Shown piece after piece: positions 1 to 64,000 of a DNA stretch of 64,000 nt. The notes under the pieces were generated by a model. The model searched no databases. It was not told the origin of the DNA and was given only the letters and a program-made list of their open reading frames with translations. A program made the position numbers and the translations under genes. This DNA comes from Desulfarculaceae bacterium (lineage in GTDB: Bacteria > Desulfobacterota > Desulfarculia > Desulfarculales > Desulfarculaceae), in assembly GCA_020444545.1 (NCBI GenBank), contig JAHLKT010000004.1, positions 248,001 through 312,000 of the forward strand, read 5' to 3'. Position 1 is the first letter of the stretch. Every line of letters begins with the position of its first letter.

Positions 1-1
1 C

Positions 2-1120
2 TGCGATCTATTGGAGGAGCAGGGCCTGGAGGTGGCCGAGCTGGCCCCGCCCACCCTGGAAGCCCTGGCCGGACTCTTCCCGGCCTGGATGCCACCCTCC
101 AACCCGGTGGACCTGTGGCCGGCCATGGAGCTGCACGGCGGCTCGGAAACCTTGCACCGGGCGGTGGAGATCGTGGCCCAAGACCCGGGGGTGGACCTTA
201 TGTTTGTGCACTCCTTCCTGGGCGCGGCCAGCAAGGGCATGGACCTGGAAGCCATGCGGGCCGCGGCCCATGGGGGCGGCAAGGCCCTGGCCTTCTGGGG
301 GCTGGGCCTCACCGAGCCCATGAAGGAGTTCGAGGGCCAGGCCCTGGCCGGCGGGGTGCCCCTGTTCGGCGAGATGGCCCGGGCGGTGGATTGCCTGGCC
401 GCGGCCGCCCGCTGGCGCAAGAGCGAGCGCGCTCCCCGGCCCCCGGCCTCGGGCCGGGCCCTGCCCGGCGGCCTGCCCCCGCGCAAGGGCGTATGGGACG
501 AGCACGACTCCAAGCACCTCCTGGCCGCCTGGGACATCCCGGTGGTGGCTGAGACGGCCACGGACGAGCTGGCCGCTGCCCAGGACGCGGCGGCCAAGCT
601 GGGTTGGCCGGTGGTGCTCAAGGGCCTGCTGCCCGGCGAGGTGCACAAAACCGAGAAGGGCCTGGTGGTGCTGGGGGTGCGCGGCCCCGAGGAGTTGGCC
701 GAGCAGTGGGAGCGCCTGCGCGAAGCCATGGACGGCCAGGGACGCATCCTGGTGCAGCGCCAGCAGCGGCCCGACTACGAGCTGATCGCGGGCTATCTGC
801 GCGACCCTCAATTCGGCCCCTGCGTGATGCTGGGCTTGGGCGGGGTGCTGGCCGAGCTGGAGCCGGACGTGGCCTTTGAGCTGGCCCCCCTGGACCACCA
901 ACGCGCCCTGGCCATGCTGGGCCGCCTTCGCGGAGCCAAGCTTCTGGAAGGCTACCGGGGCCAGGCCCCCCTGGACCGCGAGGCCCTGGCCGGGCTGCTC
1001 TGCCGTTTGGGCGACCTGGGCGCCTCCCAACCGGGCATCACCCAGATCGACATCAACCCCGTGGCCGTGGAAAAGGGCGCACCCTTGGCCCTGGACGCCA
1101 GCATCATCTGGGAGGCCTAG
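2..1120 (+). CDS. NDP-forming acyl-CoA synthetase, C-terminal part (5' end outside window)
   Basis: Carboxy-terminal part of an ADP-forming acetate/acyl-CoA ligase, which interconverts acyl-CoA, ADP and phosphate with free acid, CoA and ATP. The frame is already open at base 2, so the start lies outside the window. The first ~130 codons fit the end of the CoA-ligase domain; a Pro/Arg/Gly-rich linker follows near bases 430-490. The rest is an ATP-grasp domain with the loop VLKGLLPGEVHKTEKG and the motifs MLGLGGVLAELEPDVAF and QIDINPVAV. It ends two bases before the next gene, so the two are probably cotranscribed. The family is clear; the acid used is not readable from the sequence. Confidence 0.85.
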   Translation, partial: CDLLEEQGLEVAELAPPTLEALAGLFPAWMPPSNPVDLWPAMELHGGSETLHRAVEIVAQDPGVDLMFVHSFLGAASKGMDLEAMRAAAHGGGKALAFWGLGLTEPMKEFEGQALAGGVPLFGEMARAVDCLAAAARWRKSERAPRPPASGRALPGGLPPRKGVWDEHDSKHLLAAWDIPVVAETATDELAAAQDAAAKLGWPVVLKGLLPGEVHKTEKGLVVLGVRGPEELAEQWERLREAMDGQGRILVQRQQRPDYELIAGYLRDPQFGPCVMLGLGGVLAELEPDVAFELAPLDHQRALAMLGRLRGAKLLEGYRGQAPLDREALAGLLCRLGDLGASQPGITQIDINPVAVEKGAPLALDASIIWEA

Positions 1121-1122
1121 AC

Positions 1123-2241
1123 ATGGACCGGCTTTTCGCGCCTTACGATCTCAAGGGCATTTCCCTGGCCAACCGCCTGGTGCGCTCGGCCACTTTCGAC
1201 AACTCCGGCCGGGGCAGCGGCAAGGTCTCCGACCGCCAGCTGGAGCTGTACGGCGACCTGGCCCGGGGCCAGGTGGGGCTCATCGTTTCGGGCATCATCC
1301 TGGCCCACGAGTCGGGCCGGGTGGCCCTGCGCCAAAACTCCCTGGCCAACGACGAGTGCGTGGCCGACCTGGCCCGCATGACCGAGGTGGTGCACGCCCA
1401 AGGGAGCAAGGTGGCGGCGCAGCTTTTCCACGCCGGGCGCGAGGCGTCCCGCTTCCGCGCCTTCACCCAGGGCGAGCCCGCCTGGGCTCCCTCGCTGCTG
1501 GAGCATGACCCCTACTTCGAGCACCCGCACCGGGCCATGCCCGCCGAGGAGATCGAGGCGGTGGTGGCCGGCTTCGGCGCGGCCGCGCGGCGGGCCCGGG
1601 AGGCGGGCTTTGACGCGGTGCAGGTGCACGGGGCCCACGCCTATCTCTTTGCCCAGTTCCTTTCGCCCCACACCAACCGCCGCGAGGACCAGTGGGGCGG
1701 CGGCCTGGAGGGGCGGCTGCGCCTGCACCTGGAGGTGCTGGCCGCCATCCGCGCCCAGGTGGGGCCGGACTACCCGGTGATGATCAAGCTGGGCCTGGCC
1801 GACGGGTTTACCGGGGGCCTTGAGTTCGACGAGGGCCTGGAGGCGGCCCAGCGGCTGGCCGAGGCGGGCTACGACTGCATCGAGGTGAGCCAGGGCCTGC
1901 GCGGGGCCGACTACAGCGAGACCGAGTTCCGGCCCGAGGACAAGAAGGCTCCGGTGCAGGGCTACTTCCGCGCCTGGGCCGCGGCGGTCAAGGAGCGGGT
2001 AGCGGTGCCGGTGATCGCGGTGGGCGGCCTGCGCACCCCCCAGGCCTGCGCCGAGGCGCTGGCCCAGGGCCAGGCCGACCTGGTGGCCCTGAGCCGCCCC
2101 CTGATCAGCGAGCCCGGCCTGGTGGCCCGCTGGCAAGACGGCGACCACGCCCGCGCCCGCTGCATCTCCTGCAACAAGTGCATGGAGACGATTCTGCAAG
2201 GCAAGCCTCTTAGCTGCATCCTGGAGCGCCGGTCCGGCTGA
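1123..2241 (+). CDS. NADH:flavin oxidoreductase, Old Yellow Enzyme family, with C-terminal Cys motif
   Basis: A 372-residue FMN-dependent TIM-barrel ene-reductase. The substrate-binding pair typical of OYE/YqjM enzymes is visible as H169 and H172, followed by Y174 in a VHGAHAY context. The last 30 residues carry C347, C350, C353 and C365, a C-x2-C-x2-C-x11-C pattern like the 4Fe-4S ligand set of 2,4-dienoyl-CoA reductase-type members. The C-terminal NAD(P)-binding domains of full dienoyl-CoA reductases are absent, so this is a barrel-plus-cluster form. It starts two bases after an acyl-CoA synthetase and precedes a regulator of beta-oxidation genes, which suggests enoyl-CoA or other activated alkene reduction. 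That role is inferred from context. Confidence 0.88.
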   Translation: MDRLFAPYDLKGISLANRLVRSATFDNSGRGSGKVSDRQLELYGDLARGQVGLIVSGIILAHESGRVALRQNSLANDECVADLARMTEVVHAQGSKVAAQLFHAGREASRFRAFTQGEPAWAPSLLEHDPYFEHPHRAMPAEEIEAVVAGFGAAARRAREAGFDAVQVHGAHAYLFAQFLSPHTNRREDQWGGGLEGRLRLHLEVLAAIRAQVGPDYPVMIKLGLADGFTGGLEFDEGLEAAQRLAEAGYDCIEVSQGLRGADYSETEFRPEDKKAPVQGYFRAWAAAVKERVAVPVIAVGGLRTPQACAEALAQGQADLVALSRPLISEPGLVARWQDGDHARARCISCNKCMETILQGKPLSCILERRSG

Positions 2242-2312
2242 GACCCCTGCTCTCCGGCCCGTCCCATCTGGTAGAATTGCCTCAGTTGAAGCCCCCCAAG
2301 CCAGGGACGCTT

Positions 2313-3698
2313 ATGCCCAACAGCACTTGGCGCCAAATCCCGGACTACCTTGTCACCGCGCTCATGGAGTCGCCCCACGAGTCCATGCTGCTCATCGACG
2401 CGGAGGGCAAGATCCGCTTCATGAGCCGCTCCACCGCCGAGTTCTACCAGGTGGACCCGGTGCAGGTGGTGGGCGCCCACATCCACGAGGTGAACCCCGC
2501 TTCCCGTCTGCCCGAGGTGCTCAAGACCGGCAAGGCCGAGGTGGGCTCGGTGCTGCGCATGGCCGGCAAGGAGCGCATCATCGCCCGCATCCCCATCCGC
2601 GACGACGACGGCCGGATTGTGGGCGCATTCGCCAAGCTGGTCTTCTGGCACGTCAAGCGGGTGCGCGAGCTGGTGCGCCAGACCGAGGTGCTGGAGGAGA
2701 AAGTCAATTATTATGAGAAGGAGCTGCAAAACCTCTACTCCTCCCGTTACGACCTTCAGCTGGTGGTGGGCGAATCGCAGCCCATCCAGCAGGCCCGCCA
2801 GGTGGCCACCCAGGCGGCCCAGTCGGACCTGAGCCTTCTCATCACCGGCGAGACCGGCACGGGCAAGGACCTGTTCGCCCGAGCGGTGCACCGCATGAGC
2901 GCCCGCCACAACAAGCCCATCGTCAAGGTTAACTGCGGGGCCATCCCCCATGAGCTGTTCGAGTCGGAGTTCTTCGGCTACCAGGCCGGGGCCTTCACCG
3001 GGGCCAGCCAGCGCGGCAAGCCGGGCAAGTTCGAGCTGGCCAACGAGGGCACCATCTTCCTTGACGAGGTGGGCGAGCTGCCCCTGGCCATGCAGGTGAA
3101 GCTCTTGCGGGTCATCCAGGAGCAGGAGGTGGAGCGCCTGGGCGGCACCAAGCCCCTCAAGCTCAGCTTCCGGGTAATCGCGGCAACCAACCGGGACCTC
3201 AAGGCCATGATGCGCGCGGGCAAGTTCCGCCAGGACCTCTACTACCGCCTGAACATCTTCCACCTGCGCACCCCGGCCTTGCGCGAGATACGCGGCGACA
3301 TCCCCCGCCTGGCCTATCACATCCTCTCGGGCCTGCGCACCGGCAAGCGCCCGGTGCCCGCGCGGGTTTCCCAGGAGGTGATGCAGCTGCTGAGCTCCCA
3401 CGACTGGCCGGGCAATGTGCGCGAACTCAAGAACGTCCTGGAGCGGGCCGCGGCCGTGGCCGGCAGCGGCACCCTGCTCCCGGACCACCTGCCCCCGGAT
3501 TTCCTGGAAGCCGCGCCCCAGAGCAAGGTGGTCTCGCCGGCGCCCCGCTCCCTGAAGGCGGAGATGGCCGAGGCCGAGCGCCAGGCCCTGGAGCGGGCCC
3601 TTAAATACACCGGAGGCAACCGCACCCAAGCGGCGGAGCTGCTGGGCATCCACCGCACCGGCCTGCACCAAAAGATCAAAAAGTATGGCCTGGATTAA
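2313..3698 (+). CDS. PAS-domain sigma-54-dependent transcriptional activator
   Basis: A 461-residue enhancer-binding protein. An N-terminal PAS domain (about residues 15-120) and a short coiled linker precede an AAA+ domain with Walker A GETGTGKD at 179-186 and the sigma-54 contact loop GAFTGA at 226-231. A Fis-type helix-turn-helix (NRTQAAELLGIHRTGL region) closes the protein. ATG 2313 is preferred because AGGGA lies about 7 bases upstream; an in-frame TTG at 2277 lacks such a site. With no receiver domain, the PAS domain is the likely sensor of a small molecule or redox state. The next gene downstream has a perfect -24/-12 promoter, so that operon is the obvious target. Confidence 0.93.
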   Translation: MPNSTWRQIPDYLVTALMESPHESMLLIDAEGKIRFMSRSTAEFYQVDPVQVVGAHIHEVNPASRLPEVLKTGKAEVGSVLRMAGKERIIARIPIRDDDGRIVGAFAKLVFWHVKRVRELVRQTEVLEEKVNYYEKELQNLYSSRYDLQLVVGESQPIQQARQVATQAAQSDLSLLITGETGTGKDLFARAVHRMSARHNKPIVKVNCGAIPHELFESEFFGYQAGAFTGASQRGKPGKFELANEGTIFLDEVGELPLAMQVKLLRVIQEQEVERLGGTKPLKLSFRVIAATNRDLKAMMRAGKFRQDLYYRLNIFHLRTPALREIRGDIPRLAYHILSGLRTGKRPVPARVSQEVMQLLSSHDWPGNVRELKNVLERAAAVAGSGTLLPDHLPPDFLEAAPQSKVVSPAPRSLKAEMAEAERQALERALKYTGGNRTQAAELLGIHRTGLHQKIKKYGLD

Positions 3699-3703
3699 TC
3701 TTG

Positions 3704-3721
3704 TGTATAAATTATTCTACT
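3704..3721 (+). promoter_or_regulatory. candidate activator-binding dyad, site 1
   Basis: TGTATAAATTATTCTACT matches site 3 (3815-3832) at 15 of 18 positions and lies immediately against site 2. It is about 207 bp upstream of the -24 element, a normal distance for an upstream activating sequence. Confidence 0.5.
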
Positions 3722-3739
3722 TGTAGACATTTCTAGACA
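3722..3739 (+). promoter_or_regulatory. candidate activator-binding dyad, site 2
   Basis: TGTAGACATTTCTAGACA abuts site 1 and resembles the reverse complement of site 3 (TGTAGAAATATTTATACA) with four differences. The tandem placement suggests cooperative binding. Confidence 0.45.
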
Positions 3740-3814
3740 CACAGAGACGGACTTTTCGCGCCGAAACAACCCCCTGAAATATCGCATAATTTATCTGAAG
3801 CACCCTCAGTAATA

Positions 3815-3832
3815 TGTATAAATATTTCTACA
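3815..3832 (+). promoter_or_regulatory. candidate activator-binding dyad, site 3 (near-perfect palindrome)
   Basis: TGTATAAATATTTCTACA equals its own reverse complement at 16 of 18 positions (only positions 5 and 14 differ). It is the best conserved of the three dyads and lies about 95 bp before the -24 element. Confidence 0.55.
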
Positions 3833-3927
3833 TACGTGCCCATCCGGCCTCTGCCAAGGCTTGCCCCACGCCGACACCGCAACTATTTTCCATATAGTTA
3901 CCAAGGTTTAGCCGCCAGAGGCCACCA

Positions 3928-3943
3928 TGGCACATCGTTTGCA
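3928..3943 (+). promoter_or_regulatory. sigma-54 (-24/-12) promoter of the beta-oxidation operon
   Basis: TGGCACATCGTTTGCA matches the sigma-54 consensus TGGCAC-N5-TTGCA exactly, with the invariant GG (3929-3930) and GC (3941-3942) separated by the required 10 bp. Transcription should start near 3953-3955, about 75 bases before the GTG start of the acyl-CoA dehydrogenase. The adjacent upstream gene encodes an enhancer-binding protein with GAFTGA. Confidence 0.9.
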
Positions 3944-4030
3944 AACTCTCAGTTCGGCTGTAAAGCGGGTTTATCCCAGCGCGGCCGCCATGCCGCCTTC
4001 CCCTCATATACTTAGAACTGGAGCTTTCAA

Positions 4031-5194
4031 GTGGACTTTGAAATCCCTGAAAATCTTCGCATGATGGTCGACACTGTCAGGCGTTTCGTTAAGCAGGACC
4101 TGGAACCCATCAGCCAGCAGGTTGAAGAGGAAGACCGCATCCCCGAGGAGATCGTGCAGACCATGCGCGAGCTGGGCCTGTTCGGACTGGCCACCAAAGA
4201 GCAGTACGGCGGCCTGGAGGTCGGCTGCCTGGGCGAGTGCCTGGTCTACGAGCAGCTCTCCACGGTCAACGCCTGCTTCCGCACCCGCATCGGCACCAAC
4301 AACGGCATCGGCTCCCAGGGCATCGCCATCGACGGCACCGAGGAGCAACGCGAGAAGTACCTGCCCCCGCTGGCCTCCGGCGAGTGGATCGGCTGCTTCG
4401 CGCTCACCGAGCCCGAGGCCGGCTCCGACGCCTCCAACGTGCAGACCACCGCCGTGCTGGAAGGCGACTCCTGGGTGCTCAACGGCCGCAAGCACTTCAT
4501 CACCAACGGCGACATCGCCGACTGCTCCACCGTCTTCGCCCTCACCGACCGCGCCAAAAAGGCCCGGGGCGGCATCACCGCCTTCGTGGTCGAGAAAACC
4601 GACCCCGGCTTCTTCGTGGGCACCATCGAGCGCAAGATGGGCATGCGCGGCTCACACACCTGCGAGCTGATTTTCGATAACTGCCGCATCCCCAAGGACC
4701 GGGTCATCGGCGGCGACGCCATGATCGGCCAGGGCTTCAAGACCGCCATGAAGACCCTGGACAAGGGCCGCCTGACCATGGGCGCCTCGGCCCTGGGCTC
4801 GGCCCAGAAGCTGCTTGACCTGTCAGTAGAGTACGCCCAGCAGCGGGTGCAGTTCGGCAAGCCCATCGCCGAGTTCCAGGCCATCCAGTTCATGCTGGCC
4901 GAGATGGCCACCCAGATCTACGCCGCCCGCCAGATGCTCTATCACGCCGCCTGGCTCCGCGACACCAAGGGCACTTCGGTGATCAAGGAAGCCTCCATGG
5001 TCAAGCTGTTCTGCACCCAGATGGCCAACCGCGTGGCCGACATGGCGGTGCAGGTGCACGGCGGCATGGGCTACATGAAGGACTTCCCGGTGGAGCGCTT
5101 CTACCGCGACCTTAGGCTCACCCGCATCTACGAGGGCACCGACGAGATCCAAAAGGTGGTCATCGCCCGCAACCTGCTCAAGGGAGGCAAGTAG
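4031..5194 (+). CDS. acyl-CoA dehydrogenase
   Basis: A 387-residue FAD-dependent acyl-CoA dehydrogenase that introduces the alpha,beta double bond of an acyl-CoA in beta-oxidation. The family layout is complete: helical N-domain, middle beta-domain with CFALTEPEAGSDASN, and C-domain with QRVQFGKPIAEFQ and VQVHGGMGYM. E368 in IYEGTDEIQ occupies the catalytic base position of the short/medium-chain class. The start is GTG at 4031 with GGAG 7 bases upstream; no better ATG is available. It is the first gene of a sigma-54-driven operon followed by hydroxyacyl-CoA dehydrogenase, thiolase and ligase. Chain-length preference cannot be read. Confidence 0.95.
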   Translation: MDFEIPENLRMMVDTVRRFVKQDLEPISQQVEEEDRIPEEIVQTMRELGLFGLATKEQYGGLEVGCLGECLVYEQLSTVNACFRTRIGTNNGIGSQGIAIDGTEEQREKYLPPLASGEWIGCFALTEPEAGSDASNVQTTAVLEGDSWVLNGRKHFITNGDIADCSTVFALTDRAKKARGGITAFVVEKTDPGFFVGTIERKMGMRGSHTCELIFDNCRIPKDRVIGGDAMIGQGFKTAMKTLDKGRLTMGASALGSAQKLLDLSVEYAQQRVQFGKPIAEFQAIQFMLAEMATQIYAARQMLYHAAWLRDTKGTSVIKEASMVKLFCTQMANRVADMAVQVHGGMGYMKDFPVERFYRDLRLTRIYEGTDEIQKVVIARNLLKGGK

Positions 5195-5196
5195 CC

Positions 5197-6078
5197 ATGG
5201 CGGTGAAGAACGTATTCATCGTGGGCTCGGGCCTCATGGGCAGCGGCATCGCCCAGGTCTGCGCCCAGGCCGGCCTGAACGCCACCCTGTGCGACGTGTC
5301 CCAGGAGCAGCTGGACAAGGCTGTAAAAAACATCTCCTGGTCCGCGGGCAAGCTCATCGAAAAGGGCAAGGTCCAGGGCACCCTGGACGAGGTAATGGGC
5401 CGTTTGTCCACTTCGGTGGACTACGCCCCGGCCGCCGAGGCCGACCTGGTCATGGAGGTGGTGTTCGAGAACCTGGCGGTCAAGCAGGAGGTCTACGCCA
5501 AGCTGAACGAGGTTATCGGTGACGATTCGCTGGTGGCCAGCAATACAAGCGCGATCCCCATCAGTGAGCTGGCCTCCAGCGTTAAAAATCCCGAGCGCTT
5601 CCTGGGCCTGCACTTCTTCTCGCCGGTGCCCATGATGCAGGCGGTGGAGGTGATCCGGGGCACCCTGACCTCGGACGAGGCCTTTGCCACGGGCCGCGAG
5701 TTCGCCCTGGCCATCGGCAAGGAGCCGATCATGGTCAACCGCGACGTGGCCGGCTTTGTCATCAACCGCATCAACTTCCCCTCCACCATGGAGGCCATGC
5801 GCCTGGTGGAAGCCGGGGTGGCCTCGGTGGAGGACATCGACAAGGGCCTGCGCCTGGCATCGGGCCGCAAGATGGGCATCTTCGAGACCGGCGACATGGT
5901 GGGACTGGACATCACCTTCGGCGCGCTGACCGCCATGTACAACGAGACCGGCGAAGAGCGCTGGTATCCCCCCCTGCTGCTCCGGCGCAAGGTGAAGGCC
6001 GGCCAGCTGGGCCGCAAGGCCGGGGTGGGTTGGTACCGCTACGACGACAAAGGCAACAAGCTCGGTCCGGCCGACTAG
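5197..6078 (+). CDS. 3-hydroxyacyl-CoA (3-hydroxybutyryl-CoA) dehydrogenase
   Basis: A 293-residue NAD(P)-dependent 3-hydroxyacyl-CoA dehydrogenase that oxidises the 3-hydroxyl group to a 3-keto group. The Rossmann motif VGSGLMGSGIA lies at residues 9-19. Catalytic H139 sits in LGLHFFSPVPMMQ, and the C-terminal dimer domain contains RDVAGFVINRINFPSTMEA. Length and architecture match the single-domain butyryl type rather than the fused FadB type. It starts two bases after the acyl-CoA dehydrogenase and 18 bases before the thiolase, clearly one operon. No enoyl-CoA hydratase lies between them; the nearest one starts at 19466. Confidence 0.95.
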   Translation: MAVKNVFIVGSGLMGSGIAQVCAQAGLNATLCDVSQEQLDKAVKNISWSAGKLIEKGKVQGTLDEVMGRLSTSVDYAPAAEADLVMEVVFENLAVKQEVYAKLNEVIGDDSLVASNTSAIPISELASSVKNPERFLGLHFFSPVPMMQAVEVIRGTLTSDEAFATGREFALAIGKEPIMVNRDVAGFVINRINFPSTMEAMRLVEAGVASVEDIDKGLRLASGRKMGIFETGDMVGLDITFGALTAMYNETGEERWYPPLLLRRKVKAGQLGRKAGVGWYRYDDKGNKLGPAD

Positions 6079-6096
6079 ACAGAAAGAGTCACCAGC

Positions 6097-7275
6097 ATGA
6101 AACAACCGGTCATCCTATCCGCCGCGCGCACCCCGGTGGGCCGCTTCGGCGGCACCCTCAAGGCGGTCACCGACAGCGACCTGGGCATCCTGGTTATCAA
6201 AGAGGCCATACAGCGGGCCGGCGTGGAGCCTTCCCAGGTGGACGAGGTCTGCCTGGCCCAGCAATATCGCACCGGCGTGCTGCCCCCCAACATCGCCCGG
6301 CCCATAGCGGTCAACGCGGGGCTGCCTATCGAAAAGCCCCAATACACCGTGTCCCACGCCTGCGGCGGGTCGCTCAAGACGGTGTTTTTGGCCGCTCAGG
6401 CCGTCAAGGCCGGCGACGCCGACCTAATGGTGGCCGGCGGGGTGGAGCATATGTCGGGCGCGGCCTACCTGGTGCCCACCAACCGCTGGGGCTCGCGTTT
6501 GGGCCACGCCAAGATGATCGACCAGCTGGTGCTCTACGATCCCTTGAGCAACAACACCATGGGCGAGACGGCCGAGAACGTGGCAGAGAAGTATTCGGTG
6601 AGCCGCGAGGACCAGGACGCCTTTGCCCTGGACTGCCAGCAAAAGACCAAGCGCGCTCTGGAAACGGGCGTTTTCAACGACGAGGTGGTGGCAGTGCCCA
6701 TCCCGCAGCGCAAGGGCGAGCCCAAGCTCTTCGCGGTTGATGAGCACCCCCGGCCCCAGACCACGGCCGAGGACCTGGCCAAGCTGAAACCGGTGTTCCG
6801 CAAAGGCGGCTCGGTGACCGCCGGCAACTCCAGCGGCATGAACGACGGAGCCTCTGCGGTGGTGGTGGCCTCGGCCGAGCGGGCCCAAGAGCTGGGCACA
6901 AAGCCCCTGGCCGCCATCCTGGGCTACGCCACCGTGGGCGTGGAGCCCTCCCTCATGGGCATCGGCCCCATCGACGCCACCCGTCAGGTCTTGGCCAAGA
7001 CCGGCCTGGCCCTGGGCGACATCGATCTGGTCGAGCTCAACGAGGCCTTTGCCAGCCAGTCCCTGGCCTGCATCCGCGAGCTGGGTCTGGACCAGGAAAA
7101 GGTCAACGTAAACGGAGGGGCCATCGCCCTGGGCCACCCCATCAGCGCCACCGGCGGGGTGATCCTCACCAAGCTCATCTATGAGATGAAACGCTCGCAA
7201 AAGGAGCTGGGTCTGGCAACCATGTGCGTGGGGGGCGGCATGGGCGTGGCCATTCTGATCAAAAATCTGGCTTAG
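6097..7275 (+). CDS. acetyl-CoA acyltransferase (thiolase)
   Basis: A 392-residue thiolase that cleaves 3-ketoacyl-CoA with CoA or, in reverse, condenses acyl-CoAs. The nucleophile is C89 in [11 protein letters not shown]347 lies in [10 protein letters not shown] and the second active-site cysteine C377 in MCVGGGMG, all at family positions. AGAGTCACC precedes the ATG start. The family's usual CASG around the nucleophile reads CGGS here, a tolerated variant. It is third in the beta-oxidation operon and is followed by a strong GC-rich hairpin before the ligase gene. Confidence 0.95.
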
Positions 7276-7281
7276 TAATTT

Positions 7282-7309
7282 GGGGGCCTGGCCTCGCGGT
7301 CAGGCCCCC
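7282..7309 (+). other. intercistronic GC-rich hairpin without T-run
   Basis: GGGGGCCTG pairs with CAGGCCCCC over 9 bp with an 11-base loop, just after the thiolase stop codon. No T-run follows (the next bases are CACAGGGG), so it is more likely an mRNA processing or stability element than a Rho-independent terminator. It may lower expression of the ligase relative to the first three genes. Confidence 0.5.
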
Positions 7310-7332
7310 CACAGGGGTTAGAGGGGTTGCCC

Positions 7333-8829
7333 TTGAACATCGCCAAACTGCTTCGAGACACCGCACAGCGGGTGCCCCAGCGCCCGGCGGTCATCTTCGG
7401 TGACCGTTCCATTACCTACGCACAATACGACCAGATGAGCGACGCCCTGGCCTGGGGCCTCAAGGAGCAAGGTCTCGAACCCGGCCAGGTCTGTGTGCTC
7501 ATGATGCCCAACTCCCTGGAGTGGGTCATCGCCTACTACGCCCTGGCCAAGCTGGGCGCGGCGGTGCTGCCGGTCAACTTCCTTTACCGCTCCGAAGAGC
7601 TCAAACACATCTTCAGCGACTCCGGGGCCCGGGCCTTCATCGGCCACGCCGACCACCTGAAGTATGCGGGGCCGGTGCTGGAGGAAATACCCCAGATCGA
7701 CATCCGCGCGGTGGCGGGCGATTCTCCCGAGGGCTTTTTGCCCTTCGAGAGCCTGATGCGCGATAACGGCCCCTACCCCATTTATCCGAGCGACAACGAC
7801 GACACCTGGGCCATCATCTACACCTCGGGCACCACCGGCCTGCCCAAGGGGGCCATGCTCAGCCACCACAACCTGGCCAGCAACGCTCAGATCATCTCGG
7901 ACATGCGCTCCACGGACCGCGATGCCATCAGCCTGGGCGTGCTTCCCCTGTTCCACATTTTCGGCCAGACCTCAAGCCTCAACTCATCGGTGTACCTGGG
8001 CCTCACCCTGCGCCTGTGGGAGCACTTCGACCCGGACGAGACCTTCCGGGCCATAGAGGAGCTGGACAAGGCCATCCTCATCGCGGTGCCCACCATCTAC
8101 AACCGCCTGGCCGAGATGGCCGTGAACCACCCGCCCAAGCGCTCGTGCTTGCAGTTCGCCATCTCCGGCGGGGCCTCCCTGCCGGTGGAGGTGCTCAGGC
8201 GCTTCGAAAAGGCCTACGGCGCCACCATCTACGAGGGCTACGGCCTCACCGAGTGCTCGCCGGTATGCGTGGAAAACCCTTACGGCAAGCCCACCAGGCC
8301 CGGCTCCATCGGGCGGCCCATCCCAGGCTTCCAGGCCCGCATCGTGGACGAGATGGACCAGGACGTGGCCAAGGGCGAGGTTGGCGAGCTGATCATCCAG
8401 GGCCCCGGCGTGATGAAGGGCTATCTGAATCAGCCCGCGGCCACGGCCGCGACGCTCAAGGGCGGCTGGCTGCACACCGGCGACATGGCCCGCCAGGACG
8501 ACGACGACTACATCTACATCGTGGACCGCAAGAAAGAGATGATCATCCGGGGTGGCTACAACGTGTACCCCCGCGAGATCGAAGAGGTGCTCTACAAGCA
8601 TCCGGCCGTGTTGGAAGCGGCGGTGCTGGGCGTGCCCCACGATGACCTGGGCGAAGAGATCGCCGCCATGGTCGCCCTGCGGCCCGGCGTGGAAGCCACC
8701 CCCGAGGAGATCCGCGACTTTGTCAAGGAACGGGTGGCTCCCTACAAATACCCCCGCATCGTGCGCTTGGTGGGCGAGCTGCCCAAGACTCACACCGGCA
8801 AGGTGCTAAAGAGGGCGATCACACTATAG
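7333..8829 (+). CDS. acyl-CoA synthetase, AMP-forming (fatty-acid--CoA ligase type)
   Basis: An AMP-forming acyl-CoA ligase of about 498 residues that activates a carboxylic acid with ATP and CoA. Core motifs are intact: P-loop YTSGTTGLPKG, YEGYGLTECSP, WLHTGDMA, the hinge DRKKEMIIRGGYNVYP and the catalytic lysine in LPKTHTGKVLKR. TTG 7333 is chosen because GAGGGG lies 6 bases upstream; TTG 7327 would abut that site with no spacing. It is the last gene of the operon and is followed by a clear terminator. It would supply acyl-CoA for the upstream enzymes. The substrate (fatty, medium-chain or aryl acid) is undetermined. Confidence 0.92.
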   Translation: MNIAKLLRDTAQRVPQRPAVIFGDRSITYAQYDQMSDALAWGLKEQGLEPGQVCVLMMPNSLEWVIAYYALAKLGAAVLPVNFLYRSEELKHIFSDSGARAFIGHADHLKYAGPVLEEIPQIDIRAVAGDSPEGFLPFESLMRDNGPYPIYPSDNDDTWAIIYTSGTTGLPKGAMLSHHNLASNAQIISDMRSTDRDAISLGVLPLFHIFGQTSSLNSSVYLGLTLRLWEHFDPDETFRAIEELDKAILIAVPTIYNRLAEMAVNHPPKRSCLQFAISGGASLPVEVLRRFEKAYGATIYEGYGLTECSPVCVENPYGKPTRPGSIGRPIPGFQARIVDEMDQDVAKGEVGELIIQGPGVMKGYLNQPAATAATLKGGWLHTGDMARQDDDDYIYIVDRKKEMIIRGGYNVYPREIEEVLYKHPAVLEAAVLGVPHDDLGEEIAAMVALRPGVEATPEEIRDFVKERVAPYKYPRIVRLVGELPKTHTGKVLKRAITL

Positions 8830-8837
8830 GGGAACTT

Positions 8838-8866
8838 ACGGGGCGCACGGGAGGCCCCGTTTTTTT
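8838..8866 (+). terminator. Rho-independent terminator after the beta-oxidation operon
   Basis: ACGGGGC (8838-8844) pairs with GCCCCGT (8854-8860) and runs directly into seven T residues (8860-8866). It lies 9 bases after the ligase stop codon and separates that operon from the TRAP transporter genes. Confidence 0.85.
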
Positions 8867-8943
8867 AATGCCAAGAGAGAGGGATGTTTTTTAATAGCCG
8901 GGGGAGGGGTGCTTTCCTCCGGGGAAAAGGGAGAAAGAAGAAC

Positions 8944-9945
8944 ATGGCCCGTAAATTGTTTATGCTCGTCGCCTGCCTCGGCCTGTTGCTGACCGCCGGG
9001 ATGGCCCAAGCCAAGACCCTCAAGTTCCAGTGCGTGTATCCCGAAACGGCCTACGCCGGCCAGACCACCAAGTTCTTCGCCGACAAGGTGAAGGAGCTGA
9101 CCAAGGGCAAGCTGGCCGTGAAGGTCTTCTGGCCCGGCCAGCTGGTCAAGTCCCGCGAGGCCCTGGAGGCTCTCAAGTCCGGCATGATCGACGGCTACTC
9201 CGGCTCCTTCCTCTACTTCACCGGCGTCTTCCCCGAGGTCAACGTGCAGTGGCTGCCCTTCAACTGGTCCAGCCCGGCCGAGGCCATGGACATCCTGCGC
9301 AACAAGGGCTACGGCAAGGTCTTCGCCGAGGCCATGAGCAAGCTGGGAGTCACCTACCTGGGCTCCATCTCCGTGGCCACCATGGGCCTGATGACCAAGT
9401 TCCCGGTCAACAGCCTGGCCGACCTGGAGGGCAAGAAGATCCGCGCCTTCGGTCTTGAGGCCCTGATCGTGCAGGCCCTGGGCGGCGCCGCCGCGGCCAT
9501 CCCCGGCGCCGAGCAGTACATGGCGCTGCAGCGCGGCACCGTGGACGGCACCGACTACCCCTGGTACACCCTGAAGAAGTACAAGCTCTACGAGGTGCTG
9601 GACTTCGTGAGCGATCCCGCCTTCCACACCCCGGGCATCATCGAGCTGGCCATCAACAGCAAGGTCATGGCCTCGCTGCCCGCCGACCAGCAGGAGGCGG
9701 TGAAGAAGGCCGCCACCATGGCCATGGACCGTTCCTTCGCCATGAGCCCCAAGTGGGACCAGGAAGCCATCGATTTCGCCAAGACCAAGAAGGTCAAGAT
9801 CATCAAGCTCTCCGACGCCGAGCTTCTCAAGTGGCGCCAGAAGCTTATGCCGCTTTACGAGCAGAGCGCGGCCAAGTCGCCCTACTGCCGCAAGCTGGTG
9901 GACATCCTCAAGGAGAACCTGAAGGCCAAGGGCGTCAAGTTCTAA
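8944..9945 (+). CDS. dctP: TRAP transporter substrate-binding protein (DctP family)
   Basis: A 333-residue periplasmic solute receptor for a tripartite ATP-independent transporter. ATG 8944 opens a Sec signal peptide (MARKLFMLVACLGLLL, cleavage near AQA-K at ~23); an in-frame ATG at 8884 would place charged residues ahead of it and is not used. The mature protein has DctP features such as WPGQLVKSREALEALKSG and LEGKKIRAFG, where the arginine normally binds the substrate carboxylate. It heads an operon with dctQ, dctM and 2-hydroxyacid oxidation genes, so an organic acid cargo is likely. The exact ligand is unknown. Confidence 0.93.
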   Translation: MARKLFMLVACLGLLLTAGMAQAKTLKFQCVYPETAYAGQTTKFFADKVKELTKGKLAVKVFWPGQLVKSREALEALKSGMIDGYSGSFLYFTGVFPEVNVQWLPFNWSSPAEAMDILRNKGYGKVFAEAMSKLGVTYLGSISVATMGLMTKFPVNSLADLEGKKIRAFGLEALIVQALGGAAAAIPGAEQYMALQRGTVDGTDYPWYTLKKYKLYEVLDFVSDPAFHTPGIIELAINSKVMASLPADQQEAVKKAATMAMDRSFAMSPKWDQEAIDFAKTKKVKIIKLSDAELLKWRQKLMPLYEQSAAKSPYCRKLVDILKENLKAKGVKF

Positions 9946-9954
9946 CAAACCCCC

Positions 9955-9988
9955 GGCCGGCCGGGCGCCTTCGGGCCCCCGGCCGGCC
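9955..9988 (+). other. dctP-dctQ intercistronic hairpin
   Basis: GGCCGGCCGGG (9955-9965) is perfectly complementary to CCCGGCCGGCC (9978-9988), an 11-bp all-GC stem, starting 9 bases after the dctP stop. No T-run follows, so full termination is unlikely. Such a stem could protect the upstream mRNA from 3' exonucleases and help make receptor in excess over the membrane subunits. Confidence 0.6.
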
Positions 9989-10078
9989 TCCCTTCTCGCG
10001 GCCGGCCCGCGGGGCCACGGGATTGTGGGTCCCACAATAGCCCTGTCCCCCAGGTATCTGGTCCATCCGGGAGAGCTT

Positions 10079-10594
10079 ATGCTGGCCTTTTCGCGCGCCG
10101 TGCGCGCCTTCAACTTGGCCATGGGGTTCATCGCCGCGCCCTTCATCGCGGTGGTGACCGCCGTGGTCCTCTACGAAGTCTTTGCCCGCTACTTTTTCCA
10201 CGCCCCCACCACCTGGGCCCAGGAGGTGGGCGAATACTTCCTCTGCGGCCTGGTCATGTTCGGCAGCGGCTACACCCTGCGCCACTACGGCCACACCCGG
10301 GTGGACATTCTGCACGCCCGGATGAGCGACCGGTCCCGCGCCTGGCTCGAGATATTCGTGGCCTTCATCCTGGTCCTGGCCATGCTGCCCATCATCTGGT
10401 TCGGCACCAAGGTATCGGTGGAGGCCTTCATGGTGGGCGACGTCTCCTCGTCGGCGGCGGCCCTGCCCCTTTGGCCCGCCAAGGCCACCGTGCCCCTGGG
10501 CGCCATCTTCTTGCTGGTCCAGGGCATGGCCAACGCGGTGGACAACGCCAATTTCCTCTTAACCGGTCAAACCCCGCCACAGGGTCGAGAGTAA
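10079..10594 (+). CDS. dctQ: TRAP transporter small membrane subunit (DctQ family)
   Basis: A 171-residue membrane protein with four predicted helices, the usual DctQ size and topology. The family-typical ARYFFHAPTTWAQEVGEYF segment follows helix 1. ATG 10079 has GGGAG 5-6 bases upstream and is preferred to an in-frame GTG at 10025. The gene lies between dctP and dctM, and the three form one transporter in which DctQ helps couple the receptor to the large DctM permease. Its stop is four bases before dctM. Confidence 0.9.
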   Translation: MLAFSRAVRAFNLAMGFIAAPFIAVVTAVVLYEVFARYFFHAPTTWAQEVGEYFLCGLVMFGSGYTLRHYGHTRVDILHARMSDRSRAWLEIFVAFILVLAMLPIIWFGTKVSVEAFMVGDVSSSAAALPLWPAKATVPLGAIFLLVQGMANAVDNANFLLTGQTPPQGRE

Positions 10595-10598
10595 GCAC

Positions 10599-11909
10599 AT
10601 GGAAACCTGGCTGCTGACCCTGATCGTATTTTCCGTCCTGGTGGTCATGCTGGCCATCGGCATTCCCATCGCCTTTGCCATGCTGGCCATCGCCACGGTG
10701 GGCATCTACTTCACCTGGGGCCCCCCCGGCCTGTTGGTCCTGTTCAACACAGCCTACGCCGAGGGCACCAGTTACCTGCTCTTGGCCGTGCCTCTGTTCA
10801 TATTCATGGCCAACATCCTCAAATTCTCGGGCCTGGCCGACAAGCTCTACGAGGTGGTCTATCGCTGGATGGGCGGCCTGCGGGGCGGCCTGGCCATGGG
10901 CACCGTGGTGATCTGTGCCATTTTCGCGGCCATGGCCGGCATCTCCAGCGTGGCCACCATCTCCATGGGGCTCATCGCCCTGCCCTCCATGCTGGCGCGC
11001 AAGTACGACAAGGTCATGGCGGTGGGCTGCATCAACGCGGGCGGCGCCCTGGGCATTCTCATCCCGCCCAGCATCCTGATGATCCTCTACGGCAACATGG
11101 CCGAGGTGAGCATCGGGCGGCTCTTCGCGGGCGGCATGTTGCCGGGCATCATGCTGGCGGCGATCTTCATCTGCTACATCGCCATCCGCTGTTTCTTCCA
11201 GAAGGACCTGGGGCCCGCGGTGAGCGAGCGCTACACCTGGCGCGACAAGTTCCGGGTGCTCAAGGGCGTGGTGCTGCCCATCGGCCTGGTGGTGCTGGTG
11301 CTGGGCGTGATCTACGCCGGAGTGGCCACCCCCACCGAGGCGGCGGGCGTGGGCGCGGGAGGCGCGGTGCTCACCGCGGCCATCCACCGCCAACTCACCT
11401 GGGACCGCTTCTGGCAGGCGCTCAAGGAAACCCTGAGCCTCACGGTGATGGTGTTCTGGATCATCATCGGCGCGGTGACCTTCACCACCTTCCTGGCCTT
11501 CGCGGGCATTCAGGACATGCTGCAAGAGGCCATCGTGGGCATGGATGTGAACCGCTGGGTGATCCTCATCGCCATTCAGTGCGTGTTCTTCGTGCTGGGC
11601 ATGTTCCTGGACCCGGCGGGCATCATCCTGCTCACCACCCCCATCTTCGTGCCCATCATCAACCATCTCGGCTTCGACCCCCTGTGGTTCGGCGTGTTGT
11701 TCATCATCAACATGGAGATGGCCTACATCACCCCGCCCTTCGGCTTCAACCTGTTCATCCTCAAGAGCGTGGTGCCTCCCGAGGTGAGCATGAGCGACAT
11801 CTACCGCTCGGTGGGGCCCTTTGTGCTCTTGCAGGCCCTGGCCCTGGCCATGGTCATGCTCTGGCCCGAGCTGGCCACCTGGCTGCCGGAGGTGATGGTT
11901 GCGAAGTAA
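10599..11909 (+). CDS. dctM: TRAP transporter large permease subunit (DctM family)
   Basis: A 436-residue, roughly 12-helix permease that uses a sodium or proton gradient for solute uptake. Typical DctM stretches are present: VPLFIFMANILKFSGLADK, GGALGILIPPSILMILYGNMAE and MFLDPAGIILLTTPIFVPI. The 3' end overlaps the next gene by 11 bases: the sequence encoding the last residues contains GGAGGTG, which also serves as ribosome-binding site for the oxidase gene. This implies translational coupling between uptake and oxidation. Confidence 0.94.
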   Translation: METWLLTLIVFSVLVVMLAIGIPIAFAMLAIATVGIYFTWGPPGLLVLFNTAYAEGTSYLLLAVPLFIFMANILKFSGLADKLYEVVYRWMGGLRGGLAMGTVVICAIFAAMAGISSVATISMGLIALPSMLARKYDKVMAVGCINAGGALGILIPPSILMILYGNMAEVSIGRLFAGGMLPGIMLAAIFICYIAIRCFFQKDLGPAVSERYTWRDKFRVLKGVVLPIGLVVLVLGVIYAGVATPTEAAGVGAGGAVLTAAIHRQLTWDRFWQALKETLSLTVMVFWIIIGAVTFTTFLAFAGIQDMLQEAIVGMDVNRWVILIAIQCVFFVLGMFLDPAGIILLTTPIFVPIINHLGFDPLWFGVLFIINMEMAYITPPFGFNLFILKSVVPPEVSMSDIYRSVGPFVLLQALALAMVMLWPELATWLPEVMVAK

Positions 11910-13305
11910 AGGGGCCAAGCACGGCCTGGGCAAGGACCTGGCCCGCCTGCTGGGGCCAGGGGGCTACAGCACCGAACCGGCCGACCTCTTGGTCTACCGG
12001 GGCGACGCCATCAGCTACTTTGCCCAGGGCGAGCCCGACGCGGTGGCCCTGCCCAGCACCACCGCCCAGGCCGCGTCCCTGTTGGCCTACGCATCCTCCC
12101 AGGGGCTGCCCGTCACCCCCCGGGGCGCGGGCAGCGGCCTGAGCGGAGGATGCGCCCCCGTGGCCGGGGGCATCGTGGTGGACACCAAGCGCATGAACCG
12201 GGTGCTGGAGATAAACCGGGGCAACCTCACCGCCCGGGTGGAGGCGGGCCTGGTGCTGGAGCGCTTCCAGAACACGGTGGAGGCCCAGGGCCTGTTCTAT
12301 CCGCCCGACCCCCAGAGCAAGACCGTGTGCACCCTGGGAGGCAACGTGGCCACCCGGGCGGGCGGCCCCCGCGCGGTGAAATACGGCACCACGGGCAGCT
12401 ATCTGCTGGGCCTGGAGGCGGTCTTGCCCTCGGGCGAAGTGATCGCCGCGGGCAGTTCCTGCGTCAAGCACTCGGCGGGCTACGACCTGACCCACCTGTT
12501 GGCCGGCTCCGAGGGCACCCTGGCCCTCATCACCCAGGCCACCCTGCGCCTGCTGCCCCGCCCGGCCGAGCGCTGCACCGCCCTGGCGGTGTGCGCCACC
12601 ATGGAGCAGGCGGCGGCCATCGTAGCCCAGACCATCGCCGCCGGGGTGGTGCCCTCCATGCTGGAGCTACTCACCACCGCCTCCCTGGCCGTGTTCAACA
12701 AATTCGTCTCTCCGCCCCTGCCCCAGGATGGCGAGGCCTGCCTGCTCATGGAGTTCGACGGCGGCCCCGGCGAAGCGGTGCGCGCGGCCCGCGAGATGGC
12801 CCAGGCCTGCCGCGACCTGGGGGCATCCGAGGTGCGGGTGGTGGAGGACCCCGAGACCGCGGCCGTCTACTGGTCGGTGCGGGCCCGGCTCTACCCCCTG
12901 GTGGTCAGCCAGCTCAAGCGCCTGGTCACCGAGGACATCACCGTGCCCCGCGACCGCATCCCCGAGTTCGTGCACCGGGCCCTGGCCATCGGCAAGGAGC
13001 TGGACCTCTCGGTGGGCATGACCGGCCACGCCGGGGACGGCAACATGCACCCCAGCTTTCGTCTGACCGACATCACCACCGAGGTGGAGGAGCGGGTGCG
13101 CCAGGCCGTGGCCCGGCTGATCAAGGCGGGCCTGGAGCTGGGCGGGGTGATCAGCGGAGAACACGGGGTGGGCCTGCACAAATCCCAGTTCCTGGAATGG
13201 GAGCTGGGCAAGGAGCAGATCGCCCTGATGAAGCGCATCAAGCAGGCCTTCGACCCCGGCGGCATCATGAACCCGGGTAAGATCTGGCCCCCGGAGGCGG
13301 CGTGA
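11899..13305 (+). CDS. glcD: FAD-linked D-2-hydroxyacid (glycolate/D-lactate) oxidase subunit, GlcD type
   Basis: A 468-residue FAD_binding_4 oxidoreductase. The PCMH FAD domain shows TPRGAGSGLSGGCAPVAGG, and the C-terminal cap domain has GMTGHAGDGNMHPSF and the HGVG motif in SGEHGVGLHK. Such enzymes oxidise D-2-hydroxy acids (lactate, glycolate and longer or aromatic homologues) to 2-oxo acids. The start is TTG 11899, four bases after the strong site GGAGGTG, inside the end of dctM. The GlcF-like iron-sulphur partner follows directly. The specific hydroxy acid is not readable, but the downstream IorAB hints at an aryl or branched substrate. Confidence 0.9.
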   Translation: MRSKGAKHGLGKDLARLLGPGGYSTEPADLLVYRGDAISYFAQGEPDAVALPSTTAQAASLLAYASSQGLPVTPRGAGSGLSGGCAPVAGGIVVDTKRMNRVLEINRGNLTARVEAGLVLERFQNTVEAQGLFYPPDPQSKTVCTLGGNVATRAGGPRAVKYGTTGSYLLGLEAVLPSGEVIAAGSSCVKHSAGYDLTHLLAGSEGTLALITQATLRLLPRPAERCTALAVCATMEQAAAIVAQTIAAGVVPSMLELLTTASLAVFNKFVSPPLPQDGEACLLMEFDGGPGEAVRAAREMAQACRDLGASEVRVVEDPETAAVYWSVRARLYPLVVSQLKRLVTEDITVPRDRIPEFVHRALAIGKELDLSVGMTGHAGDGNMHPSFRLTDITTEVEERVRQAVARLIKAGLELGGVISGEHGVGLHKSQFLEWELGKEQIALMKRIKQAFDPGGIMNPGKIWPPEAA

Positions 13306-13307
13306 CC

Positions 13308-14516
13308 ATGCACGGCTTGGAACAATACCGCGAGCTGATGGCCAAGTGTTCCTCCTGCGGCTTTTGCCAGGCCTCCTGTCCGGTGTTCGGCTCGGACCTG
13401 TTCGAGACGCACACGGCGCGCGGCCGTTTGCGGGTGATCCAGGCCGCCCTCATGGACCACACCCTGCCCGTGGACAAGCGGGTCAGGGAGATCGTGGGGC
13501 GCTGCCTGCTGTGCACCACCTGCAACCGCACCTGCCCCGGCGGCCTGCCCCTGGACGAAATCACCATCACCGCGCGCGGCCTGCTGCGCGAGAGCGGCCC
13601 CAGCGCGGCCATTAAACGCGGCCTGCAACGCAAGATGATGGACCAGCGGGGCGACCTAGGCTCTCTGGGCAAGGTGAGCAAGCTGGCCAAGCTCCTGGGC
13701 CTGGCCCCGGAGGCCCTGCCCTCCCCGGCCCCCCGACCCTTCCTGGCTGATCGCCCGGAGCTTATCCCGGCCCAGGGCGAGACCCGCGCCCGGGTGGCCT
13801 GGCTGGTGGGCTGCGCGGCCAACGCCTTTCAGGACGACACCGCGCGGGCGGTGCTGGCCGCCCTGAGCGCCCAGGGCGTGGAGGTGCTCCTGCCGCCTGG
13901 CCTGGGTTGCTGCGGCCTGCCTGCCCTGGCCGCCGGCGAGGTGGAGGCGGCCACGGAGATGGCCGCGCGCAACCTGGCCGTGCTGGCGGGCCTGGAGGTG
14001 GACGCGGTGATCACCGAGTGCACCTCCTGCCTGCTCATGCTGCGCCACAAGAACCCGCGCCTGTTCGACGCCCAGAGCCGGGAAGGACTCGCCGCCGCCC
14101 AAGTGGCGGCCAAGGCCAGCGAGGCCGGAGCCTTCCTGAAGAGCCTGGGATTGCGTGACTCCCCATCCGCCCGCGAGATAACCTACACCTGGCACCAGCC
14201 CTGCCACGCGGGCCACGACGACGGATTTATGCCCGAGGTGCTGAGCCTGCTGGCCCAGGTGCCCGGAGCCCGCTATCTGCCCTTGGACAACCCCACTGCC
14301 TGCTGCGGGGCGGGCGGCGACTTTTTCCTGCGCGATCCCGAGCTTTCCCAAGGGGTGCGCGCGGCCAAGCTGGACGACATTGCCCAAAGCGGAGCCGAGG
14401 TGGTGCTAACGCCCTGCCCCGCCTGCCGCCACTACCTGGGCCTGGCCCTGGGCCGCCAGAGGGTGCTGCACCCCCTGGCCCTGCTATCCGAAGACCAAGC
14501 CACAGACCAGCCCTAG
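13308..14516 (+). CDS. glcF: iron-sulphur (CCG-domain) electron-transfer subunit, GlcF type
   Basis: A 402-residue protein with two N-terminal 4Fe-4S clusters (CSSCGFCQASCP and CLLCTTCNRTCP) and two CCG domains (GLGCCGLPALAAGE; ACCGAGGDFF). It should pass electrons from the GlcD flavin to a membrane or soluble acceptor. ATG 13308 follows GGAGG with about 10 bases; a GTG at 13302 overlapping the glcD stop is the alternative. Gene order glcD-glcF is that of glycolate and D-lactate oxidase operons. Confidence 0.92.
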   Translation: MHGLEQYRELMAKCSSCGFCQASCPVFGSDLFETHTARGRLRVIQAALMDHTLPVDKRVREIVGRCLLCTTCNRTCPGGLPLDEITITARGLLRESGPSAAIKRGLQRKMMDQRGDLGSLGKVSKLAKLLGLAPEALPSPAPRPFLADRPELIPAQGETRARVAWLVGCAANAFQDDTARAVLAALSAQGVEVLLPPGLGCCGLPALAAGEVEAATEMAARNLAVLAGLEVDAVITECTSCLLMLRHKNPRLFDAQSREGLAAAQVAAKASEAGAFLKSLGLRDSPSAREITYTWHQPCHAGHDDGFMPEVLSLLAQVPGARYLPLDNPTACCGAGGDFFLRDPELSQGVRAAKLDDIAQSGAEVVLTPCPACRHYLGLALGRQRVLHPLALLSEDQATDQP

Positions 14517-14530
14517 CACGGGAAGCAAGC

Positions 14531-15664
14531 ATGAATACGCGAGGACCGAGACAACTGTTAAGCGAAGTGCAACAAGCAGGGCTGTGCGTGGGATGCGGCT
14601 CCTGCGTGGAGCTGTGTCCCTACTTCCGCAGCCACGGCGGCAAGACGGTCATGTTGCATGACTGCGACCTGAGCGAAGGCCGTTGCCACGCCTGGTGCCC
14701 CAAGACCGAGCTGGACCTTGAGTCCCTGGCCCAGGCCCTGTGGGGCGAAGCCTACGCGCCCGCCGGGGTGGGGCCCTGTCTTTCCGTGGCCGCGGCCCAG
14801 GCAGGACCGGCCCTGGGCGAAGGAGTCTATCAAGGCGGCGGGGTGGTCTCCGCCCTGGCCGCCGCAGCTTTGGAACTGGGCATGGTGGATGGAGTGGTGC
14901 TCACCGGCGGGGAGGCCTTGGAGCCCACACCCATCGTGGCCCGCAACCTGGCCGAGATCAAGGCCTGCACCGGTTCCAAATTCGCCGCCGCGCCCACCCT
15001 GGCCGCGTTAAACCGAACCCAGGCCGCTGGCGGCGAGCGCCTGGGCGTGGTAGCCACTCCCTGCCAAGGCGCGGCCCTGGCCCAGCGCGGCCTCAAGCCC
15101 GTCAATCAAGAGGCGCCTACCAATCCGGCTGACTTGGTGCTAGGCCTGTTCTGCAACTGGGCCTTGGACCCGCGCGGCCTGGCCGCCTTCCTGGCCTCGC
15201 GGGTGGAGCTGAAGCGCATCCGCTCCATGGACATCCCGCCGCCCCCGGCCGGGGTGCTGGTGGTGCGCACCGACCACGAGACCCTGGAAATACCCCTGGA
15301 CGAGATTCGCGGCCTGGTGCCGCCGGGCTGCGCCATCTGCCCGGACATGACCTCCGAGTGGGCCGACCTCTCGGTGGGCATGTTCGAGGGCCGCCCCGGC
15401 TGGAACACCCTGATCGTGCGTAGCGAGAAGGGCCGCGATCTGGCCGAGGCCGCGCTGGAGCGCGGCTGGCTGGTGCTGGAGGAAATGCCCAAAAGCAACT
15501 GGGAGCACCTGGACGGAGCCGCCCAAGGCAAGCGCCTGCGCGGCCTGCGCGCGGCCAACCAGCAGGGGCTCCTGGGCACGGCCGACGACCCCGAACCCAA
15601 GGCCCTTCGGGTGGGAGCACAACTCATGGCCCAGATCGAAAAGGCCACGGGAGAAGAAGCATGA
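14531..15664 (+). CDS. FrhB/FdhB-like iron-sulphur flavoprotein
   Basis: A 377-residue protein of the coenzyme F420 hydrogenase/dehydrogenase beta-subunit family. An N-terminal cluster motif CVGCGSCVELCPYF (residues ~16-29) and CHAWCP are followed by the FrhB domain with VYQGGGVVSALAAAALE and GVVATPCQGAALAQ. Members carry FAD and Fe-S clusters and exchange electrons between ferredoxin and other carriers. It starts 14 bases after glcF and overlaps iorA by four bases, so it sits physically between the hydroxyacid oxidase and the ferredoxin-reducing 2-oxoacid oxidoreductase. A linking role is inferred from that position; F420 use is not shown. Confidence 0.85.
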   Translation: MNTRGPRQLLSEVQQAGLCVGCGSCVELCPYFRSHGGKTVMLHDCDLSEGRCHAWCPKTELDLESLAQALWGEAYAPAGVGPCLSVAAAQAGPALGEGVYQGGGVVSALAAAALELGMVDGVVLTGGEALEPTPIVARNLAEIKACTGSKFAAAPTLAALNRTQAAGGERLGVVATPCQGAALAQRGLKPVNQEAPTNPADLVLGLFCNWALDPRGLAAFLASRVELKRIRSMDIPPPPAGVLVVRTDHETLEIPLDEIRGLVPPGCAICPDMTSEWADLSVGMFEGRPGWNTLIVRSEKGRDLAEAALERGWLVLEEMPKSNWEHLDGAAQGKRLRGLRAANQQGLLGTADDPEPKALRVGAQLMAQIEKATGEEA

Positions 15665-17595
15665 GCAACTTGGATATGACCCCGGGCCAGCGCCACACGG
15701 TCATGGGCAACCAGGCCATCTGCCGGGGAGCCCTGGAGGCCGGAGTGCGGGTGGTGGCCGGCTATCCCGGCACGCCCTCCTCGGAGATTATCGAGAACCT
15801 GGCTCGGGCGGCCGATGAATACGGCCTCTACGTGGAATGGTCGGTCAACGAAAAGGTTTCGCTGGAGGTGGCGGCGGCCGGCTCCCTGGCCGGGATGCGC
15901 TCCCTGTGCGCCATGAAGCAGAACGGGGTCAACGTGGCCTCGGACTTCCTGCTCCACCTGGCCGGTTCGGGAGTGCGGGCGGGCATGGTCCTGGTTCACT
16001 GCGACGACCCCGGCGCCCTCTCCAGCGTCAACGAAGGCGAGTCGCGCCATTTCGCGCGCATGTTGGAGCTGCCTCAGCTGGAGCCCGGCGATTTCCAGGA
16101 AGCCAAGGACATGACCAAGTGGGCCTTCGAGCTCTCCGAGGAGCTCGGCCAGGTGGTCATGCTGCGCAGCGTCACCCGCCTGTCCCACGCCAGCGGCGGG
16201 GTGGTGGCCGGCCCCCTGCCTCAGGGCGAAGCCAAGGCCCGCTTCGAGCACCACGGCACCCTGCTGGACACCAACCGAGGCCCGGTCTCCTCGGCCCCGG
16301 TGAGCGTCAAGCACGCCCGCCAGCAGGAGAAGCTGGCCCGCGCGGTGGAGCTGTTCGAACAGTCGCCCTTCAACACCTATCAGGGTCCGGAAGAGCCCGA
16401 GCTTTTGGTGATCACCTCCAGCATCTGCCAGCTCTACGTAAAGGAGGCCCTGGCCATGCTGGACGCGGCCGGCCGGGTGGGCGTGCTCAAGCTGGGTACA
16501 ACCTGGCCCCTGCCCCCCAAGCTCATCCAAAAGAACCTCCAGCGCTGTGGGCGCATCATGGTGGTGGAAGAGGTGATCCCCTTCCTGGAGGAGAACCTCA
16601 AGATACTGGCCGCCGAGATGGCCGCAGAGGTGGGGCCCAAAGAGTTCCTGGCCAAGCGCGAGGGCTACATCCCCTCCACCGGCGAACTGAACCCCGACCT
16701 GGTGGCCGAGGCCTTGGCCCGGGCCCTGGATATCCAATACCAGCCTAGGCCCGCCGAGTACGCGGCCCTGGCCCAGGCCGCCGCTCCGTCCACTGATTCC
16801 CCCCGCGAGCTGGCCTTCTGCCCCGGCTGCCCCCACCGCGCCTCTTTCTGGTCGCTCAAGAACGCCTTGGCCCTGGACGGCCGCGACGGCTTCATCTGCG
16901 GCGACATCGGCTGCTATGCCATGGGCGCGCGGCCTTCCAACTACGGCATCCTCAAGACCCTGCACGCCATGGGGTCGGGAACCGGCCTGGCCTCTGGCTT
17001 CGGCCAGCTGGGCCGCTTCGGCATGGACCAGCCGGTGATGGCGGTGTCGGGCGACAGCACCTTCTATCACGCGGTCATCCCGGCTCTGATCAACGCGGTG
17101 CACCAGCGCTCGCCAATGAGCCTGGTGGTGCTGGACAACAGCGGCACGGCCATGACCGGCTTCCAGCCTCATCCCGGCACCCAGAACAATGCCATGGGCC
17201 AGCCCGTGCCGCCGGTGGACCTGGAGGCCGTCTGCCGCACCTTGGGGGCCGAGGTCACGGTGTGCGATCCCTTCGACCTGGAGGCCACCCGCGAGGCGGC
17301 GCTCAAAATGCTGGCCGATCAGAGCAAGGCCAAGGTGCTCATCCTGCGCCAGCTCTGCGCGCTCAGCCCGGAGCGCAAGGGCAAGAAGCTCTACGACGTG
17401 CAGGTCGACCCGGACAAGTGCCTGGGCGGCCAATGCGGGTGCAACCGCTTCTGCACCCGGGCCTTCGGTTGCCCGGGGCTCACCTGGGAGCGCGAGACCG
17501 GACGCGCCAGCATCGACGAGGTGATCTGCGCCGGATGCGGGGTTTGCGCCTCGGTGTGCCCGGCCGGAGCCATTACCAAGACGGAGAGGGGTTAA
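15661..17595 (+). CDS. iorA: indolepyruvate:ferredoxin oxidoreductase, alpha subunit
   Basis: A 644-residue thiamine-diphosphate enzyme that oxidatively decarboxylates aryl pyruvates (indolepyruvate, phenylpyruvate) to aryl-acetyl-CoA while reducing ferredoxin. The N-terminal pyrimidine domain begins with MGNQAICRGALEAGV and AGYPGTPSSEI; the TPP domain has GDIGCYAMG and GDSTFYHAVIPALINA...DNSGTAMTGFQPHPG elements. A C-terminal two-cluster ferredoxin domain ends in CAGCGVCASVCPAGAI; its first cluster has an irregular spacing (C-x3-C-x-C-x3-C-x4-C). ATGA overlap with the FrhB-like gene and a 4-base gap to iorB make the operon tight. Confidence 0.94.
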   Translation: MSNLDMTPGQRHTVMGNQAICRGALEAGVRVVAGYPGTPSSEIIENLARAADEYGLYVEWSVNEKVSLEVAAAGSLAGMRSLCAMKQNGVNVASDFLLHLAGSGVRAGMVLVHCDDPGALSSVNEGESRHFARMLELPQLEPGDFQEAKDMTKWAFELSEELGQVVMLRSVTRLSHASGGVVAGPLPQGEAKARFEHHGTLLDTNRGPVSSAPVSVKHARQQEKLARAVELFEQSPFNTYQGPEEPELLVITSSICQLYVKEALAMLDAAGRVGVLKLGTTWPLPPKLIQKNLQRCGRIMVVEEVIPFLEENLKILAAEMAAEVGPKEFLAKREGYIPSTGELNPDLVAEALARALDIQYQPRPAEYAALAQAAAPSTDSPRELAFCPGCPHRASFWSLKNALALDGRDGFICGDIGCYAMGARPSNYGILKTLHAMGSGTGLASGFGQLGRFGMDQPVMAVSGDSTFYHAVIPALINAVHQRSPMSLVVLDNSGTAMTGFQPHPGTQNNAMGQPVPPVDLEAVCRTLGAEVTVCDPFDLEATREAALKMLADQSKAKVLILRQLCALSPERKGKKLYDVQVDPDKCLGGQCGCNRFCTRAFGCPGLTWERETGRASIDEVICAGCGVCASVCPAGAITKTERG

Positions 17596-17599
17596 GGCC

Positions 17600-18217
17600 A
17601 TGGCGGTTGAACTGAAACACGACCCCTACAACCTGATCATTACCGGGGTGGGCGGCCAAGGCAACGTGCTGGCCTCGCGTATGCTGGGCAGCGTGCTCAC
17701 CAGCCAGGGCCTTTGGGTCACCATCGGCGAGACCTTCGGCGCTTCCCAGCGGGGCGGCTCGGTGATGAGCCATTTGCGCTTGTCCCAACAAGGCTCCTGG
17801 TCACCCCAGATACCCTCAGGCCAGGCGCACATGGTGCTGGCCTTGGAGCCCCTGGAGGCGCTCAGGGTGTTGCTTAAATACGGCAACCCCGGGAGCCAGG
17901 CCATTGTAAACGACCGGCCGGTCCTGCCCTACGCGGCCATCACCGGCAAGGCGCCCTACCCCGACACCGGCGAGATGCGCGAGCAGCTGGCCAAGCTCAC
18001 CGCCAGGGCCTGGACCATCCCGGCCACCAAGACCGCTCTGGAGCTGGGCGCGCCCATCTACGCCAACATCATCATGCTGGGCGCCCTGGCCTCCCTGGGC
18101 GAGCTGCCCATGAACCGCGACGACTTCGAGCGCGAGCTCACGCGCAGCCTGGGCCCGGCCAAGGTGCCCCGCAACCTGGAGGCCTTTGACCTGGGCGCGT
18201 CCATGGTGGCGGCTTGA
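17600..18217 (+). CDS. iorB: indolepyruvate:ferredoxin oxidoreductase, beta subunit
   Basis: A 205-residue gamma-type domain subunit of 2-oxoacid:ferredoxin oxidoreductases. It opens with NLIITGVGGQGNVLASRML and contains GETFGASQRGGSVMSHLR, the signature of IorB. It pairs with IorA to form the active enzyme. ATG 17600 follows the iorA stop by four bases. The length is normal and nothing appears missing. Confidence 0.94.
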   Translation: MAVELKHDPYNLIITGVGGQGNVLASRMLGSVLTSQGLWVTIGETFGASQRGGSVMSHLRLSQQGSWSPQIPSGQAHMVLALEPLEALRVLLKYGNPGSQAIVNDRPVLPYAAITGKAPYPDTGEMREQLAKLTARAWTIPATKTALELGAPIYANIIMLGALASLGELPMNRDDFERELTRSLGPAKVPRNLEAFDLGASMVAA

Positions 18218-18224
18218 GGCGGGC

Positions 18225-19457
18225 ATGAAGCTCTCCCTCCCCCAGCGCCTGTGGTACGGCAACGGCTCGCTGGATATCGAGCTGCCCGATCACTGGGACA
18301 CCCGGGTCTGCCCCATGCGCGGGGCCGACGAGCCACCGCTGAGCGAGGAGCAGATCGCCGATGCCCTGGCCCGGCCGGTGGGCTCGCCGCCCCTGGCCGA
18401 GCTGGCCCAGGGCAAGCGCTCGGCGGTGATCATCTTCGACGATATGACCCGCCCCACCCGGGTGGAGCAGTTCGCGCCGCTGATCATCGAGGACATGCTG
18501 GCCGCTGGAATACCCGAGGAGAACATCAGCTTCGTCTGTGCCCTGGGTTGCCACGGCGCGCTGAGCTTCAACGAGCTGCGCAAGAAGCTGGGGCCAAAGC
18601 TGGTGGAGCGCTTCCGGGTGTTCAACCACAACTGCTATGAGAACTGTCTGGAGCTGGGCCGCACCAGCCGGGGCACTCCGGTGTCCATCAACCGGGCGGT
18701 GATGGAGGCCGAGCTCAAGGTGGCCCTGAGCTGCGTGACCGCCCATCCCTATGCCGGCTACTCCGGCGGCGGCAAGATACTCATGCCCGGAGTGGCCCAC
18801 ATCGACACCATCGCCCATCACCACAACCAGGTGATGGCCATGGCGCCGGAAAGCATCGGCCTGGGCAAGTTCGCGGGCAACCTGATGCGCGCCGATCTGG
18901 ACGAGGCCGCCGCCATGGTGGGCCTGGATTTCTCGGTGAACGTGCTGGTGAACCAGCGGGGCCAAGCCGCCGCGGTGGTGGCCGGAGACATGCTGGCCTC
19001 CCACGCCAAGGCGGTGGAGCTGGCCGCCCCCTGGTACGCCACCAGGCCCAAGCCCGTTGACCAGGACCTGATCATCGCCAACGCTTTTGTAAAGGCCAAC
19101 GAGATGCCCATCGCCGTGGCCCTGGGCCGGGCCGCGCTCAAGCCGGCAGGCGGTACGGTGGTGGTCATCGCCGATGCGCCCGAGGGCCAGGTGGTGCACT
19201 ATCTCCTGGGCCGCTTCGGGCCCAGCCACGGCGGCCGCAAGTATCCGGTGCGCCCCCTGGGGCCGGAGCTGGAGCTGATAATCATGGCTCCCCATCTGGA
19301 CCGCACCTTTGGCGATTGGTTCGCCAACCCCGAGGTCATCACCTTCACCCGCGACTGGCCCTCCACCCTGGCTCTCCTGGAGGCCAGGCACGGAGCGGGT
19401 TCCCGGGTGGCGGTGCTGCCCGACGCCACCATGCAATACTTCTCTTCCCAGTTCTGA
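18225..19457 (+). CDS. LarA-type nickel-pincer racemase (DUF2088 / lactate racemase family)
   Basis: A 410-residue LarA homologue; this family racemises or epimerises 2-hydroxy acids with a nickel-pincer nucleotide. Key residues align well with Lactiplantibacillus LarA: DDMTRP at 72-77, H110 in GCHGALS, H174 in AHPYAGYSGGGK, and K184, the lysine that binds the pincer cofactor. ATG 18225 has GAGGCGGG just upstream and lies 7 bases after iorB; an upstream in-frame ATG at 18186 is inside iorB and rejected. Cofactor genes larB, larC and larE are not in the window. In this operon it may convert the L- to the D-hydroxy acid for GlcD. Exact substrate is unknown. Confidence 0.85.
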   Translation: MKLSLPQRLWYGNGSLDIELPDHWDTRVCPMRGADEPPLSEEQIADALARPVGSPPLAELAQGKRSAVIIFDDMTRPTRVEQFAPLIIEDMLAAGIPEENISFVCALGCHGALSFNELRKKLGPKLVERFRVFNHNCYENCLELGRTSRGTPVSINRAVMEAELKVALSCVTAHPYAGYSGGGKILMPGVAHIDTIAHHHNQVMAMAPESIGLGKFAGNLMRADLDEAAAMVGLDFSVNVLVNQRGQAAAVVAGDMLASHAKAVELAAPWYATRPKPVDQDLIIANAFVKANEMPIAVALGRAALKPAGGTVVVIADAPEGQVVHYLLGRFGPSHGGRKYPVRPLGPELELIIMAPHLDRTFGDWFANPEVITFTRDWPSTLALLEARHGAGSRVAVLPDATMQYFSSQF

Positions 19458-19465
19458 GGTGCCTT

Positions 19466-20245
19466 ATGAGCGACCTGGTTCTTTGCGAAATCAATGACAA
19501 CATCGCCACGGTGAGCCTGAACAATCCCCCGGTGAACCCCCTGACCATGCCGGTGCGCGAGGCCCTGCGCGACGTGTTCCTGGAGCTGGAGGCAGCCAGC
19601 GACGACATCCGGGCGGTGGTGCTCACCGGCGGGGGCGACAAGGCCTTCGCCGCCGGGGCCGACGTAAAGGCCTTCCTGGGGCTCACCCCGGAAACCGCCC
19701 GCCCCCGTCTGGAGAAGACCCACGGCATCTTTTCCCTGGTGGAGAACTTCCGCTGGCCGGTCATCGCGGCCATCCACGGCTTCTGCCTGGGGGGCGGCCT
19801 GGAGCTGGCTCTTTGCTGCGACATCCGCTATGCTTCCGAGGATGCCGTCCTGGGGTTCCCCGAAGTAAACCTGTCCATCTTCCCGGGCAACGGCGGCATG
19901 GCTCGCGGCCTGTATTATCTGGGGCTGGGGCGCTTCAAGGAACTTGTCTACACCGGGCGGCGCATCAACGCGGCCGAGGCCTATGAATACGGCCTGGTGG
20001 AGAAGGTGGTGCCCCAGGGCGAGGTGTTGGGCGCGGCCCAGGAGCTGGCCAAAAGCATCGCCAAGCGGGGTCCCCTGGGCGTGGCTGCGGCCAAGAAAGT
20101 CATCAACCGCAACCGGGACTTGGTCCTGGCCGAGTCGTTGCAAGTGGAGACCGAGGCTTGGGCATCCCTGACCAACAGCGAGGACATGCAGGAGGGGGCC
20201 AAGGCCTTCGTGGAAAAGCGCAAGCCGCGATACCGCTGCCGGTGA
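19466..20245 (+). CDS. enoyl-CoA hydratase/isomerase
   Basis: A 259-residue crotonase-fold protein. GADVKAFLG builds the oxyanion hole, and the two hydratase glutamates are present in GGGLELALCCD and GFPEVNLSIFPGNGG. It should hydrate enoyl-CoA esters or act on a related acyl-CoA. ATG 19466 has GAGGTG upstream; the frame extends further 5' inside larA, but no start there has a binding site. It lies 8 bases after the LarA-type gene. It could also complete the beta-oxidation set encoded at 4.0-8.8 kb, which lacks a hydratase. Confidence 0.9.
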   Translation: MSDLVLCEINDNIATVSLNNPPVNPLTMPVREALRDVFLELEAASDDIRAVVLTGGGDKAFAAGADVKAFLGLTPETARPRLEKTHGIFSLVENFRWPVIAAIHGFCLGGGLELALCCDIRYASEDAVLGFPEVNLSIFPGNGGMARGLYYLGLGRFKELVYTGRRINAAEAYEYGLVEKVVPQGEVLGAAQELAKSIAKRGPLGVAAAKKVINRNRDLVLAESLQVETEAWASLTNSEDMQEGAKAFVEKRKPRYRCR

Positions 20246-21510
20246 GTCCCGGCCCGGAGAACCCATTGGCCGGGCCGTCCGCGCGGCGGCCCTTATTCTA
20301 CGGCTGGTTTGTGGTGGCGATGGCCTTCCTGGCCAACTTCGCCTCCGCGGCCAGCCAGTTCTATGCCTTCAACGCCTTCATGCTGCCCCTGTGCGAGGCG
20401 CGGGGCTGGACCAGGGCCGACATCAACCTGGCCCCCATCATCGGCTATGGCTGCGGCCTGGCCGGGCAATACCTTTTTGGCACCGTGATCCACAGGGTGG
20501 GCCCCCGCCGCTTCATTACCGCGGGTGCCCTGGTTTCGGCCACCGCCTTCACCTGCCTGGGCCAAGTAGACACCCTGGGCATGTTCTATCTGGCCTACAC
20601 CATGGTCATCATAGGCAACGCGGCCATGGCCAACCTGGTGGCCAACACGGCGGTGTCCAACTGGTTCGTGCGCTACCGGGGCCGTGCCCTGGGCATGGCC
20701 ACCAGCGGCCTCACCCTATCCGGGGTGATCATCCCCTTCGCGGCCCACCATCTGCTGCACGCCTACGGCCTGGGCCACGCCTTCCTCTTCATCGGCATCG
20801 GCATCGGCTGCCTGTCGCCCCTGGCCTGGCTGGTGGTGCGCGATTCCCCGGAATCCAAGGGCCTCTGGCCCGACGGCCGCCCGCCGGAGCGCGGCGATGG
20901 GGCCGCCCTACCCTCGGCCATGGCCGTGTGCTCCGTGCCGGTGAAGGGCCTGATACAGACCGGCCGCTTCTGGCGGGTGGGCCTGGCCTACGGCCTGGCC
21001 AGCGCCGGGGTCTTCGCGGTGGTTTTCCAGCTCGGCCCCCGCTTCCAGGACCTAGGCTACACCGGCAACACGGCCATGCTTCTGGTCACCTGCGCGGCCA
21101 TTGCCGGCACCTGCGGCAAGTTCACCTGGGGCTTCATGTGCGACCGCTTCGAACCCAGCCGCCTGGCGGCCATCATGTTCTGCGTGGTGGGCCTCGGCCA
21201 GGTCATGGGGCTCATCGCCAGCGGCCCCATAACCGTGGGCCTGTTCATCGTCATCTTCGGCTTCGGCATGGGCGGGGTGATGTCTACCTTCCCCATCATG
21301 ACCGCCTGGTGCTTCGGCCGCAGCGGCTTCGCCTCGGTGTTTCGGGTGCTGGCCCTGTTCCTCTCCCTGCAAGCCGTGGGCTACGTGGCCATGGGCCAGT
21401 CCTTCCGGCTCACCGGGTCCTACGACGCGGCCTACCTGGTGTTCATCTTCGTCGACCTTGCCGCCGCGGCCATGGTCTTCGGGGTGAAGCCGCTGGAAGA
21501 CGCGGTCTAG
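20242..21510 (+). CDS. MFS transporter (oxalate/formate-monocarboxylate antiporter-like)
   Basis: A major facilitator protein of about 422 residues with 12 predicted helices, resembling the OFA/monocarboxylate branch (FYGWFVVAMAFLANF at helix 1, YRGRALGMATSGLTLSG at the 2-3 loop region). GTG 20242 overlaps the hydratase stop by four bases; TTG 20266 with GGAG upstream is an equally possible start. It is the last gene of the hydroxyacid operon and could export a product or import a second monocarboxylate. It converges on trpA with only three bases between stop codons and no terminator. Confidence 0.85.
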   Translation: MSPGPENPLAGPSARRPLFYGWFVVAMAFLANFASAASQFYAFNAFMLPLCEARGWTRADINLAPIIGYGCGLAGQYLFGTVIHRVGPRRFITAGALVSATAFTCLGQVDTLGMFYLAYTMVIIGNAAMANLVANTAVSNWFVRYRGRALGMATSGLTLSGVIIPFAAHHLLHAYGLGHAFLFIGIGIGCLSPLAWLVVRDSPESKGLWPDGRPPERGDGAALPSAMAVCSVPVKGLIQTGRFWRVGLAYGLASAGVFAVVFQLGPRFQDLGYTGNTAMLLVTCAAIAGTCGKFTWGFMCDRFEPSRLAAIMFCVVGLGQVMGLIASGPITVGLFIVIFGFGMGGVMSTFPIMTAWCFGRSGFASVFRVLALFLSLQAVGYVAMGQSFRLTGSYDAAYLVFIFVDLAAAAMVFGVKPLEDAV

Positions 21511-21513
21511 GCC

Positions 21514-22314
21514 CTAGCGCACCAGGGCCCCGCGCAGCTGAGCGGCCAGCTCACTGAGCGAGCCCACCGCCTCGGCCGGGCCCTCGGCCTCCTGCACCCG
21601 CCGCACCAGGGCGCTGCCCACCACCACGCCGTCGGCCACCGGGGCCAGGGCCGCGGCCTGGGCCGGAGTGGCCACGCCGAAACCCACCGCCACGGGCAGC
21701 GAGGAGGTGGCCCGCACTCGCTGCATGGCGGCCAGGCGCTCGGTTCCCAGCTCCAGGTCCGAGCCGGTCACCCCGTCCATGGACACGTAGTAGAGGAAGC
21801 CCTTGCCCGCCTCCAGGATGCGCTCCAGGCGCGCGGGCGGGGTGCCGGGCGCGGCCATGAACACCGGGGCCAGGCCGTATTTATCGCAAGCCTCCAGCCA
21901 GTCGTCCGCCTCCTCTGGTGTCAGGTCCGGGATAATCACCCCGCTGATGCCCGCCTCGGCGGCCCGCTGGGCGAACCCCACATAGCCCAGTGCCAGCACC
22001 GGGTTCACGTAGGTCATGGCCACCAGGGCGGCATCCACCTTGCCCGCGATGGCGCCCACCGCCTCCAGCACGTTGCTTGGCGTGGCCCCGGCCTCCAGGG
22101 CGGCTTGGCTGGCCTGCTGAATGGTGGGGCCGTCGGCCAAGGGATCGGAGAAGGGGATGCCCACCTCGATAACCTCGGAGCCCAGGCCGTCCAGGGCCAT
22201 GATCAGCTCCCCGCAGGTGCCGTGGTCCGGGAAGCCTCCGGTCACGTAGGGCACGAAAGCGGCCCGTCCGGCCTCGGCCGCGTTGGCGAACTGTTCGCGC
22301 AGGTCCTTGCTCAT
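21514..22314 (-). CDS. trpA: tryptophan synthase alpha chain
   Basis: A 266-residue TIM barrel that cleaves indole-3-glycerol phosphate to indole and glyceraldehyde 3-phosphate. The catalytic Glu and Asp lie in [23 protein letters not shown] 22314 overlaps the trpB stop (ATGA); a longer frame upstream lies within trpB. Last gene of the trpDCFBA unit. Confidence 0.96.
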
Positions 22315-23525
22315 TTCTGTTTCTCCAGATAGGCGGCCACCTGGGACACATCCTTGTCGCCCCGGCCGGATAGGCACACCAGAATAATGTCGTCCTTGGC
22401 GTAGCGCGGGGCCAGCTCCCTCAGGTGAGCCAGGGCGTGGGAGCTCTCCAGGGCGGGGATGATGCCCTCCAGCCGCGCCAGGTCCATGAAGGCCTGCACC
22501 GCTTGGGTGTCGTCCACCGTGGCGTAGGTCACCCGCTTGATATCCTTGAGATGGCTGTGCTCCGGCCCCACCCCGGGGTAGTCCAGGCCCGCGGCCATGG
22601 AATAGGCCTCGATGATCTGGCCGTGGGGGTCTTGCAGCAAGTACAGGTAAGCCCCGTGCAGCACGCCGGGCTTGCCCGCGCTCAGGCTGGCCGAGTGCTC
22701 ACCGCTGTCCAGGCCATAGCCCGCCGCTTCCACGCCGATGAGGTCGATGGGGTCGTCCAGGAGGGGATGGAACAGGCCGATGGCGTTGGAGCCCGCGCCC
22801 ACGCAGGCCACCGCCGCCTTGGGCAGCTTGCCCTCGCGCTCCAGCAGCTGGGCCCGAGCCTCCTTGCCGATCACCGACTGGAAGGTGCGCACCAGCAGAG
22901 GATAGGGATGCGGCCCCACCACCGAGCCGATGATGTAGTGGGTGTCCTTCACGTTGGTCACCCAGTCGCGGATGGCCTGCGTGGTGGCGTCCTTCAACGA
23001 GCGGCTCCCGCTGGTCACCGGCTCCACCGTGGCCCCCAGCATGCGCATGCGGGTCACGTTGAGCGCCTGGCGCTCCATGTCCAGGGTGCCCATGTAGACC
23101 ATGCACTCCAGGCCCATGAGCGCGGCCACCGTGGCCGTGGCCACCCCGTGCTGCCCGGCCCCGGTCTCGGCGATTATGCGCTTTTTGCCCATGCGCTTGG
23201 CCAAGAGCACCTGGCCCAGGGCGTTGTTAATCTTGTGGGCCCCGGTGTGGGTCAGGTCCTCGCGCTTCAGGAAGATGCGCCCTCCCCCCAGCTCGCGGCT
23301 CAGGTTCTTGGCCTCGTAGAGCGGGGTGGGCCGCCCGGCGTAGTTGGCCAAGAGATCCTCCAGCTCCGCGTGGAAGGATGGATCCTGCTGGGCGGCCAGG
23401 TAGGCGGCGTGCAGCTCCTCCAGGGCTGGCATGAGGTTTTCGGGCACATAGCGCCCGCCGTAGGGCCCGAAGTGGCCCCGCTCGTCAGGCAGCGGCCCGA
23501 GCGAGGAAGCTTGCGATGAGCTCAT
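22311..23525 (-). CDS. trpB: tryptophan synthase beta chain
   Basis: A 404-residue PLP enzyme that joins indole and serine to tryptophan. The PLP lysine lies in [20 protein letters not shown] and the phosphate loop in GAGSNAIG. It belongs to the standard TrpB1 type ([15 protein letters not shown] near the N-terminus). Its ATG is 41 bases inside the 3' end of trpF, a long overlap that suggests translational coupling. It partners with TrpA encoded next. Confidence 0.96.
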
Positions 23526-24087
23526 GGTCCTTCTTGCCTTTCTCGATTTCCACGCCGCTGGAAACGTCCACGGCGAAGGGTTGCACTTGGGCGATGGCCG
23601 AGGCCACGTTGTCCGGGTTCAGGCCCCCGGCCAGGATGATGGGCCGCCGGGCGGCCACGGGCTTGGCCAGGGACCAGTCAAAGGCCTGGCCCGTGCCTCC
23701 GGCCTGGGACGGGTCGTGGGTGTCCAGAAGCAGATGGCAGCCGGGATAGGCCACGGGATCGGGCTCGCGGCCCGGCCCTACCTTGAGGGCCTTGATCACG
23801 CGGGGCCCCAGGGAGGCGGCCTCGGCCTCGCTTTCCTCGCCGTGGAGCTGCACCCAGTCCAGGCCGCAATAGGCGCGCAGCTCGGCCACCTCCCGGGGCG
23901 GGGCGTCCACGAACACCCCCACCGTGGCCACCAGGGGCGGCAGGGCGGCGATGATGGCGCGGGCCTGGTCCGGGGCCACCTGCCGGGAGCTGTGGGCCAA
24001 GACGAAGCCCAAGGCCGAGGCCCCCGCCGCGCAGGCCGCCAAGGCGTCGGGCAGGTTGGTGATGCCGCAGACCTTCACTCGGGTCAT
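23485..24087 (-). CDS. trpF: phosphoribosylanthranilate isomerase
   Basis: A 200-residue TIM barrel catalysing the Amadori rearrangement of N-(5'-phosphoribosyl)anthranilate. It starts [11 protein letters not shown], where the cysteine is the catalytic base, and shows the expected phosphate-binding end ([11 protein letters not shown]). It is a separate gene rather than fused to trpC as in enterics. Its 3' end overlaps trpB by 41 bases. Confidence 0.95.
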
Positions 24088-24089
24088 GC

Positions 24090-24893
24090 CTAGGCCTCCA
24101 CCAGGGCTCGCAGCGTTTTGGACGGGTCCGGGGCCTGCATCAGGCTGGTGCCCACCAAAAATGCGTCGAGCCCGCCTTCGCGCAGCAGGCGGACCTGGGC
24201 TGGCGCGCTGATGCCGCTCTCGGCCACCACCGTCACCTCGGGCGGGATGAGCCGCCGAAGCTCCAGGCTGGTCTCCAGGCGCACGGCCAGGGTCTTGAGG
24301 TTGCGGTTGTTGATGCCAACCAGGCGCGGCTCCAGGGCCAAGACCGGCTCCAGCTCGGCCTCGGCGTGCACCTCCAGAAGCACGTCCAGGCCCAGCTCGC
24401 GGGCCAGGCCGTAGAGCTCGGCCAGCTGGGCGGGCTCCAGCGCGGCGGCGATAAGGAGCACCGCGTCCGCCCCGGCCGCGCGGGCCCGGAGGATTTGGGC
24501 CGGGTCGATGATGAAGTCCTTGCGCAGCACCGGCAGGGGCACCGCTGCGCGGGCGTCGCTCAGATCCTCCAGGCAGCCGCCGAAAAAGAGCGCATCGGTG
24601 AGCACCGACAGGGCCGAAGCCCCGCCCTGGGCGTAGTCCCGGGCCCGGCTCTCCACGTCGCCGCCCGGGTCCAGCTCGCCCCGCGAGGGGGAGCGCCGCT
24701 TGATCTCCGCGATCACCGGCACCTGGGCGCAGGCGCGCAAGGCGGCCAGGAAGCCTCGGGGCGGCGGGGCGTCCAGAGCCGCGGCCTTGAGCTCCTGGGG
24801 CGAGGTCGTGGCCTTGAGCGCGGCCACCTCCTGGCGCTTGTTGCCCAGGATGCGGGCCAGCACACCCAGGTCGCTCTTGCCCCGCTCAGGCAT
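24090..24893 (-). CDS. trpC: indole-3-glycerol phosphate synthase
   Basis: A 267-residue TIM barrel that closes the indole ring. Diagnostic motifs are [21 protein letters not shown] and [11 protein letters not shown]. It starts inside the last 8 bases of trpD and ends two bases before trpF, so it is translated as part of trpDCFBA. Confidence 0.96.
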
Positions 24894-25929
24894 TGACCGC
24901 CTGCTTTTGCTGGCCCTGGGCGAATGCCACCAGCGCCTCCAGCTTGGCCAGGGCCGCGCCCGAGTCGATGATTTCGGCGGCCAGGGTCACGCCCTGCTCC
25001 AGGTCCGGGGCCCGCCCGGCGGCCACCAAGGCGGCGGCCGCGTTCATGAGCACCATGTCCCGCTTGGGACCGGGCTCGCCCTTCAGCACGGCCAGGGTGT
25101 GCGCCCGGCACTGGTCCACCGTGCCCCCGGCCACGTCCTGGTTGGACGCCCTCCCCAGGCCGAACTGCTCTGGCGTGATCTCCATGGTCTCCACCGCGCC
25201 TTCCTTGAGCCGGGCCATGAAGGTCGCGCCGGTCACCGTAATCTCATCCATGCCGTCGCCGTGCACCACGTAGGCGTTATTCACCCCCAGGCGGCCCAGC
25301 ACATGGGCCAGGGGCTCCGCCAGGGCCTGGTCGTAGACCCCCACCACCAATACGTTGGCCCCGGCCGGGTTGGTCAGCGGGCCCAGCAGGTTGAACACGG
25401 TGCGCAGCCCCACCTCGCGGCGGGGGCCGATGGCGTGCTTCATGGCCCCATGCAGGGCGGGCGCGAACAAGAAGCCCACCCCCACTTCGTCGATGCAGGC
25501 GGCAATCTGCTCGGGGGTGAGGTCCAGGGGCACGCCCAGGGACTCCAGCAAGTCGGCCGCGCCGCAGGAGCTGCTGATGGCCCGGTTACCGTGCTTGGCC
25601 ACCTTGAGCCCCGCCCCGGCCACCACAAAGGCGGTGGTGGTGGAGACGTTGAAAGTGCCGGCCCCGTCGCCGCCGGTGCCCACGGTGTCCACCAGCACCT
25701 CGCCCTCGGCCAGGGCCCGACAGGCCACGGGCGTGGCCTTGTCGCGCATCACCCGGGCCGCCCCCGCGATCTCGGCCAGGCATTCGCCCTTCATGCGCAG
25801 CGCCACCAAAAAGGCCCCGATCTGAGCCGGGGTGGCCTGGCCCTCCATGATCTGCTCCATGGCCGCGATCATCTGCTCTTCGCTCAGGTCTTGCCCGCTT
25901 ACCGCCAGGGCGATGGCTTCCTGAATCAT
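24886..25929 (-). CDS. trpD: anthranilate phosphoribosyltransferase
   Basis: A 347-residue type-III phosphoribosyltransferase transferring PRPP ribose to anthranilate. [17 protein letters not shown] binds the PRPP diphosphate, and the N-terminal helical domain ([15 protein letters not shown]) is present. It is not fused to trpG. First structural gene after the trp leader: the start codon is about 26 bases beyond the attenuator's U-run. Confidence 0.96.
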
Positions 25930-25954
25930 GTCTTGTCTCCCCTAACGAAACCCC

Positions 25955-26000
25955 AAAAAAAGAACCGGGGCCGTGAACTCTCTGGTCCACGGCCCCGGTT
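25955..26000 (-). terminator. trpDCFBA attenuator terminator
   Basis: On the minus strand AACCGGGGCCGTG (26000-25988) pairs with CACGGCCCCGGTT (25975-25963), a 13-bp stem, then C and seven T residues (25961-25955). It lies between a Trp-rich leader peptide and trpD. GGTCCAC in the leader ORF (26043-26037) can pair with GTGGACC (25990-25984) across the stem and loop, giving a competing antiterminator. Confidence 0.88.
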
Positions 26001-26019
26001 AAGGTCTTATCGTCTGAGC

Positions 26020-26091
26020 CTAGCGCACTGACGCGGGTGGACCACTCCTGTCCTCGTACCACCACCAATAACGCCAGCAGGTCGCAAACAT
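26020..26091 (-). CDS. trpL: trp operon leader peptide (23 aa)
   Basis: A 23-residue leader peptide, MFATCWRYWWWYEDRSGPP then ASVR, with Trp codons at positions 6, 9, 10 and 11 and Tyr at 8 and 12. AGGAG lies about 10 bases before the ATG. It ends 20 bases before the attenuator hairpin. Ribosome stalling at the Trp run when charged tRNA-Trp is short would free the downstream segment GGTCCAC for antitermination. Function is by analogy with known trp attenuators. Confidence 0.88.
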   Translation of the reverse strand: MFATCWRYWWWYEDRSGPPASVR

Positions 26092-26115
26092 GTCTTTAGG
26101 CTCCTCGCTCAAAAA

Positions 26116-26125
26116 TTGTATACAA
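26116..26125. promoter_or_regulatory. TTGTATACAA palindrome at the trpL promoter
   Basis: A perfect 10-bp palindrome placed just downstream of the -10 element, around the expected start of transcription. The same 10-mer occurs at the trpE-unit promoter (37781-37790). Candidate repressor operator shared by the two trp units. Confidence 0.45.
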
Positions 26126-26154
26126 AAATTACTCCCAAACGAAGCCCGCGTCAA
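26126..26154 (-). promoter_or_regulatory. trpL promoter (sigma-70 type)
   Basis: -35 TTGACG (26154-26149) and -10 TAATTT (26131-26126) with a 17-bp spacer. The -35 element overlaps the tyrA stop codon, so the trp unit has its own promoter embedded in the end of the previous unit. The -10 match is modest. Confidence 0.5.
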
Positions 26155-27002
26155 GCGCATATTGCGGGCGCGCCGCCCTTTATGAAAGCGCCCACCTCTT
26201 CCATGGTCTTGACCAGGGCGCCCCGGTCGCTGCCTTCCAGGGCGCTGATCAGCCCGTCCAGGCCGCGTTGCAGGGTGCGGGCCGCGTCCAGGCCGTCGGG
26301 GTTGTTGAGCGCCAGGTCGGCGTAGAGCTCGGCGGGTTGGCCGCTCTGGCGGCAGAGCAGGCCCAAGAGCTCCTGGAACCAGGGCCCGGAGATCTCGCCG
26401 TCGTCCTTGGGGTGGAAGCCCATCTGCATCAGGCTCCAGCCGAAGGCGTAGAGCATCAGGTGCCTGAGAGTCTGCACCTGGCCCATGAGCCGGTCGTGGC
26501 GCTCCGGGGACATGACCACGGCCCGCGCGCCCTGTTGGCTCAGGAAGCGGCGCAGCCAGGCCAGCCAACGGCGGCCGCGTCCCTCGGAGAGGAACACGAT
26601 CTGCCCCTCCAGGGAGGGAGCGCCCGGCCCAAACAGGGGATGGGCCCCCACCACCTCGCCCCGGGCATGGGCCAACATGCTGGCCATGGGCTTTTGCTTG
26701 AGCGAGGTGATGTCCACCACCACCCCCTCCGGGTCGGTGTGCGGGCCGATGGCACGCATCACCTCGTCCACCGCGTGCACCGGCACCGCCAGGATGATCA
26801 TGTTGCAGGCGCGCACGAACTCCGGGGTTACCGGCTCGCCCTTGCTGTCGGCCACCAGCACCCGGCCCACCGCCGGCTCCAGCAGGGCCTTGAGCCAGGC
26901 GCCCATGCGCCCTTGCCCACCGATGATGCCCACGCTGAGCCGGCCCGCCGGGAGGGGTGCGGGCGGCTGCCTAAAGCCGCTAAAGTCAGCCTCCGAGTTC
27001 AT
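26151..27002 (-). CDS. tyrA: prephenate dehydrogenase
   Basis: A 283-residue NAD-dependent dehydrogenase that converts prephenate to 4-hydroxyphenylpyruvate in tyrosine synthesis. The Rossmann loop GIIGGQGRMGAW and the conserved GAHPLFGPGAPSLEGQ segment resemble the dehydrogenase domain of the enteric T-protein, but no chorismate mutase domain is fused and no ACT domain follows. ATG 27002 overlaps the pheA stop (ATGA) with GGGAG upstream; GTG 27008 is rejected. Last gene of the Phe/Tyr unit. Confidence 0.92.
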   Translation of the reverse strand: MNSEADFSGFRQPPAPLPAGRLSVGIIGGQGRMGAWLKALLEPAVGRVLVADSKGEPVTPEFVRACNMIILAVPVHAVDEVMRAIGPHTDPEGVVVDITSLKQKPMASMLAHARGEVVGAHPLFGPGAPSLEGQIVFLSEGRGRRWLAWLRRFLSQQGARAVVMSPERHDRLMGQVQTLRHLMLYAFGWSLMQMGFHPKDDGEISGPWFQELLGLLCRQSGQPAELYADLALNNPDGLDAARTLQRGLDGLISALEGSDRGALVKTMEEVGAFIKGGAPAICA

Positions 27003-28120
27003 GAGCACAGCTCCCCGGCCGGGAAGGAGCCCAATACCTTGAGCTGCTCCACCTGGCTCTGCAAGGCGGTGAGGGCGTCGGCCACCTCCGGGTCCTCGCG
27101 GTGGCCCATCAGGTCCACGAAGAAGGCGTATTCCCAGGGGCGGTCCTTGGTGGGCCTCGATTCGATGCGGGTAAGGTTGATGCCCCGCCGGGCCAGCTCG
27201 CCCAGGGCCTGGTGCAGCGAGCCGGGCTGGTGGGAGGCCATGAACACCACGGAAGTCTTGTCCTGCCCGCAGGAGGGGGCGTCGTGCTTGCCCACCACCA
27301 CGAAGCGGGTGGCGTTGTGGCAGTAGTCCTGGATGCCCTCGGCCAGCACCTTGAGGCCGTAGGGCTCCGCCGCGGCCAGGGCCCCCACTGCCGCCGAACC
27401 GGGATTTTCAGCGGCTTTGCGGGCGGCGGCGGCGGTGCTGGCCGTCTCCATCAGGTGCGCCTTGGGCAAGTGGTTGGACAGCCACTGGCGGCACTGGCCC
27501 AGGGCCTGGGGATGGGAGTAGACCTCCTCGATGTACTCCAGCTCATCCTCGATGCTCATCAGCACGTGGCTCACCGGAGCGTACACCTCGCCGCAGACCT
27601 TGAGGCCCGAGGTCATCAGCTGGTCCAGGGCCGCGTTCACCGCACCCTCGCCGGAGTTTTCCACCGGCACCAGGCCCACCGAGCAGTCTCCCCGCTCCAC
27701 CTCGCGGAACACCTCGCCGATGCTGGCCAGGGCCTTTAGCTGGCTGCTGTGGCCGAAGTGCTTGAGCGCCGCCTGATGGCTGAAGGTGAACTCGGGGCCC
27801 AGGTAGGCCACGGACAAGGGATTTTGCACCTCGCGGCAGGCGGAAATGATCTCGCGGAATATGTTGCGCAGATAGGCGTCGGGCAGAGGCCCACGGTTGC
27901 TCTGGCTCAGGCGGGAAAGCAGGTCGATCTCCCGCTCGGGCACGAACACGGGCAGACCGGCGGCCCGCTTGTGGCGGCCGATCTCCAGGGCGTGGCGGGC
28001 GCGCTGGCCCAAGAGATCCACCAGGCGCTGGTCGATCTCGTCGATCTGGCCGCGCAGCTCATCGATGTTGTTCTGGCTGTGCTCGTTAAGCGGCAAAACC
28101 TGGCCGGGCATGGTGTTCAT
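26999..28120 (-). CDS. pheA: bifunctional chorismate mutase / prephenate dehydratase
   Basis: A 373-residue P-protein. Residues ~15-100 form an AroQ-type chorismate mutase (LRGQIDEIDQRLVDLLGQRA), the middle is prephenate dehydratase (VAYLGPEFTFSHQAA, PVENSGEGAV, ATRFVVVG) and the C-terminus is an ACT regulatory domain with GSLHQALGELARRGINLTRIESRP, where ESRP is the phenylalanine-binding hallmark. It should therefore be feedback-inhibited by Phe as well as controlled by the upstream attenuator. Confidence 0.96.
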   Translation of the reverse strand: MNTMPGQVLPLNEHSQNNIDELRGQIDEIDQRLVDLLGQRARHALEIGRHKRAAGLPVFVPEREIDLLSRLSQSNRGPLPDAYLRNIFREIISACREVQNPLSVAYLGPEFTFSHQAALKHFGHSSQLKALASIGEVFREVERGDCSVGLVPVENSGEGAVNAALDQLMTSGLKVCGEVYAPVSHVLMSIEDELEYIEEVYSHPQALGQCRQWLSNHLPKAHLMETASTAAAARKAAENPGSAAVGALAAAEPYGLKVLAEGIQDYCHNATRFVVVGKHDAPSCGQDKTSVVFMASHQPGSLHQALGELARRGINLTRIESRPTKDRPWEYAFFVDLMGHREDPEVADALTALQSQVEQLKVLGSFPAGELCS

Positions 28121-28133
28121 GGCTCGTATCTCC

Positions 28134-29036
28134 TCAGCAGGCGGACCAGGCCGAACGCAGAGCGCTCATGGCCTTGAGCTCGGTCATCAGGTCCTTGAAG
28201 TCGGCCGGGGTGAGCGACTGGTCGCCGTCGCACATGGCGGTGTCGGGCTTGCAGTGCATCTCCACCATGATGCCGTCCGCGCCCACGGCCAGGGAGGCCC
28301 GGGCCAGAGGCTTCACGTAGCGCCGGTTGCCCACCGCGTGGCTGGGGTCCACCACCACCGGGAGATGGGTGGACTCCTTGAGCACGCACACCGCGCTCAG
28401 GTCCAGGGTGTTGCGGGTGGCGGTCTCGAAGGTGCGGATGCCCCGCTCGCAGAGGATCACTTGGTTGTTGCCCCCGGCCAGGATGTACTCCGCGGCCATG
28501 AGGAACTCCTTGATGGTGGTCATAAGGCCGCGCTTCAAGAGCACCGGCTTGCGCGCCTGGCCCACCCGCTTGAGCAGGCAGAAGTTCTGCACGTTGCGCG
28601 CGCCCACCTGGATCACGTCGGCGTAGGACTCCACCAAATCCACGTCCGCGGTGTCCATCACCTCGGTGACCACGGGCAGGCCGGTGATGCGGCGCGCCTG
28701 GGCCAATAGCTCCAGCCCCTCGGCGCCCAGGCCCTGGAAGCTGTAGGGCGAGGTGCGCGGCTTGTAGGCGCCGCCCCGGATGACGGTGGCGCCGTATTTG
28801 TGGGCGAAACGGGCGGTGCAGATCATCTGCTCCGCGTTCTCCACCGAGCAGGGCCCCGCGATCACCGTGAAACCTCCGCCGCCGATGGTGGCCGAACCGG
28901 CGTGCACCACGGTGTCCTCGGCCTTGGCCTCGCGGCTCACCAGCAGGGCCTCGGGTTTGAGCTTATGGGCCACCGCCTCGGCGGTGACTGCCTCTTGGCT
29001 CTCCGTTACGCTGATCATCTCACTGACTCCCGGCAT
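28134..29036 (-). CDS. aroF: 3-deoxy-7-phosphoheptulonate (DAHP) synthase, type I-beta, lacking the N-terminal regulatory domain
   Basis: A 300-residue DAHP synthase that condenses PEP and erythrose 4-phosphate, the first shikimate step. The barrel is complete ([46 protein letters not shown]). Only a ~50-residue linker precedes it, so the ferredoxin-like feedback domain found in the paralogue at 34492 is absent. ATG 29036 or 29018 may be the start. It is the first structural gene after the Phe/Tyr attenuator, so transcriptional attenuation may replace allosteric control. Confidence 0.92.
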
Positions 29037-29088
29037 TTTCTTTATCCCTTGTCTTGTTGCCTGGGTCCCGCCTTCCCCGCCCGGAGCC

Positions 29089-29133
29089 AAAAAGAAAGGC
29101 CATGGGCGACTCTTGCGGTCTGCCCATGGCCTT
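29089..29133 (-). terminator. Phe/Tyr operon attenuator terminator
   Basis: On the minus strand AAGGCCATGGGC (29133-29122) pairs with GCCCATGGCCTT (29107-29096) over 12 bp, followed by TCTTTTT. It lies between the Phe/Tyr-rich leader peptide and the DAHP synthase gene. The bases GCAGAC (29123-29118) at the top of the stem can instead pair with GTCTGC in the leader ORF (29192-29187). Confidence 0.88.
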
Positions 29134-29165
29134 GGTTGCTTTCGCTTGGTTCAGCCTAGTTCGGC

Positions 29166-29282
29166 TTATCCCTCCTCGGCACGCGAGCAGACGGTGGTAA
29201 AGTAATAAAAATAAAAATAGAAGGCGCCGGAGCTAAACTGCCCCGCGCTCTGGAAGGATATGTCGCGTCTGCTCGTGTTCAT
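29166..29282 (-). CDS. Phe/Tyr leader peptide (38 aa)
   Basis: A 38-residue ORF (ATG 29282, TAA at 29166) containing FYFYFYYF at residues 21-28, with further Phe at 10 and 16. It precedes a strong terminator hairpin and the DAHP synthase-pheA-tyrA genes, so it reads as an attenuator leader sensing both charged tRNA-Phe and tRNA-Tyr. CGAGCAGACG in codons 3-6 (29275-29266) is perfectly complementary to CGTCTGCTCG in codons 30-33 (29193-29184), bracketing the aromatic run. The ribosome-binding site is weak (AAGAGAT). Confidence 0.87.
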   Translation of the reverse strand: MNTSRRDISFQSAGQFSSGAFYFYFYYFTTVCSRAEEG

Positions 29283-29324
29283 ATCTCTTGTCTTTCACCG
29301 GCCCACTTGGTGCCGATGCTGCCA

Positions 29325-29353
29325 AGTAAACTCTCCCGAACCGTCCTTGTCAA
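29325..29353 (-). promoter_or_regulatory. promoter of the Phe/Tyr unit
   Basis: -35 TTGACA (29353-29348, perfect) and -10 TTTACT (29330-29325, 4 of 6) with 17-bp spacing. An inverted repeat ACTTGG-N11-CCAAGT (29305-29327) overlaps the -10 and the probable start site and may be an operator. Confidence 0.7.
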
Positions 29354-29385
29354 GAGCTAAAAAGTAGCTGTCCCCTATGTAACCC

Positions 29386-29820
29386 TCATGCCACGCAGGT
29401 TTCGGCCAGCCATTCCAGGGCCAGGGCATAGGAGCGCCAGCCGAATCCGGCGATGGAGCCCGCCGCCGCCCCGGCCAGGTAGGACACGTGCCGGAAAGGC
29501 TCCCGGGCCGCCGGGTTGCTTAGGTGCACCTCCACCACCGGCACTCCGCAGCACAGCGCCGCATCGCGCAGAGCCACGCTGGTGTGGGTGTAAGCCGCCG
29601 CGTTGAGCACAACCCCGGCGCAGGTTTCGCCCGCCCCTTGCAGGGCGCTCACCAGCTCGCCCTCGGAGTTGGATTGCGTGAACTCCAGCTCCAGGCCCAG
29701 CTTATCGGCCTTGCCTTGCAGGCGCTGGTTGATCTCGTCCAGGGTCAGGCTGCCGTAATGCTCCGACTCGCGGCGGCCCAGCATGTTCAGGTTGGGGCCG
29801 TTGAGCACCAGGATCTTCAT
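29386..29820 (-). CDS. aroQ: 3-dehydroquinate dehydratase, type II
   Basis: A 144-residue type II dehydroquinase converting 3-dehydroquinate to 3-dehydroshikimate; it forms dodecamers in known cases. Motifs LNGPNLNMLGRRE (with the active-site Arg and Tyr region), NAAAYTHTSVALRDA and EVHLSNPAAREPFRH are complete. ATG 29820 overlaps the aroC stop (ATGA). It ends the trpE-to-aroQ unit, 33 bases before the next promoter's -35; no T-run terminator is visible. Confidence 0.96.
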   Translation of the reverse strand: MKILVLNGPNLNMLGRRESEHYGSLTLDEINQRLQGKADKLGLELEFTQSNSEGELVSALQGAGETCAGVVLNAAAYTHTSVALRDAALCCGVPVVEVHLSNPAAREPFRHVSYLAGAAAGSIAGFGWRSYALALEWLAETCVA

Positions 29821-30878
29821 GACTCGCTCCTCGCTTGGGCCTTTTGCATCAGCCAGGCGTCGGCCAGCACCAGGGCGGCCATGGCCTCGGCCACCGGCGC
29901 GATGCGCGGGCAAAGGCAGGGATCGTGGCGGCCGTGGGTTTCGATCTCCACCGCCTCGCCGCTCAGGCTCTGGGTGCGCTGGGGCCGGCCGATGGAAGGC
30001 GTGGGTTTTATGGCCAGGCGCAGCACGATGGGCATGGCGTTGCTGATGCCGCCCAGGATGCCGCCCGCGTGGTTGCTCAGGAAACCGTCCGCGTCCATCT
30101 GGTCGTTGTTGGCCGAGCCCCTGCGGCTGGCCACGGCAAAGCCGTCGCCGATCTCCACCCCCTTGACTCCGCCTATGGAGAGCATGGCTCCCCCCAGGCG
30201 GGCGTCGAGCTTGTCGAACACCGGGTCGCCCAGGCCGGCGGGCACGCCGCGAGCCACCAACTCCACCACCCCGCCCACCGAGTCGCCGGCCGCGCGGGCG
30301 GCCTGAATCTCGGCCACCATGGCCTCGGCTTGGGACGGGTCGGCCGCGCGCAGTAGGTGCCCACGGGCAAAGGCCAGGTCGATGGCCTCGGCTTTCACCG
30401 CGCCCACCTGGATGGTGTAGGCGGCCAGCTCCACGCCCAGGGGAGCCAGCACCACCCGGGCCACCGCCCCGGCGGCCACCCGGGCCCAGGTCTCGCGGCC
30501 CGAGGCGCGCCCCCCGCCCGGCTGGGGCGGGACGCCGTATTTCTGGAAGTAGGTGTAGTCCGCGTGGCCGGGGCGGAAGCGGTCGGCCAGCTTGGCGTAG
30601 TCGCCGGAGCGGGCGTCTCGGTTCCGGGTGATCATGGCGATGGGGCTGCCCAGGGTGCGGCCCTCGGCCACGCCGGAGAGTATCTCCACCTGGTCCGCCT
30701 CTTGGCGGGCGGTGGTCAGGGGTGAAGCGCCGGGACGCCGCCGGTCCAGCTCGGTCTGCACCTGCTCCGCGCTCAGGGGCAGCCCGGCGGGTACGCCCTC
30801 CACCACCGCGCCCAGACCCACGCCGTGGGATTCGCCAAAGGTGGCCACCCGGAGGATGCGTCCCATAAAGCTGCCCAT
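29817..30878 (-). CDS. aroC: chorismate synthase
   Basis: A 353-residue FMN-dependent lyase making chorismate from EPSP. FGESHGVGLGAVVEG lies near the N-terminus, and the signature RRPGASPLTTARQEADQVE and GGGRASGRETWARVAAGAV regions are present. It is tightly placed between aroKB and aroQ. Reduced flavin must come from elsewhere. Confidence 0.96.
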   Translation of the reverse strand: MGSFMGRILRVATFGESHGVGLGAVVEGVPAGLPLSAEQVQTELDRRRPGASPLTTARQEADQVEILSGVAEGRTLGSPIAMITRNRDARSGDYAKLADRFRPGHADYTYFQKYGVPPQPGGGRASGRETWARVAAGAVARVVLAPLGVELAAYTIQVGAVKAEAIDLAFARGHLLRAADPSQAEAMVAEIQAARAAGDSVGGVVELVARGVPAGLGDPVFDKLDARLGGAMLSIGGVKGVEIGDGFAVASRRGSANNDQMDADGFLSNHAGGILGGISNAMPIVLRLAIKPTPSIGRPQRTQSLSGEAVEIETHGRHDPCLCPRIAPVAEAMAALVLADAWLMQKAQARSES

Positions 30879-30879
30879 C

Positions 30880-32436
30880 TCAATCCCTCACTTGCTCGAT
30901 GGCCTTGGCCAACTCGCGCGGCTTCACGTCGTCCACCACCAGCGGCCGCCCCACGCCCTGGAGCAGCACGAAGCGCACCTTGCCGCCCTGGTTCTTCTTG
31001 TCGTTGAGCATGATCTCCCAGGCCTCCTCCGCCGGAGCCCAGGCCAGGCCAGAGGGCAGCAGGGCCCGCGAGGTCGCGATGATGCCCTCCGCCTCGCCGC
31101 CCGGCAGCAGGCCGCGTTCGGCCGAGATCGCCGCCATGACCATCATGCCCGCGGCCACGGCCTGGCCGTGCCCCAGGCGCAGCTTGTGCCAGCCTTCGAT
31201 GGCGTGGCCGTAGGTGTGGCCCAGGTTCAGTATGGCTCGGCGGCCGCCTTCGCGGAAGTCCTCGCCCACCACCTCGGCCTTGGCCCGCGCCGCCCGGCGC
31301 ACCACCTCGGCCAGGCCCAGAAGGTCGCCGCCCAGCAGGGTCTCCATTTGCCCCTGGCACAATGCGGCCAAATCGGGATCAGCCACCAGGCCGGTTTTGT
31401 AGGCCTCGGCCAGGCCCTCCACCCGCTGCTTGCGCGGCAGGGTGCCCAGGGCCTGCAAATCCAAGAGCACCGCGTGGGGCTGGATGAACACGCCCACCTG
31501 GTTCTTGGCAGCGCCCAGGTTCACCGCCGCCTTGCCGCCGATGGAGGCGTCCACACAGCCCAGCAGGGTGGTGGAGGCCAGGGCAAAGCCTAGGCCACGC
31601 TTGTAGGTGGCCCCGATAAAGGCGCCCAGGTCGGTGACCACCCCGCCGCCCAGGGCAACCAGCAGGTCGCCCCGCTCCAAGCGGGCGTCCAGCATGGCCT
31701 GGTACACCCGCTCCGCCGTGCGCAGGCTCTTGCTGCGTTCGCCCGGAGCCACCTCTATGATCACCGGGTCGCCCAGCACCTCCTGGTAGCGCGTCAGATG
31801 CAGGCCCGCCACCTTGCGGTCGGTGAGGAGTGCCGTGCGGCGGCCCTTGGTCAGCTCGCTCAGGGCGGCGGGAGCCTCCCAGGAGCTGTGCACCAGGCAC
31901 AGCCGGCCCTCCATCTCCAGGGGATACTCCTCCACTCCCAGCAGGCCGGCGGCCACGGTCTGGGCCGCCTGCTCAGCGTCCAGGCGGTCCACCTCCACCT
32001 TGAGGTCGCAATCGCCGTAGGCCTCTTGCCGGGCCTGGAAGAGCCGCTCCACCGCGCCCGCGTCCTGCCACATGGGCCGGGTGGAGACCGCGTGCGGCCC
32101 CAGGCGCTGGCGGCAGGTGTCCAGGCAGGCGTCCAGGTGCACGATGCGCCCGCTGCGGTGCATGAGCTCGCGGTTGGCCTGGCTGACCGCCGCGCCGCCG
32201 CCGGTATCCACCACCAGGCCGCTTTCCTCGGCCAGGGCGGTCAGCTCCTGGTTCTCCAGGCGGCGAAAAGCCTCCTCGCCTTTTTGGGCGAAAACCTCGG
32301 GGATGGGCTTGCCCGCCCGGCGCACGATGCGCTGGTCCAGGCTGACCAAGCGGCGGCCCAGGGCCTTGGCCAAGAGGCGGCCGACGGTGCTCTTGCCCGC
32401 GCCCATGAAGCCGGTGAGGTAGATGTTGCCGCTCAT
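30880..32436 (-). CDS. aroKB: fused shikimate kinase / 3-dehydroquinate synthase
   Basis: A 518-residue two-domain enzyme. Residues 1 to ~165 form shikimate kinase (P-loop GFMGAGKSTVGRLLAKALG, VVDTGGGAA, the RP of STRPMW). Residues ~170-518 form dehydroquinate synthase (VALGGGVVTDLGAFIGATYKRG, metal-ligand motifs EAYKTG and LGHTYGHAIEGW). The two enzymes are not consecutive in the pathway (steps 2 and 5), so fusion more likely secures equal amounts than channels an intermediate. ATGA overlap with aroE upstream. Confidence 0.94.
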   Translation of the reverse strand: MSGNIYLTGFMGAGKSTVGRLLAKALGRRLVSLDQRIVRRAGKPIPEVFAQKGEEAFRRLENQELTALAEESGLVVDTGGGAAVSQANRELMHRSGRIVHLDACLDTCRQRLGPHAVSTRPMWQDAGAVERLFQARQEAYGDCDLKVEVDRLDAEQAAQTVAAGLLGVEEYPLEMEGRLCLVHSSWEAPAALSELTKGRRTALLTDRKVAGLHLTRYQEVLGDPVIIEVAPGERSKSLRTAERVYQAMLDARLERGDLLVALGGGVVTDLGAFIGATYKRGLGFALASTTLLGCVDASIGGKAAVNLGAAKNQVGVFIQPHAVLLDLQALGTLPRKQRVEGLAEAYKTGLVADPDLAALCQGQMETLLGGDLLGLAEVVRRAARAKAEVVGEDFREGGRRAILNLGHTYGHAIEGWHKLRLGHGQAVAAGMMVMAAISAERGLLPGGEAEGIIATSRALLPSGLAWAPAEEAWEIMLNDKKNQGGKVRFVLLQGVGRPLVVDDVKPRELAKAIEQVRD

Positions 32437-33248
32437 GCCGATGTCTCCAGGGTAGCCAGGAAGCGCGCGGCCGAGACCTCACGGCCGGTCCAGCGCGTAA
32501 AGCTTAGGGCCGCCTGGGCGGCCAGCATGGGCAGGCCGTCGCAAAAGCCCGCGCCTTGTTGCCCGGCCAGGGCCGCCCAGAAATTTTCCTCGCGCCCGTA
32601 GTTGATGTCCATCACTTGCTGCAATCCTTCGGCCCGCAGGCCGGCGGCCCAGGCGGCCAGCTCGGGCGATTCCGCCTGGCTGGAGGCGCTGGCCGTGTTG
32701 ACCAGCAGGGCCGCTTCGCGGGCGGCCTCCACGGCCTGCTCCATGTCCAGGGCCTCGCCGCCCAAGGCGGCGCACAGCTCGCGGGCCTGCTCCAACCGGC
32801 GGGCGGCCACCCACAGGGGAGACGCGCCCAGATTGTACAGGGCCCGCACCACCGCCCTGGCCGCGCCTCCGGCCCCCACCACCAGGGCGGGGCGTCCGGC
32901 GGCCGCGTTGCCCGCGCCCGCCAGGGCCTCGGCGAAACCGGGGCAGTCGGTGTTGCTGCCCAGCAGGCGGCCATCCTCAACCGCGATGGTGTTCACCGCG
33001 CCCAGCAGGGCGGCCTCGTCCGTCACCTCGTGCAGAAAAGAGATCACCGCCTGCTTGTGAGGCACGGTCACGTTGACCCCGTGGAATCCCTGCTCCGCGA
33101 GGGCCTGCACGAATGCGCCCACCGCGTCAGGCTCCACGGGCAGGGCTTCGTAGCTGCCCGCCAGGCCGCACTCAGCCAGCACCGCGTTGTGCATGCGCGG
33201 CGACAGCGAGCGCAATACCCGCTGGTCTCCCATGACTCCCAGGCGCAT
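32433..33248 (-). CDS. aroE: shikimate dehydrogenase
   Basis: A 271-residue NADP-dependent enzyme reducing 3-dehydroshikimate. SLSPRMHNAVL binds substrate, GVNVTVPHK carries the catalytic lysine, GSNTDCPGF the aspartate, and VVGAGGAARAVVRAL is the nucleotide-binding loop. ATG 33248 overlaps the aroA stop by one base (TGATG) with GGAGGGG upstream; the longer frame starting at 33305 lies within aroA and is rejected. Confidence 0.95.
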   Translation of the reverse strand: MRLGVMGDQRVLRSLSPRMHNAVLAECGLAGSYEALPVEPDAVGAFVQALAEQGFHGVNVTVPHKQAVISFLHEVTDEAALLGAVNTIAVEDGRLLGSNTDCPGFAEALAGAGNAAAGRPALVVGAGGAARAVVRALYNLGASPLWVAARRLEQARELCAALGGEALDMEQAVEAAREAALLVNTASASSQAESPELAAWAAGLRAEGLQQVMDINYGREENFWAALAGQQGAGFCDGLPMLAAQAALSFTRWTGREVSAARFLATLETSA

Positions 33249-34495
33249 CAAGAAACCAGCCCCTCCAGGTCGCGGTAAAAGTCCGGATAAGATACCCCAG
33301 CGCACTCGGCCTGCGCCACCTTGGGCAGCGCGCCGTTGAGCAGCCCGGCCACGGCCAGGGTCATGGCGATGCGGTGATCGCCGAAGGACTCGTACTGGCC
33401 GCTGGTGTCCAGGGGTGTGGGGCCCTCGATGATCAGGTCGTCGCCGTCCTCGCGCAGGCTTGCGCTCATGGCGCCCAGCTGGCTGGTTATGGCGGCCAGG
33501 CGGTCCGACTCCTTCACCCGCAGCTCGCCCACCGCGCGCATGATGGTGGTGCCTTCGGCCTGGCTGGCGGCCAGGGCCAGGATGGGCACCTCGTCCACCA
33601 ACAGGGGGATCTCTTCGGCCAACACCTCGGTGGCCCGCAGGCTCGGGCTGTAGCTAGCTGTCACCCGGCCCCAGGGCTCGGGGGTGGCGCCCTGCTCCTC
33701 GATGGTCAGCTCCGCGCCCATGCGCTCCAGCACGGTGAGAAGGCCGATGCGCGTGGGGTTGAGGCCCACGCCCTCGCACACCACCCGGCTGCCCGGAATG
33801 ATCAGCGCGGCCACGATCATGAAGGCGGCGGCCGAGATGTCGCCCGGCACCCGCAGGCTCTCGGGTAAGGTGAGCCCCGAGGGCCTCACCCGCCAGCCGC
33901 CCTCGGCCGGGGCCAGGTCCGCGCCCATGGCCGTGAACAACAGCTCGGTGTGGTCCCGGCTGGGGTGGGGCTCGCGCACGATGGTCTCGCCCTCGGCCTG
34001 GAGCCCGGCCAAAAGCAGGGCGCTCTTGAGCTGGGCGCTGGCCACGGCCAGATCGAAGCGCTGGCCGGTCAGCGCGCGGCCCTCGATGCTCAGCGGCGGG
34101 CGTCCGTCGGTGGTGGTCACGCTGGCGCCCATCTGGTTGAGCGGGTCGGCCACCCGGGCCATGGGTCGCCGCCGCAAGGACTCGTCACCGTCCAGGGAAT
34201 AACGGCCCGGCCGCCCGGCCAAGAGGCCGGTCAACAGGCGCATGGTGGTGCCCGAGTTGCCGCAGTCCACGGCCACGCTGCTCAGGGTGCCTTCCGCGCC
34301 GTGCACCAGCAGGGCCTCGCCCTCGGCCTCGACCTTGCCACCCAGGGCGCGCACCGCGTTCACGGTGCTGGCGCAGTCCGCGCAGGGCGAGAAGTTCTGC
34401 ACCCGGCAGACGCCCCTGGCCAGCAAGGAGAACAGGGCCACGCGGTGGGAGATGGACTTGTCCCCCGGCGGGGTCACCGATCCGTTCAGGCTCAT
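33248..34495 (-). CDS. aroA: 3-phosphoshikimate 1-carboxyvinyltransferase (EPSP synthase)
   Basis: A 415-residue two-domain inverted beta-alpha barrel protein transferring the enolpyruvyl group from PEP to shikimate 3-phosphate. [10 protein letters not shown] at the N-terminus, [16 protein letters not shown] and the conserved [12 protein letters not shown] segment are present. ATG 34495 overlaps the stop of the DAHP synthase gene (ATGA). Confidence 0.96.
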
Positions 34496-35532
34496 GCCGA
34501 GGCCTCCCGCACCCTGCGGCCCACCGCGGCGGCCACCCCGCGCAGGCCGTCCATCATGGCCGCGAACTCCTCGGGCCGTAGGCTCTGGCGGCCGTCGCTA
34601 AAGGCTTCCTCGGGCTTGGGATGCACCTCCACCAAAAGGCCGTCCGCCCCGGCGGCCACGGCGGCCAGGGCCAGGGAGGGCACCAGCTCGCGCTTGCCCG
34701 CCGCGTGGCTGGGGTCCACCACCACGGGGAGGTGGGTGTACTGCTTTAAGAGAGGCACGGCCGAGAGGTCCAGGGTGTTGCGGGTCTCGGTCTCAAAGGT
34801 GCGAATGCCCCGCTCGCAGAGCATCACCTGCCAGTTGCCCCGGGCCAGGATGTACTCGGCCGACAAGAGCAGCTCCTTGATGGAGGCCATCATGCCGCGC
34901 TTCAAGAGCACCGGCCGGTCGGTGTCGCCCACCGCCTCCAGGAGCGAAAAGTTCTGCATGTTGCGGGTGCCGATCTGCAAGACATCGGCGTAGCGCGCCA
35001 CCAGGGGCACCTCCGAGGCGCTGAGCACCTCGGTGATGATGGGCAGGCCGGTCATCTCGCGGGCCTCGGCCATGATCTTGAGCCCCTCCTCGCCCAGGCC
35101 CCGGAAAGAGTAGGGGCTGGAGCGCGGCTTGAAGGCCCCGCCCCGCAAGGCCCCGGCCCCGGCCCGGTCCAGGAGGGCGGCGGTCTCCAAAAAGTTTTCG
35201 CGGCTCTCCACCGCGCAGGGGCCGCCCACCACCAGCACCTCGGGCCCGCCCACGCTGATGCTGCCCAGGTCAATGACCGTGGGCTGGTCGCGGAAGCTCT
35301 TGGATGCCAGCTTCCAGGACTTCTCGAAGTTGGTGATCTCCTCCACCCCGGGGAGTCCGCCGATTTCCTGGCCCAGGCGCTTGGCCTCGGCCTGGCTGAT
35401 CTCCTCCACCACTCCCAGCACCACCTGGGGGTCGGGCGAGATGATGCGCGGCTCCAAGCCCGCGTCGCGCAGGGTGGAGATTACCTTGGCCACCTCCATC
35501 TTGGGGCAGCCTTGTTGCATGGTGATGACCAT
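34492..35532 (-). CDS. aroF: DAHP synthase, type I-beta, with N-terminal ferredoxin-like regulatory domain
   Basis: A 346-residue first-step enzyme. Residues 1-~75 form a ferredoxin-like domain like the one that mediates Tyr/Phe feedback in Thermotoga DAHP synthase; the barrel follows ([50 protein letters not shown]). It is a paralogue of the enzyme at 28134-29036, which lacks the N-domain. Third gene of the trpE unit, 13 bases after trpG. Sensitivity to specific amino acids cannot be read. Confidence 0.94.
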
Positions 35533-35545
35533 GATCGCTCCTCGT

Positions 35546-36172
35546 CTAGACCGCGGGGGCCGCGCCCAGGCTATCGCCCGCGCCGTTAAGGGGCAGAGCG
35601 TGCTCCAGGTGCCGGCGCAGGAAGTTCTTGAACAACAGCACCCCCTGGGCGGTGGCGATGGACTCGGGGTGGAACTGCACCCCTTCCACCGGCAGCTCTT
35701 TGTGCCGCAGCCCCATCACCTCGCCCTCCAGGGTGTAGGCCGAGATGACCAGCGGGGCCTTAACGCTGTCCTCGGGCACCACCAGGGAATGGTAGCGCGC
35801 GGCCACGAAAGGATTGCGCAGGCCGGCGTAGAGGCCCCGCGCGTCGTGGAACACCTCGGAGACCTTGCCGTGCATGGGCTTGTTGGAGCGCACCACCTTG
35901 GCCCCGAACACCTGGGCGATGGCCTGGTGCCCAAGACATACACCAAGAATGGGGAAGCTGCCCGCGTAGCGCTCGATGGCCGCGCAGGAGATGCCCGCGT
36001 CCTCGGGGCGGCCCGGCCCGGGCGAGATGATCAGGGCCTCGGGCTCCAGCTCGCCGATGGCCTCCACCGGCACCACGTCGTTGCGCATCACCTCCAGCTC
36101 GCAGCCCAGGGCGCCCAGGGCCTGCACGATGTTGTAGGTGAAGGAATCGTAATTGTCGATTACCGCGATCAT
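35546..36172 (-). CDS. trpG: anthranilate synthase component II (glutamine amidotransferase)
   Basis: A 208-residue class-I amidotransferase supplying ammonia to TrpE. The nucleophile lies in [11 protein letters not shown] and the His-Glu pair in [23 protein letters not shown] opens the protein. ATG 36172 overlaps the trpE stop (ATGA). In some bacteria such a subunit also serves aminodeoxychorismate synthase; that is possible here. Confidence 0.94.
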
Positions 36173-37557
36173 GCCTGCCCCTCCGCGGCCAGGCGCAGAG
36201 CGGCGATGCCCTGCCCCGCCTTGTGGCAAATCTCCTCGTACTCCATGGCCGGGTCGCTGTCGGCCACGATGCCCGCGCCCACCTGCAACACGAAGCGGCC
36301 CTCCTGGAACTGGATGGTGCGGATGCCGATGCAGGTGTCCATGTATTGCCCCGGCCCGAAGCAGCCCACCGCCCCGCCGTAGGGGCCCCGGGCCACACCC
36401 TCCAGCTCGTTGATGATCTCCATGGCCCGCACCTTGGGCGCGCCGGACAGGGTGCCCGCCGGGAAGGAAGCCCTAAAGGCGTCCCACACCTTGAGCTCCG
36501 GGTCCACCTCGCCCTCCACCTGGGAAACGATGTGCATCACGTGGCTGTAGCGCTCCACGGTCATGTAGGGCTCCACCTCCACCGTGCCGTAGCGGCTCAC
36601 CCGGCCGGCGTCGTTGCGGGCCAGGTCCACCAGCATCACGTGCTCGGCCCGCTCCTTGGGCGAGGCCATCATCTCCTGCTCCAGGGCGCGGTCCTGGGCC
36701 GGGTCGGCCGAGCGGCCCCGGGTGCCGGCGATGGGCCGGAGCATGACCCGGCCGTTCTCCACCTTGACCAGGGTCTCGGGCGAGGAGCCCACCAAATGGA
36801 AGTCCGGGAACTTGAGAAAGAACATGTAGGGCGAGGGGCTCTTTACGCGCAACCAGCGGTACACGGCCAGGGGGTCCAGGTCCGTGGTGCCGGTGAATCG
36901 GGCCGAGGGCACTACCTGGAAGATGTCACCGGCCATGATGTATTCCTTGGCCTTTTCCACCGCGGCCATGAAGGGCTCAGCCTCGGGCGGGGTCACCTCC
37001 ACGCTGCCCGGCTCGGTGGACAGGCGCGCCGCCCGGTGCAGGCCCTCGTTGATCTCGCCCAGCATGGCCTTGCCCGCGTCATCGCTCTCGGCCAGGGCCA
37101 CCAGGGTCAGCTTGCGCTGGAGGTGGTCGAAGATGGCGAAGCGGGAGGGGAAGCAGAGCCGGGCCACGGGCAGATGGTGGGGCGCGATGGGGGGCAGCTT
37201 TTCCACCAGGCGAACCGCCTCGTAGCCCACATAGCCCATGAGCGAACCCACGAAGGGCAGCGGAGGCAGGCCCTCGCAGGCCAGCTCGTCCATCACCCCC
37301 TGGGCCACGTCGAAGAACTCGGACGCCGGGTGCTCCGCGATCTGGCCGCCGTGGTCCACCACCACGGTGTCCGGCTCCAGACGCAGGCTGGTTACCGGGT
37401 CCCAGGCCACGATGGAGTAGCGGCCCACGTTCTCCACCCCCTCCGCGCTCTCGAACAGGAAGGAGTTGTCTTCCCCGGAGCAGAGCTTCACATAGGCCGA
37501 GACCGGCGTGTCGGCATCGGCCAGCAGTTCGCGCGTATAGGCTTTCAGCATTGCCAT
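36169..37557 (-). CDS. trpE: anthranilate synthase component I
   Basis: A 462-residue chorismate-utilising enzyme making anthranilate. FLFESAEGVENVGRYS near residue 40 matches the tryptophan feedback-site motif. The catalytic part shows GDIFQVVPSARF, PIAGTRGRSADPAQD, DLARNDAGRVS and SFPAGTLSGAPKVRAME. ATG 37557 has GGGGA upstream; ATG 37551 is the alternative. It leads an eight-gene unit that also makes chorismate, so its leader controls the common pathway too. Confidence 0.95.
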   Translation of the reverse strand: MAMLKAYTRELLADADTPVSAYVKLCSGEDNSFLFESAEGVENVGRYSIVAWDPVTSLRLEPDTVVVDHGGQIAEHPASEFFDVAQGVMDELACEGLPPLPFVGSLMGYVGYEAVRLVEKLPPIAPHHLPVARLCFPSRFAIFDHLQRKLTLVALAESDDAGKAMLGEINEGLHRAARLSTEPGSVEVTPPEAEPFMAAVEKAKEYIMAGDIFQVVPSARFTGTTDLDPLAVYRWLRVKSPSPYMFFLKFPDFHLVGSSPETLVKVENGRVMLRPIAGTRGRSADPAQDRALEQEMMASPKERAEHVMLVDLARNDAGRVSRYGTVEVEPYMTVERYSHVMHIVSQVEGEVDPELKVWDAFRASFPAGTLSGAPKVRAMEIINELEGVARGPYGGAVGCFGPGQYMDTCIGIRTIQFQEGRFVLQVGAGIVADSDPAMEYEEICHKAGQGIAALRLAAEGQA

Positions 37558-37579
37558 GGCGTCCCCTTGCCCGCCGACC

Positions 37580-37614
37580 AAAGAAAAAGCCCACCGTCTG
37601 AGTGACGGTGGGCT
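37580..37614 (-). terminator. trpE-unit attenuator terminator
   Basis: On the minus strand AGCCCACCGTC (37614-37604) pairs with GACGGTGGGCT (37598-37588) over 11 bp with loop ACTCA, followed by TTTTCTTT. Segment GACGGTGCGCT in the leader ORF (37672-37662) can pair with the first arm at 10 of 11 positions, forming the antiterminator. Confidence 0.9.
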
Positions 37615-37638
37615 CTAAGTCTTGGTCGGGGGTTGGTT

Positions 37639-37779
37639 CTAGTCGGTCACATCCCCGGTGGAGCGCACCGTCAGCGGTGGACGCCACCAATAAAACCAGA
37701 GGCCAAACACGGGCACACCAGCGCCAGCCGCCTGGGGGCAGAGGCCGGAGTTGCTCGGGTTTTGGCTGCGGTCAGTCAT
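37639..37779 (-). CDS. trpE-unit leader peptide (46 aa)
   Basis: An ORF from ATG 37779 to TAG 37639 (46 residues) with Trp at 28, 31 and 32 in LWFYWWRPPLT, plus Phe 25, 29 and Tyr 30. GGAGA lies about 12 bases before the ATG; an internal GTG at 37710 would give a 23-residue version with all Trp codons. The codons after the Trp pair (37684-37675) pair with 37672-37663 in a protector hairpin. Between this leader's promoter and the next gene (37835-37879) nothing further was recognised. Confidence 0.85.
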   Translation of the reverse strand: MTDRSQNPSNSGLCPQAAGAGVPVFGLWFYWWRPPLTVRSTGDVTD

Positions 37780-37780
37780 T

Positions 37781-37790
37781 TTGTATACAA
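37781..37790. promoter_or_regulatory. TTGTATACAA palindrome at the trpE-unit leader
   Basis: Identical to the 10-mer at 26116-26125. Here it lies between the GGAG site and the leader ATG, shortly after the expected transcription start. Candidate operator or translational element shared by the two trp units and absent from the Phe/Tyr unit. Confidence 0.45.
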
Positions 37791-37806
37791 TCTCCAATTC
37801 CTGCTC

Positions 37807-37834
37807 AGTATGACCCTGGGCGGAATTTTGTCAA
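37807..37834 (-). promoter_or_regulatory. promoter of the trpE unit
   Basis: -35 TTGACA (37834-37829, perfect) and -10 CATACT (37812-37807, 4 of 6) with a 16-bp spacer. Transcription would start near 37800, about 20 bases before the leader ATG. Confidence 0.65.
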
Positions 37835-37879
37835 GCCCCTTTTTTAGCAGCCAATTTATTAGTGCGTTATTACAGGCAG

Positions 37880-38503
37880 TTAATAGCGTTCGCTGGCGTC
37901 GGCCTTATTGGAATAGCCCCGCTTCTCCCAGTAGCCCTTCACCGGCTTGGCCAAAACTTCGATGCGGGTGATCCACTTGGCCCACTTGTAGCCCAGCTTG
38001 CCCGGCGCCACCAGTTGGAAGGGCCAGCCCCGGGTGGCGTCCAACTCCAGGCCGTTGATGCGGTAGCCCAACAAGATTTTGTCGCCGCTCAGATACTTGA
38101 GCGGCAGGCCGGTGGAGTAACCCTCCACCGAGTGGAACATCACAAAGGCGGCCTCGGGTTTGACCCCGGCCAAGGCCAGCAGCTCACGGATGCGCGGCCC
38201 CTGGTAGAGCAAGGTCTCGGTCCAGCCCTCCACGCAGGGCATGAGCACCACTTCCTTGACCGAAGGCAGAGCGGTCACCTGCTGATAGGTGAGCGACTGG
38301 GGCCGCTCCACCAGGCCGTCGATCTTGAGGCGGTAGGCCTTGCGGTCCACCTTTTGGGGCCCGCGAATGGAATTGTCGTACTCGCGGTGATAGGGGCTCA
38401 GCTTCTTGCCCTGAAAGGTCTTTATCTCCTGCCCGGCCAAAGCCGCCGGGGCCAGGCCCAGGGCCAAGATCAAAACCGCTATGCTGAAAACGCGCATGGA
38501 CAT
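37880..38503 (-). CDS. small sulfite-oxidase-fold molybdopterin protein, Sec-type signal
   Basis: A 207-residue exported protein with the oxidoreductase molybdopterin-binding (sulfite oxidase/MsrP) fold. The molybdenum-ligating cysteine lies in VVLMPCVEGWTETLLYQG, and LDATRGWPFQLVAPGKLGYKWAKWI resembles the conserved cofactor-pocket segment. A signal peptide (RVFSIAVLILALGLAPAALA, cleavage ~23) is clear but has no twin-arginine motif, and a TAG stop lies 10 codons upstream, so none was missed. This is unusual for a molybdoenzyme, the more so next to tatBC. Substrate and partner are unknown. Confidence 0.82.
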   Translation of the reverse strand: MSMRVFSIAVLILALGLAPAALAGQEIKTFQGKKLSPYHREYDNSIRGPQKVDRKAYRLKIDGLVERPQSLTYQQVTALPSVKEVVLMPCVEGWTETLLYQGPRIRELLALAGVKPEAAFVMFHSVEGYSTGLPLKYLSGDKILLGYRINGLELDATRGWPFQLVAPGKLGYKWAKWITRIEVLAKPVKGYWEKRGYSNKADASERY

Positions 38504-38579
38504 ACCTCTCCCCGCAAAGCCCCTCTCAAGCTAAAGGCTACGCCGGAAGTGGGATTGAAACAAGCCGCTGGGGAAAGGC

Positions 38580-39440
38580 CTAGTGCTCGTCCTCGTGCTC
38601 ACCCTCTTCGTCGCCGCCTTCGAGCTCGGCTTCTTCCGCCGCCTGACGCTCGGCTTTCTTCTTTTCGGTGGCCATGACCATCCAGATGGATATCTCGTAA
38701 AGAAGGATGAGCGGGACGGCCATCATGCACTGGGTGACCACGTCGGGCGGGGTGAACATGGCCCCGGCGACGAACATGATGAGGATGGCGTACTTGCGGT
38801 TCTTCTTGAGGCCCTTGCTGCTCACCACACCGATGCGGCCCAGAAACACCAGCACCAGGGGCATCTCGAAGATGACCCCGAAGGCGAACAGCAGAGTGGA
38901 GCTGAAGGAGAGGTAGGACTTCAGGCTGAGCATGGGCACGATGTCGTCGGTGGCGAAGCTCATGAAGAACTGGAAGGCGTAGGGGAAGACCATGGTGTAG
39001 CAGAACACCGCCCCCACAATGAACAGCACCGAGGAAACCGTCACAAAGGGCCACACCGCCTTGCGCTCGTGATCGTAGAGGCCCGGGGCGATGAAGCGCC
39101 AGAATTGATAGAAGATAAAGGGCGATGCCGCCACGATGGCCGCCAGCAGGGCGATTTTCAGATAGGTAAAAAAGGCCTCTGCCGGGGCGGTGTAGATCAG
39201 CTTGGCGTCCGGGGGCATGGCCGCCTTGAGCGGACGGGCCAGCCCTTGGTACAGCTCTTCCTTGAAGAAATAGGTGCACAGGAAGCACACCCCCACCGCG
39301 ATGGCCGAACGCACCAGGCGGGAGCGCAGCTCTTCCAGATGGCCCAGGAAAGGCATGCGCGAGGCTTCGTCGTCCTCGTGCTCCTCCGGTTCGGCCTCGT
39401 ATTGATCCTCGGCCTCTGGCGGTCGGTCCTGGTCAGACAT
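38580..39440 (-). CDS. tatC: Sec-independent protein translocase TatC
   Basis: A 286-residue six-helix core of the twin-arginine translocase, which receives RR-signal precursors. PFLGHLEELRSRLVRS before helix 1 is the family signature, and the conserved FxxxE-type loops follow (SPFIFYQFWRFIAPGLYDHER). Both ends carry long acidic extensions (EAEPEEHEDDE; EGGDEEGEHEDEH), longer than in most TatC. It starts directly after the tatB stop codon. Confidence 0.95.
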   Translation of the reverse strand: MSDQDRPPEAEDQYEAEPEEHEDDEASRMPFLGHLEELRSRLVRSAIAVGVCFLCTYFFKEELYQGLARPLKAAMPPDAKLIYTAPAEAFFTYLKIALLAAIVAASPFIFYQFWRFIAPGLYDHERKAVWPFVTVSSVLFIVGAVFCYTMVFPYAFQFFMSFATDDIVPMLSLKSYLSFSSTLLFAFGVIFEMPLVLVFLGRIGVVSSKGLKKNRKYAILIMFVAGAMFTPPDVVTQCMMAVPLILLYEISIWMVMATEKKKAERQAAEEAELEGGDEEGEHEDEH

Positions 39441-39896
39441 CTAGGATTCTTTGCGCTCGGGAGGGGCTGGGCTGGGGGTAACGTCGATGACCGGGGCGTC
39501 CTCGGCAGCCGCTTCGGCTTCGGGCGGCTTCTGGGCCACCTCCACGGAGGCCTCCTTGTCGGCCTCGCCGGGCTTGCCCTGGATCTCGTCCATGAGGGCG
39601 TGGCGGCCCGAGAGGTCCAGCTTGGGCTCCTTGGGCTCCACCAGGGGGTTGACCTCCTCCAGCATCTTCTTGGGGTTAACCTCGTCCAAGGTGTCGCGGA
39701 AGGATTTGTTCAGACCCTTGATATCCTGATAGGTCTGGTTGTCGGCGAATTCATCTTTGATCTCATCGGCCGCTTTGCGGAACTGACTGAGACCTTTGCC
39801 CAAGCTTTTGGCCATATCCGGCAGTTTCTTGGGCCCCACCACGATCAGGGCCACCACCAAGATGATGAGCAGCTCGGGCATGCCGATACCAAACAT
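39441..39896 (-). CDS. tatB: twin-arginine translocase subunit TatB
   Basis: A 151-residue protein with an N-terminal membrane helix (MFGIGMPELLIILVVALIVVG is interrupted here as MFGIGMPELLIILVV), the hinge GPKKLP, an amphipathic helix (DMAKSLGKGLSQFRKAADEI) and a variable acidic/proline-rich tail. The Glu in the helix (PELL) and length favour TatB over TatA. No separate tatA is in the window; TatB may act with a TatA encoded elsewhere. Confidence 0.9.
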   Translation of the reverse strand: MFGIGMPELLIILVVALIVVGPKKLPDMAKSLGKGLSQFRKAADEIKDEFADNQTYQDIKGLNKSFRDTLDEVNPKKMLEEVNPLVEPKEPKLDLSGRHALMDEIQGKPGEADKEASVEVAQKPPEAEAAAEDAPVIDVTPSPAPPERKES

Positions 39897-39925
39897 GCGC
39901 TACCTCCCAGGAATACTGCCGAAGT

Positions 39926-41785
39926 CTACTTTGGGCCTTGGGTAGTGTCAAGGGCGGCCAAGAACTCGGCCAATCGGGCGGCGGTGTTCTGGTCCAGCCC
40001 GCCCCGCTGGGCCAGCTCCCCTGCCCGGGCCTTCTTGAGCGCGGCCAGGGAGCCGAAGGCCTTGAGCAAGGCTGTTTTCTTCTTGGGGCCGATGCCCGGC
40101 ACCTCTTCCAAGATGCTTTTGGTGAGCGCCTTCTTGCGCAGCAGGCGGTGATAAGTGATGGCAAAGCGGTGAGCCTCGTCCCTGAGGCGCATCAACAAGA
40201 GCAGGGCCGGATCGCCTTCGTGCAGGTTGAGCGGGTTCTTGCGCCCCGGGGTGTAGATGCGGTCCGGCTCGCCGGGGGCGCGGCCCTTGGCAATGGAGGC
40301 CAAGGCGGGGCGCTGGGCAAAGGGCAGCGCCTCCACCGCGCTCACCGCCATGGAGAGCTGGCCCTTGCCGCCGTCCAGGAGCAGCAGGTCCGGAGGCGGG
40401 TCGTCGCCGCCCAGGCGCCGGGCCAAGACATGGGCCATGGCCGCGTAGTCGTCGCCCCCGCCCTCGCCGCCCAAGACCTTGTAGCGGCGGTAATGCCCTT
40501 TGTCCAGCTCACCGCCGGCCATGGCCACCAGGCCGGCCACGGTGAGGCTGCCGCCCAGATGGGAGATGTCCAGGCACTCCATGGCGTGCGGGAGTTGGGC
40601 CAGGCCCAGCTTCTTCCCCAGGCGCTCCAGGGCCGGACCCGGGCCGGGCTGGTCGTGGCGGGCCTGGGCCGCGTTGAGCACGGCCAGTTCAAGGAGCTTT
40701 TTCTTTTCTCCCCGCTGGGGAAGGCGCAGCTCCACCTTGCGCCCGGCCTTTTCGCCCAGCACCTCGGCCACCAGGGAGGGCGCGGGCGGCATCTGCGAGA
40801 GCAGGATCAAGGGCGGCGGCGGGGAGGTGTCGTAGAGCATGACCAGGGCCTGGGCCATGGCCTCGTCCGGCGACAGGGCCGCGCGGCTGAGGTCGTGCAC
40901 CTTGCCGCCTTCCACCTGGCCCCCGCGCACCCGCACTTGGGCCAGGCGCATCCCCTCTTCCGTGGCGTGCAGGGCCAGCGCGTCCAGGTCTTCCTCGGCC
41001 GGGCCGGAGACCTGCTGCTTCTCCAAGGTGCGGGTCAGCGCCTGCCAGCGGTCGCGCAGGAGAGCCGCCTCCTCGAAGCGCTCGTTCTTGGCCGCGGCCT
41101 CCATCTCCCCTTGCAGCCGCTTGGCCAGGGCTTGCCCCTTGCCCGCGAAGAACTCCTCCAGCTCCTTGACCAGCAGGCCGTACTCCTTTGCGCTGATCTT
41201 GCCCGCGCAGGGCGCGAAGCAGCGGCCTGTCTCGTAGTCCAGGCAAGGACGGCCCCGGTTCTTGAGGGCCGCGTCCGAACAGCGGCGCAGGGGGAAGATG
41301 CGCTGCAAAAGGTACATGGTCTGGCGGGCCGCGCCCGCGCTCTGGAAAGGGCCGAAATACTTGGCCCCGTCGCCCAGCTTGGGACGGCGCACCAGGGACA
41401 AGCGGGGGAACTCGTGCTGCCGGGTGAGCCGGAAGTAGGGGTAGCTTTTGTCGTCGCGCAGGTCGGCGTTGTAGCGGGGGCGGTGCTTCTTGATGAGCGT
41501 GTTCTCCAGGAGAAGGGCTTCCTTCTCGCTGGAGGTGATCACGAAATCCACCGAGGCCACGTGGCTGACCATGATGGCCACCTTGGTGGCGTACCAGTCA
41601 GGGCCCGAGAGCGGCCGGGTGTAGGAGGTGAGCCGGTTCTTGAGGCGCTTGGCCTTGCCCACGTAGATCACCCGGCCCCGCGCGTCCTTCATCAGGTACA
41701 CGCCCGGGTTCAGGGGCACGTGGGCCAGGGCCTGCTTTATGGCCTCCGCGCCACGGGGCTTATCTTTGGCTGGGCTCTCCGGCAA
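39926..41785 (-). CDS. uvrC: excinuclease ABC subunit C
   Basis: A 619-residue nucleotide-excision-repair nuclease making the 3' and 5' incisions. A GIY-YIG domain opens the protein (GVYLMKDARGRVIYVGKAKRL), four cysteines (CSDAALKNRGRPCLDY...CFAPC) and a UVR motif follow, then the RNase H-like second nuclease (ECLDISHLGGS) and C-terminal helix-hairpin-helix (LEEVPGIGPKKKTALLKAFG). The start is TTG 41785, with only CGGGA upstream. It lies one gene away from uvrB. Confidence 0.95.
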   Translation of the reverse strand: MPESPAKDKPRGAEAIKQALAHVPLNPGVYLMKDARGRVIYVGKAKRLKNRLTSYTRPLSGPDWYATKVAIMVSHVASVDFVITSSEKEALLLENTLIKKHRPRYNADLRDDKSYPYFRLTRQHEFPRLSLVRRPKLGDGAKYFGPFQSAGAARQTMYLLQRIFPLRRCSDAALKNRGRPCLDYETGRCFAPCAGKISAKEYGLLVKELEEFFAGKGQALAKRLQGEMEAAAKNERFEEAALLRDRWQALTRTLEKQQVSGPAEEDLDALALHATEEGMRLAQVRVRGGQVEGGKVHDLSRAALSPDEAMAQALVMLYDTSPPPPLILLSQMPPAPSLVAEVLGEKAGRKVELRLPQRGEKKKLLELAVLNAAQARHDQPGPGPALERLGKKLGLAQLPHAMECLDISHLGGSLTVAGLVAMAGGELDKGHYRRYKVLGGEGGGDDYAAMAHVLARRLGGDDPPPDLLLLDGGKGQLSMAVSAVEALPFAQRPALASIAKGRAPGEPDRIYTPGRKNPLNLHEGDPALLLLMRLRDEAHRFAITYHRLLRKKALTKSILEEVPGIGPKKKTALLKAFGSLAALKKARAGELAQRGGLDQNTAARLAEFLAALDTTQGPK

Positions 41786-41799
41786 GGCTTTCCCGCTGG

Positions 41800-42705
41800 T
41801 TACTTGACCTGTCTGTCCCGCACCGCCGCACCGTCCACAAAGCCTAGGATCAGGGCGTTGACCTCGGCCGCCTTCTCCAGCATGAGGAAGTGCCCCACCC
41901 CGCTGATGGTGTGGTAGCTCAGGTGGGGGAACAGGGCGCGCATCTGGGCCTCCCAGTCCGGGGGTAGGAACTGGCTGGGCACCGCGATGATCAGGGCGGG
42001 GATGCCCAGCGCCTTGCCGTCCCAGTTGGCCGGGTCCACGAAATGCTTCATGGAGCTACGTCCCACGTGCCAGGGCGTGGCCATGGCCTGATCCTTGATC
42101 CACTGGCGCAGGGCCGGGGGCGTGGCCGGGTCCTGCATGGCGTCAAAGAAGGGCCCCACTTTACTCTGGCCGTCCGGGCCCTGGAACTGGGCCGCAAAGG
42201 CCTGGGCCTGGGCGATCCACTGCTCGCGGGCCTTGGGGTCTTGGGGCGGCTGGCCCAGGGCTCCGTCCAGCGAGACCAACGCCCGCACCCGCGCCGGATG
42301 CTCCAGGGCGATGCGCCGGGCAAGAGCAGCGCCCATGCTGTGCCCTATGAGCACCGCGTTTTTAATCCCAGCCTTGTCCATCACCGCCAACACCGAACGG
42401 GCCAGGTATTCCTGGGTGTAGGCCACCTGAGGCGCGGCGCTCTTGCCGTGGCCGATCAGGTCCAGGGCGATGACCCGGTGCTTGGCGGCTAGGCCGGGAA
42501 CCATGTCCTTGTAGAACTGGTGGTTGCAGATCCAGCCATGGATGAGCACCAGGGCCGGCTGGCCCTTGCCCTGGTCGGTGTAGAAAACCTTGTGCCCGTC
42601 CAACTCGGCATATGCGCCCTGCCCAGCCAGGACCGGAACCGCCCCCAGGATGAGGGCCAACGCCAGGGCCAGGCCCAAGGCCCGCCGCATGATGCTACAT
42701 CGCAT
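41800..42705 (-). CDS. alpha/beta-fold hydrolase with signal peptide
   Basis: A 301-residue alpha/beta hydrolase. Signal peptide (RRALGLALALALILGAV) is followed by the oxyanion HGW motif (LVLIHGWICNHQFY) and the nucleophile elbow GHSMGAA; the late histidine lies in SGVGHFLML. ATG 42705 overlaps the uvrB stop (TAATG). It probably acts in the periplasm as an esterase or lipase-like enzyme. Its place between uvrB and uvrC seems to be operon packing rather than a repair role. Confidence 0.88.
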   Translation of the reverse strand: MRCSIMRRALGLALALALILGAVPVLAGQGAYAELDGHKVFYTDQGKGQPALVLIHGWICNHQFYKDMVPGLAAKHRVIALDLIGHGKSAAPQVAYTQEYLARSVLAVMDKAGIKNAVLIGHSMGAALARRIALEHPARVRALVSLDGALGQPPQDPKAREQWIAQAQAFAAQFQGPDGQSKVGPFFDAMQDPATPPALRQWIKDQAMATPWHVGRSSMKHFVDPANWDGKALGIPALIIAVPSQFLPPDWEAQMRALFPHLSYHTISGVGHFLMLEKAAEVNALILGFVDGAAVRDRQVK

Positions 42706-44753
42706 TATTCCAACCCCCTCCACTCAAGCTCCATGGCTTGCAGTTGCTTGATTTTGTCGCGGATGAGCGCCGCCTCCTCGAAGCGCAGGTCCTTGGCCAT
42801 CTGCTCCATCTCCTCGCGCAGCTCGGCGATGCGCCCGGGAATCTCCTCCAGCTCCCACTCCGGCTCCTCATCCACCAGCTCCACGGTGGAGTAGTCGGCC
42901 GCGATCTCGTGGGGCAGCATGGCTCCGATGGCCTTGATGATGCTCTTGGGCGTGATGTGGTGCTCGCGGTTGTACTCCTCCTGCACCGCGCGCCGCCGCT
43001 CGGTCTCCTCCATGGCCCGGGCCATGGAGTCGGTGATCTTGTCGGCGTAGAGCAGCACCCGGCCCTCCAGGTTGCGCGCCGCGCGGCCCGTGGTCTGGAT
43101 CAGGCTGCGGGTGGAGCGCAGGAAGCCCTCGCGGTCCGCGTCCAGGATGGCCACCAGGCTCACCTCGGGCAAATCCAGGCCCTCGCGCAAGAGGTTGATC
43201 CCCACCAAGACGTCGAACACACCCTTCCTGAGATCGCGGATGATCTCCACCCGCTCGATGGTGTCGATGTCGCTGTGCAGGTAGCGCACCTTGAGGCCCA
43301 TCTCGTCGAAGTACTCGGTGAGCTCCTCGGCCATGCGCTTGGTCAGGGTGGTCACCAGGGCGCGCTGGCCCTTGGCGGTTATCTCGCGCAGTTCGCCCAG
43401 GAGGTCGTCCACCTGGCCAGAGGCCGGGCGCACCTCGATTATGGGGTCCATGAGCCCGGTGGGGCGGATGATCTGCTCCACCACCACCCCGCCCGCCTTT
43501 TCCAACTCATAGTCCGCCGGGGTGGCCGAGACATAGACCACCTGGTCGGTGTGGGTCTGGAACTCGTCGAAGTTGAGCGGCCGGTTGTCCAGGGCGCTGG
43601 GCAAGCGAAAGCCGTACTCCACCAGGGTCTCCTTGCGGGAGCGGTCGCCGAAGTACATGCCCCGCACCTGGGGCATGGTAATGTGGCTCTCGTCAACGAT
43701 GAGCAGCCACTTCTGGGGAAAGTAGTCCAGCAGGGTGGGCGGGGCCTGGCCCGGCGCGCGGCCGGTGAGATGTCGCGAGTAGTTCTCGATGCCGTGGCAG
43801 AAGCCCAGCTCCTTCATCATCTCCAAATCGAACAGGGTGCGCTCCCGGATGCGCTGGGCCTCGATGAGCTTGTTGTTGGCCTCGAAATGGGCGGTGCGCT
43901 CGGCCAGCTCCCCGCGGATGGCGCTCATGGCCTGCACCCGGATGTTCTCGCTGGTCACGTAGTGGCTGGCCGGGAAAATCGTCACCCGAGGAGCCTTTTC
44001 CAGGGCCACCCCGCGTAGGGGGTCGATGAAGGCGATCTCCTCCACCTCGTCGCCGAAAAAGGAGATGCGCACCGCGCGCTCCTCCTCGTAGGCCGGGAAG
44101 ACCTCGATGGTGTCGCCGCGCACCCGGAAGGTGCCGCGATGGAAGGAGTACTCGTTGCGCTCGTAGAGCATCTCCACCAAGGTGCGCAGCACCTGGTCGC
44201 GGTCCGCCTCCTTGCCCTGCTCCAGATACACGATCATTCCCGCGTAGGCCTCGGGCGAGCCCAGGCCGTAGATGCAGGACACGCTGGCCACGATAATCAC
44301 GTCCTGGCGGGTGAGCAGGCTGTAGGTGGCCGCGTGGCGCATCTTGTCGATGCGCTCGTTGATGGACGAGTCTTTCTCGATGTAGGTGTCGCTGGCCGGA
44401 ATGTAGGCCTCGGGCTGGTAGTAGTCGTAGTAGGAGACGAAGTACTCCACCGCGTTGTGGGGGAACAGGGCCTTGAACTCGCCGTAGAGCTGGGCGGCCA
44501 GGGTCTTGTTGGGGGCCAGCACCAGGGTGGGCAGGCCCGCGTTGACCACCACGTTGGCCATGGTGAAGGTCTTGCCGGAGCCGGTGACCCCCAGGAGCAC
44601 CTGGTGCTCGATGCCCTCGGCCAGGCCCCGGCTCAGCTCGTCGATGGCCTTGGGCTGGTCGCCCTGGGGCGAGAACTCGCTGACCAGCTCGAATTTGGCC
44701 TCGCTGGGAGCGGTGCGCCACCAGTGGGAAGTATGGTCGATCTCGCGGGGCAC
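42705..44753 (-). CDS. uvrB: excinuclease ABC subunit B
   Basis: A 682-residue DNA-damage-verifying helicase-like protein. Walker [11 protein letters not shown], the beta-hairpin region ([20 protein letters not shown]), helicase motif VDESH, motif [11 protein letters not shown], and a C-terminal UVR coiled-coil ([18 protein letters not shown]) are in order. The start is GTG 44753 with GGGAG upstream, three bases after the previous stop. It works with UvrA (not in window) and UvrC. Confidence 0.96.
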
Positions 44754-44756
44754 GGC

Positions 44757-45353
44757 TTACTCCCGGGGGAAGGCCTGGGCCAACATGGCCTCGGCTTGGT
44801 CCAGCCAGGCCGCGCGTTGGGCCTGGTCGCTCAGGCAGATCACCCCGAAGAGGCGGCGATAGAACCGGGGCGTGCCGCACAGGCCGAACACGCAGTCGCG
44901 CCACAGCCGCTCCAGGGGATCGCTGAAAACATCTATCTCGCGCTGCGGGGGCGTGTTGCCGGTGTTGAACACCACCACCGCCTTGGCGGGCAACAGGCCC
45001 TGGGGAACCCCCTCGCCGCCGTCGCCCTCTAGGAAACGATAGGCCCGCCCCGGCCTAAACACCCGGTCGATCCAGCCCTTCATGATGGCCGGAGGCATGC
45101 CCCACCAGTTGGGGTGCACGATCACCACGCCGTCGGCGGCCTCCAGGTCGCGGCAGTGCGCCTCGATGGCCGGAGGCAGAGCGGCGCCTTCCGGGAATTC
45201 CTCCTGCCACAGCATCGGGTCGAAGCCCTCGGCGTAGAGGTCGTGGAAGACGACCTCATGGCCCAGCCCGGTCAGGGCCTGGCGGGAGCGCGCGGCCAGG
45301 GCCGCGTTGAAGCTGGCCGGGTCGGGATGAGCCAGCACCAGCAATATGCGCAT
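44757..45353 (-). CDS. NAD(P)H dehydrogenase (quinone)-type flavodoxin-fold oxidoreductase
   Basis: A 198-residue protein of the NQO1/KefF-like flavodoxin-fold family. RILLVLAHPDPASFNAALA binds the flavin phosphate and VIVHPNWWGMPPAIMKGWIDRV is the conserved core. It likely reduces quinones or electrophiles with NAD(P)H through bound FMN or FAD. ATG 45353 has GGAGAG upstream; the long N-terminal extension in the same frame is not used. The structured 137-bp segment lies directly upstream. Confidence 0.88.
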   Translation of the reverse strand: MRILLVLAHPDPASFNAALAARSRQALTGLGHEVVFHDLYAEGFDPMLWQEEFPEGAALPPAIEAHCRDLEAADGVVIVHPNWWGMPPAIMKGWIDRVFRPGRAYRFLEGDGGEGVPQGLLPAKAVVVFNTGNTPPQREIDVFSDPLERLWRDCVFGLCGTPRFYRRLFGVICLSDQAQRAAWLDQAEAMLAQAFPRE

Positions 45354-45490
45354 TATGGACTCTCCTGGCCCCCATATTTCATGAAAGCCGTGTGTCCGGC
45401 TGTGCCGGGCCAGGGTACAAACCATACCCTGGCAGCGTAGGTGCATTTTTCATAACGACCCCAATAAATGGGTTCGTTGTTTAGTGCCAC
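45353..45490 (-). CDS. possible small ORF (45 aa) coupled to the quinone reductase gene
   Basis: A GTG-started frame with GAGGG four bases upstream. It ends TAATG, sharing bases with the next start codon, which would allow translational coupling. The product is rich in aromatic residues (PIYWGRYEKCTYAARVWFVPW). Codons are AT-ending far more often than in neighbours, and the frame lies inside the inverted-repeat segment 45373-45509, so it may be fortuitous. Not recognised as any family. Confidence 0.25.
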   Translation of the reverse strand: MALNNEPIYWGRYEKCTYAARVWFVPWPGTAGHTAFMKYGGQESP

Positions 45491-45509
45491 CCAGCCCTCA
45501 TGAAATATG
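45373..45509. repeat. 137-bp segment bounded by 12-bp inverted repeats with three internal hairpins
   Basis: CATATTTCATGA (45373-45384) is the exact reverse complement of TCATGAAATATG (45498-45509). Inside are AGCCG/CGGCT (45386-45390 with 45397-45401), GCCAGGGTA/TACCCTGGC (45409-45417 with 45425-45433, loop CAAACCA) and AACGACCCC/GGGTTCGTT (45454-45462 with 45470-45478, 8 of 9 paired, loop AATAAAT). No T-run and no clear target duplication. It may be a structured RNA leader or a MITE-like element. Confidence 0.55.
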
Positions 45510-45513
45510 CGGG

Positions 45514-46233
45514 CTAGGAGAAGGTGATCTCGCCGAAAAAGTCGGGCACCTGCTCGCGGAAGGAGCGGGCGAAGCGGCGGGGGAAGATGACCCGGCGCAC
45601 GTCGTCCAGGGTGAAGTCCAGGTTGCCGAACACCCGCCACTCCCGCTCCATGTAATAGTTCTTGTCGTCGTCCGGGGGCAGCCCCTCCTGAAAGAACTTC
45701 ACAAAGCTGAAGAAGTGGTAGACCAGGAAGCCGAACAGGTCGGTGATCTCCTTGGTTTCGCGGGCCTGGGTTTCGTCCTGGTCCGCGTTGGGGCGGTGGA
45801 GCTTGTAGGCGTCGTAAAAGGCCCAGAGCTCGTCGTGCTTCTCGTCGAAGTACTCGGCCAGGGTGCGCTCCTTGCCGTCCGGCGGAGTTATGCGCGCGTT
45901 GCGGGCCACGTAGTAGACCGGGTTGGCCCCCCGCGCGATGAGGAAGGCCTTGGGAAAGGCCAGGCCGAAGCGGCTGAACTTGCCCATGTGGATGCCCAGG
46001 TCGGGCACCGGGATGTCGGAGAAGCACACTACGTTGGAGCGGTAGGACTCGTTATCCGAGAAAGTCTGGTCGGCCTGAAAGCGCACCCCGCCGTCCACGT
46101 TCTTGCCCAAACGTCCCGAACGCAGGATCTCCACCAGCAGGGCGAACTGCCGCTCGTGGGCGTCGTACTCGTGGCGAAAGCTGCGCCCCACGAAATGGGT
46201 CAGCTCGTTGCTCACATAGCGTTGCAGGCTCAC
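45514..46233 (-). CDS. AbiGi-like protein (putative abortive-infection family)
   Basis: A 239-residue cytosolic protein. The opening RYVSNELTHFVGRS and the central VVCFSDIPVPDLGIHMGKFS, FGLAFPKAFLIARG resemble the AbiGi family, named after the antitoxin half of a lactococcal abortive-infection pair; this is recognised from memory of the family, not searched. C-terminal EREWRVFGNLDF also fits. No AbiGii partner or other defence gene is nearby: neighbours are cysS and a quinone reductase. The start is GTG 46233 with AAGGGA upstream. Function here is unknown. Confidence 0.65.
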   Translation of the reverse strand: MSLQRYVSNELTHFVGRSFRHEYDAHERQFALLVEILRSGRLGKNVDGGVRFQADQTFSDNESYRSNVVCFSDIPVPDLGIHMGKFSRFGLAFPKAFLIARGANPVYYVARNARITPPDGKERTLAEYFDEKHDELWAFYDAYKLHRPNADQDETQARETKEITDLFGFLVYHFFSFVKFFQEGLPPDDDKNYYMEREWRVFGNLDFTLDDVRRVIFPRRFARSFREQVPDFFGEITFS

Positions 46234-46245
46234 GGAGTCCCTTCC

Positions 46246-47748
46246 CTACTCGGCCAGCCGCCAGCGGGTGCCCTCGGGGCCATCCTCCAGGAGCACGCCC
46301 ATGTCGGTGAGCTCGTCGCGGATGCGGTCGGCGGCGGCGAAGTCCTTGTCCTTGCGGGCCTGGGTCCGCTGGGCGATGAGCGCCTCGATCTGGTCCGGGT
46401 CGGGCCCCTCGCCCGCGGCCGGCGCGCTGGACTGCAAAAACTCCATGGGGTCCTCGGCCAGGATGCCCAGGCGGCCGCCCAGGTTGCGCAAACGCGCGGC
46501 GGCCAGGCCCAACAGGGCCTCCTTGGCCGAAGCGGGCTTCATGCCGCCCTTGCCCAGCATGGGCTTGTCCGGGGCGGGCTCGGGCTCGGCGGCCAGCTTG
46601 TTGGTGGTCTTGGCCAGGCTGAACAGGGCCCCCAGGGCGCGGGGGGTGTTGAAGTCGTCGTCCATGGCCGCCTCGAACTCGGCGGCGTGGGCGTCGATCT
46701 GGGCCATCCACTCCAGCTCGCTGGGCCGGGTGAGGCGCTGCTTGAGCATCTTGTCCTCGGGCGGGGCGGCTTCGCGCAGGGCGATGTAGAGCCGCTCCAA
46801 GCCCTGGCCCGCCTCCTTGAGCGCCGCGTCACTGAAGTCCAGAGGCGCGCGGTAGTGCTTGGAGAGCAGGAACAGCCGGAGCACCTCGGGCTTCACGGTC
46901 TTTAGTATGTCGCCCACGGTGAAGAAGTTGCCCAGGGACTTGGACATCTTCTCGTGGTTCACCCGCACGAAGCCGTTGTGCACCCAATAGTGGGCAAAGG
47001 GCACCCCGCTCAGGGCCTCGGACTGGGCCCGCTCGTTCTCGTGGTGGGGAAACAGGAGATCCTCGCCCCCGCCATGGATGTCGAAAGTCTTGCCCAAATA
47101 CTCCTGGCTCATCACCGAGCACTCGATGTGCCAGCCCGGGCGGCCCGGCCCCCAGGGGCTCTCCCAGGAGGGCTCGCCGGGCTTGGAGCCCTTCCAGAGC
47201 ACGAAGTCCATGGGGTTGTTCTTACGCTGGTCCACCGCGATGCGGGCCCCGGCCTGCATCTGGTCGATGTCACGGCCGCTGAGCTTGCCGTAGTCCGCGA
47301 AGCTGTCCACCGCGAACAAGACGTCGCCGCCCTCCACCGGATAGGCGTGGCCCTTGTCGATGAGCGCCGACACCATCTCCACGATGCCCGCGATGTGCTC
47401 GGTGGCCCGGGGCTCGGTGGTGGCGGGCAGAACGTGCAGCGCCTCCATGGCCTCGGTAAAGGCGTCGATGTTGCGCTGGGTCAGGGCCCGCCAATCCTCG
47501 CCGGTCTCATTGGCCCGCTTGATGATCTTGTCGTCAATGTCGGTGAAGTTGCGCACGTAGGCGATCTTCCACCCCTTGGAGCGCAGATGGCGGTGGATGG
47601 CGTCAAAGGCCACGTAGCAGCGGGCGTGGCCGATGTGGGGCTCGTCGTAGACCGTTACCCCGCAGACGTACATGCTCACCTGTCCCGGGACCAGGGGAAC
47701 GAACTCTTCCTTTTTGCGCGTCTGCGAGTTGTATATGAACAAGGACAT
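46246..47748 (-). CDS. cysS: cysteinyl-tRNA synthetase
   Basis: A 500-residue class-I synthetase. The HIGH motif occurs in TVYDEPHIGHARC, KMSKS in HEKMSKSLGN, and zinc-binding cysteines in MYVCGVT and HIECSVMS. The helical anticodon-binding C-domain is complete. It lies 31 bases after ispDF and 12 bases before the AbiGi-like gene on the same strand. Confidence 0.97.
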   Translation of the reverse strand: MSLFIYNSQTRKKEEFVPLVPGQVSMYVCGVTVYDEPHIGHARCYVAFDAIHRHLRSKGWKIAYVRNFTDIDDKIIKRANETGEDWRALTQRNIDAFTEAMEALHVLPATTEPRATEHIAGIVEMVSALIDKGHAYPVEGGDVLFAVDSFADYGKLSGRDIDQMQAGARIAVDQRKNNPMDFVLWKGSKPGEPSWESPWGPGRPGWHIECSVMSQEYLGKTFDIHGGGEDLLFPHHENERAQSEALSGVPFAHYWVHNGFVRVNHEKMSKSLGNFFTVGDILKTVKPEVLRLFLLSKHYRAPLDFSDAALKEAGQGLERLYIALREAAPPEDKMLKQRLTRPSELEWMAQIDAHAAEFEAAMDDDFNTPRALGALFSLAKTTNKLAAEPEPAPDKPMLGKGGMKPASAKEALLGLAAARLRNLGGRLGILAEDPMEFLQSSAPAAGEGPDPDQIEALIAQRTQARKDKDFAAADRIRDELTDMGVLLEDGPEGTRWRLAE

Positions 47749-47779
47749 CAGTTACTCCGCTCACTCGGGATGCTTGAAT

Positions 47780-48946
47780 TCAGCGCGGCACAATGCGGGC
47801 CGTGGCCAGGGCGGCCATGCCCTCGCCCCGCCCCACGAAGCCCAGGCCCTCGGTGGTGCTGGCCGCCACATTCACCAGGCCGGGCTCCAGGCCCAGGGCC
47901 TCGGCCAAACGGGCGCGCATGGCCGGGTAGTGGGGCGCGATCTTGGGCGCCTGGGCCAAAAGGGTGGCGCTCACCTGGGCCGGTTGCCAGCCCGCCCCGG
48001 CCAGGCGCTCCTTCACCGCCCCCAGCAGGGCGATGCTGTCCGCGCCGGCAAAGGCCGGGTCGCTGTCCGGGAACATCTGGCCGATGTCTCCCATACCGGC
48101 CGCCGCCAACAGGGCGTCCATCACCGCGTGGGTGAGGACGTCCGCGTCGGAATGGCCCAACAGGCCCCGGTCGTGCTCCAACTCCACCCCGCCTAAAACC
48201 AGGCGGCGGCCCGGCTCCAGGCGGTGGGCGTCGAAACCCTGCCCCACCCGCTCGCCGCCGCCCAAAAGGCCCCTGGCCAGGGCCAGGTCCTCGGGGGTGG
48301 TCACCTTGAAATTGTCTCGCCCGCCCATGACCAGCCTCACCTTGCCGCCGATGCGCTCCACCAGGCCCGCCTCGTCGGTGGCGTAATAGCCCTCGGCCTG
48401 CGCGGCGGCCATGGCCTTTAGCAGCAGCTCCCGCTCAAAAACCTGGGGCGTCTGCACCTGCCACAGCTCGGAGCGGTCCAGGGTCTGGGCCACCAGGCCC
48501 TCCGCGTCGGCGCGCTTGACCGTGTCCGCCGCCGGGGCCGCGGCTATGGCCGCGCCGGTCTCCACCGCCGCTGCCAGCACCCGGGCAAAGAGCTCGGGCG
48601 GGGCCAGGGGACGGGCCGCGTCGTGGATGACCAGCCACTGGGCACCCAGCTCGCAGGCGGCGGCCACTCCGGCGGCCACGCTGTCTTGGCGCTGGGCCCC
48701 GCCGGGCACCACCGCAGCCACCTTGCTCAGGCCAAAGGGCGCAATACAGCTATCCCGGGTCTCGGTCTCGGCGCCGGGGGGGCACACCACCACCACCGTG
48801 GACACCACCTCCGCCTCCTCCAGCGCCATGAGGGTACGCGTGAGGAGCGGGCGGCCGCCCAGGGAAAGAAACTGCTTGGGCCGATCAGCGCCCAGCCGGG
48901 AGCCGAACCCGGCGGCGGGCACCACGGCCACCACCTTGCTCTGCAT
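47780..48946 (-). CDS. ispDF: bifunctional IspD-IspF (MEP pathway)
   Basis: A 388-residue fusion. The N-terminal ~225 residues are 2-C-methyl-D-erythritol 4-phosphate cytidylyltransferase ([27 protein letters not shown]), the C-terminal ~160 are the cyclodiphosphate synthase ([33 protein letters not shown]). They are steps 3 and 5 of isoprenoid synthesis. ATG 48946 has GAGGCG upstream and is preferred to the frame start at 49003. This fusion is known in several proteobacterial groups. Confidence 0.95.
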
Positions 48947-49012
48947 AGGCGCCTCGCGGGTGCAAACAGCTTGAATTCTAGTATCAGGGAACGGTTGGCG
49001 CAAGGCCGGGGG

Positions 49013-50824
49013 CTATTCGGGGTTCATGCGCCGGCTGACTTCCTGGTGATAGGCGGCGGTAACCTCGTTGTGATCCAGCATTCCCAACACATGCTGGCGC
49101 CCCTCGAACATCTCCACCACGGGCAACTGGGAGTAGCCGGTGTCCAGGAACTTGAGCAGGGCGTCGTAGAGGCTCTCGCTGGGGCGCAGGCTCACCGGCG
49201 AGGTGGCCAGCTCGCCCACCACCACCAAATCGCGCAGGGAGTCCTCGAAGAGCACGGTGCGCACGTTGGTCAGGGACAAGAGCCCCATGAGCATATCGTC
49301 GGAGTCGGTGACCGGGAAGATGGTCTGGCCGCTGGAGGCCACCGCCTTTTGCAGGCCAGCGAAGCGGGTGTTGGCCGGCAGGGCGATGAAGGGCTGGTCC
49401 GGCTTGAACACCGACTCCACGGTCAGTTCCTCCAACACGTTGACCGTGAGGTCGTCCTCGTGGGCCGGAGACTGGAACTTGTTGGCAACCTGCTTTTCGT
49501 AGATGCTGGAGCCCCGGTTGAACAGGATGGCGATCACCGACACCAGCATCAGGGGGGGCAGCAGGGCGTAGGACTGGGTCATCTCGGTGACCATGATCAT
49601 GGCGCCCAGGGGGGCCTTGGCCGCGCCGGAGAAAAAGGCGGCCATGCCCACCAGCACGTAGGCTCCGGGCTGGGTGACCACCTCGGGGAAGAGCATGTGG
49701 CCCACCTGGCCCACCACCCCGCCGATCATGCCGCCGATGAACAGGGTGGGGCCGAAGACCCCGCCACTGCCCCCGGAGCCGATGGTCAGGCTGGTGGTGG
49801 CGATCTTGGCCGTGGCCGCCAGGGCCATGACCAGAAGGCTCAGCTCGCCGAAGATGGCCATCTGCAAATAGCCGTAGCCGCCGCCGATGGCCTGGGGCAC
49901 GAACAGGGCGATGGCCCCCACTCCCAGGCCGCCCAGCATGGGGCGGAAGTGCTTGGGAATGGTCAGGCGGCGGAAGGCGTCGCGGGTGCCGTAGAAGACC
50001 TTGACGTAGAGACCGCCGATGGGCGCGCAGACCAGGCCCAGCACCGCGAAGATGGGCAGCTGGCGCGGGTCGTGAGCCACGAAACCCGGGGTGGCGAAGA
50101 TGGGGTCGAAGCCGAAGACAAAGGTGAACATGGAAAAGGCGATCACCGAGCTGATCACGCAGGGGATGATGGCTTCAGACTCGAAGTCCTCGCGGTAGAG
50201 CACCTCGACGCTGGTGATGGCCGCGCCCAGGGGCGCCCGGAAGATGGCCCCCAGGCCGCCGGCGCAGCCAGAGAGCATGAAGATGCGCCGCTCCTGGGTG
50301 CTGAGCTTTAGGATGCGCGATATCCAGGAGCCGAAGCCCGCCCCGATCTGGGCGATGGGGCCCTCGCGCCCGGCCGATCCGCCGGTGGCCAGGGTCACTA
50401 TGGACGCGAAAGACTTAACAAAAGGCACCCGGGTGCGGATGATGCCCCTGAGGTTGTGGAAGGCCGCGATCATGGCGTCCATGCCGTGGCCCTCGGCCTC
50501 GGGCGCGAAGGTGTAGACCACCAGGCCCGAGATGAGCCCGCCTATGGCCGGGATGATAAAGAGCAGCCAGGGGCGGTAGGGGGTCTGGGCCACTATGTGC
50601 ACCAGCTGCTCGCCGGCGGGCTCCGGGGCCGGGGCCCCGGCCAGATAGGCCAGGCAGAACCAGCGGGCCCACTCCAGGGCCACGAAGAAGGCGATGGCCC
50701 CCAGGCCGGATACCACCCCGATGAGCACGCTGATGGCGATGCGGCGGGAGGCGTCCTGACGATAGAACCTCATCAGGTCGGCCAGATGGAATATGGTGCG
50801 GCGGCTGCGTCCCGCGGGGTTCAT
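49013..50824 (-). CDS. ClC-family chloride channel/antiporter with C-terminal CBS pair
   Basis: A 603-residue membrane protein with the ClC core (about residues 25-430) and two CBS domains (~450-600). Selectivity-filter motifs are GSAGREGPIAQIGAG (with the gating Glu) and GSGGSGGVFGPTLFIGG. CBS domains usually bind adenine nucleotides and gate the channel. ATG 50824 lies in front of NPAGRSRR. It is divergent from phoB; in the 166-bp intergenic region I see no convincing promoter or Pho box. Confidence 0.93.
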   Translation of the reverse strand: MNPAGRSRRTIFHLADLMRFYRQDASRRIAISVLIGVVSGLGAIAFFVALEWARWFCLAYLAGAPAPEPAGEQLVHIVAQTPYRPWLLFIIPAIGGLISGLVVYTFAPEAEGHGMDAMIAAFHNLRGIIRTRVPFVKSFASIVTLATGGSAGREGPIAQIGAGFGSWISRILKLSTQERRIFMLSGCAGGLGAIFRAPLGAAITSVEVLYREDFESEAIIPCVISSVIAFSMFTFVFGFDPIFATPGFVAHDPRQLPIFAVLGLVCAPIGGLYVKVFYGTRDAFRRLTIPKHFRPMLGGLGVGAIALFVPQAIGGGYGYLQMAIFGELSLLVMALAATAKIATTSLTIGSGGSGGVFGPTLFIGGMIGGVVGQVGHMLFPEVVTQPGAYVLVGMAAFFSGAAKAPLGAMIMVTEMTQSYALLPPLMLVSVIAILFNRGSSIYEKQVANKFQSPAHEDDLTVNVLEELTVESVFKPDQPFIALPANTRFAGLQKAVASSGQTIFPVTDSDDMLMGLLSLTNVRTVLFEDSLRDLVVVGELATSPVSLRPSESLYDALLKFLDTGYSQLPVVEMFEGRQHVLGMLDHNEVTAAYHQEVSRRMNPE

Positions 50825-50990
50825 TTGCCATGCCTCTCGGGCTAAAGGGCGGACACGGCGCAAAAAATACCATTACAGGGGTATATGTCAATGTTGTGAC
50901 TCTGCAACACTTGGTATTGCCAAGGCATCTCCTGCTGGTTAAGGTGTTTTAAGTTGTTAACCTCAGCGGAGTTTTCCAAGGAGAACCTAA

Positions 50991-51680
50991 ATGGCCAAAG
51001 CCACGGTTTTGGTGGTCGAGGATGAAAAAGACATCATCGACGTGGTCGACTTCAATCTCCAGCAGGCCGGATACCGGGTGCTGAAGGCCGCCGACGGCGC
51101 CGAGGGCCTGCGCCTGGCCAAGGACCAGTCCCCGGACCTGGTGGTTCTCGACCTGATGCTTCCGGCCATGGACGGCAAGGAGGTCTGCCGCCGCCTCAAG
51201 CAAGGCGAAGCCACCCGCGAGATCCCGGTGCTCATGCTAACCGCTCTGGCTAGCGAGACCGACCGCATCATCGGCTTCGAGATCGGGGCGGACGATTATC
51301 TGACCAAGCCCTTCAGCCCCCGCGAGCTGGTGCTCCGGGTCAACGCCATTCTGCGCCGCAGCCAGGAGCCCGCCGGCGACACCGCGCCTCTGAACCTGCC
51401 CGGCCTGACCATCGACCCCTCCCGCCACGTGGCTCTGGCCGGGGAGGAAGAGCTGGACCTGACTGCCACCGAGTTCAAGCTGCTGCACTATCTGGCCGCC
51501 CACGCGGGCAAGGTGCAGACCCGCGAGGTGCTGCTGTCGCGGGTGTGGGGCTATGCCTACGAGGGCTACGCCCGCACCGTGGACACCCACGTGCGCCGTT
51601 TGCGCAAGAAACTGGGCCCCCTGGCCGAGCGCATCGAGACGGTCAGGGGCATCGGCTACCGCTTTAGAGAAGACCTGTGA
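50991..51680 (+). CDS. phoB: response regulator, PhoB/OmpR type
   Basis: A 229-residue regulator with receiver domain (phospho-acceptor D54 in VVLDLMLPAMDG; K in YLTKPFSP) and a winged-helix DNA-binding domain (RTVDTHVRRLRKKLG). AAGGAGA precedes the ATG. Its partner kinase overlaps by four bases (GTGA). The name phoB is by similarity; no pst or phoU gene is present in the window. Confidence 0.9.
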   Translation: MAKATVLVVEDEKDIIDVVDFNLQQAGYRVLKAADGAEGLRLAKDQSPDLVVLDLMLPAMDGKEVCRRLKQGEATREIPVLMLTALASETDRIIGFEIGADDYLTKPFSPRELVLRVNAILRRSQEPAGDTAPLNLPGLTIDPSRHVALAGEEELDLTATEFKLLHYLAAHAGKVQTREVLLSRVWGYAYEGYARTVDTHVRRLRKKLGPLAERIETVRGIGYRFREDL

Positions 51681-53484
51681 GCCTGCGCCTGTCCTTCCAG
51701 AGCCGCATCCTGGGCGGCTGCCTGGTGGTGGTGGTGTGCACCCTCATCTTCGTGGCCGTGCTCATGGAGCGCTCCCTGGGCAGCCAGATGGTGCAGCAGG
51801 TGCGCTCCTCCTTGCAGCACGAGATCCTCACGGTGCGTGAGGTGGTGCGCGACCGCTGGCGGGCCGGCGAGGGCATCTCGGACGGGGACAAGCTGGCCGA
51901 CCAGCTGGGCCGCATCGTGGGCGCCCGGGTGACCCTGATCACCCCCGACGGCAAGGTGGTGGGCGACAGCCAGATGTCCCGGGCCCAGGTGCCGGAAATG
52001 GTGAACCACGCCAACCGGCCCGAGATCGCCGCCGCCCTCAAGAGCGGCGACGGCACAGCGGTGCGCTACAGCTCCACCCTGGGCCTGGACCTGATGTACG
52101 TGGCCACCCGCCTGGGAACCCCGGATGGCGAGCAGCTCGTGGTGCGCCTGGCCCTGCCGCTGAGCCAGGTGGACAAGGCCATCGCCCAGACCAGGAGCCT
52201 GGTCCTGGGAGCCATCTTCCTGGGGGTGCTCTTAAGCATCGGGGTGGCCTATCTGGTGGCCCGGGGCCTTAGCAAGCCGGTGCAGCAGCTCACCCGCACC
52301 GCCACCAGCATCGCCGAGGGCGACCTCTCGCGCCGCTTCACCCGCTACCCCCGCAACGAGATCGGCGACCTGGGGCGGGCCTTCGACCAGATGGCCGACA
52401 ACCTGCAAAGCACCATCGACGAGATCACCACCTCCCGCGACCGCCTGGAGGCCATCCTGCGGGGCATGGTGGAGGGAGTGCTCTTGACCGACCCGCAGGG
52501 CCACGTGCTGGTGGCCAACCGGGCCCTCAAGAAAATGCTCGACCTGGAGTCGGTGCCCGTGGGCAAGCTGCCCTCGGAAATCATCCGCAACGCCGACCTC
52601 TTGGAGGCCCTGGACGAGGTGCGGGCCGGGGCAGAGTACGTTTCGCGGGAGTTCGCCACCCTGGGCGAGCCCCAGCGCCACATGGAGGCCCACGTGGTGC
52701 GCATGACCGGGGAGGCCGCCGGGGCGGGCCTGGTGTGCGTGCTGCACGACATCACCGAGCGCAAGCGCCTGGAAAAGACCCGGCGCGACTTCGTGGCCAA
52801 CGTGTCCCACGAGCTGCGCACCCCGCTTACCGCGGTGCGCGGCGCGGCCGAGACGCTCTTGGACGGCGCGGTGGACTCGCCCCAGTTCGCCCGCCGCTTC
52901 GCCGAGCTGATCCTCCGGCAATCCCACCGCCTGGAGCGCCTGGTGCAGGACCTGTTGGAGCTGGCCAGCCTGGAGTCGGGCCAATCGCCCCCCCGGCGGC
53001 GCGACATCGAGGCGGCCGAGCTGGCCGACTCGGCCTTGGAGGCGGTGACCGACCTGGCCGAGGCGCGGGGGGTGGAGCTGGAGCGCCGTTTGCCGCGTGA
53101 GCCGGTGGTTTTCCGGGCCGACGCCCGCCAGCTGGAGCAGGCCCTGCTCAACCTGCTGGATAACGCCATCAAGTACACCGGCGAGGGCGGCAAGGTGAGG
53201 CTGAGCATCGAGGACCAGGGCGAGACCGTGGCGCTGAGCGTGAGCGACACCGGACCGGGCATCCCGGCGGAGCATTTGCCGCGCCTGTTCGAGCGCTTCT
53301 ACCGGGTGGACACCAACCGCTCGCGGGAGATGGGCGGCACCGGCCTGGGCCTGGCCATCGTCAAGCACATCGCTCAGGTGCACCACGGCAAGGTGGAGGT
53401 GGACAGCGCCCAGGGCGAGGGTTCCACCTTCCGCCTGGTGCTGCCCCACACCGAGCCCGAGGCCGACACCCAGGAGGAGCAAGC

Positions 53485-53488
<4 letters not shown>
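51677..53488 (+). CDS. phoR: sensor histidine kinase, PhoR type
   Basis: A 603-residue membrane kinase: TM helix ~11-31, a ~140-residue periplasmic domain, TM helix ~178-198, HAMP (PVQQLTRTATSIAEGD), PAS (~255-360), HisKA with H378 in NVSHELRTPLTAVRG, and HATPase (NLLDNAIKYT, DTGPGIP, GTGLGLAIVKH). The extended periplasmic domain is larger than in E. coli PhoR and closer to Gram-positive-type PhoR. It overlaps phoB and arsC by four bases each. Confidence 0.92.
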
Positions 53489-53931
<443 letters not shown>

Positions 53932-53967
53932 CCCGCCGCCCATAGCGGCGAGGCGCGGAACCCGGCC

Positions 53968-55005
53968 ATGACATCGCCGCTGAGCATCGGCATAACCCGC
54001 GACGACCGCTTTCTGGAGCACCAGACCGGCCTCAGCCACCCCGAGGCCCCGGCCCGCCTGGCCACGGCCTACCGCATGTTGGATTATGATTTCGCGGGCC
54101 AGTTCATCGAGCGCGCTCCCTCCCCGGCCACCCTGGAGCAGGTGGAGGCCCTGCACACCCCGGATTATCTGCGCATGCTCTTGGCAACCGCCCGGCGGCG
54201 CTTCACCAACCTGGCGGCCGACACCACGGCCAGCTCCCTGAGCTGCTACACCGCCTTTCTGGCCGCCGGGGCCTGCCTGGATTCGGCCCACGACGTGATC
54301 GACGGGGGCTACCAGGTAGGCCTGGCCCTGGTGCGCCCGCCGGGCCACCACGCCCAACCGGACAAGGCCGAAGGCTTCTGCATCCTGAACAACCTGGGCA
54401 TCACCGCCTTGCAGCTGATCAAGGAGGGGATGGAGCGCATCCTCATCGTGGACTGGGACCTGCACCACGGCGACGGGCTGCAAAAGGTCTTCTACGGCAC
54501 GGACAAGGTGTTCTACCTCTCCAGCCACCACCAGCACTCCTACCCCCGCACCGGCGGCTGGGAGGAGGCGGGCGCGGGCGACGGGGCGGGCTACACCGTG
54601 AACCTGTGCCTGCCCCCGGGCTCGGACGACAACGACGTAGTGACCCTGTACCGCGAGCTGCTGCCTTCCGTGGTGGAGCGTTACCAGCCCCAGGCCATCC
54701 TGGTGGCCGCCGGTTTCGACGCCCTGGTGGACGACCCCCTGAGCAACATGGCCATGACCCGCGCGGGCTTCGCGGCCTTGGCCGAGCTGGTGGCCCGCCT
54801 GGGGCCCATCGGCGGGCAAATTCCGCTCATGCTGGCCCTGGAGGGCGGCTACGACCCGGACCAGCTGGCCGGTTGCCTGCGCGCGGTGATGCTGGCCTTT
54901 TTGGGCGAGGCGACCATGCTGGACCGGGCCTCCAGCACCCGGGGCGAGGAGCTGGCCGCCCGGGCCCGCGCGGTGCACCGCGGCCATAAGGTGTGGGTGG
55001 ACTAA
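53968..55005 (+). CDS. histone deacetylase / acetoin-utilisation (AcuC) family protein
   Basis: A 345-residue zinc-dependent deacetylase-fold protein. Active-site elements are intact: RPPGHHAQPDKAEGFC (His pair), VDWDLHHGDGLQ (Asp and His zinc ligands) and SAGFDAL-type AAGFDALVDDPL (second Asp). Bacterial members deacetylate proteins such as acetyl-CoA synthetase, or small acetylamides/polyamines. It is followed after one base by an acetyl-CoA-synthetase-like gene, recalling the Bacillus acuC-acsA association, but see that entry. Start ATG 53968. Confidence 0.9.
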   Translation: MTSPLSIGITRDDRFLEHQTGLSHPEAPARLATAYRMLDYDFAGQFIERAPSPATLEQVEALHTPDYLRMLLATARRRFTNLAADTTASSLSCYTAFLAAGACLDSAHDVIDGGYQVGLALVRPPGHHAQPDKAEGFCILNNLGITALQLIKEGMERILIVDWDLHHGDGLQKVFYGTDKVFYLSSHHQHSYPRTGGWEEAGAGDGAGYTVNLCLPPGSDDNDVVTLYRELLPSVVERYQPQAILVAAGFDALVDDPLSNMAMTRAGFAALAELVARLGPIGGQIPLMLALEGGYDPDQLAGCLRAVMLAFLGEATMLDRASSTRGEELAARARAVHRGHKVWVD

Positions 55006-55006
55006 A

Positions 55007-56701
55007 TTGGAACGGGCGCGCATACCCCGCGAACCCGGCCGGGTAAACCTGCCGGATTATGAGAAGGCGCGGCGCGAGTTCTCCTGGGACCAGGTGGCCA
55101 AGGAGTTCTCCTGGCACCAGACCGGGCGGGTGAACATGGTGCACGAGGCCATCGACCGCAAGGCCGAGGGCCCCCTGGCCGATAGCGCGGCTCTCAGGGT
55201 CTGCCACGGCGACAGCTGCTCCACCTACAGCTTTCGCCAGCTGCGGGACGACTCCAGCCGCCTGGCCAACCTGCTGCATAGCCTGGGCCTCAGGCCAGGC
55301 AAGCGCCTGGCCATCCGCCTGCCGCCCATGCCCGAGATATTTTTGGCCATGGCCGCCTGCGCCCGCCTGGGCGCGGTGTACTGCTGCCTGCCCCCGCGCC
55401 TGACCCGCGACCAGCTCACCCACTGCCTGGACAGCCTGGAGCCGGCCATCCTGCTGACCACCCCGGAGCTGGCCGAGAGCCTGCCCCCCGGGCCGCGCCC
55501 GGAGAGCATGCGCCTGCTCTATCTGCGCGAGCCCCCCGGCGGCATGGGCCTGGACGACGCCAGCCTGGAGGCCCTGCTGCCCTATGAGAGCCGCCACCGC
55601 GAGCCCATGTGGGTGAGCCGGGACCACCCCCTGTCCATCATCTTCGTGAGCGACGAGCACGGCCCGGCCCGCATGGTCACCCACTGCCACGGGGCCATGA
55701 GCGGCTATCTGGTCAGTGCCCGCTGGGTGCTGAACCTTACCGAGGACTCACTCCTGTGGTGCGACTTTGAGCCCTGGGGCTTGGCCGCGGGGGTCTACGG
55801 GGTGTGGGCCCCCTGGCTCTGCGGGGCGGCATCCCTGTTGCAGGGCGCGGCGGGCTCGGCCTCCACCTGGTACCGCACCCTGGAGGAGCACCGGGTAAGC
55901 ACCCTCTACACCAGCCCCGAGCGTCTGCGCCGTTTGCAAGGCGAGGGCGACGACTTGGCCGGCCGCTACGACCTGAGCGCCCTGGAGCACCTGGCCACCA
56001 CCGGGGAGCCCCTGGACGCCAAGCTCTTTTTCTGGACCCGCAACAACCTGGGCCTGCCGCCCCACGACACCTGGTGGTCCAGCGACAGCGGCATCATCAC
56101 CCTGGCCAACCTGCCCTGCCTGGACATCAAGCTGGCCTCCTGCGGCAAGCCCCTGCCGGGCATCGAGGCGGCGGTGGTGAACCTGAAGGGCACGCCCCAG
56201 AGCCTACTCACCCTGGGCCGCCTGGGCCTGGGCGGGGTGTGGCCCGGCATGGGCCTGGAGACCCGCCAGCAGCCCCGCGCCGAAGACTGGATCATCCGCG
56301 CCAACCTGGTCCTGTGCGACGAGGACGGCTACTTCTACATGCAGGGGCGGGTGGACGACATGATCCGGGTGCACGACGTATTGGTCGGGCCCTACGAGAT
56401 CGAGCAGCTTCTATTGCGCCGAGAGGAAGTGGAGCAGGCGGCGGTAATCGCCGCGCCGGGCCCGGAGCACCGTCCTTGGTTCAAGGCCTTCGTGGTCTTG
56501 GCCCGGGGCCACGCGCCCAGCGCGGCCTTGCAACAGGAGATCATGGAGTTCCTGCGCTCGCGGCTGGCGCCCTTCGTGCCCCTGGGAGGCATGGCCTTTT
56601 TGCCCGAGCTGCCGCGCAACGCCTCGGGGCGGCTGCTGCGCCGCGCCCTCCGGGCCCAAGACCTGGGCCTGCCCCTGGGCGACATCTCCAATATGGAATA
56701 G
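55007..56701 (+). CDS. acetyl-CoA-synthetase-like protein with degenerate active site
   Basis: A 564-residue ANL-superfamily protein (acetyl-/acyl-CoA synthetase-like, with GRVNMVHEAIDRKAEG and GRVDDMIRVHDVLVGPYEIEQ). The P-loop that normally reads TSGTTGKPKG is VSDEHGPARM at residues 214-223, and the catalytic C-terminal lysine (PKTRSGK) is replaced by R542 in PRNASGRLLRR. Adenylation is therefore doubtful, and the site that deacetylases act on is gone. The start is TTG 55007, one base after the deacetylase-like gene. It might be a regulatory or scaffold protein, or a specialised thioester enzyme; function unknown. Confidence 0.8.
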   Translation: MERARIPREPGRVNLPDYEKARREFSWDQVAKEFSWHQTGRVNMVHEAIDRKAEGPLADSAALRVCHGDSCSTYSFRQLRDDSSRLANLLHSLGLRPGKRLAIRLPPMPEIFLAMAACARLGAVYCCLPPRLTRDQLTHCLDSLEPAILLTTPELAESLPPGPRPESMRLLYLREPPGGMGLDDASLEALLPYESRHREPMWVSRDHPLSIIFVSDEHGPARMVTHCHGAMSGYLVSARWVLNLTEDSLLWCDFEPWGLAAGVYGVWAPWLCGAASLLQGAAGSASTWYRTLEEHRVSTLYTSPERLRRLQGEGDDLAGRYDLSALEHLATTGEPLDAKLFFWTRNNLGLPPHDTWWSSDSGIITLANLPCLDIKLASCGKPLPGIEAAVVNLKGTPQSLLTLGRLGLGGVWPGMGLETRQQPRAEDWIIRANLVLCDEDGYFYMQGRVDDMIRVHDVLVGPYEIEQLLLRREEVEQAAVIAAPGPEHRPWFKAFVVLARGHAPSAALQQEIMEFLRSRLAPFVPLGGMAFLPELPRNASGRLLRRALRAQDLGLPLGDISNME

Positions 56702-56706
56702 AAGAA

Positions 56707-57186
56707 CTAGCTGTTCGGCAGCTTGTTGTAGGGATCGCCCTCGGCCAGGCGCTGGTTTATGAACTTGCGCGAATCGCCGCTGGGCACCTGCCCGGCCAGG
56801 TTGGCCGAGACCACCACCTCGCCGTGCTGATTGGTGTAGAGCGCCTCGGCCTGGGCCCAGCCGCGCTCGTCCACCGAAATGACGGTCACGGTGCAGGTGA
56901 TGGTGTCGCCGAAGTACACCGCCTTTTTGAAGGCGAAGCTCATCTCCGTGGCCAGCCAGGCCAGCTGCCCTCCCACCTGACAAACCATGCCCGCGGTAAG
57001 CAGGCCGTGCAGGATCAGGCCGGAAAAACCCTTGGAGCCGGCCCACTCGGGGTCGTAGTGCACCGGGTTGTAGTCGCGGGTCAGATCGCCGAAGGCCTCG
57101 GTCTCCTCGCGGGAAAAGGTGCGGGTGACCGTGAACACGTCGCCGGCCTCCAGGCCCTGGGCCGCCTTGTGGCGTATGGGGCTCAA
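56707..57186 (-). CDS. MaoC-type hot-dog hydratase
   Basis: A 159-residue single hot-dog domain protein of the (R)-specific enoyl-CoA hydratase/MaoC class. The hydratase motif is seen in AFGDLTRDYNPVHYDPEWAG (Asp and His). The start is TTG 57186 with a strong GGAGG six bases upstream. It converges on the acetyl-CoA-synthetase-like gene with a five-base gap and is divergent from apgM. Substrate unknown; it could supply (R)-3-hydroxyacyl-CoA. Confidence 0.88.
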   Translation of the reverse strand: MSPIRHKAAQGLEAGDVFTVTRTFSREETEAFGDLTRDYNPVHYDPEWAGSKGFSGLILHGLLTAGMVCQVGGQLAWLATEMSFAFKKAVYFGDTITCTVTVISVDERGWAQAEALYTNQHGEVVVSANLAGQVPSGDSRKFINQRLAEGDPYNKLPNS

Positions 57187-57336
57187 TGCTTTCCTCCTGG
57201 CTGGGGCCCCAAAAGCCTAGCCAAGGCCGCGCCCAAAGGCAAGCGCGGGGACTTACTATCGGTATTTACTATTTTTAATGCCTATTTCCATCGGTTATAA
57301 ATATATGTAGACGCTTACTCTGGAGTGGTTCGCACC

Positions 57337-58638
57337 GTGAAATCAGCCCGACGCTGCCTGCTCATTCTGCTGGACGGATTGGCCGACCGGGCCCAGGAGC
57401 CCCTGGGCGGGCTGACCCCCTTGCAGGCGGCGGCCACCCCCTCCCTGGACCGCCTGGCCACGGAGGGCTGTTGCGGGCATTTCCACGCCCTGAGCCCGGG
57501 GCAGGCCCTGTCCAGCGAGGCGGCCCATTTTTTCATGATGGGCTACTCCCCGGCCGAGTTTCCCGGCCGAGGCTATTTGGAGGCCCTGGGCGAGCTGGTG
57601 GAGGTGGGGCCTAACCAGATATCCCTGCTGGCCCATCTGGCCCGCTGCGAGCGCAGGGGCAACGAGCTGATCCTTAGGGAAAAGAAGCCTCCCCTGCCTG
57701 AGGAGCTGGCCGCCACGCTCTTCGCGGCGGTGCAAGAATTCGACTCGGAGCTGGGCTGGGCCCGCTTCACGCGCAGCAAAGGCTCCAGCGGAGTCCTGGT
57801 GCTGGGCGGCCCAACCCTGTCGCCGCATATAACCGACAGCGACCCCATGTACCCTGGTCTGCCCCTCATGGAGCCGCTGCCCTGGGCCGAGGCCCGGGGA
57901 GACTCGTCCGCCCTGGCCGCCTGCGCCTTGCTCCGGGCCTATCTGGCCTGGGCCCACCAGGTGCTGGCCGCCCACCCGGCCAACGCCGGGGCAACGAGTC
58001 CGGTGAACGCGGTGATCACCCAGCGTGCCGGCCAGGCCACCAAGATCCCCGGCCTGTCCGCTCGCTGGGGGCTCCGAGTCCTTTCCATCTCCTCGGCCCA
58101 CATCTACCGGGGCGTTTTCCGCGCCCTGGGGGCCGAGGCCCTGGTGGTGCCCGAAGACCCGGACCCGGGCCGCGACCTGGAGGCCAAGCTGGCCCTGGCC
58201 GCCGAGCGCGGGGACGAGTTCGACCTGATCCACGTGCACAGCAAAACCACCGACGAGGCGGGCCACAAGAAAGACCCCGCTTTCAAGCGGGCGGTGATCG
58301 AGTCCCTGGACGCGGGCCTGGGCCGCGCCCTGCCCGGCCTGTTGGGCGGCGAGAACCTCATCGCCGTTACCGGCGACCACGCCACCGCCTGCTCCGGCGA
58401 CATGGTGCATTCCGGCGAACCCAGCCCCTTGCTGCTGTGGGGGCCCGGGATGTGGCGCGACGCTGCGAAGGCCTTTGACGAGGTGGCCTGCGCCGGGGGG
58501 GCCCTGGGCCTGCTCCGGGGCAGCGAACTGATGCACACCATCCTGAACGGCCTGGACCGGGGCAAGCTGTGGGGCCTCAGGGACAACCCCGAGGACCTGC
58601 CCTATTACCCTGCCCAGCGCCGCCCCCTAAAGCTGTGA
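57337..58638 (+). CDS. apgM: 2,3-bisphosphoglycerate-independent phosphoglycerate mutase, archaeal type
   Basis: A 433-residue ApgM-type enzyme interconverting 3- and 2-phosphoglycerate, a member of the alkaline phosphatase superfamily. LLILLDGLADR with the metal-binding Asp, the Ser nucleophile region (SSEAAHFFMMGYSPAEFPGRG) and the late metal ligands (HVHSKTTDEAGHKKD, VTGDHATACSGDMVHSGE) are present. GTG 57337 has GGAGTGG upstream and is preferred to GTG 57325. The divergent 150-bp region upstream is AT-rich with TATAAA at 57296-57301, but no convincing -35. It replaces the usual bacterial GpmI or GpmA, which are not in the window. Confidence 0.88.
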   Translation: MKSARRCLLILLDGLADRAQEPLGGLTPLQAAATPSLDRLATEGCCGHFHALSPGQALSSEAAHFFMMGYSPAEFPGRGYLEALGELVEVGPNQISLLAHLARCERRGNELILREKKPPLPEELAATLFAAVQEFDSELGWARFTRSKGSSGVLVLGGPTLSPHITDSDPMYPGLPLMEPLPWAEARGDSSALAACALLRAYLAWAHQVLAAHPANAGATSPVNAVITQRAGQATKIPGLSARWGLRVLSISSAHIYRGVFRALGAEALVVPEDPDPGRDLEAKLALAAERGDEFDLIHVHSKTTDEAGHKKDPAFKRAVIESLDAGLGRALPGLLGGENLIAVTGDHATACSGDMVHSGEPSPLLLWGPGMWRDAAKAFDEVACAGGALGLLRGSELMHTILNGLDRGKLWGLRDNPEDLPYYPAQRRPLKL

Positions 58639-58649
58639 GCGAGAGCCCC

Positions 58650-59480
58650 ATGGACCAAACCCGCGAAGAAGTGTTCCTCAACAAGCCCGAGATGCTCACC
58701 GGCCTGCCCCAGTGGATGCTGCCCCCGGAGCTGATCGCGCGGGTGGCCGCCACCCCCGGCGCAGCGGTGGTGGAGCTGGCCGGGCGCGACAGCGTGGCCG
58801 CCGCGCTCAAGGCGGTTGAGGACGCCGGACTCAAGCTATTGGTGCCCACCTACGTTTACACCGGCAGCGAGCACGGCCGCTGGGACGAGGTGCCCCGGGC
58901 CTGGGAGCGCCTGGCCGCGCGCCTGCCGAACGGCGTGGAGCTGACCCCTCTGTTGGTCATGGGATCGCCGCGCCTCTGGCGGGCCTTGAACGGCCGTCAC
59001 TTGCAGACCCTGACCCAGCGCTACGGATTCTCCCCGGTGTGCCCGGGGTGCCATCTGTATCTGCACGCGGCCCGCATCCCCCTGTCCGAGACCCTGGGCG
59101 GGGTGCCGGTGGTGGCCGGGGAGCGCCTGAGCCACGACGGCCGCCTGAAGCTGAACCAGGTGGCCGCGGCCCAGAAGGCCTATCGCCAGCTGTTTCAGCA
59201 TTTCGGCCTGGAGCTGATGCTCCCCCTGGCCGAGATGGAGTCCGGCGCGGCGGTGGAGGAGCTATTGGGCATGGACTGGCCCGAGGGCGGCGAGCAGCTG
59301 GGCTGCGTGTTCAGCGGCAACTACCTGGAGCCCGGCGGCGGCCTGGAGGTGCCCAGCGAGCGCCTGAGCGCCTATTTCGAGGACTTCGCCCTACCCCTGG
59401 CCCGCCGGGTGGTGGCCGCCTGCCTGGCCGGCGAGCCGGTGGACCCTCTTGCCGAGTCATCATCCCTGCTGGCTGAATAA
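58650..59480 (+). CDS. uncharacterised protein with PP-loop-like GRDS motif and CPGC
   Basis: A 276-residue soluble protein I do not recognise by name. GRDS at residues 45-48 after a beta-strand (AVVELAGRDSVAAALKAV) resembles the SGGxDS ATP-pyrophosphatase loop, and C131 and C134 in VCPGCHLYLHAARIPL resemble the cysteine pair that follows in many thiolating PP-loop enzymes. A helical C-terminal half has no visible motif. It lies 11 bases after apgM; an overlapping GTG at 58635 is possible. The PP-loop idea is inference; the glycines are only partly kept. Confidence 0.7.
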   Translation: MDQTREEVFLNKPEMLTGLPQWMLPPELIARVAATPGAAVVELAGRDSVAAALKAVEDAGLKLLVPTYVYTGSEHGRWDEVPRAWERLAARLPNGVELTPLLVMGSPRLWRALNGRHLQTLTQRYGFSPVCPGCHLYLHAARIPLSETLGGVPVVAGERLSHDGRLKLNQVAAAQKAYRQLFQHFGLELMLPLAEMESGAAVEELLGMDWPEGGEQLGCVFSGNYLEPGGGLEVPSERLSAYFEDFALPLARRVVAACLAGEPVDPLAESSSLLAE

Positions 59481-59564
59481 TTCGCCCCCTTTTCTTGCCG
59501 CCGCGATTGTACTAATTTAGATACAGTTCGCTTTTCGCACTGCAACCCTGGCGGGAGACGCCCC

Positions 59565-60761
59565 TTGCCCGGCAAGAAGAAGACGACCCCCGAAGAGCAC
59601 CCCCTGCACCCGGCCCGCAACCTGGACCGTCAGGAAGTAATCAAGGGCATCGTCGACTCCATGAGCGACGGGCTGATGGTGATCAACCACGAGGGAGCCA
59701 TCGTCTTCACCAACCCGGCCCTGGGCGCCATCCTGGAGATGGACCCCACCGATTTCCAGGGCAAGGGCTGGGGTGAGCTGTTCTTCGACGACCCGGCCAA
59801 CGACGAGTTCAACCAGGTGATCGTGGAAGTGATCACCGAGCGCATCTACCATTACAACCGCCAGGTTAGCTACCGCCACAAGAACGGCAAGCGCAAGGAG
59901 CTGATCGTGACCACCACCCTATTGCCCTGCGCGGGCGGTGGCGACGAGGTGGGCGGCGTGTTGGTGATGTTCAAGGACGTGAGCGAGCTGACCCAGATAA
60001 ACCTGCGCTCCCAGGAGCTCTTGGCCCAGACCCGCCGCTTGTACCAGGAAAAGCTGGAAGGCCTGGACCGCATCGCCCGGGCGGTGGCCCACGAGATACG
60101 CAACCCGGTCACCACCATCGGCGGCCTGGCCACCCGCCTGCTTTCCGACAAGTCCGAGGGCAGCCGCGACGCCCGCTACCTGAAGCGCATGTTGGCCGGC
60201 ACCGAACGCCTGGAGCGGGTGGTGGAGGAGGTGCGGGCCTATGCGGATTTGCCCCTGCCGGTGCGGCGGCCGGTGGAGGTGAGGGCCTGGCTGCGCAAGG
60301 CGGTCAACCGCCACCGGGACTCGGCCAAAAAGCACGGGGTTAGCCTGAGCCTGAGCGGGGCGGGCAACAACCCCGCGCCCATGGAGGCGGAGATCGACGC
60401 CGATCTTTTGGGCCGGGTGATGGACATATTGCTGGAGAACGCCATCGAGGCCACGCCCCGAGACGGCAGCATCAAGGTTGGCCTGATGTGCGATGAGATC
60501 AGCGTGGTGATAACCGTGAGCGACACGGGCAAGGGGCTGAACCCGGCGGACCTGCCCTACATCTTCGACCCGTTCTTCACCACCAAGGCCGAGGCGGTGG
60601 GCATGAGCCTGGCCATCGCCAAGCGCATCGCGGTGGAGCACCAGGGCGATCTGAGCGTGGTGAGCCACGGCCTGGGCGCTACTTTCACCCTCACCGTGCC
60701 CCAGGACGGGGTGTACGCCCCGGACGAGCGGGAGGACTCCCGGCCGCCCGAGCTGAAGTAA
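59565..60761 (+). CDS. PAS-domain sensor histidine kinase, cytosolic, orphan
   Basis: A 398-residue kinase without membrane segments: PAS domain (~20-140), HisKA with H176 in RAVAHEIRNPVTTIGGL, and HATPase (DILLENAIEAT, DTGKGL, FDPFFTTKAE). The G2 box reads AVGMSLAIAKR where GTGLGLAI is usual. No response regulator is adjacent. The start is TTG 59565 with GGGAG seven bases upstream. An 18-bp TGTA-N10-TACA dyad (59508-59525) lies in its probable promoter. It converges on livF with three bases between stops. Confidence 0.88.
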   Translation: MPGKKKTTPEEHPLHPARNLDRQEVIKGIVDSMSDGLMVINHEGAIVFTNPALGAILEMDPTDFQGKGWGELFFDDPANDEFNQVIVEVITERIYHYNRQVSYRHKNGKRKELIVTTTLLPCAGGGDEVGGVLVMFKDVSELTQINLRSQELLAQTRRLYQEKLEGLDRIARAVAHEIRNPVTTIGGLATRLLSDKSEGSRDARYLKRMLAGTERLERVVEEVRAYADLPLPVRRPVEVRAWLRKAVNRHRDSAKKHGVSLSLSGAGNNPAPMEAEIDADLLGRVMDILLENAIEATPRDGSIKVGLMCDEISVVITVSDTGKGLNPADLPYIFDPFFTTKAEAVGMSLAIAKRIAVEHQGDLSVVSHGLGATFTLTVPQDGVYAPDEREDSRPPELK

Positions 60762-60764
60762 GGG

Positions 60765-61472
60765 CTACAAGCCCAGGAAAGCCTGGCGCACTTCGTCGGA
60801 TTTGAGCAGCTCCGCGGCCGAACCCTCGGAACGGATCTCGCCGGTCTGGAGAATGTAGCCCCAGTCCGAGAGTTCCAAAGCCTCCAGCACGTTCTGCTCC
60901 ACCAACAGCACCGTGGTCTCGCCTTCCCTTTGCAGACGGCGCACCGTCTCGAAGACCTCGGAGACCATCAGCGGGGCCAGCCCCAGGCTGGGCTCGTCGA
61001 GCATCAGGAGCTTGGGCTTGGACATCAGGCCGCGCCCGATGGCCGCCATCTGCTGCTCGCCGCCGCTCATGGAGCCCACCGCCTGTTTCTTGCGCTCGGC
61101 CAGGCGGGGGAACAGCTCGTACACGTAGTCCAGGTTGCGCTTTTTTGCGGCCTCGCTGTCCACGGTGAAGGCCCCCAGCATGAGGTTCTCCTCCACGGAC
61201 AAGGGACCGAAGAGTCGCCGGCCCTCGGGCACGTACATAACCCCGCGCCGGACGATCTGCTCGGTGCGGAGCTTGTCCAGGCGCTCGCCCTTGAACAGAA
61301 CCTCGCCGCTCTGCACCTTCACCGAGCCCATGATGGCCTTCAAGAGGGTGCTCTTGCCTGCGCCGTTGGCCCCCACCACGCCCACGGTGCGGTTCTCGTC
61401 CACCTTGATGGACAAATCGCGGAGCACCGGCAGGCCGGAATAGCGCACGGTGATGCCTTTTACCTCAAGCAT
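60765..61472 (-). CDS. livF: branched-chain amino acid ABC transporter ATP-binding protein LivF
   Basis: A 235-residue ATPase with Walker A GANGAGKSTLLKAIMG, signature SMSGGEQQMAAIGRGLM, Walker B LLMLDEPSLGLAPL and the switch His. Its ATG overlaps livG by eight bases. It forms a pair with LivG under the LivH-LivM pore. Cargo may be branched-chain amino acids or, as often in anaerobes, aromatic or aliphatic acids. Confidence 0.94.
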   Translation of the reverse strand: MLEVKGITVRYSGLPVLRDLSIKVDENRTVGVVGANGAGKSTLLKAIMGSVKVQSGEVLFKGERLDKLRTEQIVRRGVMYVPEGRRLFGPLSVEENLMLGAFTVDSEAAKKRNLDYVYELFPRLAERKKQAVGSMSGGEQQMAAIGRGLMSKPKLLMLDEPSLGLAPLMVSEVFETVRRLQREGETTVLLVEQNVLEALELSDWGYILQTGEIRSEGSAAELLKSDEVRQAFLGL

Positions 61473-62220
61473 CGCCGCCCTCCTTGGCCTGCCGCTTGAC
61501 GAAGTGGTCGCCCAGGTAAGCGCGCACCACCTCGGGGTCCTTGACCACCTCGGCGGGCTCGCCCTCGGCGATTTTCTGGCCGCTCTCCAACACGATCACC
61601 CGGTGGCTCATGGCCATGACCATCTCCAGCACATGCTCGGTTAAAAGCAGGGAGATGCCCTTTTCCTGGTGGATTCGCTTGAGTAGCTTGATCAGCCCCT
61701 CGATCTCCGAGGGGTTCAGGCCCGCGCCCACCTCGTCCAGGAGCAGAAGCTTGGGCTGGGAGGCCAGGGCCGTGGCCAACGACACCCGCTTCTGGGCGGC
61801 CACCGGCAGCTCGGTCATCATGCTGCCCGCCGTGTCGCCGATGCCCAGGAACTCCAGGGTCTCTTGGGCCAGGCGGCGGGCCTTGGTCGGCGAGCCGGTG
61901 CGCATGAACGAGCCCACCATCACGTTTTCCACCACCGACAGGTCGCCCGAGGCCTGGAAGATCTGGAAGGTGCGGGCCAGGCCCAGGCGTGACACCTGGA
62001 AATCCTTGAGGTTGCTGATGTCGGTGCCGTCGAAGGTCACCTTGCCCGAGGTCAGGGTGTGGAAGCCCGCGATGCAGTTGAACAGGGTGGTCTTGCCCGC
62101 CCCGTTGGGCCCGATAAGCCCCACCACCTCGCGCTCGTTGATGTCAAAGGAGACCTCGTGGTTGGCCACCAGGCCGCCGAAACGCTTGGTTACTTTTTCC
62201 ACGCTCAACAACGGCATCAT
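61465..62220 (-). CDS. livG: branched-chain amino acid ABC transporter ATP-binding protein LivG, atypical signature
   Basis: A 251-residue ATPase with Walker A GPNGAGKTTLFNCIAGF and Walker B LLLLDEVGAGLNP. The ABC signature, LSYGQQRR in most LivG, reads LPVAAQKRVSLATAL, so both glycines are gone; the D-loop DEP is DEV. LivF has a normal signature, so the heterodimer may have one regular and one weak ATP site. GGAGGTGAG precedes ATG 62220. Confidence 0.92.
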   Translation of the reverse strand: MMPLLSVEKVTKRFGGLVANHEVSFDINEREVVGLIGPNGAGKTTLFNCIAGFHTLTSGKVTFDGTDISNLKDFQVSRLGLARTFQIFQASGDLSVVENVMVGSFMRTGSPTKARRLAQETLEFLGIGDTAGSMMTELPVAAQKRVSLATALASQPKLLLLDEVGAGLNPSEIEGLIKLLKRIHQEKGISLLLTEHVLEMVMAMSHRVIVLESGQKIAEGEPAEVVKDPEVVRAYLGDHFVKRQAKEGGDA

Positions 62221-62221
62221 C

Positions 62222-63223
62222 TCACCTCCGGCGGGCCCGCACCGCTTCCACGATGCCGTAAACCCCGCGGGGCTGCGCCGCGGCGATGACCATGATTATG
62301 AGACCGTAGAGCGCCAGGTCCATGCCCGCGAAGCCCGCCTGACCGCCCAGCCAGGAGCCCAGGTAGTTCTTCATGGGCACCAGGATGGCCGCGCCGATGA
62401 TGGGGCCCCAGATGGAGCCCGCCCCGCCCAGCATGGCCATCATGGCGATCAAGACCGACAGGTCCAGGCTCATCACGTCCTCGGGCTCGATGTTGTAGTT
62501 GTAGCAGGCGTGGAAGGAGCCCACCGCGGCCACGAAGGCGGTGGCCGTGGCGTAGGCCTTGATCTTGGACCAGTGCACGTCGATGCCCAGAGAGCGGGCC
62601 ACGCTCTCGTTGTCCTTGATGGCCCTGAGCTGGTAGCCCAGGCGCGAGTGCCGGAAGCCGTTGACGTAGATCAGGCCGATCAGGAACATGCCCAGGAGGA
62701 TGTAGTAGTAGTAGTAATCCTCGCGGAACTGCAAGTAGAGCCAGTTGGGGAAGTCGCCCTTGATGGGCAGCTCCAGGCCCCGCGCCCCGCCCACGAAGTT
62801 CCACACCTCGAACAGGTCTTTGAGGACCAGGCTGGTGGCGATGGTGGCGATGGCGAAGTAGTGGCCCTTGAGCCGGAACAGCGGGTAGCCGATGATGAAG
62901 GACCAACCCACCGCGAAGGCCATGCCCAGAGGCAGGGAGAACCAGAAAGGCACGTTCCAGCGGATCATCATCACCGCGGTGGTGTAGGCGCCGATGCCCA
63001 CGTACTGCGCCTTGCCCAGGTCCACCTGGCCGCCGTAGCCGCCGATTAGGTTCCAGCCCATGCCGTAGAGGCTGAAGGCCAGGAACTGGATCATGGTCGC
63101 CATGCCGAAGCTGGAGTGGGGCATCGCCGGGAAGCCCAGCAAAAACACCAGCACCGCCGACGCCAAGGCCAGCTCGGTCTTGGGCAGGTCCGAGAAGTTG
63201 AAGGCGTTTTTTATTGCTTCCAT
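62222..63223 (-). CDS. livM: branched-chain amino acid ABC transporter permease LivM
   Basis: A 333-residue permease with about eight to ten helices. The GGYGGQVDLGKAQYVGIGAY stretch and the EAA-type loop (LGYQLRAIKDNESVARSLGID) are typical of LivM. A run of five tyrosines (REDYYYYYILL) precedes a central helix. Its start overlaps the 3' end of livH by 13 bases. Confidence 0.94.
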   Translation of the reverse strand: MEAIKNAFNFSDLPKTELALASAVLVFLLGFPAMPHSSFGMATMIQFLAFSLYGMGWNLIGGYGGQVDLGKAQYVGIGAYTTAVMMIRWNVPFWFSLPLGMAFAVGWSFIIGYPLFRLKGHYFAIATIATSLVLKDLFEVWNFVGGARGLELPIKGDFPNWLYLQFREDYYYYYILLGMFLIGLIYVNGFRHSRLGYQLRAIKDNESVARSLGIDVHWSKIKAYATATAFVAAVGSFHACYNYNIEPEDVMSLDLSVLIAMMAMLGGAGSIWGPIIGAAILVPMKNYLGSWLGGQAGFAGMDLALYGLIIMVIAAAQPRGVYGIVEAVRARRR

Positions 63224-64000
63224 CCGAAGAGCCCCTGCGGCCGCAAGACCATTATCAAGAAGTAGATTGCGTACACCATGGTGTACTTGAAGGAGTGGAT
63301 GTCCAGGCCGGTGACGTCAACCAGGCGCATCATGGAATCCCACACCGGCGGAATGTTGACGATGATGCCGATGAGGATGCCCGCGACAAGGGCGCCCCGC
63401 ACGCTGCCGAAACCGCCCAGGGCCACGGTGGCGAAGGCGATCATGGTGAACAATAGGCCCACCCCCGGCTCCACCGGCCAGAAGTTGACCAGGAGCCCGC
63501 CGGCGATGCCCACCGAGGCACCGCCCACGGCCCAGGCCAGGGCGTTCATCTTCTCGGTGGAGATGCCCATATAGCGGGCGCCTTCCGCGTCCAGGCTGGT
63601 GGCGGTGAGCGCCCTGCCCACCTTGGTGCGGTTGATCAGCCACCACACCACCGCGAAGCTGACCAGGCTCAAGACCGCCACGGCCAACTTGGTGGATTCC
63701 AGCACCACCCCCGGCCCCACGATGAAGCTCTTGCCCACCAGCCAGCCCTGGTGGATGACCCGAGGCTCGCTGCCCATGAACAACAAGGCCAGGTTGCGCA
63801 GGAAAATCATAAGTCCGAAGGTGCCGAAGAGCTGGGCGATCATTGGGCCCTTGATCAAAAAGCGGATGAGCCCGAAGTAGCACATCACGCCCAGCAACGC
63901 GCCCACCAGCCCGGCGATGGGCAGGGTGAGCACCGGATCGATGCCCAATAGGGGGCTGGTGAGCAGGGTGGTGTACATGCCCACCATCAAGAACTCGCCG
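63211..64000 (-). CDS. livH: branched-chain amino acid ABC transporter permease LivH (5' end outside window)
   Basis: About 262 C-terminal residues of a LivH-type permease. The frame is open to base 64000, where GEFLMVGMYTT matches the conserved region after the first helices, so roughly 30-40 residues are missing. GRALTATSLDAEGARYMGI is the loop contacting the ATPases. It ends in LIMVLRPQGLFG, a typical LivH terminus, and is followed by livM. Confidence 0.93.
   Translation of the reverse strand, partial: GEFLMVGMYTTLLTSPLLGIDPVLTLPIAGLVGALLGVMCYFGLIRFLIKGPMIAQLFGTFGLMIFLRNLALLFMGSEPRVIHQGWLVGKSFIVGPGVVLESTKLAVAVLSLVSFAVVWWLINRTKVGRALTATSLDAEGARYMGISTEKMNALAWAVGGASVGIAGGLLVNFWPVEPGVGLLFTMIAFATVALGGFGSVRGALVAGILIGIIVNIPPVWDSMMRLVDVTGLDIHSFKYTMVYAIYFLIMVLRPQGLFGWKQ

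Follow-up and report, generated by a model that had tools for sequence, protein, structure and literature searches.

The trpE unit of this Desulfarculaceae genome is very probably governed by a ribosome-mediated transcription attenuator, located in the leader of trpE-trpG-aroF-aroA-aroE-aroKB-aroC-aroQ, on which Phe and Tyr would act as a second, weaker input. The leader is on the minus strand of the window, the whole 64,000-nucleotide stretch that was analyzed. The leader ORF, its WFYWW codon run, the antiterminator, and the terminator with its U-run are all found where the sequence-only reading had placed them. The interpretation of these elements as an attenuator has also held, since spacing, complementarity and terminator are conserved in 16 orthologous loci and a stall model agrees.

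The first gene of the unit, trpE (36169..37557, minus strand), encodes anthranilate synthase component I; its best NCBIfam model is TIGR00564 (trpE_most) with 492 bits, about 25 bits under the 518-bit cut-off of that model. It is followed on the same strand by trpG (35546..36172; TIGR00566, above cut-off), which overlaps the trpE stop, by the DAHP synthase gene aroF1 (34492..35532; TIGR01361, above cut-off), and by aroA, aroE, an aroK-aroB fusion, aroC, and aroQ, the remainder of the chorismate unit (29386..34495). The NCBIfam scan covered trpE, trpG, DAHP synthase, aroA, the aroK-aroB fusion, aroF2, pheA, and trpD. The products of trpG, both DAHP synthase genes, aroA, pheA, and trpD are over their cut-offs and aroB is slightly below its own; aroE, aroC, aroQ, and tyrA are identified by reading and co-linear homologues only. 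Because the genome has a single TrpE match, the trpE unit is expected to provide both the anthranilate needed for Trp and the chorismate needed for all the aromatics.

Upstream of trpE, a sigma-70-like candidate promoter, TTGACA-16-CATACT, occupies 37807..37834 of the minus strand (10/12 in a consensus scan). Between this promoter-like pair and the leader ORF is a ribosome-binding site, GGAGA (37795-37791, minus strand). The ORF itself, MTDRSQNPSNSGLCPQAAGAGVPVFGLWFYWWRPPLTVRSTGDVTD, has 46 codons (37639..37779, minus strand), with the start ATG at 37779-37777 and the stop TAG at 37641-37639, and has orthologous ORFs in the 16 loci. It reads ...VPVFGLWFYWWRPPLTVRSTGDVTD and includes the control codons Trp28 Phe29 Tyr30 Trp31 Trp32 (TGG TTT TAT TGG TGG; 37684..37698, minus strand), after which 14 residues remain to the end of the peptide.

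Four minus-strand segments make up the hairpins. Segment 1, the protector arm (37675..37684), is GCG.TC.CACCG; segment 2, GACGGTGCGCTC (37661..37672), has segment 1 or segment 3 as alternative partners; segment 3 is GAGCCCACCGTC (37604..37615); and segment 4 is GACGGTGGGCT with the U-rich terminator tail (37581..37598). Between the leader ORF and the first structural gene, trpE, is an intrinsic terminator with the arms previously proposed for it, 37614-37604 (AGCCCACCGTC) and 37598-37588, which pair at 11/11 positions and are followed by the U-rich tail. In a terminator scan the stem lengthens to 13 pairs (37616-37586), and trpE follows at 37557. The antiterminator, 37672-37662 with 37614-37604, has the expected 10 Watson-Crick pairs out of 11; when the 67 nt from Trp32 to the terminator were dinucleotide-shuffled 20,000 times, 18 of the shuffles reached this match. 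Segments 2 (37672-37661) and 4 (37598-37588) are near-identical, so that both are complementary to segment 3, and the use of 37614-37604 by both structures makes antiterminator and terminator mutually exclusive. The folding energy of the leader fragment is -59.2 kcal/mol (z -6.5). The protector needed correction. The proposed pairing of 37684-37675 exists, but it is not a run of ten continuous pairs; it consists of GCG (37684-37682)/CGC and CACCG (37679-37675)/CGGTG, that is 3 + 5 pairs separated by a 2-nt bulge, with -8.5 kcal/mol. Its z is -1.7 in the window and averages -0.9 over the 16 orthologues, four of which are above 0. It is present in the window and the genus but is no better than shuffles in several distant relatives; outside close relatives it is the weakest element, weakly supported when taken alone.

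From this arrangement we infer the following course of events. RNA polymerase would start near 37800, with a ribosome translating the leader ORF behind it. Scarcity of Trp-tRNA would halt this ribosome at Trp31/Trp32, where it covers segment 1; segment 2 would then pair with segment 3, the 3:4 terminator would not form, and trpE to aroQ would be transcribed. When Trp is plentiful the ribosome would proceed over segment 2, and behind it segment 1 would pair with segment 2; the 3:4 hairpin would then form, and transcription would end near 37581. A stall at Phe29/Tyr30 would most likely take away part of segment 1 and in this way provide the second, weaker input.

A stall model behaves in this manner; for each A-site codon of 16 leaders it folds the RNA that begins at the ribosome edge (P-site +16) and ends with segment 3. 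Mean antiterminator pairing is 0.84 for A sites no further along than the last Trp and declines to 0.66 at the next codon and 0.38 at the one after. The last A-site codon that leaves segment 2 wholly free is the last Trp or its neighbor, and a 2-nt shift of the assumed footprint edge moves this result by about one codon. Stalling at the control codons is thus modeled to free segment 2, and transit past them to cover it. The protector was folded before segment 3 emerges. Across the leaders, its pairing starts at about 0.5 while the ribosome is still upstream, drops to 0.27 at A-site codon -3 (mostly Phe) and 0.16 at -2 (mostly Tyr), and reaches 0.02 at codon -1 (the first Trp) and 0.00 at the last Trp. 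The claim that a ribosome stalled at Trp31-Trp32 covers the protector is matched by the model, which leaves 0.01 of the pairing at Trp31 and 0.00 at Trp32. The stepwise loss predicts that Trp is a strong input and that Phe and Tyr are partial ones. Equilibrium folding of the RNA up to segment 3 in the absence of a ribosome favors the antiterminator (0.83), so termination should depend on ribosome transit and timing; when Trp is ample it would have to result from the passage of the ribosome across segment 2, from the protector forming behind it, and from the speed of 3:4 formation.

TrpE matches are present in 18 of the 21 genomes of the order, and 16 orthologous loci from the same family, window included, were compared (TrpE identity of the relatives, 58-90%). 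A leader ORF is found in all 16, as is a terminator whose core is CCCACC. The tandem Trp codons of the leader ORF are kept in the orthologues, and the N-terminal part of the peptide has diverged beyond recognition among distant members. The distance from the last Trp codon to the start of segment 2 is 8-11 nt in 15 of the 16 loci when pairing is ungapped; in the remaining locus, G015, a bulged fold places the start of segment 2 at 11. Segments 2 and 3 covary, with GA:TC in the window and GG:CC in G001 and G010. A locus's own segment 2/3 partners beat swapped ones except in 13 of 20,000 permutations, in which relatedness was not removed. Segment pairs were counted by register-based pairing. Pair counting on the MAFFT alignment A1 was rejected because some segments are out of place in it: segment 3 in G001, and segment 2 in the G012/G013/G017 group.

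These comparisons bear on one rival, namely that an upstream transcript ends here at an ordinary intrinsic terminator and that the short ORF with Trp codons is there by chance. The upstream gene spans 37880-38503, and the terminator, sited between it and trpE, would also end transcripts that run on from it. The promoter-like site, however, lies between the upstream gene and the leader ORF, and orthologues retain the ORF with its Trp pair and the spacing of 8-11 nt even though the peptide has diverged. Moreover, the leader detector gives almost no hits on shuffled sequence: of 60 trpE loci from across the phylum, chosen by TrpE similarity, a Trp-run leader with a terminator was found in 26, compared with 0-1 of 60 for shuffles and none on the reverse strand. 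An ordinary terminator is therefore extremely unlikely.

Control without a ribosome, through a T-box, TRAP, or a repressor acting alone at TTGTATACAA, is another explanation that has to be weighed. The palindrome TTGTATACAA is in the interval between the ribosome-binding site and the leader start (37781..37790), and its copy counts speak for this explanation. Only four copies occur across the 4.4-Mb genome; two of these are in the window (37781-37790 and 26116-26125), both before trp units, at the promoters of the trpE and trpD leaders. The GTATAC core is found upstream of 13/17 trpE, 7/11 trpD, and 0/11 aroF2 units. TTGTATACAA is thus a possible operator for a Trp-specific regulator. TrpR was considered as that regulator and rejected, because the genome has no TrpR. 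At gathering score the window contains neither a T-box nor any other Rfam family, and the Rfam amino-acid leader families give no match at E up to 5. Weak matches to suhB/mmgR that span the terminator (E 0.007) reach 24 bits where the gathering score is 41, and were taken as chance. A repressor bound to a DNA operator could act additionally, but alone it leaves the exclusive hairpins and the control codons unexplained. Control of this kind without a ribosome is very unlikely, and ribosome-mediated attenuation remains the preferred reading.

The sequence-only reading further suggested that the leader may sense more than Trp. The 26 Trp-run leaders found across the phylum have no aro gene after trpE in the stretch examined, and none of them has Phe or Tyr at both codons before the Trp run, whereas 14 of 17 aro-linked leaders do (Fisher p 9e-9, with independence overstated because the sequences are related). 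Such a Phe/Tyr pair was counted by eye in 1 of 17 trpD leaders of the family, the second leader of G004. The codons before the Trp pair vary yet stay aromatic (TTT TAT, TAC TAC, TAC TAT, TAT TTC). A strict correspondence between aro genes and Phe/Tyr codons fails, because G001 (WRRW) and G015 (WRGGWW) have aro genes and lack Phe/Tyr before the Trp codons; in G006, Leu replaces Phe29 to give Leu-Tyr. These three loci favor a Trp-only attenuator, with the same mechanism and no measurable input from Phe/Tyr codons, as does the prediction that a Trp stall alone would fully remove the protector. Against it are the unequal distribution of the Phe/Tyr pair between aro-linked and trp-only leaders and the persistence of aromatic codons through changes of codon while the N-terminus of the peptide diverges. 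The Trp-only alternative is a serious one, at somewhat less than an even chance. The suggestion of wider sensing thus stands in part: the comparison backs a Phe/Tyr input at the trpE leader, which is not proven, is probably weaker than Trp, and is partial in the stall model.

Two further leaders are present downstream in the window, both on the minus strand. The second leader ORF, MNTSRRDISFQSAGQFSSGAFYFYFYYFTTVCSRAEEG (29166..29282), precedes aroF2-pheA-tyrA and has its terminator at about 29133-29090; it reads ...AFYFYFYYFTT..., with the run FYFYFYYF and no Trp. The third, MFATCWRYWWWYEDRSGPPASVR (26020..26091), precedes trpDCFBA, has its terminator at about 26000-25955, and reads ...CWRYWWWYEDRS..., with the codon run WRYWWWY. 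The terminator after each is strong, and orthologues exist for both leaders. The gene order trpE-trpG-aroF-aroA-aroE-aroKB-aroC-aroQ, then aroF2-pheA-tyrA, then trpD-C-F-B-A is conserved wherever contigs extend far enough, with two exceptions: the cluster of G001 stops at aroQ, and tyrA, trpC, trpB, and trpA were not detected in the stretch from G011. Taken together, the three leaders suggest branch-specific tuning by codons. In the fullest form of this idea the leaders form a composite sensor: the trpE-unit attenuator would read Phe, Tyr, and Trp-Trp in graded strength, of its two sisters, the aroF2-pheA-tyrA leader would read only Phe/Tyr and the trpDCFBA leader mainly Trp, and codon choice alone would allocate flux among the three branches. 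We regard the chances for and against this proposal as evenly balanced.

Several relatives depart from the arrangement in the window. A single trpD leader is present in the window, G008, and G013. In other relatives a tandem pair of leader-peptide attenuators precedes trpD (L025:2453-2932, L026:12903-13322); tandem trpD leaders are also found upstream of trpD in G006, G002, G005, G011, and G019, and in G007 the tandem consists of MFNNVWRYWWQSWNRSGPPAPRR and then MKPQRRQKRSLYRWRWWRFTGRESVLP, each with its own terminator. In G013 (L031, above position 9156) the first aroF2 terminator has no distinct U-run and is followed by another hairpin, AAGGAGCCCTGGG..CCCAGGGCTCCTT. A genome from another family of the phylum, G119, has nearly the same cluster minus the first DAHP synthase, with an FLFYWW leader. 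The TrpE of G119 (L151) has a considerably higher score than those elsewhere in the phylum, which suggests transfer or retention. Its leader of the second type includes a Trp (YFYFWRYYY).

Attenuation of trp operons is textbook knowledge. The ribosome-mediated mechanism proposed here is that of the Escherichia coli trpL attenuator (PMC1183508). Both leaders have tandem Trp codons with an Arg codon next to them, segments 1-4, and a 3:4 terminator opposed to a 2:3 antiterminator, and in both, here by prediction, a stall at the Trp codons prevents 1:2 pairing. They differ in that the E. coli leader has 14 codons and the one described here 46. The longer ORF spans segments 1 and 2 and stops 19 nt beyond segment 2, so that a ribosome paused at its stop codon, unlike one on E. 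coli trpL, would not cover segment 2. In addition, Phe and Tyr codons directly precede the Trp pair here, the genes controlled would be trpEG and the chorismate pathway instead of trp genes only, and the genome is without a detected TrpR. In Sinorhizobium meliloti, where the trp genes are also divided among separate operons, trpE(G) is attenuated by the trpL-trpE(G) leader, but this leader peptide has 14 aa, and the description of the system (PMC7298713) does not link trpE(G) with shikimate genes. The 26 other trp leaders of the phylum share the short ORF with a Trp run and the terminator before trpE, and differ in the two features already described, the lack of a following aro gene and of a Phe/Tyr pair. 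Control codons for several pathway products in one leader are familiar from the enterobacterial ilvGMEDA and thr leaders. In those leaders the codons are intermixed in one stall region, whereas here Phe/Tyr precede the Trp pair and only the Trp pair is predicted to abolish the protector. In the literature searched, no leader was found described that heads the common aromatic pathway with codons for all three end products. A search of the open-access literature for leader control in Deltaproteobacteria, Desulfovibrio, Geobacter, or Desulfobacterota found nothing relevant, which is weak evidence of absence; in this phylum, amino-acid genes seem to have been little studied for control by leaders. 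The trpE-unit leader is notable because its codons match the broader product set that its operon feeds, and the cluster offers a natural experiment of three adjacent leaders, each apparently codon-tuned to a different branch. Judged by its conservation among relatives, the trpE-unit leader is a real attenuator, one that varies from the textbook form in its codon set, in the extent of its ORF, and in the block of the pathway that it would control.
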